From Watersipora subatra (lineage: Eukaryota; Bryozoa; Gymnolaemata; Cheilostomatida; Watersiporidae), in NCBI RefSeq assembly GCF_963576615.1, contig NC_088715.1:30093687-30157686 (forward strand): a stretch of 64,000 nucleotides of DNA, given 5' to 3'. The notes under the pieces were generated by a model, which saw nothing but the letters and a program-made list of their open reading frames with translations, did no database searches and was not told the origin of the DNA. Positions 1-64,000 of this stretch are shown one piece after another (position 1 is the first letter of the stretch; every line of letters begins with the position of its first letter). Made by a program: the position numbers and the translations under genes.

Positions 1-109
1 GACCAATATATTTTAGTTTACTATTAGTAAAAAAATTAGATAAAAGAACACAATAAGTTAACCAGAAATCAATTTATAAAAACGTTATAAATAGTTAAAA
101 CGATAAGAT

Positions 110-184
110 AAACGTTAATAGTCGCTCTGCCCATTGGCGTCAGTATCGCGAAACGACAATAATGTCGCTATGCCTGCAAAAGGG
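110..184. mobile_element. End of a piggyBac-like element
   Basis: The sequence up to 184 ends in GCAAAAGGG followed by TTAA. That gives a terminus CCCTTTTGC next to a TTAA target site. It resembles the right end of the nested element ending at 8077 (CCCTTTGGCAGGGG with TTAA), including the inner AACGACA motif. The other end was not located and may lie outside the window. Confidence 0.4.
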
Positions 185-291
185 TTAAGTACTAAAGTGT
201 ATCGAGTCTTTCTGGAACTAGAAATTTGCCCATTGAGTAAACAGAACACTCTTGACAGATCTGTTGGTTGAAGTATACTTTGCATTTTAAG

Positions 292-3200
292 TCGTGAGAA
301 GACCATAAAGGAACTGCTGCTGCGCCACATCTGTCTTGACCCGAGTGATGCAACAGGAAGTGACTCTGAGAGCATGTCTCTCAGCGAGGATGCTGACAGT
401 CCGTCATCTGACTATGCAAGGAGAGAGAAGTTCCTTCTCGATGAACTAAATATTCCTTCCAGATGGCTCTCTGAGGCGAAGGTGAACCATTGAGCTCTCA
501 GGCTTTCTCAAACTTGATGTATACAAGAGCGGATAGTTAATAGTGCTATAAACTTCTAAATGGATATATATCCTACCAGATTTACACTCGGTCTTTTAAC
601 TGAAAAGGTTTTCCGATAAAAACTCAACTAATTCTTTTGGCTGATAAATGATTAATTTGTAAAAGAGTTTTGCTGCAAACATGTAAAAATTGAACAATCC
701 ATTTCACCAGAATTGCGAGACACCTGAGTTCCATTTTAACAGGAAGGAGAATCAAGTGGAGAAATGTTTGTAACAAACTGTGGAAGTCATATGAGAAAGA
801 TTGGAAACATGCAATCTTCTATATTGAAAGAAAGTGTTAGACTTGTTTCCATGAAAAAAATTCTCACCATCCTTAATCCGTATTGTAATAAGTGCCGTGT
901 CTATCTATTTGTCCAAAGTCGCACTAAGGGCACTGTTTTTGTATTTGTACTGTAATTAGGGCCGTGTCCATCCATCTGTCAGAGGTTGCACTAAGGGCAT
1001 TAGCAAAAATGATCGCACCGCAGGGGAATCAAACCCCGATATTCAGGTTCAAACACGCTACTATTGCGCCACTTTCCTTATTGCATCATAGAATATTTAT
1101 GGAATTGACGCACGGGGCTGTCAGCGTACTCGTAAATCAGAATGAGAGCTCAGGCTCGAGGATTGGCTTTAAACAGCATATGAGAATATTCTAGAAGTAT
1201 TCTCCCATTATTGTTTGACTCGGTCTATCAAGACCAAGGGATCATATGAGTTATATATCGAAAAATAGAATATCTGTCAAGGAGTCTTAGTGGGTCCATT
1301 TACTAGCTTTTGTTTGACATCCTTTTGATAAATAAAGACCTAGAACTCGAACTTTCATACGCGCTGTTTAGCCTAATATTGCGTCCAAACATTCATAGTT
1401 TTATTGCTCTGTTGAGAAAACTGCTTTCACGGCAGGTCTTGGATTTCTTACTAGTGCTTTGTCATAGGGCAGGTGTCCACAATGAGCGATCATTGACACA
1501 GAAATCACAAACCCATAGTTACTCACTACAGGCTCCTCTCATTGATTGGCTGTTGACACCAATCATTGTGTCGAATGGAGGTCACTTCATAGATAACGAA
1601 AATAACAAAATTTATTTTTATCGTTGAACACATCTGTTCTGCTGCATACATCTGTTCTGCTGCATACATCTGTTCTGCTGCATACATCTGTTCTGCTGCA
1701 TACATCTGTTCTGCTGCATACATTTGTTCTGCTGCATACAGTGGTTCATTTGAGTCCTCAAGTCTGGATGACTAATACTTCGGTCGAGCCAACCTATCCT
1801 AGAAGCATTTGCGTAGCTATTCTCAATGAGTATTCTCACTACTCAGATTTCATCTACTAGCGTGTATTCCGTCGGTCACAAATGACTACCTTTACTAATC
1901 GCACACTGCAACTTATTGTCTTAGTGCGGATCACACAGTTAACACGTTAGCAGTGTTAAGATTTTGTGGTTAGAGCCATTGTCATACCCCTGTGTATTAA
2001 CCCAAGGTTACCATGATTGCAATTAGTGATTAGTAAATACGACGACCTGATGGTGAAATATCTCGATATATTATTAGCTTTTGGGGGAAAAAATCGTGTT
2101 ATATACATGGAAAAACTTGATCACTTTTGTAACGAGTTTGACAACTCTAGCAAATCATCATTAGCTGGGCCAGAGCTGAACTTCTTTGGGCTACCGGCTT
2201 GTTAACCAAACCTGACTTGGTTGTTATGACTGCCAGATGGTTAGTTTTAATATTTTTTGTTGCTAACAAAATTGTTATACTAACTTTCTTTTATATTTAT
2301 ATATATACATACATATATTTATATATATATATGTATATATAGTGTTAACATGTTGTATATGTTTGTATAAGTCATAAAGAGTTTCTTCTGTAACAAAACA
2401 CTATTCTTTATTATTATCATTAGCATGTGTTTGTCAACCTGTTACATTCATTGAAGGTTCGCATCATGTTCAATAAACACTGTGTAGTCAAGACCAGTAG
2501 TAGGAAAAAGTGTCCAAAACTCTGAACTCCTGACTGCATACATTTGTTAACATTCTAAGCTGATGTTTTGTTTTAGGCAATTAAGGCTCGATGTGAGGGA
2601 CTGGTAGAGGAGGAGACCACCCACCTCCTACAGTGTGGCCAGTATAATTCTGCCCACAAACTCCTCCTAAACAAGGTTGCTCCGGAGCTCATTGTCAGAG
2701 GTGAATTACCATTCCAGCATCCGTAGTTCAGCTCGGGCTGTATATAGTAGTACAATGATGTTTTCTTCTCATCAGTTTGGAACCGGTTATTGAAATAGCC
2801 GTTTGTAAACTTACTAAATTAATCTGGACAACTCATAGAGGGTCTAGCATAACCCATCATATGACTTTTAATAAATGTAAAATATCTTCAACATCGTACA
2901 ATTTGTCGGAATGAATTTTGTTCCTAGGGGAATTTTATAACCTCAGTCAATCATTATGAAAAAGTGAAATACACTTCCTATATGATAAAACATCTTTTGA
3001 AATTGGCATAAACTGGTCACCAGATTGTTTTTTTCAGTATTCTAAAATGAATATATTAGTAATCTTGTTTCAATCAGGGAAGACATTATCATAAATATTT
3101 GTGTATGAGCCACACCTGTGAACCTACAATTTTGTTTAAAAGTTTAGATTGCGGCTTATACATGCAGTTTATAAATTATTATATATAAATTTCTCATAAC

Positions 3201-6200
3201 ATTTGGTTATAAGATACCTTTTAGAATGCGCAAAAGCTAAAAATAGTTTATTCAACAATAAGACGCTAGGAAATGCCAAGTACTTGTACTGACGTAATGA
3301 GGTCATTAGTCGTGGTCATTGTCATGCGGCATCCCCTGCACCCACTTTGCGTTAATAAAAAAATTGCTGCAGCATTTTGGTTGTCGGTCTCCAAAGCTAC
3401 GTTTACATTTAGAAATTCAGATGCTGTCGTATTTTACCCTTTTCGATGATATGTGTTATGAAATGTGCTCGTTGATGTGGTACTGATTTGTGTGAGCACT
3501 CATTGGTCTATTGCCACCTTGACAGTCGATGCGCGCGTGTAATGACAAAAAGTGACATTGGACGTAAAAACTGAAAAATGACCGGTACAGGTTCTGCATG
3601 TTGTATACCTGTTACTCAAAAACATCCTTCAAAGTTTGTGGTGCGGCCTATTATTACATGGTGGCCGCTTATATATGGTAGTTGTGAAAGCTGATAGATT
3701 GTATAATTGGTCATGGGCTCCGGAAAGATCCATGGCAGCCAATAGGAGTCTTCTGTGGTGCTTGAACGATAAAAAAGTGGCTAGTGTTGACAAACATATC
3801 ATGATTTATGTAATGAGTGTTCCGTGTTACCTGTCATAGCCTAAGTTCTCTTGTGGCAGATAACTTGAATGAGCTGCACTCATATCTGGATCAGATGCAA
3901 ACCGGATCTAACTCTATCAGTGAATGGGCCATTGGTGGGAAGATATACCTCGACTATGTCACCATGCACGATGTGATGGAGGAACTCAAAATGGTAGGAT
4001 TTGACTCATTCGCTACCAAATAATTTGTTTTTCTGGGACATGTTAAATCTTCGGTGAAGCCTAATATTTGTTAAAGAATAGAGAAAGCATAATATTATTA
4101 TGATTTATTAGTTATCTTGAGGTGTTGACTGATGTTCTGAAAAAAGAATCAAGGAGATTGACCCCCTAGAAGCTGAGATATAGACAGCCAAACACAGGTC
4201 TACCTAATAAAGAATCAGAGGAAAACCCTTCGAAAATCCCGAAAACTATGACATATAAAATCGACTTAATGGTCATGTGCCGGAGTTGCGCACCCTTACC
4301 GCCGTTACTTATAATGATTGTTTTGGCTACGAGATGTGAAACGCTTCTCGCGATAGTAAATAATTTACATACTAGCTCTGGTTTCTCAGGAAAATCATCC
4401 AAACATTGTGTGGTAAAGGCATTTGCCCACAACCCCTCGTCATGATTTTTTAAAGCAGAAGAGCAGATTTTGACTATTGTGCTTCAAATTTTAACTCGAT
4501 CTCTACGGATATGCTCCGAAGATCATCTGTTCAACGAACGGCGCGTGTATAGTCTATATGCGATATCCGCGATTGCAGTTTTTTTAGAATACGAAATAGG
4601 AATGGGACTTTTTGTTCCTTCATCATTTTTCTACTGTGTATCTACTGCAGCATTCAGTTGATTTTCATGATTATCGTCACTATTAACAGACTGGAAGTTC
4701 ACTACAGCCATAATCTTAAAAAGACTAACTTGACCGTGCTGCTCTTGCTATAAGAAAAGAAAACGATAACTTTTGCTTTGATTTTTCTATTGATCTATTA
4801 TCTTATCTATGATTATTTTTTATGATTTATATAATATTCATAATGCATATTATACAAAATAATAATATAACTGCGTATAGAATAAATGATGTAACTAATA
4901 TAATTTGTAGAAAATTCCAAATGATAACCGAGATTGATTTAATTGATTCTATTTATTAGCTATAGTTAAAAAATCTGAACAACGCTAAAGATGAGTCTGA
5001 ATAGGGAAGCTAAGTAGGAGAACAACAAAACTGAGCTGAACTAGCAAGATAGCGAAATGTTGCGAAATAATAGATGCGTGTAATTATTTTATGCTAAAAC
5101 TAATCTACACGTCAGAGGGACTGGTTCGGAATTCTAGGAGCGATGATTGTTAGGCCCAATTTGATTGTTCTATACTTCCAGGGATTAAACCAATTAAAAC
5201 GCCGTGATTGTTATAGGAGAGTGCATTAGTTGGCTTAATTGACCAATGACACACAAGTCGATTTCATACGTCATATATTGATGATTACCAAAACACTTTT
5301 GTTTTTTGGTAGACCTGTGTTTGGCTGGCTATATCTCAGCTTCTGGTTGGTCAATCTCCTTGATTCTTTTTTTAGAACATCAGTCAACACCTCAAGATGA
5401 ATAATAAAGCATAATAATATTATGCTTTCTCTATTCTTTAAGGCACATATAAATTGTCATAACTTTTAAAGAGTCAAACTTGTGTTTAGGTTGGGCTACT
5501 TTTGGTCTCTTTGAAGTTTATCTATATCAATAAATAGTGCTCAGTCAAGCTGTGGGTGCATACTACAGAGTGGTTGTTGTAATTAGCATATACCAACACC
5601 TATTATTCTCCTTCAAGGTGCTTTCGTAAACAGGCAATCTGTTATATTAGTATATTTACTCTTTCGCTACCAAATTAGTTTCTTTACCAGGACATAATTA
5701 CATATTCTGTAAAGCTTAGTATCTGACAAGTGGCCATATGAATTGTCATAACTTTTAAATCAAATGGTCTATAAATACCGTTTGGTTCAAAATTCTATAA
5801 ATATCATTATGTTTATTATATCATAAATGAGCTCAAAAAAGTTGCTACAGCTTTTTACAGACAACATTACTCTAAGGCTTGACTGTTTCATTCCATTTCA
5901 CCTAACAGGCAGCAGAGGACAGCACCTGTGGATACTCTATAGAAAAGGTTCGACCTGAGCTCTTATCTCTTGCGCGCCGTCTGCTTTCCCTCACTACCCC
6001 AACTCCTCTGCACCTCCTTGCTCAGTCCATGATGGCCCTGCATACTGCTGAGAACATCAAATATATCATGTCAATGGATGAGGATCGGCTGATCCCGGAC
6101 ACCGCGATTGTCTCCTCAAGGTCGGTAGTGAATCTTGCTTGGATTGCATGGACAACGCTTGGTGTTTTGTAGGTTTAATCTAATGACACGGTTTTAATTC

Positions 6201-9200
6201 GTTCCGGTGTTGGCATCGTAAGGTGAAAATATCTTATAGAGTGGTATAGAAACCCATAGTACATATCTAATGCAAACAATCCTTGGTAAAAATCATGAAG
6301 ATTTTATACACGTACTGTAAATATTAAAAGTTAATAAAAAATAGTGTGTTAACCTTAGTAACTAAAGTTAGCTACAGTAACTTTAGTGTGTTTAGTGGTT
6401 ATGATCTGCAATAAAATGTAATGTTACAATGTACCATGTGCAGTACGTACCGTAGGCAGTTCTTAAATTCAATTCAGACGTATAATGTGAGCGACGAGTT
6501 TAACTTAAACGATTTTAGCTCTCTAAACACAGACTTTAAGCTAAGTTTTAGTTTGTAGTTTTAACTATTTTACTGAACTTCAACTTTTTCATCGGCTACA
6601 ACTTTATCACCTCTCTGTTTCTAGTTTTGTTTTTATAATAATGAATAACACTGAACTGAGAGAGATCGAGCATCGTTTCTTTTTCATGTGTTGTGCAGGG
6701 TTGGAAAAAAGCCACAGTTTTTATGAAAAAAAACAGGTTTTTTTTTTGTTTAAATCGGTTTTTATGCTTTAAACCGGTTTTTATGGTTTTGGCAATTTTA
6801 AGCTAATTAACATCACTTACTTTAGCTGCATAATTGAGTATTGAACATACATATGTGAAATCATATGTTAAAAATGGTACTGTGGGAGTTGTTATGGAAA
6901 AAAAGAAAACATAAAAATTTCAGAATTAGTCTTTAATCAAACATGATTGAAGAAATAAAGAGCAGAAATCTTATCACATAAAGTTACGTACTCTTACATA
7001 CAGCCCGATGTATGAGTAGGAATTATAATCCCAGTGCATCACTGTCTAAATTAATGTTGTCAGCTTGACTTTTGCAATGTGAGCTTTAAGCCTATCTGCA
7101 TGACCTCGCATTGCTACAGCACACCTATTACATTTTGCCTTTAAACCTTTGCCTTCTGCAGCTCAAGGCATGTTGGAAATTCAAGGCACAACTTTAACTT
7201 TTCGAAACACAAGAAAATGATACATGGAATTCTAATAATCCAACTACTTTGGCTTGCGCCCAATCAATGAAATATTAATTTGCAAACCAAAAGCTTTTGC
7301 CCATAAGGATTTTATTGATTTAATTTCTAATTGTAAGCAATCCTTTCTCTCTGGCCAGACTTGAGAAAGTTTTCATTTATTATTAACCCTTTGACCGGGT
7401 ATAAGCCCCCCAAAAACAACCGAAACTCATGTAATTTATTTTCGAAAATTCAATAAAATCGTTATTTTATGAACATGCATAGCTCAAATCTTAAATTTAT
7501 TTCTATGAACAAAATTTTTGTACATATAAATTCATTCACATATCTACTACTCAAAAAAATTACAACCATGTGCAATTGTCCCTGTATGAGATGCTTGGAA
7601 GCATTTTTTCGGTAGAGTCAAACGCTATAATGTAGCCGTGCGAGCCACCATAACGATCGTTTTCTCTGCATATTCCAAGTATATTAAAATCCAAAAAGTT
7701 TACATCACTTCTATCATTTGAATTATTTTTATTCTGATCAGACAAAAAATCACTAACGATCGCAGGATGAAATGATCTTCTATTTTACCGTTTTGAAAGT
7801 CGAGCCGATGTTGACTGGTTTTTCCAACTTTTAATATTTTCCAAGGAATCGCGATTTGTTTAGCTTTTAGCACAAAGCAACGCCTCTCAGATAATCGTTT
7901 CATATTTTAAATCATCGAACGATATCTTGTTGATGATATTTAAAACTTACTAGTGTTCATATCCTTTGTTTAACGTTACTAGGCGACAGCTTTATAAAAG
8001 TCTACCAAAATAGACATAAATGTCGTTTCCCCACGCAACCGATAAACGACATTCTGGTCGTTTCCCCTGCCAAAGGGTTAAAGACGATGATTGGATTAGT
8101 ATAATTCACATGGTTTTTAAATTTCATCAAGACAGGGATCATCATATCACTTGACAAAACAATTGAAAATGAAATTCACTAATTCATTGTTGTGCTAGGA
8201 TTTTCTGTGGTTTCAACTTGAGCTCTACCACCGCTTTACTATTATATCCTAAATAAACTTGCACAGCTGATAATTGCATATAATTGAATTTCTATGTACA
8301 GAAAACGCGAGGAGCTCAAAACATTGCGTCTTTCACACACAAAAAATGAAAATACCATAAAAACAGGTTTTTTCAGCTGGTTTAAATCAGGTTTAAACCG
8401 AGCTAACCCTGGTGTTGGGCGAGTGATTTCGGCAAATAGCATGTCAGCACATTTGTTATTCCAACATATTCAGCACACCGACGGCAGAATTTGAACTTTA
8501 GGCAAATTTTTCGTTGATATTGTATGGCGGAAATTATTTCGTTTAGATGAAGCGCAAAATCTTCATGTTTTACATCGCAGGGAGAAAAATCGTATAGCGG
8601 GGTCACCGTAACCCGAAGACACACTGTAATTAGTCTTCGTATGGATGTTTTGATTAACTTGTCGTTTTCTTGTTCAGTAGTTATAATACACCAGAGCAAG
8701 CTGCTAGACTCACTGAAATGCTCGAGACTACATAAATATTCCAACTAAATACTAAAGTGCAGCGATTGTAAACTCTGTAATCGTAGTACTGGGGGTCTTT
8801 GGTTTACAACAGTCCTGACTTACAGCGTTTCGCCGTTACGACACACCACCTCATAATTATAAAAACCATTAAACACCTTTAAAAGCGTTTCCGACTTACA
8901 CTGTTCTGCGTCGTAAGAAATGTAACCAACAGCAAACTAGTTCCTCTTGCGGAGCGGACGAATACGCTATGAGGCGATGCTAGGTGAGGATGATAGCGCC
9001 ACTTTGTTTCAGTGGTACGCCATATTGGTTGTGTCTCGCCGTTCTCTCACATTTTCGATTGTTTCTGTTAAGTTATTGCCCTTCATTTTGGCTTCAAAAC
9101 TTACGTCGGATGCTTCTGATGATGTTGTATCAAAGAAAAGAAAGGCCATCACTATGGAAATGATATATGTAGACACTATAAATCGCTCCAAAAACTGTGA

Positions 9201-10433
9201 AACTGCAACGAACATTGGTCGCAACGAACTTAATAAATAAATAATAGTTTAAATAATATGTACTTCATGTGGTAAAGAGTTATTTTCCTTTTATTGTTTG
9301 TTATGTCATTTGATGCATGTCATTAAAGTAATGTACAATACTTAACAGTACAGAATGTTTAGAGTACTTTATTTATGGTGTTTCGACTTACACTGAAATT
9401 TGAGTTACACTACGGTTTAAGAACGGATTTATGGTGTAAATCGATCACCCCCTGTACTCAACTTCTAGTTACTTTCAGTAGTTTTCACTTAAACTGTCTG
9501 AAGTAATAGTACAGTGTCTTATGTTCTGAACCAGTGAGGTCAGGGCAGTGAGTTAAAATAATACTTGGCTAGTAGGATAGTAAGTAGCCTATATATAACA
9601 GTATAGTAAGCGTGCTACTGAGGCACCATAGCTCACCACTTCGTGCTGGCCACTTCGTGCCTTATCACTTACAGAATCTTGTATCTCGTACTAGCTTATG
9701 GCTGTTTAGCTCTGACTATGCAAGATTCAAGAGAGTGTAAACGCGCCCTAAAGGCCCATGCACACTATCGCTCAAATCAATGATTAGATGTGCGATGGAC
9801 CACAACAATGGGCGGCTATGACATCATTCTGCAATGAGCGGCCAACGTAATCGTTGCTAGCGATGATGGGATAGACTTTCAACATGTTTAACTTTGACAC
9901 CGATGATCACAACTGTTAACATCTTGGTTAACTGTTTGTAAACTGCATCTGATCCAATTTCAACATTGGTTAAAATGGATGTCAATTCGTATTCGCAAGC
10001 ATGGTGAATAACTACGCTCATAATTAATTACGAATCAGATAATTAAAAGATAACAGAAGGACTCGCGATGTCACGAATGCAATTTCGTAATTTCTATCGG
10101 TTGTTGGTTAGCAATCACCTACAGCAAATAATTCATATCGTGTGTACCTTATCGTCGGCGATGATGTCAAAACAGCCAGTCATTGCAGTCCATCGCACAG
10201 CTAAATGCATATTTGAGCGATAGTGTTCATGGGCCTTAATAGCTAACTCATTGGCTAGAGAGTGGCGGGACTTCATGCACAGAGATGAGGGCGAACAGGC
10301 ATAAAATTGACCAGAATCTGCTTCCTTTATTTGCAGGCATTTGGCAGAATCTCTCAGCATCCTGCCATTGCAGTCAGATCATGCTGTCCACCTCCTCAGG
10401 GAGACTCTATCCTCCTTCATGCTCGAGTATTGA
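292..10433 (+). CDS. NUP98: Nuclear pore protein Nup98-Nup96, C-terminal part (last five exons; 5' end outside the window)
   Basis: Exons read 292-481, 2577-2722, 3840-3993, 5909-6120 and 10337-10433 (stop TGA). All have GT-AG borders and the phases agree (0, 2, 0, 2). The product is the end of the Nup96 moiety of the Nup98-Nup96 precursor, a helical scaffold protein of the Y-complex in the nuclear pore. Exon 1 encodes an acidic Ser-rich stretch then LLDELNIPSRWLSEAK. Exon 2 has HLLQCGQYNSAHKLL and VAPELIVRGEL. Exon 3 has GGKIYLDYVTMHDVMEEL. Exon 4 has LLAQSMMALHTAENIKYIM. The short last exon encodes LPLQSDHAVHLLRETL. The order and spacing match the C-terminal helices of animal Nup96. Reading through the exon 4 donor hits a stop at 6169, but splicing to 10337 restores the conserved C-terminus, so I see no pseudogene signs. 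The first acceptor (before 292) and the donor GTCGGT at 6121 are the least certain borders. The introns are full of transposon relics. Confidence 0.85.
893..1110 (-). mobile_element. tRNA-derived SINE
   Basis: Read on the minus strand, 1105-1015 looks like a tRNA-like head: an A-box-like start (AAGTGGCGCAATAGTAGCG) and a B-box-like GGTTTGATTCCC. It is followed by a tail containing GACAGATGGATGGACACGG. A second, diverged tail copy lies at 893-955. Tails of the same type occur at 27945 and 40080. Intronic in NUP98. The family is not named. Confidence 0.55.
1628..1745. repeat. 18-bp minisatellite
   Basis: About six tandem copies of ACATCTGTTCTGCTGCAT, the last one slightly changed (TTTGTT). Because 18 is a multiple of three, it gives spurious repetitive ORFs on both strands. 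Intronic in NUP98. Confidence 0.9.
4075..5437. mobile_element. Long-TIR DNA transposon relic with TTAA target duplication
   Basis: The arms 4075-4206 and 5309-5437 are inverted copies of each other (about 130 bp, few mismatches). TTAA flanks both ends (4071-4074 and 5438-5441). No transposase-like ORF is recognised inside, so it is probably non-autonomous. It sits in the NUP98 intron just after exon 3. A pre-insertion-like paralogous sequence exists at 5655-5755. TTAA suggests the piggyBac superfamily, but the terminal bases (AGAATAG) are not typical of it. Confidence 0.7.
5655..5755 (+). repeat. Small duplication of the NUP98 exon 3/intron border region
   Basis: TTCGCTACCAAATTAGTTTC and the following sequence down to AATTGTCATAACTTTT align with 4009-4070 joined to 5442-5475. 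This is the same sequence without the 1.36-kb TTAA element. Confidence 0.6.
6696..8411. mobile_element. hAT-like DNA transposon relic
   Basis: The termini are CAGGGTTGG at 6696 and, inverted, CAGGGTTAG at 8411. They are flanked by near-identical 8-bp direct repeats (GTGTTGTG at 6688-6695, GTGTTGGG at 8412-8419), which is the hAT signature. On the minus strand around 7160-7060 a decayed frame reads KCNRCAVAMRGHADRLKAHI. This resembles a BED-type zinc finger (CxxC then HxxxxxH), the DNA-binding domain of hAT transposases. The catalytic domain is missing. A piggyBac-like MITE (7387-8077) is nested inside. Intronic in NUP98. Confidence 0.75.
7387..8077. mobile_element. piggyBac-like MITE nested in the hAT relic
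   Basis: The ends are CCCTTTGACCGGG and, inverted, CCCTTTGGCAGGGG. TTAA stands immediately outside both (7383-7386 and 8078-8081). Terminal CCCTTT with a TTAA target site is typical of piggyBac-type elements. At 691 bp it is too short for a transposase, and no conserved domain is recognised in it. Confidence 0.75.
8789..9454 (+). mobile_element. Tigger/pogo-like element with a transposase N-terminal remnant
   Basis: The ends CTGGGGGTC and, inverted, CAGGGGGTG are each flanked by TA. The frame ending at 9240 reads KKRKAITMEM followed by NRSKNCETATNIGR. This is the start of the CENP-B/Tigger-type helix-turn-helix (KRKAIT...IIKRSEKGETATNIGR in related proteins). It stops right after the first helices, so only a DNA-binding fragment remains. 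Intronic in NUP98. Confidence 0.65.
9752..10236. mobile_element. Harbinger-like MITE, copy 1
   Basis: Terminal inverted repeats of about 26 bp (AGGCCCATGCACACTATCGC against AGGCCCATGAACACTATCGC) are flanked by 3-bp TAA on each side (9749-9751 and 10237-10239). TIR elements with a TWA target site belong to the PIF/Harbinger type. No ORF of interest. A second copy in opposite orientation is at 22268-22719. It lies only 100 bp upstream of the last NUP98 exon. Confidence 0.75.
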
Positions 10434-11834
10434 TCGCTCTCATTCCTACTGGCTGAAAGTCTCACCCAATGGCCATCCAATCCTTCCATGCTGATTGGTT
10501 CATCAGTGTTGGTGTTAGTGTCTCAGCTCAATCACCCTGACTGGTTAATTTCTTGGTTTCTTCGAACCTGCTCTCTATGTAAAAGATTTTAAAATTTTTT
10601 CATATAAAATTATTACGTAAGAAGAAATACAAACTTGCAACAGATAAATGCCTTCTAAGAAGCTACTGCATGGCTATTTTGTAATATTTGTTGCTGCTTA
10701 TCAGTGTGAAGACAACTTTAAGTTCATTGAGTTGGTCATATGGTATTTGCACTTGATTAGTTTTTAGAGTCATTATTATACTTTGAGTTACTATATATAT
10801 TACAATCATAATATCATAATCAAATACACATTTAATTCTGTATTACATTATATAAACAACATCCTCTTAGCAAATCATAAAAATGACTTGTTCCTCCTCT
10901 ACCATGCTAGCTCAAGTCTCAGTCATTGAAAACATTCTGCGCACAACCAAGGTGACACTTATACTTTCTCTAGATTTACCTTACACATCTTCATGAAAAT
11001 GAACCGATCTGTAGTTTTTAGGCTGGCACAAAATTTCTAGGTTTTCAAAGAGCGATAGTGTTGCAATACTTTAGGGTGTCGGTGCTGAAGCTATTCGCTG
11101 TGTCAACCAGCAGATCATGTTTCCATAGTAGAGCAAACGTTGCGCGACGTCTTAGGTCAAGGTTGTATCTTTAGGAAGTCAAGGAAAAGGATTTTAGGGT
11201 CTGTACAGCCTTCTCGCTTGCTGTTTTCAGTTTCAAGTAAAAACGGATAGACATGAGTGTTTCAACAACAAAAATATCTGCGTATGAAAGCAAGGCCTAT
11301 CTACAGGCACAAGTGCGACCAGTGGTTGCTGATTTTATTTTCATGGCACAAGGTTGGAATATTGTACGTGTGTTTCGCTGCCAAACATCGTCACTGAATG
11401 AGAACGTCACAGCTGTTTTAATGAAGACATTGCTATCTCTGAATGGAAACTTAGTTACTGGTCAACAGTCAAAAATTAATTTAAACTAAAGATGCAATTT
11501 TGGAGTTGAATCTAGTATTATTTTCAGTAACATTTTTAACATGGACTCGATCAGTACCTAGTACAAGCCCATGCAGGAATTCGTTGTGGTTTCCTCAACA
11601 CTGAGCTTTCTTAAGTAAATATATCCCAGATATTCCAAGTTTTCGTATGGGTAAAAGGAGAATTGGTGCAGTAAAACCTGCATGACGAATTGTAAAAATC
11701 AAACACAATAAACAAAGTGGATAGGTATGATGTCATTTTAGCCTTCAAAAGAGAAAATATTATTTCATGAAGAAACTAAAACACGGATTGTATAGGAGTT
11801 AAACTAAGGTTTGGAACAATTCGTGACCGGAGAA
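10434..11834. other. Intergenic region downstream of NUP98
   Basis: No conserved gene recognised. Short open frames at 10883-10996 and 11253-11489 show no family resemblance. This stretch probably includes the NUP98 3' UTR. I found no clear AATAAA close to the stop; ATATAA-type variants occur near 10600. Confidence 0.5.
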
Positions 11835-12520
11835 CAATCACTATGTTTCCATGGTGCGCAGTACTGCGAAGCAGCCCCCCTCCGAAGTCGAGGGGATTGT
11901 ACGTTTCCATGCTGCGCAGTGGTTTTCAGAATTTCAGCAAATTAGCCAGAGAAGAGAAATTGTATAAATCGAATCGCCTGATGGAGAAATAGAATCGATC
12001 ACGGATACCGAACGTCATAAACGGTCTTTTTATGATTCTGTCGTCATTATACTTTTATTTACAATACACATTCACAAGGTTTCACAAACCTTAACACACT
12101 TTCTACAAAGTAATATATTTTTAATAAGTATTTTTAAGTAATATATTATTTATACGTTAATTTAGGACTTGCCACCTATTTTTCGAAATGTGTTGGCATC
12201 GATAACAAAGTCCAGGAAAGTAATCACCTCATCATCCTCGTGAATGCAGACCATAATTAAATTTAAGTGAAAGAAGATCGGAAGAATAAAAAAACAAGAT
12301 TAGCAGGACAACCTTTGTACTAGTTTATAGCCTTCGAAGAATCCGTATCCACGGCATGAGAGCTATGCGCAGCCACTGCGCAGTCGCTGTTTCTTTGCTG
12401 CGAATTTGCACTGGCTTCGCACTGATCAGTGCGCAGTGATTTCAGTGCGAAGACGACGTTTCCATGATTCGGAGATAGCGCAACTCCGAAGCACTGCGCA
12501 TCATGGAAACATAGTGATTG
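11835..12520. mobile_element. TIR element (MITE) with subterminal repeats
   Basis: The ends CAATCACTATGTTTCCATGG and, inverted, CAATCACTATGTTTCCATGA match over about 28 bp, through TGCGCAGT. The inner motifs GTTTCCATG, TGCGCAGT and TCCGAAG recur several times near both ends, as transposase-binding subterminal repeats do. The target duplication is not clear and no ORF is seen. 686 bp. Confidence 0.7.
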
Positions 12521-13446
12521 AGTGAAAGTTTACCAAAAACAGCCAAAAGTTTGTGCTTGTTACTTTTCCCAGAAGTCTTCCGGTTTTAATCTCAATAACC
12601 ATGGACTATTAAAGTTCAACTTTAGTTTGTGGTATATAGCTTTAGTACTTGGTATATAGCTTTAGTATGAGCTATATAGCTGAGCGTTGAAGTCGCACTG
12701 AGTTTGTTCAACGACTTCATTCCTAAAACTTTGGCTGTTGACAACTAGATCAGTAAACTAACTGAGTCATACCTCAAAATCTGTCCTAGAAGTATGTAAA
12801 AAACCAGCTCATTTTATTGTTTCCAACAAGTTGCCATAAATCTTAGAATATCACGTACTTATTTCTCTCGCAACTGAATAATTGTGTGCCAAATATTAAA
12901 CTTGAGCTCTTGGGTCATATTGGCTCATTTGGTTAATGGATGTTACACAATGTAACTCAGGTTGCTTAGAACAGAACAAAATGGAACCAGAACATCTAGT
13001 CAGTTCAATTTTGCTGACTCATGCTGAGAACTACTGAAAGTACGCAATGCCACTCTATACCTGCCTGCCTAGTGCGTGACATTTGGTGTTTTTACTAGAT
13101 TTTGTCGAACTTCAGCTGGCTACCGCTTGAGTGAATTACATATACGTAAGTACTTTCATGTAGTTTCCTTTAGGCATTATTGTATTTTAATTTTACCTAA
13201 GCCGATTGGAACAGCTTTTGTATTACTTCCAGACTACTGGCAAAAACAATGAGATGAGCTCATACATTGCCTGGATATAATCAGCTACTAGTCACATCGT
13301 TGTTGGTAAAAGTGTAATTCATAAGGATATCAGCTGATTACCATTTAAAAAAATCCATGAGACATATTACTTACTACCTATGGGAACTAACAGACTTTTG
13401 TCTACCAAAGTAGTCTGTTTACGCATTCAAGTAATGCAGCTGTAAA

Positions 13447-13454
13447 TATATAAG
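13447..13454 (+). promoter_or_regulatory. Probable TATA box of the fibrinogen-domain gene
   Basis: TATATAAG lies 70-77 bp before the start codon. This would place the start of transcription near 13475-13485 and leave out the upstream ATG at 13466. Confidence 0.45.
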
Positions 13455-13523
13455 ATAACGAAAGCATGACACCTCCCCCGAGATTAAACACATTGAGCCA
13501 TCTTAGTCACGCTGCTGTTCATT

Positions 13524-16500
13524 ATGACCTGGGTGGTCAGATCGCCGTTGATCGCTGCTTTACTTTTGGTTGCGGTAAATTCTGATAGTCAAGTGACTAT
13601 TAGCAATGCTCAGCAAAAATTGTTTGCTTACCAACAGCAAATAATTATTCTCAATGATTTGTTAAAAGCTGAAGGATGTGCGAATTCAGTTGAAAAACGA
13701 GACAACAGCTCGGACATCAAGTTAGAAGTGGCCAAACGCCTTTATAATGAGTTAGTTGAAAAACTGGGTAGGTGTCGAGCTGGTAAGCTAGCAACCACTA
13801 CACCTACACTGGCACCTACAGGCCCAGTTCCTTGTCCAGCTTGCAGAGGTAAGTGTTTCTTGTACAGTAAGCAGAGGTAAGTGTTTCCTGTACAGTATGC
13901 AGAGGTAAGTATTCATTGTACAGTATTCAGAAGTAAGTGTTTCTTGTTCTGCATGCAGAGGTGAGTGTTCCTTAATTGTTCAGTAAGCAGATATAAATGT
14001 TCCTTGGCCAGTAAGCAAAGATAAGTGTTCCTTGTGCATCATTCGTAGGTAAGTGTTCCTTGTGCATCATTCATAGGTTAGTGTTCCTTGTATAGTTTGC
14101 AGCGGTAAGTGCTCTTTGTCCAGTATGCAGAGATGAGTGCTCCTTGTCTAGTAAGCAGTGGTAAGTGTTTTTTGTATAGTATTCATAGGTAAGTGCCCCC
14201 CTTGTACAGTATACAGAAGCAAGATTATTTATCCGGCATTCAGAGGTAAGTCAACTGTGTATTTTAGAAAAAGACTTGGAGAGTGATGAATTTAGTTAAA
14301 CGCTATGGAACATCAAGACATGGTCTCCAGCATGTATTAAAGGTTTGGCTATATACTCACGGCAAAATGCAGAGTCAAGACATTGGGCAGATATTTTTGC
14401 AGCTGTGCTCATGGCCGCTGCTAAATGATATTTCACTTAGGTGAAATTAAATTTCAAAGGTCAATTTTCATAATTCAGGTGAATTAAACCATAACTGTCA
14501 CGTACAACTTTTATCGTATTTACTAGGTAAATCAGACATGCTGATTCCTATATTGTACTCAAAATAAAGATTGGTCTACTAACTTTCAGGGTATTGAAGG
14601 CTTTTTTACAGCATTTTAATATCAGTCTCGAAAACAACACGATCGGCACAACAAGCTCCGCCTATAAATACGTGACGTAACCTAGCTTTTTAGGAACGGA
14701 GTTTAGGAATGTTTAGACCGATCTAGAATAATAGAGATGGGTGTTTTAAAATCCATTATTATCTAAATTCAGTCTTAAAAAGAATCTCAGTCTTTTCTGA
14801 AAGGTAAATAAGCTATTTCAATATGCATATTGAAAAGGTTTGTGCGACCTTCACTTTCCTCCACTATTACAAGACTCGTGCATGAGTACAATGCATATAT
14901 TTCTACTTAGTTCATCAAGGTGTACAAGAAAGAATCAAGTAACAGACAATGAACAGGCCCAGAACAGCTCTGCGCTGCTATGCAATTGTTCGGGCTTATA
15001 TAGCTGCTAAACCCCGACCTTGTTCTGCTTGGTTAGACCTGGCACGGCTCGGTCAGGCTCGGCTCGGTCTTGAGTCGGTACGGCTCTGGCTTGGCTGTGG
15101 CTTGGCTTGACTCGGGATGGCTTGACTGTGCATCGGCTTGGTTTGGCTAAATGCAAGGGGACGCCATCCACCACAATATTTAAAAATGGGCTCAAAAAGA
15201 CATGATAACAACGCTAGCTTGTGATAAAATCGTGATTTTTTGAGCTAATTTTTGTTGGCGTTTAGCCCATTTAAACATCATGTAACAAGCTACGAGAAAT
15301 TTGAAATAGTTTCATTAAAGGCTGAGATTATTTTACAGGCTGGGTTTAGTTAATAACGGGTTTTCAGACACCCATCTCTATAATTCCAAATCGGACAAAG
15401 CATCCCTAACTTCTGTTCCTGAAAAAGCTAGGTTTCATCACATATTTATGGGTGGGGCTTGTTATGCCGATTGTGCTGTTTTCGAGACCAATATTAAAAC
15501 GATGTAAAAAAGCCTTTTTATACTCTGAAAGTTAGTGAAACAATCTTTATTGTGAGTACAAAATCGGAATCAGCGTGTCTGATTCACTTTGAAAATACGA
15601 TAAAAGTTGTACGTGACAGTTATGGTTTAAATTAAAATTTAACCAGAACTCTTAGTATTTATTTTGCTACCAATTTTAAATCTTAAATGGTAGCATCTCT
15701 TTCTACCATTTAATTTATCTACTATCAAATATCTCTCTCTATTTGTAAGTATTTTTAATTGATGTATGAGAAATAATTTATGTATATTTGATTCAATGAA
15801 ATGTGTGTTCCTCATTTACACTAATTACAATTTACATTGTAATACACTCTATCTAAAATCAGCTTTGTGTGAGTACAGTTTGAACTTTAAAATCATTACG
15901 AGTTTGCGATTACTATAAGATAACTCACAGGTTCATTCACTGCCATTATTAAGCGGTAAACTTCTGAATTGGAAATATCATAGCGTTTTAACCGTGATCA
16001 AGTTTTGACAATTTTCATGCTGAAGCATCCTTTCGACCGAATCACCCAAAACAACAAGTGAAATCTCAAACATTCGAAAAATATTCATACTTTCTGATGA
16101 AATCTTGTAACATATGATGTGTGCAACCCTATAATTACCAGGAATGTTTAAATGGCAGAATGGCAGTTGTTTTAAATACGATAACCTTCACTTAATCACC
16201 TAATTCTGTTTATTGAAGTGAAGAGATAAATAACATGCTCATCAACCCTATGACATTCAGCTTATAAGATTGACACTCAAACCAACTGAGCTAATCAGCG
16301 ACCTTCCTATGACTCAACATAATTGTGTCAATTCGTATAAATCTCAACGTTTGTCTTTTTGTCAAACTCCTTGTCCAGTTACAGCAATGAAAAATCTGCA
16401 GGGTACTGAATTTGGCCTCAGGATCTCCAGATCTAAAGGCGGTGAACTTGACCATTAAACTGCACAAAATACAGTGTATTCATTATGAAAATAGTTATTA

Positions 16501-19500
16501 CATTGGTTAAGACACTAACACTTAAAGTGCTTGCTTGGGGTTAATAACTAGCACTTTTGACCAATACGCATAACGTTTGTTAAGCTCGCTTAAAACGTGG
16601 TTTTTGTTTTAGTAGAGATTTTAGTAAAGATCTAGTTTTTAAGGTAAGTTACTCAAATTAGTTAGGTAACTTTTCTATCATTCGTGCAATGCTGGACATT
16701 CGGCTAGCAAGAGAATAAAGTCCTATTGGTCCTACAATGTTCAAATTCAGTATAGATACCTGTCTCTGTTTAAAATTAATTTTATAGGTGCAGAACTGAT
16801 TATAAAATGATGCAGACATTAATATAAACAAACTAGCTGTGCTACCCGTCGTTGCTCGGGTGATAAAAAAGTCCTTTGGACAAAAAATTGACTTATATTT
16901 AACATATAACAACATTTGCCATTCTAACTTTCAAACTACATATCATGAGAAAAGTGTTTTGTGTAGTCTAAATAAGTTAATAGATTAATTAATTTCAAAC
17001 TTTGTTAAACAACCGTAATTTTCAAACTTTATTTCATAAGGAAATGATTTTGTGCAGAACAGGTTCTTTTCTTTGGATGCATTAGACAATGTGTAATTTC
17101 TGAGAATACATGTATGTAACAGATTAATAAAAAAATATGACAGAATATGGTAGTATGTTGTAGTTGAAATTTTATTAGAACAATTTCTGCCAAAAAATGG
17201 TCGAATGAAAAATTAATATTAGTAATAAAGATTGGAAACTAAGTAATAGGATACGAAAACAGCATAGGAAAATGAATAATTTTTAAACTTCAAACACGAC
17301 ATTATACTCCAATTATGTTTAAAAAAATGCAAGTTGAAATAAAAAAGATAATGCAACAAACTTTAAAGCCTTATATTATAAACTTCAAAGGTTATACGAA
17401 GTTTATAAATGTAATAAGAGAGTGTAAATCTATTTATGTATACATTTCTCAAAGTACGTAAATTTGTGTAAATATAAGAGGGTGAGGAATAACTGATACT
17501 TGTAATCTTACACGATAAGTTTTACAGTTAATCTCACAGATAATCTAACAGATAATCTTAGAGTAATGTTACAAATGTTTGTTGTAAAATGTGAAATTTA
17601 TTACGAATTACTAATTGGTTAGGTTTAAAGTGAAAGATGTAAAAGCTAATACACAAAGTGAGCCCTGATAGGAACATACAAACAAAGATGTTTTAATTTG
17701 AACTAAAAGAAGTAACATAAGAGTGTTTAAACGAACAAAATATTTATTCCTATACAATGATTGTGGAGCGCAAGGTACCAAATCAACATCCAAAAGACAT
17801 GCTGTAGCTGGAAAAAAGTATTCTGAGCAGCTGGAATAAATAAAAAAGAGAACTAAATTAAGATGTGAAATAAATAGCAAGTATGTAAACTACGAAACAT
17901 ATTATTTAGTAATGATACAATTATTAGAAAGTGCTAAAACAAAAATCGTTACGACCAAATGAAATGCATTTCAAACAATCGCCAAATATTTATTTTGAGA
18001 GAGAAATGTTTGTTGAGAAATGTTTGTTGAGAAATGTTTGTTTGGCGGAAAGCATTGTGTTTGATGAGAGCGTAATGACCTGTGGGCGCATTGTATTAAT
18101 AAATACGTCTTTTAGCTGAAATTTTGTCATTAAGTGATTTTATGTTTGCGCAACCGTTTTACTGTAACGAATAACGCTTAACTCGCGAGCAACTGAATCT
18201 CTTAACAATGTATATAATCAGTACACAATTTGCCAAATTTTAAGATCGTAGATAAATTATTGTCGATATCGTGGGGCTGAACAAATTAGCCCTAACGAAA
18301 TAAAGACAAAAAAGCATCAGGCTGCACATACATAAGTCCCAAAATATTTCTTCCTCGCAGCTTCGTAACGTGTGGTCGCTTTGCTAAAATAATTAGCCTG
18401 TGATTATGATATATCAAATATGATAAAGCCATAGATTGAAATTTCCTAACTGGGTGTTTGTAATGTGTGGGCCCAATGTTAAAATAATTGCTATAGCCGG
18501 ACTATCAAACCTACGAATACGCATATGACGATAAACTTTGAGAAATAGATATATAGATGCAGTAATTATTCTCTGGAATAAACACATTAAACTGGTTATT
18601 TTTCACATCATCAGAGTAAGTTACTTCTATTTAGCACAAATAGGCTGCTAGAGAATTTGAGTTAAGTAGGACACAAATTAAGATTGTAAACTTATTCACA
18701 GAATCATTGAAGAGCAATACAGATGTAGTACTCAGTGTTTTCTGGCATAGGTACATGTATTAACATTTTCCCAAATTTAGCTTTGATGCGATTTTAACCA
18801 AAACTTTATTCCAGGCTTTCTATAGGCTGCCATAAATATAAATGAACAAATCATGAGTCCACATCGTTACCTAGTATAGTCGGGACAAGAGTTCTTTATT
18901 CCAGGCTTTCTATAGGCTGCCATAAATATAAATGAACAAATCATGAGTCCACATCGTTACCTAGTATAGTTGGGACAAGAGTTCTTTATTCCGGGCTTTC
19001 TATAGGCTGCCATAAATATAAATGAACAAATCATGAGTCCACATCGTTACCTAGTACAGTTGGGACAAGAGTTCTTTATTCCGGGCTTTCTATAGGCTGC
19101 CATAAATATAAATGAACAAATCATGAGTCCACATCGTTACCTAGTATAGTTGGGACAAGAGTTCTATGCATAGAGCTTGCAGCTTCAACTTTTGGGTTTC
19201 TCAGTTTATTTGGATCTAACTATAACTCACAACGCCATTTGGTTTTGGCCAATCTGATGGCCAAATTGTTTGCCGCCATGTACATGTAAATGAGGGTTTG
19301 CCCGATTATCCCAAGACGTATAAATAATTTAGGCCACCCAAGAGGTTCATAAACATGTTACGACAGTGTGACAAGTACCATGCTACTACAGTTGGGCTGA
19401 TATGCCTTATCTGTAGACAAGGAAAGGCATAACCTAAGGATTAGGATAACTAGAAGGTTTAAACTGCTGGTCGCTAGTCTGGCTGAAGTCGGTGAAGACT

Positions 19501-22500
19501 AGTTTACATTATATCGCCGTATGTCTCACAATACATCAGTCATCATCTGTAAAAAAATTGTTCACACTGTCATAAATGTTTATGTCAGCGTATTGTCTGT
19601 GGCATATCGTTGTCATTATACAACGTGGTTTCGCCAATGCAATGAAATACTAGTCTTTCATCACGAAGTAGAATACAAATTAAGCAATCTGGGACAGCCA
19701 ATCAGGTTTGTAGAAAAGTTGTACATTGCAAAGGCTGATGTAGACATTTGGCGAAATATCGGGAAAACTTGACGGCTGTATAGTTTTCCTACATATTCAT
19801 TTTGCCTCGGTTTGTCATGCATAGTCAACGATTAATCGCAGAGAGAACAACCCTCCAAGCAGCAATATAGAGGGGACCGGCCTTTATTATCAAAGCGCGT
19901 AATTTGCCAATCTATATATTGGCTATATATTGGCTATATATTGGCTATATATTGGCTATATAGATTGGCTATATAGATTGGCTATATATATATATAGTAC
20001 TTTATTGGCAATAATTTCATTTCACAAATAGAAATGTTTTTCAAATTAGGCCATACAGCAATAGTAAAACAAAAAAAGGGAAAAAAGCAACAGTTAGCCA
20101 TTAAAATTGAATACATAGTCTGACAAATAGTGTTTAAAATGCCTTACTCTGCTAAGAGAACGAATATTTGGTGGAAGATTGGCTATATATTGGCTATATA
20201 GATTGGCTATATATTGGCAATTTTATCAGCCTGTGAGCCGAAAATGAACATAATGCAATGAGGGTATTAAGTTATATAAGAATAAGAATATTTAAATACA
20301 CATCGATCACAATCCATTTCAGAAAGCTGTTCAAAAAGAGAATTGTTCAAATTGCAAAATGATTCGCTTTGTCATACATAATGTAAATTATTTTGATCTG
20401 CACAAGACTCAAAAAAATTAAGTAAATTTGTATTATTTTATTTCATAAACGATATATTAAAAAATTAAGTAATATATGATGAGCTCTCAATTTCTTATAA
20501 ACCCTCTATCCATAAAGAATACTGAGTAATGTGTTGCAATATCTGTAGCAGTACATAAGGTAAAGATATTCATTGTTATGTCTGTCACAAGTAGAGTCAA
20601 TGAAAAAATCTATTAGTAGGTGTATGAATAATTTACAAAGTCAAACACTAGATAATTCTGCACTTTCAGGCCTACTCAGTTTTAATCAGATACAGTTAAA
20701 TTTCCATGTTTGAATCATTTATAAGGTTCAGGGCCAAGCCTTGCAGCAAGGTTATGACTAAGTTACGTAGCACGTATATGGCTGAGTTTTGCTGTAGCTC
20801 TATGAGTGAGTCTTGTAGTAGCTCTAAGACTAAATCCTACACTAAGTCTATGCTAAGTGACAAAGTGATTAAGTCCTGCTATAGCTCTATGACTAAGTGT
20901 TGTGATAGGTCTATTATAATAGCAGTCCTGTGGCAGCTCTATGACTAAGTGTTGGGATAGGTCTATAGCTGTTTTGCGATAGGTCTATGACTAAGTATTG
21001 AGATAGGTCTATAGCTGTCTTGTGATAGGTCTATGACTAAGTCTTGTGACAGGTCTATAGCTGTCTTGTGATAGGTCTATGACTAAGTCTTGTGCAGGTC
21101 TAATAGCTGTCTTGTGATAGGTCTATGACTAAGTCTTGTGACAGGTCTATAGCTGTCTTGTGATAGGTCTATGACTAAGTCTTGTGGCAGGTTTCAAAAT
21201 AAGTGACTTAGTTAATCTATTAGTAAGATGTCTGGCTGTACCTTCATTTGTATAGTAACTGGAACTAATTACTAAATATCCAATGAACTGCATTATTCAG
21301 TCTTGTGCAGATTGTCAGGCCTACTTTGAACATGGCCATAGAAGTCCAGGAATATACAAATTAACAGTTTCCCTTAACAACCCTCCAACCTTTGATGCTT
21401 GGTGTGACTTCTTTGGAAATCATGGCTGGACAGTTATACAGAGACGAGATCAACAGAAGGCTAGCTTCAATAGGAGCTGGCAAGAATACCAAGAAGGATT
21501 TGGTAGAGTGGATGGAGAACACTGGCTAGGTAGGAGTCATATTGTCTAGATTTTCTCCATGCTGAATATCAAAGTTGTTCTTGAGCAGGTTAGTCTATGA
21601 TGATAAATGCCGGAATAAAATATCATATCACCAAAAAGTCAACTTTCTGAAATTTCATAGGTTAAAAACGTTTAATACGAAAGGTTTGTGGATTGTGAAC
21701 ATCTGCTCTTGCGGTTACCTGCTTTCTCTTCTGGGAAATAACTGTGTATTGTATATAAAATATTATGAATTATATAGTAAACTGTTTTACTATTCAGAAA
21801 CTTTCAAAAAATGATAAGCTTATGCTTTTAAGAATTCCTTTTGCAATAAAAAAAACTAAAGCTGGACACGGACTTAGGGGTGTAACCTTCATTCAATATA
21901 AAGCCGGGTCTTAGCACTAAACTGACAAACAAGTGACGTTTTTATAAAAAGAAAATTTGAATCCTAGCTTGGCATATTTAACCATACATAATGCCTGTGC
22001 TAAACATCTGTATCAATAAGCTAATCTTTGGCAATTAGTTAGTCAGTCCTGCTTCAATGGATTAAGATGAAAATATTTAACTTTGGAAGTGTCTGTTTGA
22101 ACTTCTTGCAAAACTTGAAATTAAATTTTCTACTGTTTCAGGCCTCAAAGGTTTCTGCTAACTTTAGACACCACTTGATATGAAGCTCTTTTTATACCAA
22201 CTGCTCATCAACATCAATTTACTCATAAATGCAGTTGTAAATGAGTAAAGCAATGAGTAAAGCAATATTGTGCCAGTGCACAATATTGCTCAAATCAATG
22301 TTTCGCAGTGCAATGAACCACATGTTTAGCTGTTTTGACATCATCATCAAGAATAAAACGTACACACTATGAGGGGTTAGTTGTGGAGGACCGCTAACCA
22401 ACATACAATAGAAATTACCTATCGTGGGTTCTTTCGTTACATTTTAATTGTCTGATTACGACATTCATCAAGAGCCTAGTTCTTTGCCATGCTTTCGAAT

Positions 22501-24987
22501 ATGGATTGACATCGCTGTTCACTAAAGTTGACATTGAATCAGCCAATCAATAACCTAACAGCTGCGATTATCTGTGTCAAATTTCAACATGTTAAAAGTT
22601 CATCGCATCTTCTCTAGTGACGATTACTTTGACCACTCATCACAAAATGATGTAACAGCACCCATTTTTGCAGTTTAGCGCACCTAATCGCTGATTTGGG
22701 TGATAGTGGGCAAGGCCCCTTAGTGTTTAGTATGTAAATGCAAACTTAAAAATTTTAAAACATTTGTTGCATTAGTTGTTTTACATGGTTATTATTCAGT
22801 AAACGAAAGCTTTCAAAAACTGATACAATTACAGAATATTTAACTCTTTATATAGTTCAGTGAAGTGAAATGGTTAGAAGTTGTTAGCTACTAAAAAGGA
22901 CATGAATTCTTTGTGAAGAAAGTAAGAGACATTGCTACTATAAGAAAAATAACATATAAAATCATTGTCATCAGTTAAAAACCTGTTTCAAGTGACATTG
23001 ACAAAACAACTGACGATCGGAGGCTCATTGCATCCTTACTATATTATCTTAGTTATAACTTTAGATGGTATTAGTTGTCTTTACTTTAGTTTACATAACG
23101 TCAAAATAAGTGTATTTTGTTTTAGAACATTTGTTTGGTTATAATTATTTCTGTTTCTTTTATTAGGCTATTAAATGTGCATAATTTTTTTAGGAAATGA
23201 GAAAATTCATCTCCTGACTCAAACCAACCAGAAGCTAAACATTCAACTAGTCTCAAGCAATGGCAGAGTTCGGGAAGGTACCTGGCAGTGGTTTATAGTT
23301 GGAAGTGAAAGCGAGAACTACAAGCTTGGAGTAAGGATTCATAGCTGGCTCAGACAATAATTTTTGTAAATATCCTGTCACTTTTCAGCTTTGCCAACTT
23401 AATTATTTTGCAACAAGCAAAGTTTTCTAGGCAGTTGTGTGCTTTTTTAACGCTGACTGCAATCTTGTTCAGAGTTCATCATTGATAGGAAAAGAATCTG
23501 TCTGTGTTGTGTCCGTGTTACAAAGTTAAATGCTGTAGCAAGATAATAAAACTGAGCCATGAAATAGTGGAGTACTACAATAAATCTAATTCTAACTTCT
23601 TCTGCCACTCAAGTAGCTTGTCTAGTGCAATTAAGCTATAATTTATTGATCAATTCTTTGCTAATGACTTTGAAAAAGTCATTAGCAGTGTTTTATTATT
23701 ATAGAAAATTTTTTTTACTAATAAGATATAATCAAACCAACAAATACCATTGTTGATATATATGACTTGATCGACAATAATTTAATTTTATTAAATGTAT
23801 GTATGCCATAATTTAAAACAGAAAAGTGTTTTAAATTATGGCATACAAAAATTAAAAAACAAAAAAGACAAAATGGTTTGATATATAGCCTTTATATATG
23901 TTTTCTGCTAAAAGAATGTATGTAAGGTACTACATTGTTAAAGCAGCCACCAATGATATTTTCAAAAAAACTTAAAAGTAAACTTTTTAAAATTTAGCTG
24001 TTTTTAGTTTTGATTAATAATAATCTTTAAACTGTGAAACTGAAAGATAAATTCTAATAATCTTGCTGATTATGTTTGATCCCAGTTATGTCTCGCATCT
24101 AAAGAAACTCTGTTCAATGTTATTAAAAAGTATAAACGTTTTGTTAAAGAAGTATGGCTCACTTTAATAGTTGACAAAGTCCCTAAGTAATAATTAGTTT
24201 TACTCATCACCCTGTAGCATTTAAATATTCTACAAAAATATTTATAGTTTTTGCTCCGCAGAGAGTCAACTTTCAGACAGATTTTGCTGGAGGAAAACCA
24301 ACTAAAAGTAGTGGCAAGTCTTGCACTCTTTTATGTTGATTTTTGCAGATAGGCAGCAATGGTTACAATGGAACCTTGAGAGACGAGTTTTCGTTCTACC
24401 ATCATGGACTTAACTTTACCACTTATGACAGAGACAATGATCGGTTAACTCATTTTGAAAGAAATTGTGCCATTTCGTCAAAAGGTAAACAAATGCTGTT
24501 AGGTAAAACTTTGGCATCATCTACTTTTTATGCTCTCAGCAGGTGCTTGTCATTTGTTAAGGAGTTGGTTAATCTTGTCAGATGAATATGTGGTATGATG
24601 TTATGAAACAACAATTACCAAAGTTTGTGTCTTTCTGTCTTCGAGGTTTGAACAGATTTGTCCCAATGCCAGAACAGAATATCGATCAAAGTGTTTAGGA
24701 GTTCAAGATCAGCTAAACGCATGAAGCTTATCTTAACTAACTTCTCGTAGAGAGGCTGCATAATAAAAATTAAGTGTAATAAAAATTTATTTGTTTTTAT
24801 TATCTTTACTATTTTACCACTTTTTTTTTAACACTTTTACTATTTTCTCTGACAAGTAAACCTCTATTAACACAGCATGTACAAAACTAATGGCAAAAAA
24901 TATACTTCTACTATTATCTTTAGCTACACACATTATATCACTCGAAATTTATTTTATACAGTATTATTGAGCACTCAGAAGTAGAAC

Positions 24988-25040
<53 letters not shown>

Positions 25041-25235
25041 CCTCAGAAAGTTTACATCTTTATATGTATATATATCTTTTCACAGACTTTTGCTGTTATA
25101 ATTTTTTTATTTGTAGGAGGCTGGTGGTATGACACCTGTTCTAATGTTAATCTCAACAAAGGGAATGGCTTGGGAATGTTTTGGTATGTTACATCAGAAA
25201 GACTTCTTTCCTCCGTCATGAGAATAACCAGATAA
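13524..25235 (+). CDS. Secreted fibrinogen-related domain protein (FReD/FREP-like lectin), complete, five exons
   Basis: Exons are 13524-13848, 21311-21529, 23194-23330, 24349-24484 and 25117-25235. Phases fit throughout and give 311 aa. Residues 1-22 are a signal peptide (hydrophobic LIAALLLVAV). Residues 23-90 are Gln/Leu/Lys-rich and probably helical. Residues 91-108 form a Thr/Pro linker ending in CPAC. The fibrinogen C-terminal domain fills 109-311: DCQAYFEHGHRSPGIYKL, GWTVIQRRDQ, GRVDGEHWLG, Y.LGIGSNGYNGTLRD, the Ca-binding DRDND (254-258), NCA and GGWWYDTC, with the four usual cysteines. Family members bind glycans or microbial surfaces, and molluscan ones often act in immunity; here that is inference. 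There are no Ig or collagen domains, so it is neither a classical FREP nor a ficolin. The domain is slightly short, ending MRITR. AATAAA follows at 25271. No paralogue in the window. Confidence 0.9.
13849..14250 (+). repeat. 28-bp tandem array of a splice-donor-bearing unit
   Basis: About 15 units spaced 28 bp apart, starting with the exon 1 donor itself. GTAAGT occurs exactly at 13849, 13877, 13905, 13933, 14049, 14105, 14161, 14189 and 14245, and GTGAGT at 13961. Several units also hold TTTCTTGTACAG or a relative of it, which resembles a weak acceptor. Units drift in sequence but keep the AGGTAAGTG core best. It forms the first 400 bp of intron 1 of the fibrinogen-domain gene. Confidence 0.9.
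14488..15626. mobile_element. Foldback-type element with ~280-bp inverted arms and TTAA borders
   Basis: The left arm (14488 to about 14765) and right arm (about 15350 to 15626) are diverged inverted copies. They share ACCATAACTGTCACGTAC, the stretch around CGAAAACA.CACGATCGGCA, and TAGAGATGGGTGT. TTAA stands outside both ends (14484-14487 and 15627-15630). The 580-bp centre includes a low-complexity G/C/T stretch (15020-15150, variants of GGCTTGGCTC). No transposase seen. In intron 1 of the fibrinogen-domain gene. Confidence 0.7.
15627..16820 (+). other. Intron 1 interior, mostly featureless
   Basis: AT-rich intron sequence. The only recognisable item is a tRNA-like segment on the minus strand, about 16312-16230. 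It has TGATTAGCTCAGTTGGTTTG (an A-box-like D-arm) followed by GGGTTGATGAG, and is probably the head of a SINE or a tRNA pseudogene. No coding signal. Confidence 0.45.
16834..17000 (+). repeat. Dispersed repeat, copy 1 of an inverted pair
   Basis: It begins CTAGCTGTGCTACCCG and runs into TTTGCCATTCTAACTTTCAA. The same sequence occurs inverted at 27597-27748. The start resembles the GC-rich end common to many invertebrate interspersed repeats (GTGCTACCCGGCGTTGC). The element class is not determined. Confidence 0.65.
17001..18800 (+). other. Intron 1 interior
   Basis: AT-rich, with no conserved coding frames. A short 14-bp triplication (GAGAAATGTTTGTT) lies at about 18000-18040. Nothing else recognised. 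Confidence 0.5.
18804..19163. repeat. 90-bp minisatellite, four copies
   Basis: Units start at 18804, 18894, 18984 and 19074. They differ by only a few substitutions (for example CCAGGC/CCGGGC, AGTATAGTCG/AGTATAGTTG). Near identity means recent amplification. Intronic. Confidence 0.95.
19164..19905 (+). other. Intron 1 interior
   Basis: An open frame of 83 codons (19521-19772) shows no recognisable family and has no paralogue in the window. I do not call it a gene. Confidence 0.4.
19912..20215. repeat. TATATTGGC-type short tandem repeat
   Basis: Two clusters (19912-19995 and 20175-20215) of an 11-15 bp unit TATATTGGCTA, separated by about 180 bp of unrelated sequence. Intronic. Confidence 0.85.
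20730..21192. repeat. 46-bp tandem repeat next to fibrinogen-domain exon 2
   Basis: About five copies of a 46-bp unit made of two related halves (GTCTATGACTAAGTCTTGTG and GTCTATAGCTGTCTTGTG) at 20950-21192. Diverged half-units are seen from 20730. It ends about 120 bp before the exon 2 acceptor. Confidence 0.9.
21530..23193 (+). other. Intron 2 of the fibrinogen-domain gene
   Basis: Donor GTAGGA, acceptor TTTTTTTAG. It holds the inverted MITE copy at 22268-22719. No other feature recognised. Confidence 0.7.
22268..22719 (-). mobile_element. Harbinger-like MITE, copy 2 (inverted relative to copy 1)
   Basis: Read on the minus strand it aligns over its whole length with 9752-10236 (AAACAGC, ATTGATTTGAGCAATATTG, ACATCATTTTGTGATGAG and other stretches), with many substitutions. 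A TTA (TAA on the minus strand) adjoins the right end at 22720. The left border is approximate. Confidence 0.65.
23660..23686. other. Perfect 12-bp inverted repeat
   Basis: GCTAATGACTTT, a 3-base loop, then AAAGTCATTAGC. Intron 3 of the fibrinogen-domain gene. No known function is assigned. Confidence 0.85.
23801..23846. other. Perfect 20-bp inverted repeat (hairpin)
   Basis: The left arm 23801-23820 starts GTATGCCATAATTT. The loop is GAAAAG. The right arm 23827-23846 is the exact reverse complement. It lies in intron 3, 115 bp from another perfect hairpin. Confidence 0.9.
24990..25039. repeat. (AT)n microsatellite
   Basis: About 48 bp of pure AT alternation in intron 4 of the fibrinogen-domain gene, 78 bp before the last exon. 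Confidence 0.95.
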
Positions 25236-25270
25236 AAATGGTTGAAACCTCAAATATATGTTTGACTAAT

Positions 25271-25276
25271 AATAAA
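25271..25276 (+). terminator. Polyadenylation signal of the fibrinogen-domain gene
   Basis: AATAAA begins 36 bases after the stop codon at 25233-25235. Placement fits a short 3' UTR. Confidence 0.5.
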
Positions 25277-25599
25277 TCTCTACATTATTCTCCAAATTTT
25301 GTTTACATGGGAACCAATGTAGAGATAATTGTTCTCGGCATGGCATGAAGATTATATACTTATAACAATACAAGCAAGTTAGTTACCTAATAATTTTTTT
25401 ACAGTAAACTTTTACATGAAAACCAGGAATTAAATTTTTTTCTTCGGTTGCATAAAAGTGTCTCATTTCTACCTTGGAATGAAGCTTGTATCAACATTGC
25501 TATAATAAATTAATAATAAATTATGTAACAAGTTAAATCTATTGCCTTTACTCTTTATTACTTGCTTAATAATTCCACTTTTCAAAAAATTAAAATGCA

Positions 25600-27245
25600 A
25601 ACACAATACAATACAATATTAAGTGTGATTTTAATACCCTTTTCAATATTAATGGAGCAATATATGCAAACTTGCCTCTATAGCTGCAAACGTAAAATAT
25701 TTATTTTCAACTCAAACAAAAATTGAAAATACTTTTTAGTAATTTCTGTCAGTTTTAGTTTTTTGTTTTGCTTTATGAACCTAAATATTACCTCAGCAAG
25801 CAATGTTGTAGTAATTCTTTGAAGGACAATGCCGCTGCTGTGGTATTGCATTAGCCATTAGCTAGTGGGTCAGGTCAGGTACTTCAATATGCTACCGGAT
25901 AACCTTGAAGACCAATACAACCTATTTCAGGTGCCGAATTGCTGGCGACTAAACTGGCAACAAGCTATGATACAACCGACTTATAAAAGAAAATGTCGCT
26001 AATGTGGCTTTGTATTAGCCATGTGCAGGTATCCAACATTAACCCGCTGTCATGGCAGACAAAATCATCAAATTAAATTTCAAATTGCATGCATATACGC
26101 CAATTCATAAAAGACTGATAATGGCCTCTCTTTCTTGTCTCCAAGTTTAGTAATGAAAGCAGTCAGATTTAAAACCCTAACATCCGTATTCTAAAATACA
26201 TGTATTTATAATTATGTTTTCCTCAATGTAAGTTAATAGAGAGCTAAGCTTTATTTAGAATTTACATTCATCCATTTGGTTTTGTAATACTGAATGTTAT
26301 ATTTCATATTTGGTATAGACATCAATACTCCGATATCTAAGCAGTAAATCTCAAAATTTACAGATTGAGCTCGCTTACAGTCAATTGAACAATACCAGTT
26401 GGTTAGTTAACTCATGTCATTCTATTTGTTTGCTGGAATTATATTCCAACTGAGATTGTTTTCACACAAGTGCAATCAATTTTAAGCAAAATACTTAAAT
26501 GCTAACCATCGAGGTTATATAATATTGGCTGCTCCACAGTATATTTTACCAACAATAATTTGAAGTAACCATCGTTCAACCAAGCCACCAAAACCTCCAA
26601 AACCAGTCATGGTTTAATGGGTCGGACGCTATGCTCAGTAGGTTGAGGGTTCAAAGCACAAGAACAATTGTTGGCGGTAAGAAAAACTTCCAACCACAAA
26701 TGATCCTGTGCCGCACTGCTAAGGAAAACAACCCTGACAGAAAATCTGAGGTAATCAATGTAAAACCACCTGTGGATAAGTGGGAAATATATTATGAAAA
26801 GACAGGCTTTCTGGCTCGTAAGATTTCATAATATCAGCTGATCTGCAATACATTTTACTCACCTTCTGAAACAGCCATGGTCTGGGGTTTGGGCTTTGAC
26901 TTATTAACAAGGGGTTTATGTTTCAAGACACAAAAACAACTTGTGGTATTGGGAAAAACATTCATAAAAAATTGCTCCTATTCTGCACTGTTAAGGGCAA
27001 CAACCCTGACAGAAAAACCTAAAGCCATCAATAGAAAATCTCCTCCGCAGCCATCCAAGAAAAGTCGTTAGATTTGTAATCCCAGTGAATAGAAAATTTC
27101 ATGTCATGAGTGACTGCAGAATAACCTTCACTAACATCTAATAAAAACCTAAAGTTTAAAAAACTCTTACTAGCAAGATCAAATTCAGTTTTAGTAATCA
27201 ACGTATGACTTATGAGATGCAGCAGCAATGGCACCAGTACAAACT
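25600..27245. repeat. Low-copy duplicated block X
   Basis: This stretch aligns in the same orientation, with gaps, to 52885-54010. Shared landmarks are AATATATGCAAACTTGCCT, CCGATATCTAAGCA.TAAA, GGTTTATGTTTCAAGACA and TTCTGCACTG. Inside it, about 26610-26830 and 26870-27070 look like a tandem pair, both ending in AACAACCCTGACAGAAAA. The first carries a tRNA-like GAGGGTTCAAAGC. No coding sequence recognised. Confidence 0.6.
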
Positions 27246-27354
27246 TATGCTTTTTCATGCATTGAGCCACAATCTGTATAAATATTTCTCAAAGTATGTC
27301 GTCTGTCGTCGTATTTATATCTGTATGCGTTTTGGCTATAGATCTTAAAATCTT

Positions 27355-27430
27355 GGAACAAAGAATCTATACCGAGGAAGATTTGATCTCGGAAGTCTGA
27401 TGCCGTACCCATTAGGCCAACAAGATTGAG
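27355..27430 (-). repeat. tRNA-Arg-like pseudogene or SINE head
   Basis: The minus strand reads TTGGCCTAATGGGTACGGCA, TCAGACTTCCGAGATCAAAT and CTTCCTCGG. This resembles the D-arm and anticodon region of tRNA-Arg. The T-arm lacks GGTTCGA, so it is not a functional tRNA. Confidence 0.45.
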
Positions 27431-27596
27431 TTGCTAGGTTGCCGATATAAGTCATTATATGAGAGCAAATACCCAACGACTTTGCTTACTAAGCAAGGTC
27501 GTAGCATAATGTCACGAGAAGCTGTCGGCTCACATTATTAAGCGTACTCAAGTTTTCCATTGGCAATGTGCCAGGCTAATAGCAAGCAACTCTCAT

Positions 27597-27748
27597 TACT
27601 TCTCATTGTTTATAAGACAAAACATTTTTCTCATGATATGTAGTTTGAAAGTTAGAATGGCAAATGTTGTTATATGTTAAATACAAATCAATTTTCTGTC
27701 CAAAGACTTTTTAATTACCCGTGCCACGCCGGGTAGCACAGCTAGTAA
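27597..27748 (-). repeat. Dispersed repeat, copy 2 of an inverted pair
   Basis: Reverse complement of the 16834-17000 sequence. It ends ACCCGTGCCACGCCGGGTAGCACAGCTAG on the plus strand, the GC-rich terminus of the family. Downstream of the fibrinogen-domain gene. Confidence 0.65.
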
Positions 27749-27854
27749 ATCTATATAGATCAAAAGATAATATAAAAACTATTACCAACTAGTACATTTG
27801 CCAGTCTTATACACTGTGAGAGATCGTCATGAGCATAATCAGTATGTTACATAC

Positions 27855-28015
27855 ATTGCTTACCCAGTGAAGCGGTAAGCGATGTAATGGTTACACTTTT
27901 GCTTTTGAATCTAATGCCCGGGTTTTATGACATCGTGAGAAAATATTTTTTCTTAATGCTGTTAGTATGGCTTCAGACAGACGGAAAAACGAACACGGCT
28001 CTTATTATATTAAAA
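27855..28015 (+). mobile_element. SINE
   Basis: A tRNA-like head (27875-27930, with GTGAAGCGGTAAGCGATG and a degenerate B box) is followed by a tail with CAGACAGACGGAAAAACGAACACGG. It matches the tail type of the SINE at 893-1110. Confidence 0.45.
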
Positions 28016-28818
28016 ATTTTGAGCTAGATAAAGCTAAAAAATTGTTTACTTGCAAAGACAGGATATTATGAATTAACAAATTTGACCTGTATTTACAATG
28101 TCTGATAGAGTATTGTTCTTCCATTTCAATTTACACTCAAGTTGGTTTTTTTAAGTGTCTTCAAGGTGCAAAAACCTGAGTGGTGAGACCTTACCCTTTT
28201 CTCCTTGATACAAGCTGTCATTAATTTAGTTCAACTACAACATATATAAACTTATATACATAATGATACGAGGCTATAAACTCTATGCACTGCAGATACC
28301 TTTTTACCAATTACTCTCTTATAATCATAATAAATGTTAATGAAACTTTTTGAACTGTATTTAATTGGATATTATTAAATAAAGTACTAACATAATAATG
28401 TAATGATTACAAATAATATATAAACATCAATGAAATTATTTTTTTAGGTATGACAATTCCAAAAATGCCTTTTGTATTTGTACTTGCTGTAGATGTAATG
28501 GATCTACTGTAACATTTCACTGCTTCACTAATAACCCAACTGCTTGATGTATAAAAGTCAATATACCGATGTATATTTTTGCAAATACATAAATACAGTG
28601 ACCATACAATCAACAGTCACAATACTTTGTGAGTCAATTAGTGTTTTAAACCAAACTTTTAAAATGAGATCTTGAAGTCTGATCTATGAAAATGCCTCCA
28701 CTGTACTTTTAGAGATTAATCTAGTTATTACCCAAAGAGTTCATAGTTAAAAATCATTCAGTCTTTTCAGAATGAAGGGGATGAGCATAATAAGAATAAT
28801 AACAATGATAATACTAAT

Positions 28819-29245
28819 AATGAACTAATAAACAAAGAAATCAAACAGTGTCAGGTCATAGACATAGCAATACCTAGAGACACAAGGGTAGTACAGAAGG
28901 AAGATGAGAAAATTGGTAAATACAAAGAGCTTGGGTTCGAGATAAACAGACTGTGGAAGGTGAAGACCGAAGGGATACCAATAGCAATTGGTGCACTCGG
29001 AACAATATCAATGAGGCATATAGCATACTTGGCCGAGGTGGGAGTGAACATGTCTTTTGAGACTATACAGAAGACAGCCATCTTAAGAACAGCTCACATT
29101 TTGAGGAAGGTTCTCTCTTAGTGGAATTGAGAAAGATGTTGGATCCTTTGGCCTTTTGTTAAGACCCGGACTCAACACAGACTAAACCTAGTCACCTACC
29201 ACCACACGACTGTGAAGAAAAACTTTTACAGTAGTAATAATAATG
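28819..29245 (+). pseudogene. LINE (non-LTR retrotransposon) 3' end with C-terminal ORF fragment
   Basis: An open frame to the stop at 29119-29121 includes QVIDIAIPRDTRVVQKEDEK, INRLWKVKTEGIPIAIGALG and IQKTAILRTAHILRKVL. This is the conserved tail found after the reverse transcriptase in many invertebrate LINE proteins (LWGVK..V.P.VIGALG...QK.ALLGTARILRK). A short 3' UTR ends in a TAA-rich tract at about 29245. The reverse transcriptase domain is absent, so this is a 5'-truncated insertion. Confidence 0.75.
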
Positions 29246-30088
29246 GTATTGTGGAGAAAAGAGACTTTTCATATCTGTCATGGATTCAGTCTGACAGGCT
29301 CAAGCCTTGAGTTTCAATCTCCATCATTGTGAATATTTCCTTCTGCGCATCTCAAGGTCACATTGAATTCATAACTTTATTTAATTAGTTGGAGTTTTCA
29401 AATCTTGCAGGTTGTTTATTATTACACAGAGATAGCGATATAAGTACATGCTAAATAATTATCAGTTTTCTCCACTTTACACAATGTCGCTAAAGCAGTT
29501 GGAACCTGAGAAAAAATGTTATTAGCAGAAATTGTTAACTGTATTCTCTTTCCACTTAACAAATTTTATGCAATCATTTACTTGCTGACCTCAGATAATT
29601 GCATCATAGACCACAAACTTTGCAAAGAGTATTCAGGTTGCAAAGGTTGCTTCAACAAAAGTCATTATCTCCAGTTTATAAGTTCGAACATTTTCTATCC
29701 ATGAGAATGTCCTCTAAAGGATGGCCAGTACCCCGTCACTATCTTGTTTTAAAATCATAGTCTTTTGCCTATAATGACTGTATGTTATTTTTTAGTTAGT
29801 TTTGTATTTTTTGCTATGTTAAATCAAGTCCATAACCCAGCATTATTTGCAGATAAGATTGTCAAATCACACTTAGAATGCTTTGGTGTCCTTATAGTCA
29901 TGGTAAATAAAATTTATTTAAAAAAATTTAAACACGACAAATAAATTATTGCCAAGTAAACTTCATATATCAGAAGCGGTTTAAAAAAACTGTTTAACAA
30001 GACACAAAGTACTAACCCAAATAGTCATAAAAAGACATTGATTTAAATTTCATTCCAAGATCATTTGATACGAGTTGTAAAGATTTGA

Positions 30089-33000
30089 TCACTTGGTGCA
30101 GACGACACACGTTATGGGCTTGTCGGACTCATACGGAGGACAAAGAAAATCTTCATCGCATTTGGCTGTTGTGAATTCCAACTGTGCACCAATAATATGA
30201 GCACTCTTGCCATCCATATATTCAGGTTGACCATCGACGCACTCAAATGTGGTCTGGTGGTTGAAGGAATGGTACGCTGACATCAGGTAGCCTGAAGTAT
30301 ACAAAGTACTTGAGACATAAGTTTATCAGACACTCACCTAAACTGCAACAAACTCTCAGCAGTTACACATACCTGCATGCTATTCATGCCAGTATGGATG
30401 CTATACTAGCTTTGGAACCATAGTAAAAGGTCTTTAGGATAGGAGTTTCTAATATGAGGCGTGGCTAAAAATTACTTCTTTTTTAAATTTATAGAAAATT
30501 TATTTATTAACAAAACTTAAAAAATATATTTTATGCCACTTCAGCATTAGCAGATTTAGACTAATAACAGCTATGATACGTTTATTGACTATGACTGCTT
30601 TCAAAATGTACTTTGAGAACGGATGGTTTTATGGATTTTCAGATAGATTTAAAGATTTTCCAAAAAGTCTTTATATGAGTAAAAACACCACATTTAAATA
30701 AACAACAACTTATCAGCAAAAATTTAAAATAATTCTATAGCGCTTGACCGCTACTAAAAATAGTGACTCACCAGCCGTGTGCTTTTTAAAATTTACGTAC
30801 ACGCGCATTACTCCAGCATCCTCAACTAACACTTCCCTACGCGCTCACTTTGAAGCATTCCTTAACTGCTCTCTGACTATAAATAGTAACAGGACACTCA
30901 AACTAAATCCACACTAACATACCTTCATACTCAAAAGTCCAATCATTGTTAGGGCAGTTCCTTTTGCCAGGAATCGTCATTACTGATGACCTGCTGCTTA
31001 CGTAACAGACAGCACAAGGAGCTTTCTGGTGATCTGCTGCAGAGCTGAATATACCATAGCTCCCACTCTCATACTCGGCTCCAGCCAAATTAGCAGTCAA
31101 AGACATGTAGGCTGCACCATCACTGTTATACTCAACATCTGTTGCCATGCACAGGTAGTTTACTCCACCACCTGAATCTATTGATCGGGAGCTTCCGGTG
31201 AAACCTGAGATTACGCAGAACAACATGATAAAATTCCAACATCAATGGGTAAATAATGATATGAGATACTCTGAAAGGAAATCTCTACATAGGATTACAT
31301 ATAAGATTCATATTTCCCTTATAAGTTAACACAATCAACAAGCTTCAATCCTTCACAATAGAAAATATATATGATATATTTTATTGATAGCGTAGAGTAG
31401 GGAGGAAAGACGATGTTTCAAAAGTTATATAATCCAGTTGTTATTGAGGTGTGTGAATATCCAGCACATACCAGTGAAAGGGTGGAGGCAGGCATTAAGA
31501 CTGGAAACAAAAGATGACACGGCAAAAGATTAGTAGTCGGAACGCAAACGAGGAGAGGAATAAAGGAGAGTGCAAAATAATTCTGGAGACTTGAAGGAAG
31601 GAGGAGCTTACCCAAAGGAAAAAAAACTGCAGTTATAGAATGTTGTATTGAAAACACTTATCTTTATTCTTAGTTATTCTTTATTTTTAGTTTACTTTAT
31701 TGTGTAGAAGTCTGGAGAAGAATCATTGCTAAACATTTAAAATTGAGAACCGATCATTGACTAGTTTTATCAGCCGTAACAGCTTCAATAATTAGGAATA
31801 ATGTGTTTTGTATTTCAAGGATCTGTAGCGATTTTTCTGTCGAATAGAAAAAACTTAACATTCTCAATTTTAAACTCAAGTAGTTATTATTTAAGTATGT
31901 TGTTTCAATAATATGGTAGTATGGTATATATAATAGTATGGTATAATAGTATATAATAGTATGGTAATATTTTACATACAGTAAATATACATGTAATGTC
32001 TCTGAGTATTTTAAATACTGTAAAATCACCAGTAACATGTTTTAATTGCTAAAAAACTTCAAATTGACAAATCTACTATAATATTTAGAATGTATACAAG
32101 CCTACTAGAACACAAAAGTAATGATTTTATTAAATTTCTCTGCCACTAAAATTTTTAAAAGGATTAAAATGTAGAGTAGTTAGGTTTGAGTTATAGGTGA
32201 GTTGTGTCTACAGGTGTTAAATCTATGGCTTAAACCAAAATCTTTGCAACAGAAAAATCGATTTCGGTACTCAAAAAGCTACTAATCTGTAGTAAGTCAA
32301 TGTCAATACCTTCATATACTAGTGAAGCATCAGATCCACATGAGGTTCGCCCCCATCTGGTGTAAATTGCTTCTCTTTTACCAGCAGGTCCAGCCTCGCC
32401 TTTACGACCAGGTTCACCAACTAGTCCCTCTGCACCCTTATTTCCCTGTTTACCAGCCTTTCCAGCTGCACCTATGGATAAAATAAACTAGCTACTTGAT
32501 TATATTAAATTTACTGTTAAGATGGCTGTAAAATCATATATGTCAAAATATACATATGGTAGCAAATAGCCAAAATATAAGACATCTTGACAGTTTATTA
32601 TTAGTTTTAAAAAAATTGTCAACTCAGCTTTATAAAATTCGTAACCAATCGCTGTCTGTAAATACAATCTAAAAGAAAAAGTAAAATTTCCAAGTGTTAC
32701 CTTTGAATTCAAATCAGATAACTGTAATTAAACACAGAGTATTTACTACCCTATTTTGAGAAAAGATGCAAAATGCTGATCGTATAGTGATTAGACACAC
32801 TTGTAAAAACCAATATCTTATGCTTTAGGTGACTATTTATACATAACAGACAAATACAATCTATGTTATAGTTGCTTTAGGCACCTTTCGATACCATAGC
32901 AAAAGAGGATAAATCTGAATTGTTTGTATTAAACCAATAACATTATTATAATAGTAACCATAACTTGGTTTATGATTGATTTGCAGCAGATTACAAAACA

Positions 33001-36000
33001 GTTGATTTTTGTTTGCAATAGCGTACAGGAGCTTGAAATGTTTGGTATACATGCGTTGCTTCAGAATATTTTTGGTACGAGTTGCAAACATAGTTTTCTG
33101 GTGCTTAGTGATCTTTTTGTTGTTACAAACAGTATAAAACAAATCATCATTGAATTTAAAAACACGCCAATGTTCTTAAGTACTCGGTCTTTAGGGTGAC
33201 TCCGTGTTTGACTCTGACGGAATTGTTTCATTTCAGAGCTAAATCAGTAGCTTTTAATAGGGCAGAAAGTTGATGAATTGTCAGTTATCTTACCTTTTTC
33301 CCCATCTGGGCCAGGTAGTCCATTTCTTCCTGGCAATCCATCCACTCCATCATTACCATCTGCTCCATCTCTACCATTAGAACCATCTGTACCAGCTTCG
33401 CCTTTCACTCCGTTTATTCCGTCTCGGCCATCCACTCCATCTCTGCCATCTGCCCCATCTTTACCATCTGACCCATCTCTTCCAGTCCCTCCTTTTTCTC
33501 CATTCACACCGTCTCTACCATTTGTTCCATCTGCTCCATCTCTACCATCTCTGCCAACTATTCCTGGTGGTCCAGGAGGACCGGGGGGTCCAACTAGGTA
33601 AAATAGAGATAAATTTTTGGAGATGATGGCCAACAAATTAGCAACTAATAGAAAGAAGATCAAAAAGGGCACCAAGGTTTTTTTGCTCATTATTTTCTGC
33701 TATAGTGTAGCCTTTCTAGTGTTTTTATAAATTATAAACTCTATTTTGGTTATTTTTTACCATATTTATATCCTCAACATTCGTTATTATTGTTATCACG
33801 ATAGGTCATTTTATTCAATGTTTAAACATGCATCGCAAAAACGAACTTAAACACCGTCTGTTGTTATTTTTATTTTACGATTAAAGTAGATTTATCAGTA
33901 CAACACTTGCTACAACTTTATAAATTAAAAATTTCTGATGCGAATCATTAAAGATAAAACAAATTTAACATGATATAAACTTGTAAAAAAATGGAACGTA
34001 CCTAACAATACTTTATACATATTTTGTGCAAGTTGGTTATTGCAAGACCGCAATGGTAGAGCAAATTTTTGTGATTCAAGCATTAGTGAGTACATAAAAA
34101 TGTGAAATTCAATGTTCTCCTGTAGCAAAAGTTCTTTTTAGATTTTGTAGTAATTATTAAACAAATAAAATTAAAACTAATAAACAAATAAAACCTTAAA
34201 TAGGCTTCATGATACATCTGAAAATTTCTTCATTTGTTGAAAAAATACGTTACTCGGTTAATTCATGAAAGCATTGTGTCTTCTAAAACTTGCCATAAAA
34301 CTTTAAAACTTAATTATGTATATCATCAACAGACTACTTTTATATCATTTCTGGTTTTATTTAGCTAGACATCAAGTCAACTGATCCATTTGAAATATTG
34401 CCAAATTGTAAACTAACAATCACATTTCTGTGATAAGAGAACTGCTATGAATAGAAAGTTTTAGCTATAAATACATATGAGCAGTCTGTAACTAAAACCA
34501 ATATTATTTGATACTCAAAGGAAATGATAAGGTGGATGGTATATCAGTATGAAAAGATCATCTACCTATTGTATTTGGCATGTGAGCCTTTTGTTAAGAG
34601 ATTAATTTATAGACAAATAAATGGTTTGTTTGTTTATAAGCTTATGGTGATATGTTCTATTTGTAGATCAGTTATAGGAAGAACCCTGGAAGAAATACTT
34701 TCTACTCTTGATTATGAGGAGCCAATTTGAGATATTACATGCATGAAGTAATTAGTTATGCGCTAATAAAAATAGCCCCATATATATAATAAAACATCAT
34801 ATAAACCAATGTAGTATAAGACCCTATGGCGTAATATAATATCATAAAAATAATATGCAATATATTAAATAATACTATTTAATATATTAAAGTATATGTA
34901 ACATAATATAACATAATATATCGTAAGAATTTTAAGAGTTGCACAAGAAGCCCTTGGATACTTAAGGAAATTATTACAAATTGCAGTTGATTTTAACATT
35001 AAGTAGCTCAAATTGCTATGAATAGGAATTGATAATCTACCCCAGATCAGACGGGTACAAAACGCATGAATAAATACATAATTGATCCATAAAACCATCA
35101 ATTCTGGAACAAAAAGCGCTGAACTTAAAAACATCCAGTTGGGTGTGCAAAAACCAGACCACAAGGTTATTGCTGTTCTTATTAATGCTCAGACTCTACA
35201 GTGCATGTAGTAGAAATAGTCAGCTTGCAGAGATACGCAGCTTTAAGGATATGAAGCAAAAACAGTGCAGCAAGCAATGAATATGCTTGGTGAGTGAAAT
35301 GTTCTGTTTGCTAGCAAAGGGTAACATTCAGAATTTTCTATACTCGAATATAAATAAATATATATTAATATATTTATATAAATATAATATATAATATTTA
35401 TATTAATAAAAATATAAAAATATAAATGAATATAAATGAATAATGTAACCAAATTGACTAAATATCTGAATTAATGAGAAATTCTGTCCTAATATACTTT
35501 GTATATGACAAATTTAAACACATGAACATACTATTTAAAACAATAAACATTGGTCGTGTTAATTTTGTTCAGTAAAATGAAGCTAATAGTATTGTGAACT
35601 TTGCCTTATTTCAGCTGACAGGTGCTTGCTTTTGAGAAGTCAGACTTCTTCAAATAAGATGCTAGTTTAGAAGAAACTTTCTACAGTTTGAGGTACTTAA
35701 TAGTTGCTCACCTTTGGTTTCCCACGGGTTGTTTCCCGCTGCAGCCTCTTCCATCTACAAAAGAAATATTTTACTAAACTATTTGATGATAATCTCTGGT
35801 GTTGAGAATTGTATGTCTAGAAATGTTTGATTAATTGGAAAATTAATGTGAAATTAATTAGGGACTGTGATCTGCAATGTCTAGAGGATGTTTTAAAACC
35901 AAACTAGTGCAGCTTTTGTGATTGTATAAAAAGTGAGTTTTAAATTAGAAATGTCTGAGAGTTTTAACCGTTTTGGCAATTTTAATCCGGGAAAATTTTT

Positions 36001-36366
36001 GCAGTCAGATCTGACTGCTAGATATTATAGAATTTGTGAAAATGTCTCTTTCAGGTCTTTAAAGTAAATGAAGTCAAATGGTTCAGCAATCTGAATGCAC
36101 AAAAAATTTAACAATTACAAAAATTAAAAACTTTCAGATAACAGAACTAAATAAGCTTAAAACAATGAACCAACAACAGTGATACTCTTAGCTCAGATAT
36201 ATTAAACTATTAAATGATTATGACTTACGAAAGTTTTGATTGAAGCGACTACACCTTTCAGGTCCTCCATGTCAGCTTGCAACTGAATCACTGCTTCATT
36301 CACTACAGCGTTACTGTGACAGGTTGTCAGGGTGAGAATCAACAATGCAAGATATATGAGTGACAT
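30089..36366 (-). CDS. Short-chain collagen C4-like secreted protein, gene A (six coding exons)
   Basis: Minus-strand exons in order are 36366-36229, 35754-35712, 33593-33294, 32471-32310, 31204-30923 and 30291-30089. All have GT-AG borders and compatible phases, giving 375 aa. Residues 1-19 are a signal peptide (MSLIYLALLILTLTTC). Residues 20-60 are a short helical stretch (VIQLQADMEDLKGVVASIK), a likely trimerisation segment. Residues 61 to about 190 are Gly-X-Y collagen, rich in GRDG, GADG and NGEKG. From about 191 comes the Cys-rich C-terminal domain: RWGRTSCGSDASLVYEG, GGGVNYLCMA, DHQKAPCAVCYVSSRS, GKRNCPNNDW, FECVDGQPEY, LCPPYESDKPITCVVC. This domain defines proteins annotated as short-chain collagen C4-like in marine invertebrates, named after a sponge collagen. 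The role is presumably extracellular matrix or a secreted scaffold; the specific function is unknown. A possible AATAAA on the minus strand lies at 29918-29913. Tandem paralogue: 42542-50102. Confidence 0.88.
31418..31500. other. Single-copy counterpart of the unit B minisatellite
   Basis: Intron 4 of gene A reads GTGAATATCCAGCACATACC, then AGTGAAAGGGTGGAGGCAGG. In B the same position holds 19 tandem copies of the segment in between. It marks the ancestral unexpanded state. Confidence 0.75.
33597..33690 (-). other. In-frame hydrophobic extension upstream of the collagen exon (gene A)
   Basis: An ATG at 33690-33688 opens a frame running straight into the Gly-X-Y exon. It starts MSKKTLVPFLIFFLLVANLL, would encode a signal-anchor-like segment, and bypasses exons 1-2. 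Unit B keeps the same frame without indels but has TTG in place of the ATG. The segment is also the acceptor's pyrimidine-rich region, which by itself yields Leu/Phe codons, so this may be chance. Confidence 0.3.
33700..35711 (-). other. Intron 2 of collagen gene A
   Basis: AT-rich, alignable with the unit B intron (for example TTTTATATCATTTCTGGTTT in both). It contains AT-rich simple sequence at 34785-34920 and 35340-35440. No coding sequence recognised. Confidence 0.6.
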
Positions 36367-36583
36367 TTTTATTCTCTTTATCTCCTACAATATTTTACAG
36401 AAGAATCAGCCAATTTCTCTACTGAACAAATAGTTGCGCTAATATATATGAGAAACAAACAGACTAGCTAAATAATGACTAAACCGGAATTCAAAATAAT
36501 ATTGACTAGAAATAATACGTGGTTAAAAATTATGGCCTGTGATTTCTTCCTTTGCAGGAGAAATCACAGGGCAGAACACCTAC

Positions 36584-36690
36584 CTCTTTCTAAGTCTGTG
36601 AGATAATTTACAGCAAGATGGATCACTGTTCTATTAAAATTGAAGGACACAGTTTACGCTTGAGTAGGCTCCAATAAAATGCTATTGCAT
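36584..36690 (-). promoter_or_regulatory. Probable 5' UTR exon/promoter of collagen gene A
   Basis: The block aligns with 50293-50400 of unit B and ends on the minus strand in a donor (GTAGGT at 36583-36578; GTAAGT in B). A matching acceptor-like TATTGTAG lies 20-odd bases before the start codon. I infer a non-coding first exon. The transcription start is not fixed. Confidence 0.45.
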
Positions 36691-36810
36691 AACGTTCAGC
36701 AAAGGAACAAACTTCCACAAAGGTCATTTGAGCTTTGGGTTTTAGTGAGAACGTAAAAAAAATATATGGATATATAAACCTATTTATGTATATATATTTA
36801 TATGTATTTA

Positions 36811-37166
36811 CTCATTGGTAATGAGATTTGTGTCCCTTGCTTAAGCTCTGAGCTGCACTGATGAGGCTTCAATAGCCGAAGCAGTACTGTCTGTAGCATG
36901 AGTATATGCTCCCTCGCTTCGGTTTGGTTGAGCACTCTGGGAGACGTGCAGCACTATTAGCCTTTGTGCAAAGCTCGTCACTTTTGTGATTTGAGCACTC
37001 TGGTGCCAGCACATTGACTTTCTTAGTCTGTGAGGCAACCTAGTTGTTTCATGGCAGGAAGTCAACTCTCATTGGTAATGGGATTTGTGTCCCTTGCCTA
37101 AGCTCTGAGCTGCACTGATGAGGCTTCAATAGCTGAAACAGTACTGTCTGTAGCATGAGTATATTT
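36811..37166 (+). repeat. 257-bp repeat pair carrying hammerhead-ribozyme-like cores
   Basis: The first copy (36811-36907) and second copy (37071-37166) share CTCATTGGTAATG, AGCTCTGAGCTGCA and the core CTGATGAGGCTTCAATAGC. The cores start at 36858 and 37115. After CTGATGA, GGCU/AGCC can form stem II; then comes GAAGC (copy 1) or GAAAC (copy 2); then ACAG/CUGU can form stem III ending in GTA. This is the conserved hammerhead pattern CUGAUGA-stem-GAA-stem-UH. Stem I is weak (UGC/GCA plus CUC/GAG with internal loop and bulge). Absent from unit B. Confidence 0.5.
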
Positions 37167-37285
37167 ATATGTATATATATCTATGTAAACAAACTTATAT
37201 ATACACATATGTTTGTATATATACCTTTATAATATATATAATGACTTATTATATATACGTGTATGATATAAATACATATGTTTAT

Positions 37286-37425
37286 GCCAATTTCCCTCTC
37301 CCTCTCCCTCTGTCTCTCCCTTTGCATCTCCCTCTCTCTGTCTGTGTCTTTATCTCAATGTCTCTATGTTTCTGTGTTTCTATATTTCTCTGTCTGTCTA
37401 TCTGTCTCTCTTACTCTCGCAGACA
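37286..37425. repeat. CT-rich low-complexity tract (unit A)
   Basis: Degenerate TCTCCC/TCTG repeats. Unit B has the much purer (CT)n at 50578-50790 in the corresponding interval. Confidence 0.8.
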
Positions 37426-37837
37426 GCCATTTTGACAGCGACTGTTTTATAGTTTAAGCTTTATCACCTACGTCAGCTCTGCTTTCTTTTGCCATCTGTT
37501 TTTATATACATGTAGTTCTCTCAACTTTATGTTATGTTCAATGTTGTATTTCAGCACAGACTGATTCCTCTTTCCTTTGTTCAGTTATGAATATAGTAGT
37601 AGTTGTCTTGGAAATCGTTGATGACCCAACATGTTCATATGTCTTAGCCATGCAAGGGCTTTTTTTTATCGGCAGGACTGCCATGGATGAGAGACCAGGT
37701 CATTTTACATTTCAATGTTTTTGGTTTTATATTTTATTTGAGGCTGATTATGGTGTGTAGTTGTCTTATCATGAGTGAGTTGTCTCATCACGAGTGACTG
37801 CAGTGTCTTTACTTGTGTTTGGTACAATATCCAGGCC

Positions 37838-38450
37838 TCATCTCAATATAATCGGGCTGAGAGGATTACAGCTTTGTATACCTCACACTTAGCTCTAATG
37901 GTCACATGCTTGTTTTTCCACAAATGATTCTGAAGTTTTCCAAAAGATGCATTTGCAGTTTCAATTCTGTGACTAAATTCTTTATCAATTGTTAGCATAA
38001 CTGGATATGGCATTACTACTAGTAGGTGTTTGAAATTTGTAGAGTAAGCAATTTTGGCTATCAGGATAATTGTAGAATGAGAATATGGATGCAAAATCTT
38101 TACAAGTTGATACAGACATTCTGTTTTCTTTAAGTTCGTTTTCTGGCTGAATTTTGAGGATTTTGCAAATTGATATATAAGCAGCTGCATGTCTCAGCCA
38201 AAGGGGCAACCAGAGCACCGTCATCTGCAAACAACATCTTTTTGTTAAAGAACAGGGTTGTGCATGGTTTGAATTGAATCTAGGAGACTTCGAAGAAATT
38301 TGCACTGTGTCTCTTTTGCATGTAGATTCCTTTATTTTCTTTAAAAGCCACTGCAAGCACCGCATTAAGATATAGTGAAAAAAGGTTTGGTGTCAAAACA
38401 CAGCTCCGCTTGACACCATTTTTGCAAAGTACTTTTCTGTAGCATGATGC
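37838..38450 (-). pseudogene. Reverse-transcriptase (LINE) remnant in unit A
   Basis: Minus-strand frames, broken by shifts, contain VAFKEN-like sequence with a degraded GVKQGCVLTP region near 38400, and then IDKEFSHRIETANASFGKLQ with AKCEVYKAVILSA. This is the C-terminal part of a non-LTR reverse transcriptase. Paralogous to 50830-51110, so it was inserted before the duplication. Confidence 0.75.
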
Positions 38451-39012
38451 GCATAGACTACTTGAGCCTATATTTCGTTTTGCAAGGACCTTATCAAGTT
38501 CATCATCTTGTCAAGATGTCGATACATGGTTCTAATTTTGAAAATCAATTCAAAAATGTTTGCGGTGCTCTTCAAAATACATTAAATTTCATGTGACAGT
38601 TTACTTATGTATAAATGAACATTTTCAAAAAGGTGTATTAAAGTTTCCAAAATATTTCCTATTGCTTTACTTGCTATGAAAGCTAACTTTCCTATTGAGG
38701 ATAGTATTAATGAAATCTGCTGAAACTATCAACTGTTAAAGTTCAACAGAGTAAAACTGCCAGTAAATTACTGGTGTTTATTTTTCAAATTTTTTGGAAA
38801 ATTGGTTGACTGTTGGATGATTGATTGCACTCATATAAATATAAGACTAACAACAATTTCTTTTAGGTCAGACCGCTAGATAAAAACAGCTGGGCAAACA
38901 ACCGGTTGAATTCTAAATAGGCCAATGATAACAATAAATTTTGCAAATAAATAAATGTTGAGTGTCTATTTAAGACATTTGAGTTCATCAATAATCTTCC
39001 ACATGACGTCTT

Positions 39013-39066
39013 GTGTATTGGTGACCAATTGGTGACCTATTGGTGACCTATTGGTGACCTATTGGT
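39013..39066. repeat. 13-bp tandem repeat
   Basis: About four copies of TATTGGTGACC, with variants, in tandem. Unit A only. In B the corresponding area reads CCTGCCCTATCTCAGTG. Confidence 0.8.
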
Positions 39067-40039
39067 CTCAGCAAGAACAACTAAAACACTTTAAAGTTAT
39101 CACAAAGTTTGAGAATGGTCTCTTCAGAATAGCAGGCCACGAAATACTCATACCTAAACAAAAAAATAATAATCTGCTACCTCGTTACTGGCCACCGAAT
39201 ACACTTGCACCAAAAATAACAACTTGCTACTTTAATTAAAAAATGACTCATTTAAAGATTACCAGTAAAGATGACTGACAAAACTGCTTCAAAATAAAAA
39301 TACAGAAAAATAATTGAGTTAGCTTTGAAATTTGGTTTCCTACAATGCCGAATATAAACAGGACAAATAGCATCATGAAACTGGTGAGCTGATTTTTTTT
39401 CGAATGAAATTTGATGCAATCACTCACTGATAAAATTAGAAAAACAATCTTCTCCATCTATTTAGCTGGTTGCTGAGAATTTGCAGAGCTAACAAAGATA
39501 GTTATCAGTTTGAAAAGTGAAACTTTCCTATCAAACTGAGGTCACCTCTAACCAAGTTCATTCTCAAAATAGACTTTCATGTTTACCTGCTACTGCTCTG
39601 ATCTGACTGATCATAATATCAAGTAATAAAATCATTTGTAGTCCTATTTCTAGGTTAAATATAGCAGGTATATGATAACTGAGTGCATAAAACATGCAAT
39701 TGAGACCCTTCGTATTGTTAGAACTAGTTTAAGGATTCCTTTTCAGGCATGAGGATGCTAAAATTTGTTCCAGGCAGTCTGGTATTCTGTCAATAAAGCT
39801 CTCTGTAGTGATTGAAATTATATTAAACTACTTTCAGTAACCAATTTGACTATGTTCCTAAGTATTGGTGATACAGATGATGACAATAATTTTGGTAGCC
39901 CGTATTTCCGAATACTTCATACATGCACCAGAGTTGGTCTGCTCACAAACTGACAGACCTAAATAATGGGTGTTGTGAATCAGCTTGTATAAAATCTTAG
40001 TGTATAAAAGCTCATCGATGGAAATCTTAAAATCTATCA

Positions 40040-40215
40040 ATATAAATCTCAAAGTTCGTCTTATTTTTTAGTTGGTTTGTTTGTCTGTTTGTCCTGTTAT
40101 AGCAGCAAAGTTTTAGGAATGAAAAACTAGCTGTTTACTGGATTTGAAGTTAGAACTTCCAGTTCCGTAGACAGGCATTTATTCAACACACTTGCTATAC
40201 CACACCACCAACACA
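40040..40215 (-). mobile_element. SINE
   Basis: The minus strand has a tRNA-like head (40210-40130, ending AACTTCAAATCCAGT as a B-box relic). A tail with GCTGCTATAACAGGACAAAC and GACAAACAAACC follows. Similar to the SINEs at 893 and 27855. Confidence 0.45.
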
Positions 40216-40779
40216 CTACGCTGTATAACTGGGTATACTATGGAATAAATTGTGCACATGCTTATTACGTCTACCAATAACTCATGGTTTTATGCTAAAA
40301 TTTTAGCTAGTCTTTTGCTAGCAAAAATGCTAGAACTGTTGGTCAGAGGAAAATGCTTTAACTCACATAGGCAGCAAAATGATTGCAACCAGCATAGACC
40401 TGAAGTAGGCACTGGAGCCGGTATAGTGTGAATTACACAAAAATAAACAAACTCCACAAAAATAACGCAGCACATAGAAATAAAAATCACCTTATTTTAA
40501 AGGTTAATATGCTTGCATATGTTGATTAAAAACAATACCTGTGAGAAAACTTTTTTACTACCTGTGCAACGCTGGGCATTCAGGAATGGTAATATATAGG
40601 CCTACAGTGCTCTCCACTTTATCGCAAACACGTGCTATTGGATCATCGTCTTTTACTGATGGCACTGTTCTAGGAAAAGATTCCTTCTTATTTCATTTTG
40701 TACAAACATTTATTCATAATCAGGTCAAAGAAATTCACCTGATAATGTCTATTTGAACAACACCAAAACTAATTTTTTT

Positions 40780-40975
40780 ATATTTTAGATATATATATCT
40801 ATATATATAATATACATAACATATATAGTATCCATATATAATATATATAATATATATTATATTAATAAATAATAATATAAATATTAATATATAATATTTG
40901 TAATATATATAAATATTATATATATTAATATATATATTATATATATATTACATATATATTTAAAATCTTCAACCA
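40780..40975. repeat. AT-rich simple sequence
   Basis: About 195 bp of TATA/ATAT/AATATT runs, partly self-complementary. Not present in unit B at this site. Confidence 0.85.
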
Positions 40976-41074
40976 GGAAATTTAGAATATATATTCAACC
41001 ATTCTATATTTCTTTTTGATGTTCCCTATACTGCTGCACAAGCTGAACATCAGATGATCTGGCTATGCAAATAA

Positions 41075-41279
41075 AGCCTAGTTTCTATATACCCTGCAAA
41101 CACCGGCAATAGCACCGAAGCGCTATCAGCGGTGCAATTGAGCCTACGCGTCGAGTACCGCCGGTAATTGCCGGCGGTACACGCATGAGAATTGCAGAAC
41201 GAGCAAAACACTTGCTCCACGAATGTCTTACTGCGCGAGATTACCGCCGGAGTCTTGCATTTGATATGAAAACCAGGCT
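41075..41279. mobile_element. 205-bp GC-rich MITE with TAA target duplication
   Basis: The ends AGCCTAGTTTCTATAT and, inverted, AGCCTGGTTTTCATAT are flanked by TAA (41072-41074 and 41280-41282). It is richer in G+C than its surroundings and has a central perfect hairpin GTACCGCCGG-TAATTG-CCGGCGGTAC (41155-41180). Unit B shows the empty site with a single TAA (near 52640). PIF/Harbinger-type by target site. Coding capacity nil. Confidence 0.85.
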
Positions 41280-42541
41280 TAAGGCACGCAGGGTGATCCC
41301 TGCTTTCATAACCTCATACTCCTAATAACTGATTGACTAACATCAGCATGATGTAGACACACATTAAGCACAAAATTCAGAACATAGCATATACATTGCA
41401 ATGTATGTATGTACCTATGTACACAAATAACTTCTGACAGCATTATGAGGTCAGCATATTGAGCATTCATTGTTGGCCTAATCTGTATTAGTGATACCAA
41501 AAGCTCTAATCCAAGGGTGGCTTGACTACCCCAACTACACTGTATACAACATTAGCAAAGAATAGGAAATATAAAATATTTTCAATATATTTTATATTTG
41601 TTCATGTATTGGATTTATCCCATACATTGATAACCTTTATCATTTTTGGAGCAAATGCAAGCATAAATTCATATATTAATTGTTTAATTAATTTGTTGTT
41701 AATTAGGTCTAATGATTAGTCCAATAGGTTAAAGCCTTGCGCTGTAATCTCAATCTCTATGGATATTTAGTTCTGCGCATCTCAAGGTCACATTGAATTT
41801 ATAGCTTTCTAAATTAATCAGTTTTCAAATCTTGCAGGTTGTTTCTTATTAATCACCACTAACCCCTGATAATAAAATAATTTTACGCCAACCAATTGTT
41901 ATTTCCCTTCACCTCACACAATGTCACGGTTGAAACTAGAGAAACATTCCAATTAACAGAAATGATAATTTAAAAAAAATTCTGGTATGCAAAGCAGATT
42001 TTATGTGATCACGTGCAGTTGTGACCGCATCATAGTCTCCAAAATTTGCAGAGAGTGTCGAGAGTGATAAAACCTGTTTCAATGAGAGTCATCATCTCTG
42101 ATTTACATGTTCTAAGGCTCTCTATCCTTAAGAATGTCTTCCAAAGTATGAACTCTGTCACTATCCTGTTGGAAATATATGATACAGGTTTTAGCTGAAA
42201 TTTAAATGTTTATTTGATCATTTTTTCTTTAGTGCTTTATTCTTTGCGGTGTCACATCAACTTCCTAGCTCAGCATTATTCACACACATGATAGTAAAAG
42301 TTCAATTTGCACATTTCCGTGTCTTTATAGGTATATTAAGCCATATTTACTGAACAAAAACTTGAATGTGATAAATGAATTATTGCCAAGTAAACTTTAT
42401 AAATCAAAAGTAATTGCAAAAGCAGATTAGCAAGAAAATTGCAGAAAATGCAAACACAAAGCATTAACCAGAATATAGTAATAAAAACAACTGATTTCAG
42501 TTTCATTTCATGATCAATTGATATGAGTTGATGAGAGTTGA

Positions 42542-45500
42542 TCACTTAGTGCAGACGACACACGTTATGGGCTTGTTAGAGTCATACGGAGGACAGAGAA
42601 CTCCTTGACCACATGCGGCTCTTGTGAAGTAAAACTTTTCACCAATAATATCAACATTGTCACCATCCATGTATTCAGGTTCACCATCGACGCACTCAAA
42701 TGTTGCTTGGTGGTCGGAATATCTGTACGCCGTCATCAGGTAGCCTGAAATACACAAAGTACTTGAGACATAGGTTTATCAGACACTTACATAAACTGCA
42801 ACAAACTCTCAGCATTTACACCTTTTAACATGCTAGTCACACCAGTATGACTGCTATACTAGTTCTAGAACCATGACAGGTAATATTGTGGAGATGACTT
42901 GCTCATGCGATAAAACCTGGCTAACAATATGGCTTAAAAATATTTGTTTTTATGAAAAAACTTTTAGTTTACATTTCATACCACTTCAGTATTATCTGAT
43001 ACAGCCTACTGACAGCTATAATGGGTTTGTTACAACTATAAATGCTTTTAAGAAGTACTTCGAAAAGTTAATGTAACTGATTTATTATACTCTTACGATT
43101 GATTTTTATTGGATTTTGGTACTTGTAAATGCACCACAGCTAAATAATTAGCATCTGATCAGCAAGAATTTGGGAGAATTCTATAACAATGGACCTCTGC
43201 TAAAGATCCTTACGCCATAGTCGAAGGCTCATTATAATTTGAATATGCCCATCAATATCTTATGTTCCTCTAAAAGCTCACTTAGAAGCATTCATTAACT
43301 GCTGTTTGACTATAAATAATAACAGGACACTCAAGTTAAATGCTAACCTTCATACTAAAAGTACATTGAGAAGTGATGAAGCTCTGGATTTTTAAATAAA
43401 TTACACAAAAATTTCAGTAAATTTTTGTACGACTAAAACACCACAGCTAAATAGAAAACAACTTTCCAGCATAAATTTAAAATGATTCTATAGCGCTTGA
43501 CCATTACTAAATATACTGACTCACCGGTTGCGTGCTCTTTAAAATTCAAATACGCGCACATTACTCCAACATGCTTATCTAACACTTCCCTACAAGCTTA
43601 GAAGCATTTATTTGCTGCTATCTGACTATAAATAATAACAGGTATAATAATAATAAATCATAACTCAAGTTAAATGCACGCTAACATACCTTCATACTCA
43701 AAAGTCCAATCATTGTTAGGGCAGTTCCTTTTACCAGGAATCATCATTGCGGATGACCTGCTGCTGACATAACAGACAGCACAAGGAGCTTTCTGATGAT
43801 CTGCGTCAGAGCTGAATACACCATAGCTCCTACTCTCATACTCAGTGCCAGCCAAATAAGCAGACGAATATGTGGTACTATTGCTGTTATACTCGATATC
43901 TTTTGCCATGCATTGGTAGTTTACACCACCACCTTCGTCTATCGTTCGGGAGCCTCCGGTGAAGCCTGAGATTATGCAAAACAACATTATAGAATTTCAA
44001 CATCAGCGGGTAAATATTGATACAAACCACTTTGAAAGGAAATCTCTAGTTAGCTTTAAACATAAGTTTCTTATTTCCTTTATAAGTTAGCACAATCAAC
44101 AGGCTACAATACTTGACAAAGGAAAATATATACGATATATTTTATTGATAGCGTAAAGTAGGGAGGAAAGATGATGTTTCAAAAGTTATATAATCCAGTT
44201 GTTATTTAGGTGTATGAAATACAGGACATGCGAGTGGAAATACAGGACATGCGAGTGGAAATACAGGACATGCGAGTGGAAATACAGGACATGCGAGTGG
44301 AAATACAGGACATGCGAGTGGAAATACAGGACATGCGAGTGGAAATACAGGACATGCGAGTGGAAATACAGGACATGCGAGTGGAAATACAGGACATGCG
44401 AGTGGAAATACAGGACATGCGAGTGGAAATACAGGACATGCGAGTGGAAATACAGGACATGCGAGTGGAAATACAGGACATGCGAGTGGAAATACAGGAC
44501 ATGCGAGTGGAAATACAGGACATGCGAGTGGAAATACAGGACATGCGAGTGGAAATACAGGACATGCGAGTGGAAATACAGGACATGCGAGTGGAAATAC
44601 AGGACATGCGAGTGAAAGGGTGGAGGCAGGCATTAAGACCAAAAGCAAAAGATTACAGGGCAAGAGATTAGTAGACGGAGTGCACATGAGAAAAGAAATA
44701 AAAGAAAAGAAGAATGCAAAATAATTCTGGAGACTTGAAGGAAAGAGGAGCTTACGCAAAGGTAAAAACTACAGTTATAGTATGTTGTATTGAAAACAAT
44801 TATCTGTAGTTTACTTTGTGTAGAATTCTGGAGAAGAATCATTGCTAAACATTTAAAATTGAGAACTGATCATTGACTAGTTTTATCAGCCATGACATCT
44901 TCAATAATTTGGAGAAAGGAGTTTAGTATTCAAGGATCTGTAGCGATTGTTCAAGTGAATAGAAAAATCTTAGCATTCCTAATTTTAAACTGTGACTGTT
45001 CTTATGTAAGTTTTATGCTGTTTTAATAAATGTTATAGTACTATTTTATGTAGATATAATGTTTTTGAGTGTCTTAAATACTGTAAAATCACCAGTTACA
45101 CGCCTTCATTGCCAGAAAAACTTCAAATTGATAAATCTACTATGCTATTTAGAGCGTATGCTGCCTACTAGAAGACAAAAGTAATATTTCAAATGAATTT
45201 TTTTGCAACTAAAATTGTTGAAGGAGATAAAAATGTAGAGTAGTCTGGTTTGAGTTGTAAGTGAATTATTCACAAGTGTTAAATCTCTGGCTGAAACCAA
45301 GAATTTTGCAACAGAAAAATCGATTTCGGTACTCAAAAGACCATTAGTCTGTAGTAATCAAGGTCAATACCTTCATATATTAGTGAGGCATCAGATCCAC
45401 ATGTGGTTCGTCCCCATCTGGTGTAAATTGTTCCAGTTCCACCACTACCAGCAGGTCCAGCCTCGCCTTTGGGACCAGGTTCGCCTGCTGGTCCATCAGC

Positions 45501-48500
45501 ACCCTTATTTCCCTGTTTACCAGCCCTCCCAGTTGCACCTACACATAAAATAAACCAGCTACTTGATTATGTTGAATTTAATGTTACAATGGGTGCACAA
45601 TCATATATGCTAAAAATAAAATTATGATAAAAAATAGCCAAAATATTAGACATCTTGACAGTTTATTCTTAGTTAAAAAAATTGTGAACTCAGCTTTACA
45701 AAATTCATAATCTATTGCTGTCCGTAAATACGATCTAAAAAAGCAAAGTTTCCAAGTTTTACCTTTTGAATTTAAATCAAATAACTAAAATTAAACACAG
45801 AGTATTTACCAACCTACTTAATTAAAGAAAAAATTCAAAATACGGATTTTATTGTGTTTACTGTTTAGACACACCTGCAAAAACTTCTATCTTGTTGGTT
45901 TAGTGGCCAATGTCACCTAATGCTTCAGGAGAATATCTTTACAAAACCGACTAACACAATCTATATCATATTTATTTTAGGCACATTTTGATGGCATGAC
46001 AAAATAACTGCATCTCAATTGTTTGTATTAATCAACAAGATTATTACCTTGCTAACCATAAATTGAATTTTTAATGACTTGTAGGAGATTAAAAACAGTT
46101 GATTTCAGTTTGCAGTAGCGTCTAGGTTTTTGAGTTGTTCAGTATAAATGCATTGCTCCAGAACATTTTTGTAATAAGCATGTAACAAAACTTGCCTACT
46201 TAACTATTTGTAACAGATTGTAAAATAGTTTAATTTAATGCGCAGTATTGTACAGGTGCTTGAAATGTTCAGAAATTTGCAGAAAAGTTTAGTCAAAAGT
46301 CGAGAACAAAGTTTTAAACTGGTTTGATAATCTTTGTGGTGTTTCACATAAAAACCAACAATAAATGAATTTGAAAAATTGCCAATGTCTTCAAGTACGT
46401 TGTCTTTAGGGTGACTCGGTGTTTAATTACGATTATTTAATTACGATTATTTAATTACGATTAGCTTTATTACAAATCTGTAGTTCTTAACAAAAGAATG
46501 TTTATAAACTGTTCATGATCTTACCCTTTTCACCATCCATGCCAGGTAGTCCATCTCTTCCTGGGAATCCATCTACTCCATCTTTACCATCAGAACCATC
46601 TCTACCGATGTCTCCTTTCTCTCCGTTTATTCCATCTCTGCCATGTACTCCATCTCGGCCATCTGCCCCATCTTTACCATCTGCCCCATCTCTTCCATCA
46701 TCCCCTTTTTCTCCATTCACACCATCTCTGCCATTTGCTCCATCTGCTCCATCTCTACCATCTCTACCAGCCATTCCTGGGGGTCCAGGAGGTCCGGGTG
46801 GTCCGACTAGGTAAAATAGAGAGCACTTTCTAAAGATGACTGCTAATAAATTAGCAACTAAGAGAAAGAAGATCAGAAATGGCACCAATGTTTTATTACT
46901 CAATAATATCTGTCATAGCGTAGATTTTTTACTGTTTGTAAAGATTTGAAGTTCTATTTTGGTTACTTTTATTGCCATTTTAATATTTTCAACACTAAAT
47001 ATTTTTTGTAATTTACTTTGCTATCATGATAAGGAATTTTATTCAATAGTTAAGTTCAACAAAATAAAATCAAACTCTGACTGCTGCCATTTTTATTTAT
47101 GACTACAGTAGACTTTACAGTCAAATAGTTGCTGCTAATGTTGAAATTTTTTACATTAGAAGTTTTCAATGCTGATCAAAGGTCAAAGCTAATACCTAAA
47201 AAACTTGTAATTAAAATAGAACATATTTAACTATATTTTATACATTGTTCAAGTTAGTTATTACAAGACTGCAAGTGATACACCAATTTTTTGTACTTTA
47301 AACATCAGTGGATACATGAGAAGTGGCCTTCAATGTTTCCATGTGACCACATTGTCTGTTTTAATTTTTACTAACAATTTGAGCCAAAATTAGACTTTAT
47401 GGCACATCTCAACATTTTTTATTTGTTGGAAAAATCCATTTTTTGGTTAGTTCATGAAAGCATTGTGTCTCTACAAAGTTTGCCCTTAAACTCCGAACCC
47501 TACATATGTATATCATCAACAGACTACTTTTATATCATTTCTGGTTTTATTTAGCTAAAAATCAAATCAGCTAATCCATTTGAAACATTATCAAATGGCA
47601 AACTAACAATCACGTTTTCGTAATAAGAGAACTGTTACAAATACAAAGTTTTTGCTATAAATACATCTGAGAAGTCTGTAACTAAAGCCAATATTATTTG
47701 ATACTCAAACGAAATGATAAGATGGATGGTATATCAGTATGAATAGATAATCTACCTATTGTATTTGGCACGTGAGCCTTTTGTTAAGAGATCAATTTAT
47801 AGACAAATAATTGGTTAGTTTGAGTGTGTATAAGCTTATGCTGATATATTCTATTTGTAGATCAGTTATAGGAAGAACCCTGGAAGAAATACTCTCTACT
47901 CTTGATCATGAGGAGCCAACTAGAGATATTACATACATGAAGTGATTTATTATTAAGTATTACTATTTATCACCTGCAAATTTTTTGTTTGTTAGAAAAA
48001 TTAGTCTATTGGTTAGTTCATGAAAGTCTCCAAAAAACTTCAACTATAAAACTTGAGACTTTACTTATGTATAGCGTCAGCAGATTTTTTTACATTAACC
48101 TTAATGCTCAAATGGAATGTTAAGGTGTATGCTGCATCAGCATGAATATATAGTTTACGTATTGTATTTGGAATGTAAGCCTTTTGTTAACGGAACACTT
48201 TATAAGCAGGTAAACTTGAAATTTATAGGCTGATATATTTTGTTGATGGAAGATCTGTTGTAAGAGGAACAATGCAAAAGACACTTTTTACTCTGAATTA
48301 AGAGATGCCATCTGAAAATACTATAGACAACAGCATTAAAATAAGCATGTAGTAGTTAACTATGTATTAATAATAATAAGAATAACGTATATGAAACAAC
48401 ATGATATAAACTAACATAGTATAATAAAATAAAATGTTATATGATGTAGTATATCATCATAAGAATATTAGTAATAAGAATAATATATTATCCTATCATA

Positions 48501-50102
48501 GCTAATATAATATATCATAATATATTTTAGAATTGCGCAATGAATCCATTAGATACTTAAAGACAATATTAAACATTGTGATTGATTCTAACATTAGGTA
48601 GTTCAAACTACAATGATTGCTAATTGCCGATCTACCTCAGACTAGAGAGGTACAAACGCATAGATAAAAACATCATTGATCAATTAAAACCAATTTTTTA
48701 GAAACGCAAAATGCTGGTTTTAAAAATACCAAGTTGGGTATGCCAAAACCAGACCACAGTTTTATATCTTCAGCAATCAAGTCAATTGCATCGATTTTAC
48801 CATGCGTTAGTATTTTCCTTGCGTGTTGCGTTATGTGCCTCGAACTATATAAATTGCAAAAGCTGCTAAAATCGTGCTCGCTAATAATTTGTTTAGCCAA
48901 CTAAAAGCCTCTCGTCAACGCTTTTGGTTTGCATGCACAGCTGGGACAATTTTGTAAATTTTGGTCAAATAATTCTGTGTTTTTTGTTCATTTCGTGATT
49001 TCGGTCAGAATCAATGAAAAAATTGGTACGTGTGGCCGTAAGTTAAAGATATGAAGCACAAATGACGCTGCAAGCAATGATTATTTTTGGTGAGTAAAAT
49101 TTTCTGTTTGCTAGCAATAGGTAACAATTTGATTTTCCTGGTACTCAAATATTAATGACAAATGTACCCATATAAACAAAATATCTGCATAAATAAAATT
49201 TTTTGGTCCTGATATAGTTTTTATATGACATATGTAAGCGTATGAGCACATTATTTGAATCCATAAATATTTGTCTAGTTAACTTTGTCCAGTAAAATAA
49301 AGCTAATAGTATTGTGACCTTCGGCTTATTTTAGCTGACAGGTGCTTGCTCTTGAGAAGTCAGACTTCTTCAAATAAGATGCTAGTTGAGAATAAACTTT
49401 CCATAGTTTGAGGTATTAATAGTTGCTCACCTTTGGCTTCCCATGGATTGTTTCCTGCTGCAGCCTCATCCATCTATATGTAAAAAAATAGTAGTTCACT
49501 AAACTGTTTGATGATAATCTGCAGTATGAAGAACTATGTCTCTAGAATTTTTTGAGTAATTGTAAAAATAGAAAGCCGAGATTAACAACATGATCTGTAA
49601 TGTCTAAAAGCTGTTTTATAACCAAACTGGCGCATTTTTTGTGATTGTATAAAATGTGAGTCTTGAATTAGAAATGTCTGACAGTTGTGACTGTGATCAT
49701 GTTTTGGCAATTTTCATCTGGAAATTTTTTTGCATCTGATATGACTGCTAGATATTATAGAATTTGTAAAAATTTCTCTCTCATGTTTTAAAAATAAATG
49801 ACAAAGTCCAATGATTCATCAATCCAAACCCAAAAAAATTAAACTAATTATAAAACTTATGAAATTTGAGAAAATAACACAAAATATATTTAAAATAATG
49901 AACCAACAACAATGATATTTTTAGCTCAGTTACATTGATATATTAAATGACAATAACTTACGAAAGTTTTGATTGAAGCGACTACACCTTTCAGGTCCTC
50001 CATGTCAGCCTGCAACTGAATCACTGCTTCATCATCCTCTACAGGGTTACTGCTACAGGTTGTCAGGATGAGGATGCACAATGTGAGATGTATCAGTGTC
50101 AT
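42542..50102 (-). CDS. Short-chain collagen C4-like secreted protein, gene B (six coding exons)
   Basis: Minus-strand exons in order are 50102-49962, 49473-49431, 46806-46525, 45538-45371, 43965-43690 and 42744-42542. The intron positions and phases are the same as in gene A. The product is 370 aa (372 if the upstream in-frame ATG at 50108 is used; gene A favours 50102). Signal peptide MTLIHLTLCILILTTC, then EAVIQLQADMEDLKG. The collagen exon is 282 nt against 300 in A (two Gly-X-Y triplets fewer); exon 4 is 6 nt longer (GSGGTGT). The C-terminal domain keeps all the cysteines (TTCGSDASLIYEG, NYQCMA, CAVCYVSSRS, NCPNND, FECVDGEPEYMDG, LCPPYDSNKPITCVVC). Within exon 6 the stretch between these motifs differs most from A (DNVDIIGEKFYFTRAACGQG). 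Every exon is open, so both copies look functional. Confidence 0.88.
44216..44612. repeat. 21-bp minisatellite, about 19 near-identical copies
   Basis: Unit of 21 bp (ATACAGGACATGCGAGTGG plus two A-rich bases), essentially without variation between copies, in intron 4 of collagen gene B. Since 21 is a multiple of three and the unit has no stop in several frames, it creates long repetitive ORFs on both strands that are not genes. Confidence 0.97.
45539..46430 (-). other. Intron 3 of collagen gene B
   Basis: Aligns with 32472-33290 of unit A, with an extra partial repeat of the AACAGTTGATT segment near 46080-46300. Near 46428-46462 a 14-bp unit (TTTAATTACGATTA) occurs three times. No coding sequence. 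Confidence 0.6.
47430..48345. repeat. Local duplication in intron 2 of collagen gene B
   Basis: The 47450-47950 sequence (TTGGTTAGTTCATGAAAG to the ACTCTTGAT.ATGAGGAGCC region) recurs, diverged and shortened, at 47990-48310 (same start; GTAAGCCTTTTGTTAACGGA). Unit A has only one copy, at 34230-34735. Confidence 0.7.
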
Positions 50103-50292
50103 TTTCATTCCATTAGGTTCCTGTAACATTTTATAAAAATTATCAGCCAGTTTATTCACTGAACAAGTAGCGTTAATATATCCATGTATAATAAACAAAC
50201 TGATTAGCTAAAAAATCATTAAACTCGAAATTAAAATAATATTGACTGAAAATAATATATGGTAAAAGAAAGAATCACAAAGAAAAGCACTT

Positions 50293-50400
50293 ACCTTTTT
50301 GTAAGTCTCTGTGGGTAATATACAGAAAGATGAATAATTGCTCTATTAATATCGAGGGACACAGTTCACGCTTGATTAGGCTCCAATGAAATTCTTTTCT
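50293..50400 (-). promoter_or_regulatory. Probable 5' UTR exon/promoter of collagen gene B
   Basis: Counterpart of 36584-36690. On the minus strand it ends in the donor GTAAGTGC (50292-50285). The acceptor TGTTACAG lies just before the start codon region (about 50122). Between that acceptor and the start, ATGGAATGA forms a two-codon upstream ORF overlapping the next ATG. Confidence 0.45.
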
Positions 50401-50577
50401 ATAAATATTAGCAAATGAAAAAGCGTCTACATATGTTGTTTGTGCTTCAGGTTCTGCAAGAAGCAAATATTTGTTTTCTTTGCAAGTTTCTTGTTACTTA
50501 GGTAGTTCGCCAATATAAACAACCAACATTAGGAGTTCTTAGCGGGTTGCATTGCTTAGCAGACATTGTTCAGCTTT

Positions 50578-50598
50578 TCCTCTTTCTGTCTCCCTCTA

Positions 50599-50636
<38 letters not shown>

Positions 50637-50655
50637 CTCTCTCTCTCCTTCTCTT

Positions 50656-50701
<46 letters not shown>

Positions 50702-50790
50702 CTCTCTCCTTCTCTTTCTATCTCTCTCTCTCTCTCTCTCTCTCTTCCTCATTCTCTCTCTTCTTTTCAATTTCTCCTCCCCTTTCTTTC
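50578..50790. repeat. (CT)n microsatellite
   Basis: Long runs of pure CT with periodic CCT/TTT interruptions, including a repeated CTCTCTCCTTCTCTTTCTAT block. It produces Ser/Leu-rich ORFs that are artefacts. Confidence 0.97.
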
Positions 50791-50829
50791 TGTTTTCCTT
50801 GGAATTAGACTGACTTTTAAAGCTGCTTT

Positions 50830-51110
50830 CACACGTTTATCTACAAGCAGTTGCATGTTTCAGTTGAGTGAACAACCTAAGTACTATCGCCCGCGAACAA
50901 AATTTTCCAAACAAGATTTTGGGTTGTCTGTGATTTGAGTTTGAGCAGAGAAAGCAGCCCGAAGAGACTTGAACTCGGTCTTTTTTGGATGCAAACTCCT
51001 TTGTTGTTTTCTTTAAAAGCAACGTCAAACCTTGCACCAAAATAGAAGGAGAAAATAGTTGGTGTCAAGACACAGCCCTGTTTGACACCAATCACAGCAA
51101 ATGAACTACT
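50830..51110 (-). pseudogene. Reverse-transcriptase (LINE) remnant in unit B
   Basis: The minus-strand frame from 51095 reads IGVKQGCVLTPTIFSFYFGA followed by RFDVAFKENNKGVCIQK. This is the GV.QGCVL.P..F..Y block of non-LTR reverse transcriptases, preserved better than in unit A. The downstream part kept in A (37838-38160) is missing here, ending at the (CT)n tract. Confidence 0.8.
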
Positions 51111-52884
51111 TGAGCCTACAATTTGCCATGCAAGGATCTTATCAGGTTTATCGTCCTTTCAAGGTGTATAGATACATGATTAAAACTTTGAAAACAAATT
51201 CTAGAATTTTTGAAGTTCGTGAAAGCACATTAAATTTTATGCTGACAGTTTACTCCTAATATGTTTAAAATTATATTCACAGAAGTATAAAAGTATCAAA
51301 AACATTTCCTAATGTTTCATTGATTATAGAAGCTAATTTTCTTATTCATATAATAGTTACTTAAGTTAGCTATAACTGCAAATTGTTAAAGTTTAGCGGA
51401 GTAAAGCGGGCAGTAAATTCCTAATGCATATTGTTTAACATTTTATGAAACTTGATTGATTGTTTGGTGATTTATTGCTTTACAAATAGATTACTAGATG
51501 ATTTGGGTTCAACTCAAAAAGCCTTTCATTAAAAAATGTTGTTGCAAATAAATGGATCAGGTTGTTATTTAAACACCTGAGTTCATCACTAGTCTCTCAC
51601 ATGAGGCCTTGTGTACTCCTGCCCTATCTCAGTGAATGAGATATGTGAGCAATGAAATGAACAAACAAAATACTTTGAAGTCATTGTAATATTTGAGAAT
51701 GGTCTCATGAGAATTGCTGACACTAAATACTCTTGCCTAAACAAAAAATAAAAACTTGCTACCTTGTTACTAGCCACCAAAGACACCTTCACTAAAAATA
51801 ACTACCTGCTACTTCAATTAAAATAAATTACTTTATTTAAAAATTACTAGCAGAGATGAATGACAAAACTTTCCCTTAAAAGGACAGAACAATAAAAAAC
51901 ATTTCCGATGGGTTTCAAAATCAGTTTCCTACAATGCTGAATATAAACAAAGCAACTAGCATCACAAAACACATGAACTGAATTTTACACAATAACTTAC
52001 TTGTATAGTTTGAAAAGCAAATTTCTCTATCAATTTAGCTGGTTGCTGAAAATTTGCAGAGCTAAAAAGGAGAGCTATCAGCTTAAAATGGGAAACTTTT
52101 CTATCAAACTGAGGTCACCTCTAATCAAGTTCATTCTCAAAATAAACTTTTTTATTTACAGTTCTGATTTGACTGATCATAATATCAAGTAATACAATTT
52201 TTTATGGTCATATTTCAAGGTTAAATAATAATAGCAGGTACATGATAACCGATCGTATCAAACATGCAATAAAAACCCTTCCTATTATTAGAAGTTATAA
52301 GGAGCTATAAGTTATAAGTATAATACATATGTACTCATAGGGATTGCCTTTTAGATGCAAAATGATAAGATTTGTTCCAGATATTATGCACATTATTATG
52401 TAATTTCATAATTGATCTAATTCACTTTAAAATTCTATAGAAAATGACACAATTGAACCTAAATCAACCAGTCTTTGAGTGAAATGGCATCATTTAGCTT
52501 CAAAGGATTTCAAATCTTGTACCCAAAGTTTCAAAATCTTCAACCAAGAATGGATGCTTCACTATTCTAGATTTTCCTTTGATTTTCCTTGCGCTCCTGC
52601 GCATTAGCTTATCAGAGGGTCTGACTTTCCAAATAAAGTGCATAGTTGCTCATCCTTAGTCATAATACTTTTAATTAACAATAAACTCTTTTGCATAAAT
52701 CATCTTGATGTAGACCCACATTGAATACAACACAACTTACAACATAGCATATATTCGTAAATTGTAGAGTGTGTATGTAATTATGTATGCAAGGCATTTT
52801 AGACTGCGTCGTGAGGTAAGCATATTGTTCCTTTGTTGCTAGGTCATTCTGGTTTAGTGACGCCAAAAGCTCTGGTAAAATATT

Positions 52885-54010
52885 AGTTGCAATTTTGCTA
52901 CATTTGGCATTATAATTAGAACAATATATACAAACTTGCCTGCATAGTTTTCAGAATAACCATTTTCTTTTTCAATTTGCATAAAAATTAAAAAGATCTG
53001 TTGGTTGTATCTGACAGTTTCGATAGTTTTGTTTCTTGTGTTTAAAGTTTAATGTTGCTTCAAAAAGCAGAGCCATTGTAAAAGGCAATGTTACTAATTT
53101 GGTATTGTATTGGCCATCTATACTTTTCCACTTTAACATGCAGTGATGCTGAATAAAATCAACAGCTTAAATTACAAACAAAGAGAACCATTTTATAACA
53201 GATTAATTTCGCTTTTGCTTGTTTCAAAATCTGATAATAAAATATAAAGGAGCTACAGTATTTTATAATTTATATGATTAAGTTTATGTCAATTTAAGTT
53301 AAAAAAATCAAAATGCTGCTGAGGATTCAAGTTCATTCATTTGGCCTTGTTACAGTAATACTTGATGTTTTATTTCATTTTAGTATATGTCCCGACAATG
53401 CGATATCTAAGCATTAAATTGCCAACTGCATAATTGAAGTAAACTACAGCCTTCTAGTAATGCCAGACTTTTTTTAGTGATAAAATTCTTCTTCAATGTT
53501 AAATTTATTTTTGACTGACATTGCTTTAGTGGAAGTGCAACCAATTTTACAAAAAAGAAGGCTTTTTGGTCATCGAGATTATACATGTATAATATTGGCT
53601 AATCTATTTACAATACATATTACTAACCATCTGAAAAGGCCAAGGTTCTTTAGTTTGGGCCTTGAATTATAAACAGTAGGTTGATGCTTCAAGACAAAAG
53701 AACAACTGGTTGTGTGGTAGAGGAAATTAATCTATAATTACTACTGTTCTGCACTGCTAAGGCCAACAACTCTGCAAGAAAAACCTGAGATCATCAATGG
53801 AAAAACACCTGACCAGCCTCCCAAGGAAACTCAATAAATTGCTAGTTTAAGTAAGTGGAAATGTTATGTCATGAGGGATTTGCCTGCACCATAAAAATCA
53901 AAGGTAAAATTTCAAAAGTTTTCCCAAGCAAGATTCATATCAGTTTTATTAATAACTATGTGACCTTATGACCTACCAGATGCAGTATCTATGATACAAG
54001 TAGAAACTTA
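52885..54010. repeat. Low-copy duplicated block X'
   Basis: Copy of the 25600-27245 block, immediately to the right of unit B. Landmarks are CAATATATACAAACTTGCCT, GCGATATCTAAGCATTAAAT, TTCTGCACTGCTAAGGC and TATCAGTTTTATTAATAACT. It lacks one of the two tandem 200-bp pieces in X. No gene seen. Confidence 0.6.
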
Positions 54011-56380
54011 TGCTGAAAAATATCTTGAACCAAAAGATTTAAATAAAGTAGTTGTCAGACCTTGTATTCCTTATTGGGTTAAAAAGGCTAGTTCCATAAC
54101 ATTCATACCTCAATGTGCATGCTTAATGCATTCACAGACCAAACTCGTATGTCAGTTCCTTTGTACCTCAAATCAATTTTTTTCAAATATTCATACCTAG
54201 ATATACTACCTTGATGCATTCTAAATCTGAGCTTGTATATCTATTTGCTTACATTTTGATGCATTATTTCCTTTATAAAATTACTAAGTAGAAAGTAATC
54301 AATTACCAAACTATCAGAAACACCGAAAAGGATAATACGGAAGAAAATGTGTTTTAATTGTTGTAATTCAGTACCTAAGCTAAAAAGTAACAAATACTTG
54401 TTTGTTGTTAGAATCTAACATATAATAAACAGTACTATGCACACTACTGTTTGAAGTTTGTACATTTGAGATAAATGTTGTGGACATTGGCGGTCTGAAA
54501 GACTTGAGAGTGATGCAATCTATAAACTATACTTTGCTAGTAAGCCATGTTTTGCCTCGCGTTTACTAAAATGTAAAGCCAACTTTTGCAAAAACCTTTT
54601 GAAAACTCTTTCAAACTGATTCAAGGAAAAAGACCAAGCAATGCTGCTATCGAAAACTCTTTTGCATACTTAAATAAGGTCATAAAGTAACCATCAACAA
54701 CTGGCTAGTGTGCCCGTATTTCAAAGTTCGCTCATACCTCAAGAAAGTAAACTCGCTAGAAAGTCAGCTTGTACCTTAAGTTTTCCGCATGTTTGGGCAC
54801 TCGTATGTAAAGATATGACTGTATAAAATGTAATATATGCAAATTTATCTATTCCAATCAGCTACAAAACCATCTAGCAACCAGATATTACTATGGGAAG
54901 CTGTGCATTTTTCTAATTCCCACCTATGCTCAAGAAGTACCAATTACCTATGTAACTAGTTGTTATGATATGCAAAAACATAAAACATTGTTATCCACAG
55001 CGTTGTACTGACCTCTTACCTTCCGGACAGACAGTACCTGCTAACAGCTGTGTGAGAAAGACTTCATAGCAACAAATTAAATGGATGCTCATTAATGGAA
55101 AATACCCTCCCAAAAAAACTCAAAAAATTACTAGTCTAATTAGGTGGGAATATCATGTCATGAAGGATTTGCCTGCAGGAAAAAAATCAGAAAAGGTCAA
55201 ACTTCCAAAGCTCTCACAAGCAAGATTTATATCAGTTTTATTGATCATTACGTGACCTTATGACCTGCTAGATGCAGTACCAATGATACAAGAGAAATCT
55301 TATGGTAAATAATATCTTGAACCAACAAAACTAAATAATGTTAGTATCAGACACTGCATTTTTTATTTGAGGTCAATTCAATAACAGTCATACTTTGACA
55401 TGCGAGCTTAATGCGTTCTAGGACTAAGCGCGTGTGCCAATTAGCTTCCATATCGATGCATTATTTTTTATATAAATCAACTAAATTCAAATAAATCAGT
55501 TACCATACTATGAAAAACCACCTAAACAAGATATTACGGTAGAAAAATGTGTTTTTAACTGTTGTAATGCAGTACCTACGCTAAGAAAATAATAAACACT
55601 TGTTTGCTTGTTATGATCTAAAATAAATTAAGTGTTATTATGTGCACTACTGTTTGGAGTTTGTACATTTGAAACAGACGTTGTTGAAAACACAAATCTT
55701 TTGGATACACTAAACCTATGTTACCCTACATAATATATACTTTCAATTTAATTTTAACAAATTTTACTTACTAAACACACACTTGAAGGTAAGTCTTAAT
55801 ATTTCAACTTAGCTTACTTTAATTTGGTTGTCCTATGTTTTTAGTATTTATTTCCGGTAGGCCACGTTTTACTTTGCGTTCACTAAAACAATTAACCAAT
55901 CTCTATTAAAAGGCTTTAAATTTTTTCCTAAACTGATTGGAAGAGAAAGACCAAGCAATGATATTCTCAAAAATGCTCATTTGCATTTTTGGCCATATAG
56001 TGGCCATTCAGAACCAGCTCGCACGCTCATATGTCAAAGGTTACTTGTATCTCAAGGAAGTAACTTGCTAGAAAGCCAGATTGTATCTTGAGTTTCTATC
56101 GTGTTGGGGCATTCATATGTAAAGGTCTGACTGTATAAAATAAATAAATACAAATTTATCCATTTCCATCATCTAAAAAACTTTCTACAAACCGCATACT
56201 ACTATAGGAATTTTTTTTTAATTTGTTCTAATTTTCCACCGACCCTCAAAAGGTACCAAACACCTACCTAGTATTAATGATTTGCAATAAAATAAAACAT
56301 TATTACTACCTACAGTATTGTACTGACCTCCTACCTTCCAGACAGACAGTAGTTGCTAGCAGCAACGTAAGAGAGACTTG
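53775..56380. repeat. 1.3-kb tandem duplication
   Basis: The segment 53775-55075 recurs at about 55085-56380. Shared landmarks are GTGACCTTATGACCT.C.AG, AAAATGTGTTTT, TTTGTACATTTGA, TTTTGC.TTGCGTT.ACTAA, CAAGCAATG and TACTGACCTC.TACCTTCC. Clearly diverged and without conserved ORFs. Left part homologous to block X. Confidence 0.75.
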
Positions 56381-56464
56381 ACAACAACTCTGGTATGCTA
56401 CGTTAGTGTGAGATTATGTAACATAACATAAACATTAAACTTTGCTTAAATAAACTTGGTGCAC

Positions 56465-56800
56465 TATACACACACACACTCATGCGCACACACGTAAACA
56501 CATGCGCTCATACGCTCAGGCACACGCACACACACACGCACACGCACATGCCCACGCACACGCACACGCACACACACACACACATGCGCGCAAATGCACA
56601 CAAGCACACGCGCACACGCAAACAAGCACACACACATACACATACACATGCACGCACGCACACACGCACACACACGCGCACACACGCACGCACTCACACA
56701 CACTCACACACGCACGCACACTCACGCACGCACGCACACACACGCACGCACTCACACACACACACTCACACACGCACGCACTCACACACACACACACAGT
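56465..56800. repeat. (CA)n/(CACG)n microsatellite
   Basis: About 335 bp of ACAC with interspersed CG, TG and CTCA steps. His/Thr-rich and Cys/Val-rich ORFs on the two strands are artefacts. The sequence right after it (AATTGGGGACGCGATATTTT) resembles a decayed 260-bp satellite monomer. Confidence 0.97.
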
Positions 56801-56819
56801 CTTGTAAACGCATGCAATT

Positions 56820-58510
56820 GGGGACGCGATATTTTTACCATCACTTTGAGGACAATTTTCATCTATCATTAAGAGCTTTAAAAAATAACATATTAAAACA
56901 TTTTTTGTTGGGTTTACAAATGCACTGATTTTTGGAGCTGTCATCTTATCCGTTTTTCAGTTATAGCTCATGAGAATTTAACACTAACTTTGGGGACATC
57001 ACATCACACATGTGTATGAATTTTTTATCTAATAAACGGGGACTTTTGCGTAGAGAAGATAACTCTGGCTTATTTTTGTTCTTTTCAACCATTTTGGAGT
57101 TGTCAGTATGTGATACTTTTCCCACACTTTCGTAAATGTGCTTGTAAAAGTTATCCATCACTTAATTTTTCCCCAAATGTCAACTTAGAAGTTTAATAGT
57201 TCTTTATTAAACCTATTTAAAGTACTAATTCTACACATGTATGGTGCGCAAAGGGTGAATCGACCTTAGACTTTTATGTTTAGTAATAAATTCAGTGTAA
57301 TCAATTGCTTCACAGAATTTACGGTGATCTGTTCAAGTTAAGGTTTTGAATTGCAAACAGCCAGGCCTGGGTTGCAGGCTGATGTTTATTTAGATTTAAG
57401 ACTTTTTAACATTTAACGCGAGTATGTTCAAGGTAAACATTTCAACATAGTTTTCATAGAACTCCTAAGCCCTGAATAGGCAACAAATTCAATTACTATA
57501 ATCGATAAAGTATGTTGCTACATCTCATTTTATCACTACCAAAAGCAGCAATCAAAAAATTTACATCGCGCGATCACGAGTTAACTTTTTTAAACAAAAG
57601 TAAAAATAACCAGGCAAGCAAATGTGAGTAATTTTTTTTAAATCAGGAAGCCAAATAAATTTGGATACAGTTAATTTTAGTCATACTTTTTTGTTTGGTT
57701 GCACACGATGATTATCACTTTTAATCTAAACTTTTGTGCAATTCCTTTGTTTGTAAGCCATGCATGAAAAGCCAAGCATAGGCGGAGACATATTAGAATC
57801 AAGCTTTGGAAATGAAGCATTGGTATCTCCAATATACCTAATGTAAGCCCAATAACTTTTACCTTATAAAAATATCATTATGTTTAATAACACGTGTTAT
57901 CTGTACCAAAAATTTGCCTTCTATTACATTTTCTTAAAAATATATTGAGTTGCCCATCTTTGCAAAAACCATACATTTAATTGTAATCTATTCAAATATT
58001 TAATAACAAGATTGACTCAATTTTTAGTGCAGATATGACCAAAAGTATGCAAAATATTTTAACCATTAGCTTCGGAGTGTTAAATAAATACTATCACTGC
58101 ACACACTGATTTGAGCTATCTCGGTACTATTGAAATAAATTTTGTTCCATTTGAAGGCGTGTATGTCATCCAAATTATGTATGATACTAAAGTCAATGTT
58201 TTTTGAAGTAATTGGCTAGTTATTGTAACTGCAAACCGTCAAAAATAGTCTCAAGTATGTTGTCATACAATTTTTCTGATGTATGATGTAAACATAAAAG
58301 AAAAGTGTGTATGTATTAGTATACGGGTATATTAGTTATTTAGGTACAATTGACAAACTATTACAAGTGCACACGATATCATAAATTCGCTCAATTCTAG
58401 TCTAATGGGGAGTCGGTACTTTTCACCATCACAAGGGAATGTTTGGTATTTTAATCAGCAAGTTTGTAACCATTAGTTTAACAAATTAGTAGAAATTTTA
58501 TCATGAAAAG
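56820..58510. repeat. Decayed satellite-related sequence, left flank
   Basis: Scattered motifs of the 260-bp monomer (TTTGGGGACATCACATCACA near 56990, ACCATTAGTTT near 58470) in otherwise unique AT-rich sequence. No gene recognised. Confidence 0.45.
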
Positions 58511-59846
58511 ATATCCCAATATTGGTTGTAGAAAAATTATCGCAGGTGTGTATGATATTGTTACCATTGATTTGGGGACACTTACTGATTATTTTATTTG
58601 ATATAACAGTCAACATCATTCCTAATACCATTGCTGCTCGATGTTTCCAATTTAATGCCAAAATATCAACCTCGATGAATATGCTTCTTAAGCAGTTTCC
58701 CGAGCACGTTGAACAATTATAACAAAATAACTCAGTCAGTCATGGAATATGTCAACTCCATTGCAACAATATGTCCCCAATTTGATGGTAAAATTATTCT
58801 CACAGATGTGCATGATATTTTAACCATTGATTTGGGGACATTGACTGATTATCTTATTTGAGATCACAGTCATGATTATTCCTAATTCCATTGCTGCAAG
58901 ATGTTCCAAATTTAATGCCAAAATATCAACCTCGATGAATATGCTTCTTAAGCAGTTTCCTGAGCACATTGATCAATTATAACAAAATAACCCAGTCAGT
59001 CATAGAATATGTCAACACCATTGCAACCATATGTCCCCAATTTGATGGTAAAATTATTCTCACAGGTGTGTACGATATTTTAACCATTAATTTGGGGACA
59101 TTGACTGATTATTTTATTTGAAATCACAGTCATCATCATTCCTAATACCATTGCTGCTAGATGTTCCAAATTTAATGCCAAAATATCAATCCCAATAAAT
59201 ATACTTCTTAAGCAGTTTCCTGAGCACATTGACCAATTATAACAAAAGAAAACAGTCAGTCATAGAATATGTCAACACCATTGTAATGATATGTCCCCAA
59301 TTTGATGGTAAAATTATTCTCACAGGTGTGTATGATAATTTAACCATTGATTTGGGGACATTGACTGATTATTTTATTTGAAATCACAGTCATCATCATT
59401 GCTAATACCATTGCTGCTCGATGTTCCAAATTTAATGCTAAAATATCAATCCCAATAAATATGCTTCTTAAACAGTTTCCTGAGCACATTGACCAATTAC
59501 AACAAAAGAACACAGTCAGTCATAGAATATGTCAACACCATTGCAACCATATGTCCCCAATTTGATGGTAAAATTATTCTCACAGGTGTGTACGATATTT
59601 TAACCATTAATTTGGGGACATTGACTGATTATTTTATTTGAAATCACAGTCATCATCATTCCTAATACCGTTGCTGCTCGATGTTCCAAATTTAATCCCA
59701 AAATATCAACTCCAATGAATGTGCTTTTTAAGAAATTTTCTGAGCACATTGACCAATTAAAACAAAAGAACACAGTCAGTCATAGACAATGTCAACACCA
59801 TTGCAACAATATGTCCCCAATTTGATGGTAAAATTATTCTCACAGG

Positions 59847-59936
<90 letters not shown>

Positions 59937-61330
59937 ATATTTTAACCATTAATTTGGGGACATTGACTGATTATTTTATTTGAAATCACAGTCATCATCA
60001 TTCCTGATACCATTGCTGCTCGATGTTCCAAATTTAATCCCAAAATATCAACTCCAATGAATGTGCTTTTTAAAGAGTTTTCTGAGCACATTGACCAATT
60101 AAAACAGAAGAACACAGTCAGTCATAGACAATGTCAACACCATTGCAACAATGTGTCCCCAATTTGATGGTAAAATTATTCTCACAGGTGTGTATGATAA
60201 TTTAACCATTGATTTGGGGACATTGACTGATTATTTTATTTGAAATCACAGTCATCATCATTGCTAATACCATTGCTGCTCGATGTTCCAAATTTAATGC
60301 TAAAATATCAATCCCAATAAATATGCTTCTTAAACAGTTTCCTGAGCACATTGACCAATTACAACAAAAGAACACAGTCAGTCATAGAATATGTCAACAC
60401 CATTGCAACCATATGTCCCCAATTTGATGGTAAAATTATTCTCACAGGTGTGTACGATATTTTAACCATTAATTTGGGGACATTGACTGATTATCTTATT
60501 TGAAATCACAGTCATCATCATTCCTAATACCGTTGCTGCTCGATGTTCCAAATTTAATCCCAAAATATCAACTCCAATGAATGTGCTTTTTAAGAAGTTT
60601 TCTGAGCACATTGACCAATTAAAACAGAAGAACACAGTCAGTCATAGACAATGTCAACACCATTGCAACAATATGTCCCCAATTTGATGGTAAAATTATT
60701 CTCACAGGTGTGTATGATAATTTAACCATTGATTTGGGGACATTGACTGATTATTTTATTTGAAATCACAGTCATCATCATTGCTAATACCATTGCTGCT
60801 CGATGTTCCAAATTTAATGCTAAAATATCAATCCCAATAAATATGCTTCTTAAACAGTTTCCTGAGCACATTGACCAATTACAACAAAAGAACACAGTCA
60901 GTCATAGAATATGTCAACACCATTGCAACCATATGTCCCCAATTTGATGGTAAAATTATTCTCACAGGTGTGTACGATATTTTAACCATTAATTTGGGGA
61001 CATTGACTGATTATTTTATTTGAAATCACAGTCATCATCACTCCTAATACCATTGCTGCTCGATGTTCCAAATTTAATGCCAAACTAGCAACTCCAATGA
61101 ATATGCTTTTTAAGCAGTTTTCTGAGCACATTGACCAATTAGAACAGAAGAACACAGTCAGTCATAGACAATGTCAACACCATTGCAACAATATGCCCCC
61201 AATTTGATGGTAAAATTATTCTCACAGGTGTGTATGATATTTTAACTATATATTTGGGGACATAGAACAATTATTATGTGTGAAATCACAGTCATGAACA
61301 ATCTAAAAACCGTTGCTGTAAGATGGCCGT
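58511..61330. repeat. Satellite array, 260-bp monomers with 520-bp dimer organisation
   Basis: TTTGGGGACA recurs at 58571, 58831, 59091, 59351, 59611, 59953, 60213, 60473, 60733, 60993 and 61253. The spacing is 260 bp except for one step of 342 caused by an inserted TG tract. Two monomer types alternate: a (59351, 60213, 60733) with CAATAAATATGCTTCTTAAA, and b (59611, 59953, 60473, and a variant at 60993) with CAATGAATGTGCTTTTTAA. Each monomer has an inverted repeat, TGTCCCCAATTTGATGG... against ...CCATTGATTTGGGGACA, around CACAGGTGTG. Confidence 0.95.
59846..59936. repeat. (TG)n(CGTG)n microsatellite inside one satellite monomer
   Basis: The short CACAGGTGTGTATGATA of a normal monomer is expanded by about 82 bp of TGTG and CGTG steps. 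The sequences on both sides continue the monomer without other change. Confidence 0.95.
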
Positions 61331-62800
61331 TATTTGAGAGCCAAATATCTCAGACATGTTTACGCTATTTTAAACATTTGTATGGTCGCATTAACCAATT
61401 ATGATAAAATAATGTGCAGTTTTAAGCCATGTAAATTCATCATGCCAAGATGTCTCAATTTGATCACATAACTATTATCACATATGCATATGACTTTACA
61501 ATTTTTTGTAAGTTCACATACAGTCACTAATCATTTCAAAGCATCTGGGCTGTGGAAAAATCTCTCTAATTTAATGGCACAAATATCACAGGAAGTTTTA
61601 GTTATATTTAAACCATTAGCTTGAAAAAATTGATCTATAATTGTAAGTGCACACTTATTCGCCAACCATCTTAAAGCGAATGTGTGGGAAAACTTCACCA
61701 ATTTTGTGCTAAAACTAATATTGCAACTGTGAATGATTTTGCTTCCATTAGTTTGAAACATTGATCAATTATTACCAATCTACACACAGTGATCAAGCAT
61801 CTCATAGCTATTGTGACAAGATGTCCCCAAATAGATGCTAAAATACCATCACCAGTGTTTATAATTATGTAACTATTCTGGGAAGTTGGCCAATATGCAA
61901 CTCCGCTCACAGTCATACAACAGCTCAAAGTATCTGTAATAAAATGTCCCTAATGCTCGCTTCGTTATCTCCACAAAGCTTGTATGATTTTTTAACCATT
62001 TACTCGAGATATTGAGCAATTATTACAAAAGCAGTTTGAGTGATATAGCATCTCAACGCCATTGTGCTATGTTGTTGCTAATTTGAGACTTCAAATATAA
62101 CCACGAGTTTGCATGATCTTTTAACCATTGGTTTGAAATAATTGTCAAAATTTACTGGTGCATACCTAGTATTAATTCATATCAAGGATGTTACAAAAAG
62201 TTTCCTTCAGTTTGTTGTTACATTTGATGACAAAGAATAAAATATCTCTAATTTGGAAAGATGAATACCACAACAAATACTTATTATATTACAACCATTA
62301 GTTTGGAACATTACACAATGATTATAAGAGCACAATTAGTCGCCACCAATCTCAAAAAAATTGTAATAAGATGTTCCCAAATTGATGGTAAAAATATCAG
62401 TGCATGAACATTTGCTTGTATGGCCATTGGTTTAAAAACATAAAGCAAATATCATAACTGTACATACAGTCATAAAATTTCTCAATGCTGTTTCAATAAC
62501 TACGAATATTATCAAAACCGTTAATTAAAATACAACCATTACTTTTAGAATATTAATGAATAAATTAAGTATACTTTCATCCATAAAAAATTCATGAAAC
62601 ATTGAGAAATTGGAGGTGTGTTTGTTGTTTCAACGATTAATTTTGCAAACATTAGTTTAACCAAATAATAGAAATAGCATTGCAATAATATATCCTCATT
62701 TCGGTTTTGGAATTATTATCATGGGTGTGTATGACATTTAACCTATTAGTTTGGGATTTTTACCAATTCCTGTACAAAAATTATTAGGTGTATTAAAAAA
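61331..62800. repeat. Decayed satellite monomers, right flank
   Basis: Recurring but diverged motifs (AACCATTAGTTTG, AAGATGTCCCCAAATAGATG, GATCAATTATTAC, CACAGTCAT) at roughly monomer spacing, losing register to the right. No gene. Confidence 0.65.
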
Positions 62801-64000
62801 TATTTATTTTCTTTCAAATATTTGCATGATAGAAACTATTGAGCCTATAGTTGGCACACATACACAAGACAACAACACTAATGCAATACAAATATAATAT
62901 AATTTGTGTACAGCTAAAAGACAATATTGCAATTAAAGGTGATTTGCTGTCTGCTAAGTAGGTATTTGCCAGAATTATTTATCTTCAGAATCTGTGAAAC
63001 AAAATACAACCTGTCAAACACATTTCACTTGCTATGCCTGTTTGGCTTTTAATTCATTTTGAAGTTTTTAAACATAAAAATAGACAGTTACTATCAAATT
63101 CTTTAAGTATTTAATAAATTTTTAAGTATAAAATTTCAATGTGAAACCTACGACAATATTTTACTAAGTCAGTATTGTTTATGATAATAATCATCTATGT
63201 GAGCAACATCCAATAATATGAAATATTTTGAAAAGGCGATTTGTCTTTACCGTTAACTGTTGTTCACTTTACTTTTTCGATTCAAAACGCATGGCATAAC
63301 TCTTTGGCAACTGTGCAGTAAGTTGATGGATTGTGAAAGCTGTTTAGATTGGCAAATATGTACGCATGTCTTTAAAAAAATGGGCATAGTGGAAACAATG
63401 TAATATAAAATAAAAGTGAGCATGACTATCTGATGTTGCAAATAAAGTTTAAAATCTTGTGCCTAGGTAGATTTTCGACAAAATATTTGCAGTGTCTGTG
63501 AGATTTACAAGCTACCATTTCATTAACAACATGTCTCACTCACTGAATCTGCTTGGTTTTTAGCTAACCATAAAGCCGCGCGCAGAATAGAATATTATAG
63601 AACTGCGTAGACAGAAAATGCTAAGTTCATTTAATATTTGTAAAGCGTTTATGCTATTGAGCACAAACTTTATAAGAGTTTAGGATCTTCTTTGTCTTTG
63701 ATTTCGTGTACAAGCAGAAACTGTTATAATCTTGTCATTGTGCATGAGCAGCGCTGAACTTTACTGATTGCAGTATTGAATAAGTCTCTTTGTTCCCTAA
63801 GTTTAATTGATCCTTGTTCAATATTACATAATCATAAGCAGAACAAGACATGTTCAATGTATGACAGGCAAAGTTTCAACAGTCATAAACATGTTGGCTC
63901 AGAAAACTCTTAAACAGAGCAGAAAGTTTATCAATGCTGTGAGACTTTTTCAAAGCAATTATTAATAAAAAGGGGTGGCAATATACATGTATGAGCTACG
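62801..64000. other. Unannotated right end
   Basis: AT-rich sequence without recognised repeats, conserved frames or RNA genes. Confidence 0.5.

Follow-up and report, generated by a model that had tools for sequence, protein, structure and literature searches.

In amphioxus, the globin genes BflGb6 and BflGb9 carry mirages, in which an exon/intron boundary is duplicated in tandem in the manner of a minisatellite (PMC3087553). Imperfect repeats at splice sites are also reported for amphioxus PGBD5, where Adh and TnC are cited as further cases and where a predicted extra exon within the repeats was set aside by the authors, transcript data being wanting (PMC3902484). Both sources report that regular splicing is undisturbed by amphioxus mirages (PMC3087553, PMC3902484). 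Array length that is unstable from allele to allele is a further trait of a mirage. Internal tandem repeats are further described as a route to intron gain or gene change, the units of variable human repeats being 30 bp on average (PMC4974935 and PMC2812944).

We analyzed a 64,000-nucleotide stretch of Watersipora subatra DNA (the window; G+C of 34%) that contains a comparable arrangement at the head of the first intron of a predicted gene. Exon limits were chosen by eye and then checked by translation. The resulting model comprises five exons with compatible phases at every junction and encodes a 311-aa fibrinogen-domain protein. Its features are as follows, a slash marking a splice junction:

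13447..13454, + strand: TATA-like motif from a motif scan, ~75 bp upstream of the ATG; putative promoter
13524..13848, + strand: coding part of exon 1, from translation, ending in phase 1 (AGA G/)
13827..14251, + strand: 28-bp array of 15 units, from TRF and unit cutting, consensus GTTCCTTGTACAGTATGCAGAG/GTAAGT
13827..13854, + strand: unit 1 of the array, the final 22 coding nt of exon 1 and the authentic donor in the predicted exon model
13849..13854, + strand: donor of intron 1, GTAAGT, the sole one of 11 tested that gives 311 aa
13849..21310, + strand: predicted intron 1, 7462 bp
13878..13880, + strand: in-frame TAA within the second donor, which halts translation after splicing from donor 3 or beyond
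21311..21529, + strand: exon 2, start of the fibrinogen domain (R/DCQAYF...)
23194..23330, + strand: exon 3 of the predicted model
24349..24484, + strand: exon 4 of the predicted model
25117..25235, + strand: exon 5 of the predicted model, through the stop codon

The N-terminus encoded by exon 1 is hydrophobic and signal-peptide-like by eye, and the exon closes with a Thr/Pro linker. The product carries the Fibrinogen C-terminal domain of fibrinogen-related proteins (Pfam Fibrinogen_C, PF00147, residues 107-286, E 1.9e-42), and its best PDB matches are angiopoietins and angiopoietin-related proteins, the best solved chain being angiopoietin-related protein 2 (E 1.9e-34). Because the Pfam and PDB matches begin around residues 103-108 (103-108 for the PDB alignments), the predicted fibrinogen domain starts at the junction of donor 1 with the acceptor ending at 21310 (R/DC). 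When the 11 GT donors of the array were joined to exon 2 by script, the four AT/GC units being left out, donor 1 yielded 311 aa and donor 2 yielded 123 aa, and the in-frame TAA limited the product of the nine others to 118 aa. These translations bear out the original prediction that the productive phase belongs to donor 1 only. Among the 1512 stop-to-stop ORFs of at least 25 aa in the window, the fibrinogen piece of exon 2 matched itself only, and exon 1 matched itself and a single ORF at chance level (E 0.88). The array DNA had 12 matches elsewhere in the window, none better than E 1.2, and Rfam returned 0 matches at gathering thresholds.

TRF called the 28-bp array at 13827-14217 (13.8 copies, 74% matches), and cutting at every donor position resolved 15 units of ~28 bp over 425 bp. 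Both agree with the earlier claim of a donor amplified into about 15 tandem units; the limits given at that time, 13849 and 14250, move to 13827, inside exon 1, and to 14251. Unit 1 reads GTTCCTTGTCCAGCTTGCAGAG, the final 22 coding bases of exon 1, followed by GTAAGT, and array units have this same composition of a 22-nt exon end and a donor. Each unit is therefore a copied exon/intron boundary, and the array duplicates that boundary, not merely the donor. The count of exact GTAAGT, announced as at least nine, is 9 of 15 units. At the donor position, GT is found in 11 of the 15, AT in three and GC in one; two units contain small insertions and one is 1 base short. AGGTRAGT is matched by 7 of the 15 units, which hold 7 of the 10 such sites on the + strand of the window, and the GTAAGT hexamer is not enriched across the whole window (42 occurrences on both strands for 38.7 expected). 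Identity at lag 28 reaches 0.65 in the array, for a mean of 0.29 over 2000 stretches of 425 nt drawn at random from the window, a sample that may include stretches overlapping the array itself. The edges of homology are sharp: scored against the consensus, the 28-mers just outside reach −8 and −6, unit 1 reaches 22 and the last unit 12, on a scale where shuffled 28-mers have a mean of −4.6 and a 99th percentile of 3.

This arrangement had been said to have no standard name; it is that of the amphioxus mirages. Like them, the array consists of tandem units laid across a splice boundary, 13827-13854 spanning it in the predicted exon model, with AG/GT signals kept in many copies. Its first repeat abuts the 5′ splice site, as does that of PGBD5. 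Neighboring units among the 15 are ~75% identical, whereas 81-100% is given for BflGb6. From lag 1 to lag 7, mean identity between units decreases only from 0.745 to 0.705, which suggests a single old expansion and later drift. Canestro et al. reportedly described in 2002, as cited by others, an amphioxus Adh3 mirage with units of 10-72 bp, a range that includes 28 bp, the unit length found here. A human counterpart, a minisatellite of the gene 6-16, was reported by Turri, Cuin and Porter in 1995; judging by the title of that paper it resembles the present array in offering several splice donors to one transcript, and it differs in gene, in sequence and in unit length, reportedly 12 bp against 28 bp. 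The repeats associated with intron gain are short and intragenic and carry AG/GT or cryptic splice sites, as does this array, in which however the copied boundary already existed and there is no sign of a new intron.

We consider that the array is a neutral mirage, that is, a minisatellite of the exon/intron boundary at the head of intron 1 of a fibrinogen-domain gene, with a probability of roughly 0.78. A 28-bp piece made of 22 coding bases and the donor would have been tandemly duplicated into 15 units, presumably by slippage or unequal exchange. The first copy, which ends exon 1, would still be under coding and splicing constraint, and the 14 later copies, being intronic, would drift about neutrally. 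Reading frame and domain homology suggest that splicing proceeds mostly through donor 1; leaky use of donors 2 and 3 would give shortened products, probably removed as faulty mRNA. The array thereby adds a new member, most likely neutral, to the mirages already described in amphioxus genes.

Arrays are abundant enough in the window that finding one at a splice site of the gene is no surprise. Manual merging of the TRF rows left 33 arrays, which occupy 10.7% of the window, or 6.3% if the large satellite is left out, and random placement of these arrays strikes at least one of the eight splice sites in 46% of trials (37% with that satellite excluded). Local repeats equal to or better than those of donor 1 occur at 7.5% of 600 random points. 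Local duplication is not out of the ordinary at the seven other splice sites of the gene, which are matched by 23-97% of 600 random points. The exonic foot of the array closes a stretch rich in Thr and Pro immediately ahead of the domain, a place likely to tolerate change.

Other repeats were found in the window. The array at 20777-21192 (merged TRF rows) was rejected as a matching amplified acceptor, as it ends 118 bp short of the exon 2 acceptor at 21310. The two share the 12-mer AGTCTTGTGCAG, a degree of similarity that just 0.8% of 500 randomly chosen YAG sites equal, but the local repeats of the exon 2 acceptor are equaled or bettered at 23% of 600 random points and by this control are nothing unusual. 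The larger part of that array is made of 46-bp units, in which a repeated TGACTAAGTCTTGTGACAG/GT resembles a branch site and acceptor. Also inside intron 1, four 90-bp tandem copies with 98% matches lie at 18804-19165. On the minus strand, two similar collagen-repeat exons located ~13 kb apart at 30906-33699 and 43673-46912 (Pfam Collagen, E 1.4e-17 and 1.2e-17) each have a similar downstream exon, for which no Pfam match was found at E 0.01. The two genes, which we take to resemble short-chain collagen C4-like proteins, are apparently paralogous, and a 21-bp unit repeated 19 times with 100% matching (44216-44614) apparently lies between exons of the second. The region 58536-61295 holds two runs of 260-bp satellite units (~130-bp half-units) separated by a GT repeat. 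Of the 25 donor-like sites ranked best on the + strand of the window, 10 fall in this region, a reminder that repeats resembling donors can also arise with no evident role in splicing.

Conservation of the donor among copies 2-15 was compared with that of the rest of the unit. The essential GT is kept in 10 of these 14 copies for 9.3 expected by drift, and the neutral minisatellite, initially raised as one alternative, is the best supported reading. Exact GTAAGT is kept in 8 of the 14 for 4.1 expected under uniform-rate drift (binomial p = 0.027), an excess that speaks against neutrality. Once the variation among the other columns is used to model the donor columns, p becomes 0.097 for GTAAGT, 0.50 for GT and 0.15 for substitutions. 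Substitutions amount to 9/84 in donor columns and 57/307 in the others (Fisher p = 0.058, rising to 0.19 when the two most variable columns are omitted), and column permutation gives p = 0.12. By parsimony, donor columns changed 1.17 times each and columns elsewhere 2.05 times (p = 0.11). Ranked among the 28 circular windows of the unit, the donor is joint lowest by parsimony and third by identity. GTAAGT is the commonest intact hexamer among the 23 within a unit (8/14), ahead of the overlapping GGTAAG (7) and of the best non-overlapping one (6). The donor is well kept, yet not clearly beyond other columns, and GT is no better kept than under drift; at these essential bases the later copies look neutral.

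Predicted pairing with U1 is the second observation at odds with a neutral mirage. Taken as the best duplex with the U1 5′ end, the register not being forced, it amounts to −12.6 kcal/mol for each of donors 1, 2 and 3 and to −5.8 to −9.1 kcal/mol for the other three donors of the gene, all of which are surpassed by 8 of the 10 later GT donors (−10.4 to −12.7 kcal/mol). Since later donors are predicted to pair about as well as donor 1, sequence strength alone would not explain the preference for donor 1; position and exon context would have to. Over the 11-nt site donor 2 is identical to donor 1, and donor 3 departs from it at a single base, so a degree of leaky splicing at both is to be expected. 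These data also bear on a possible splicing rheostat, in which the extra donors would bind U1 and compete with donor 1, the length of the array setting the share of transcripts diverted to truncated, decay-prone mRNA. We regard it as improbable, though it is the strongest of the rival explanations. The U1 pairing and the eight later copies with exact GTAAGT are in its favor, together with the truncation of the protein by all ten extra GT donors tested. Set against these are the retention of GT at drift level only, the loss of significance of the hexamer excess once columns differ, and the undisturbed splicing reported for amphioxus mirages. Because GT is kept no oftener than drift predicts, the U1 sponge or splicing dial envisaged in the original prediction finds no clear support.

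Somewhat less probable still is a heritable form of such a dial in what would be an innate-immune-type lectin gene, with the donor array varying in length and its copy number setting the share of transcripts that use later donors or that include in-frame 9-nt microexons. If true, the former would encode a secreted fragment of 118-123 aa lacking the fibrinogen domain, or would decay, and some of the latter would place a cysteine beside that domain.

The proposal that the units act as a microexon or ratchet array, with the YAG of a copy as acceptor and its AG/GT as donor of 9-nt exons or of zero-length recursive steps, we judge quite unlikely. A YAG lies 9 nt upstream of the donor position in 10 of the 14 later copies, 6 of which keep GT; the intervening 9 nt are in frame and stop-free, adding for example V-C-R, and from unit 3 onward the YAG is at least 47 nt past donor 1. 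On the other hand, using the YAG of unit 2 would leave an intron just 19 nt long, and pyrimidines ahead of the YAGs number 8-11 of 17, for an intron mean of 8.6, so that the layout gains no positive evidence. The acceptor-like motif TTTCTTGTACAG is indeed present in the units, as had been noticed; it is coding sequence copied from the end of exon 1, and in unit 1 its pyrimidines encode P-C-P-A-C-R. A recursive (ratchet) splice point has a strong pyrimidine tract directly before AG/GT, and recursive splicing leaves sawtooth nascent RNA or recursive junctions. Ahead of ten GT donors of the array, 8 of which directly follow AG, pyrimidines number 9-12 of 17 with purines between them, roughly equal to the 10-12 of 17 ahead of the four real acceptors of the gene. 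Runs of 5-7 T occur in three of these four acceptors and, among the copies, in unit 13 only.

A promoter-proximal platform, whose donors would recruit U1 and so aid transcription or shield intron 1 from premature polyadenylation, is more doubtful again: strong predicted U1 sites do lie ~400 bp downstream of the TATA motif, and intron 1 contains AATAAA ten times and ATTAAA ten times (counts without expectation, in AT-rich DNA), against which GT retention shows no excess over drift. Least probable of all is the birth of intron 1 from duplicated AGGT-containing exon units (the Rogers model), which the exon-derived AG/GT units and fission-yeast precedents with a 24-bp unit (PMC4974935) would allow, and which is opposed by an array covering just the first 403 bp of the 7462-bp intron and by the weakness of the resemblance between unit 1 and the boundary of exon 2, which 3% of 1000 random YAG sites equal, the array itself being included in this null.

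For the question of how the spliceosome chooses among many near-identical donors 28 nt apart, the array offers a compact natural test. It also bears on the possible contribution of tandemly duplicated exon ends to new exons or introns.
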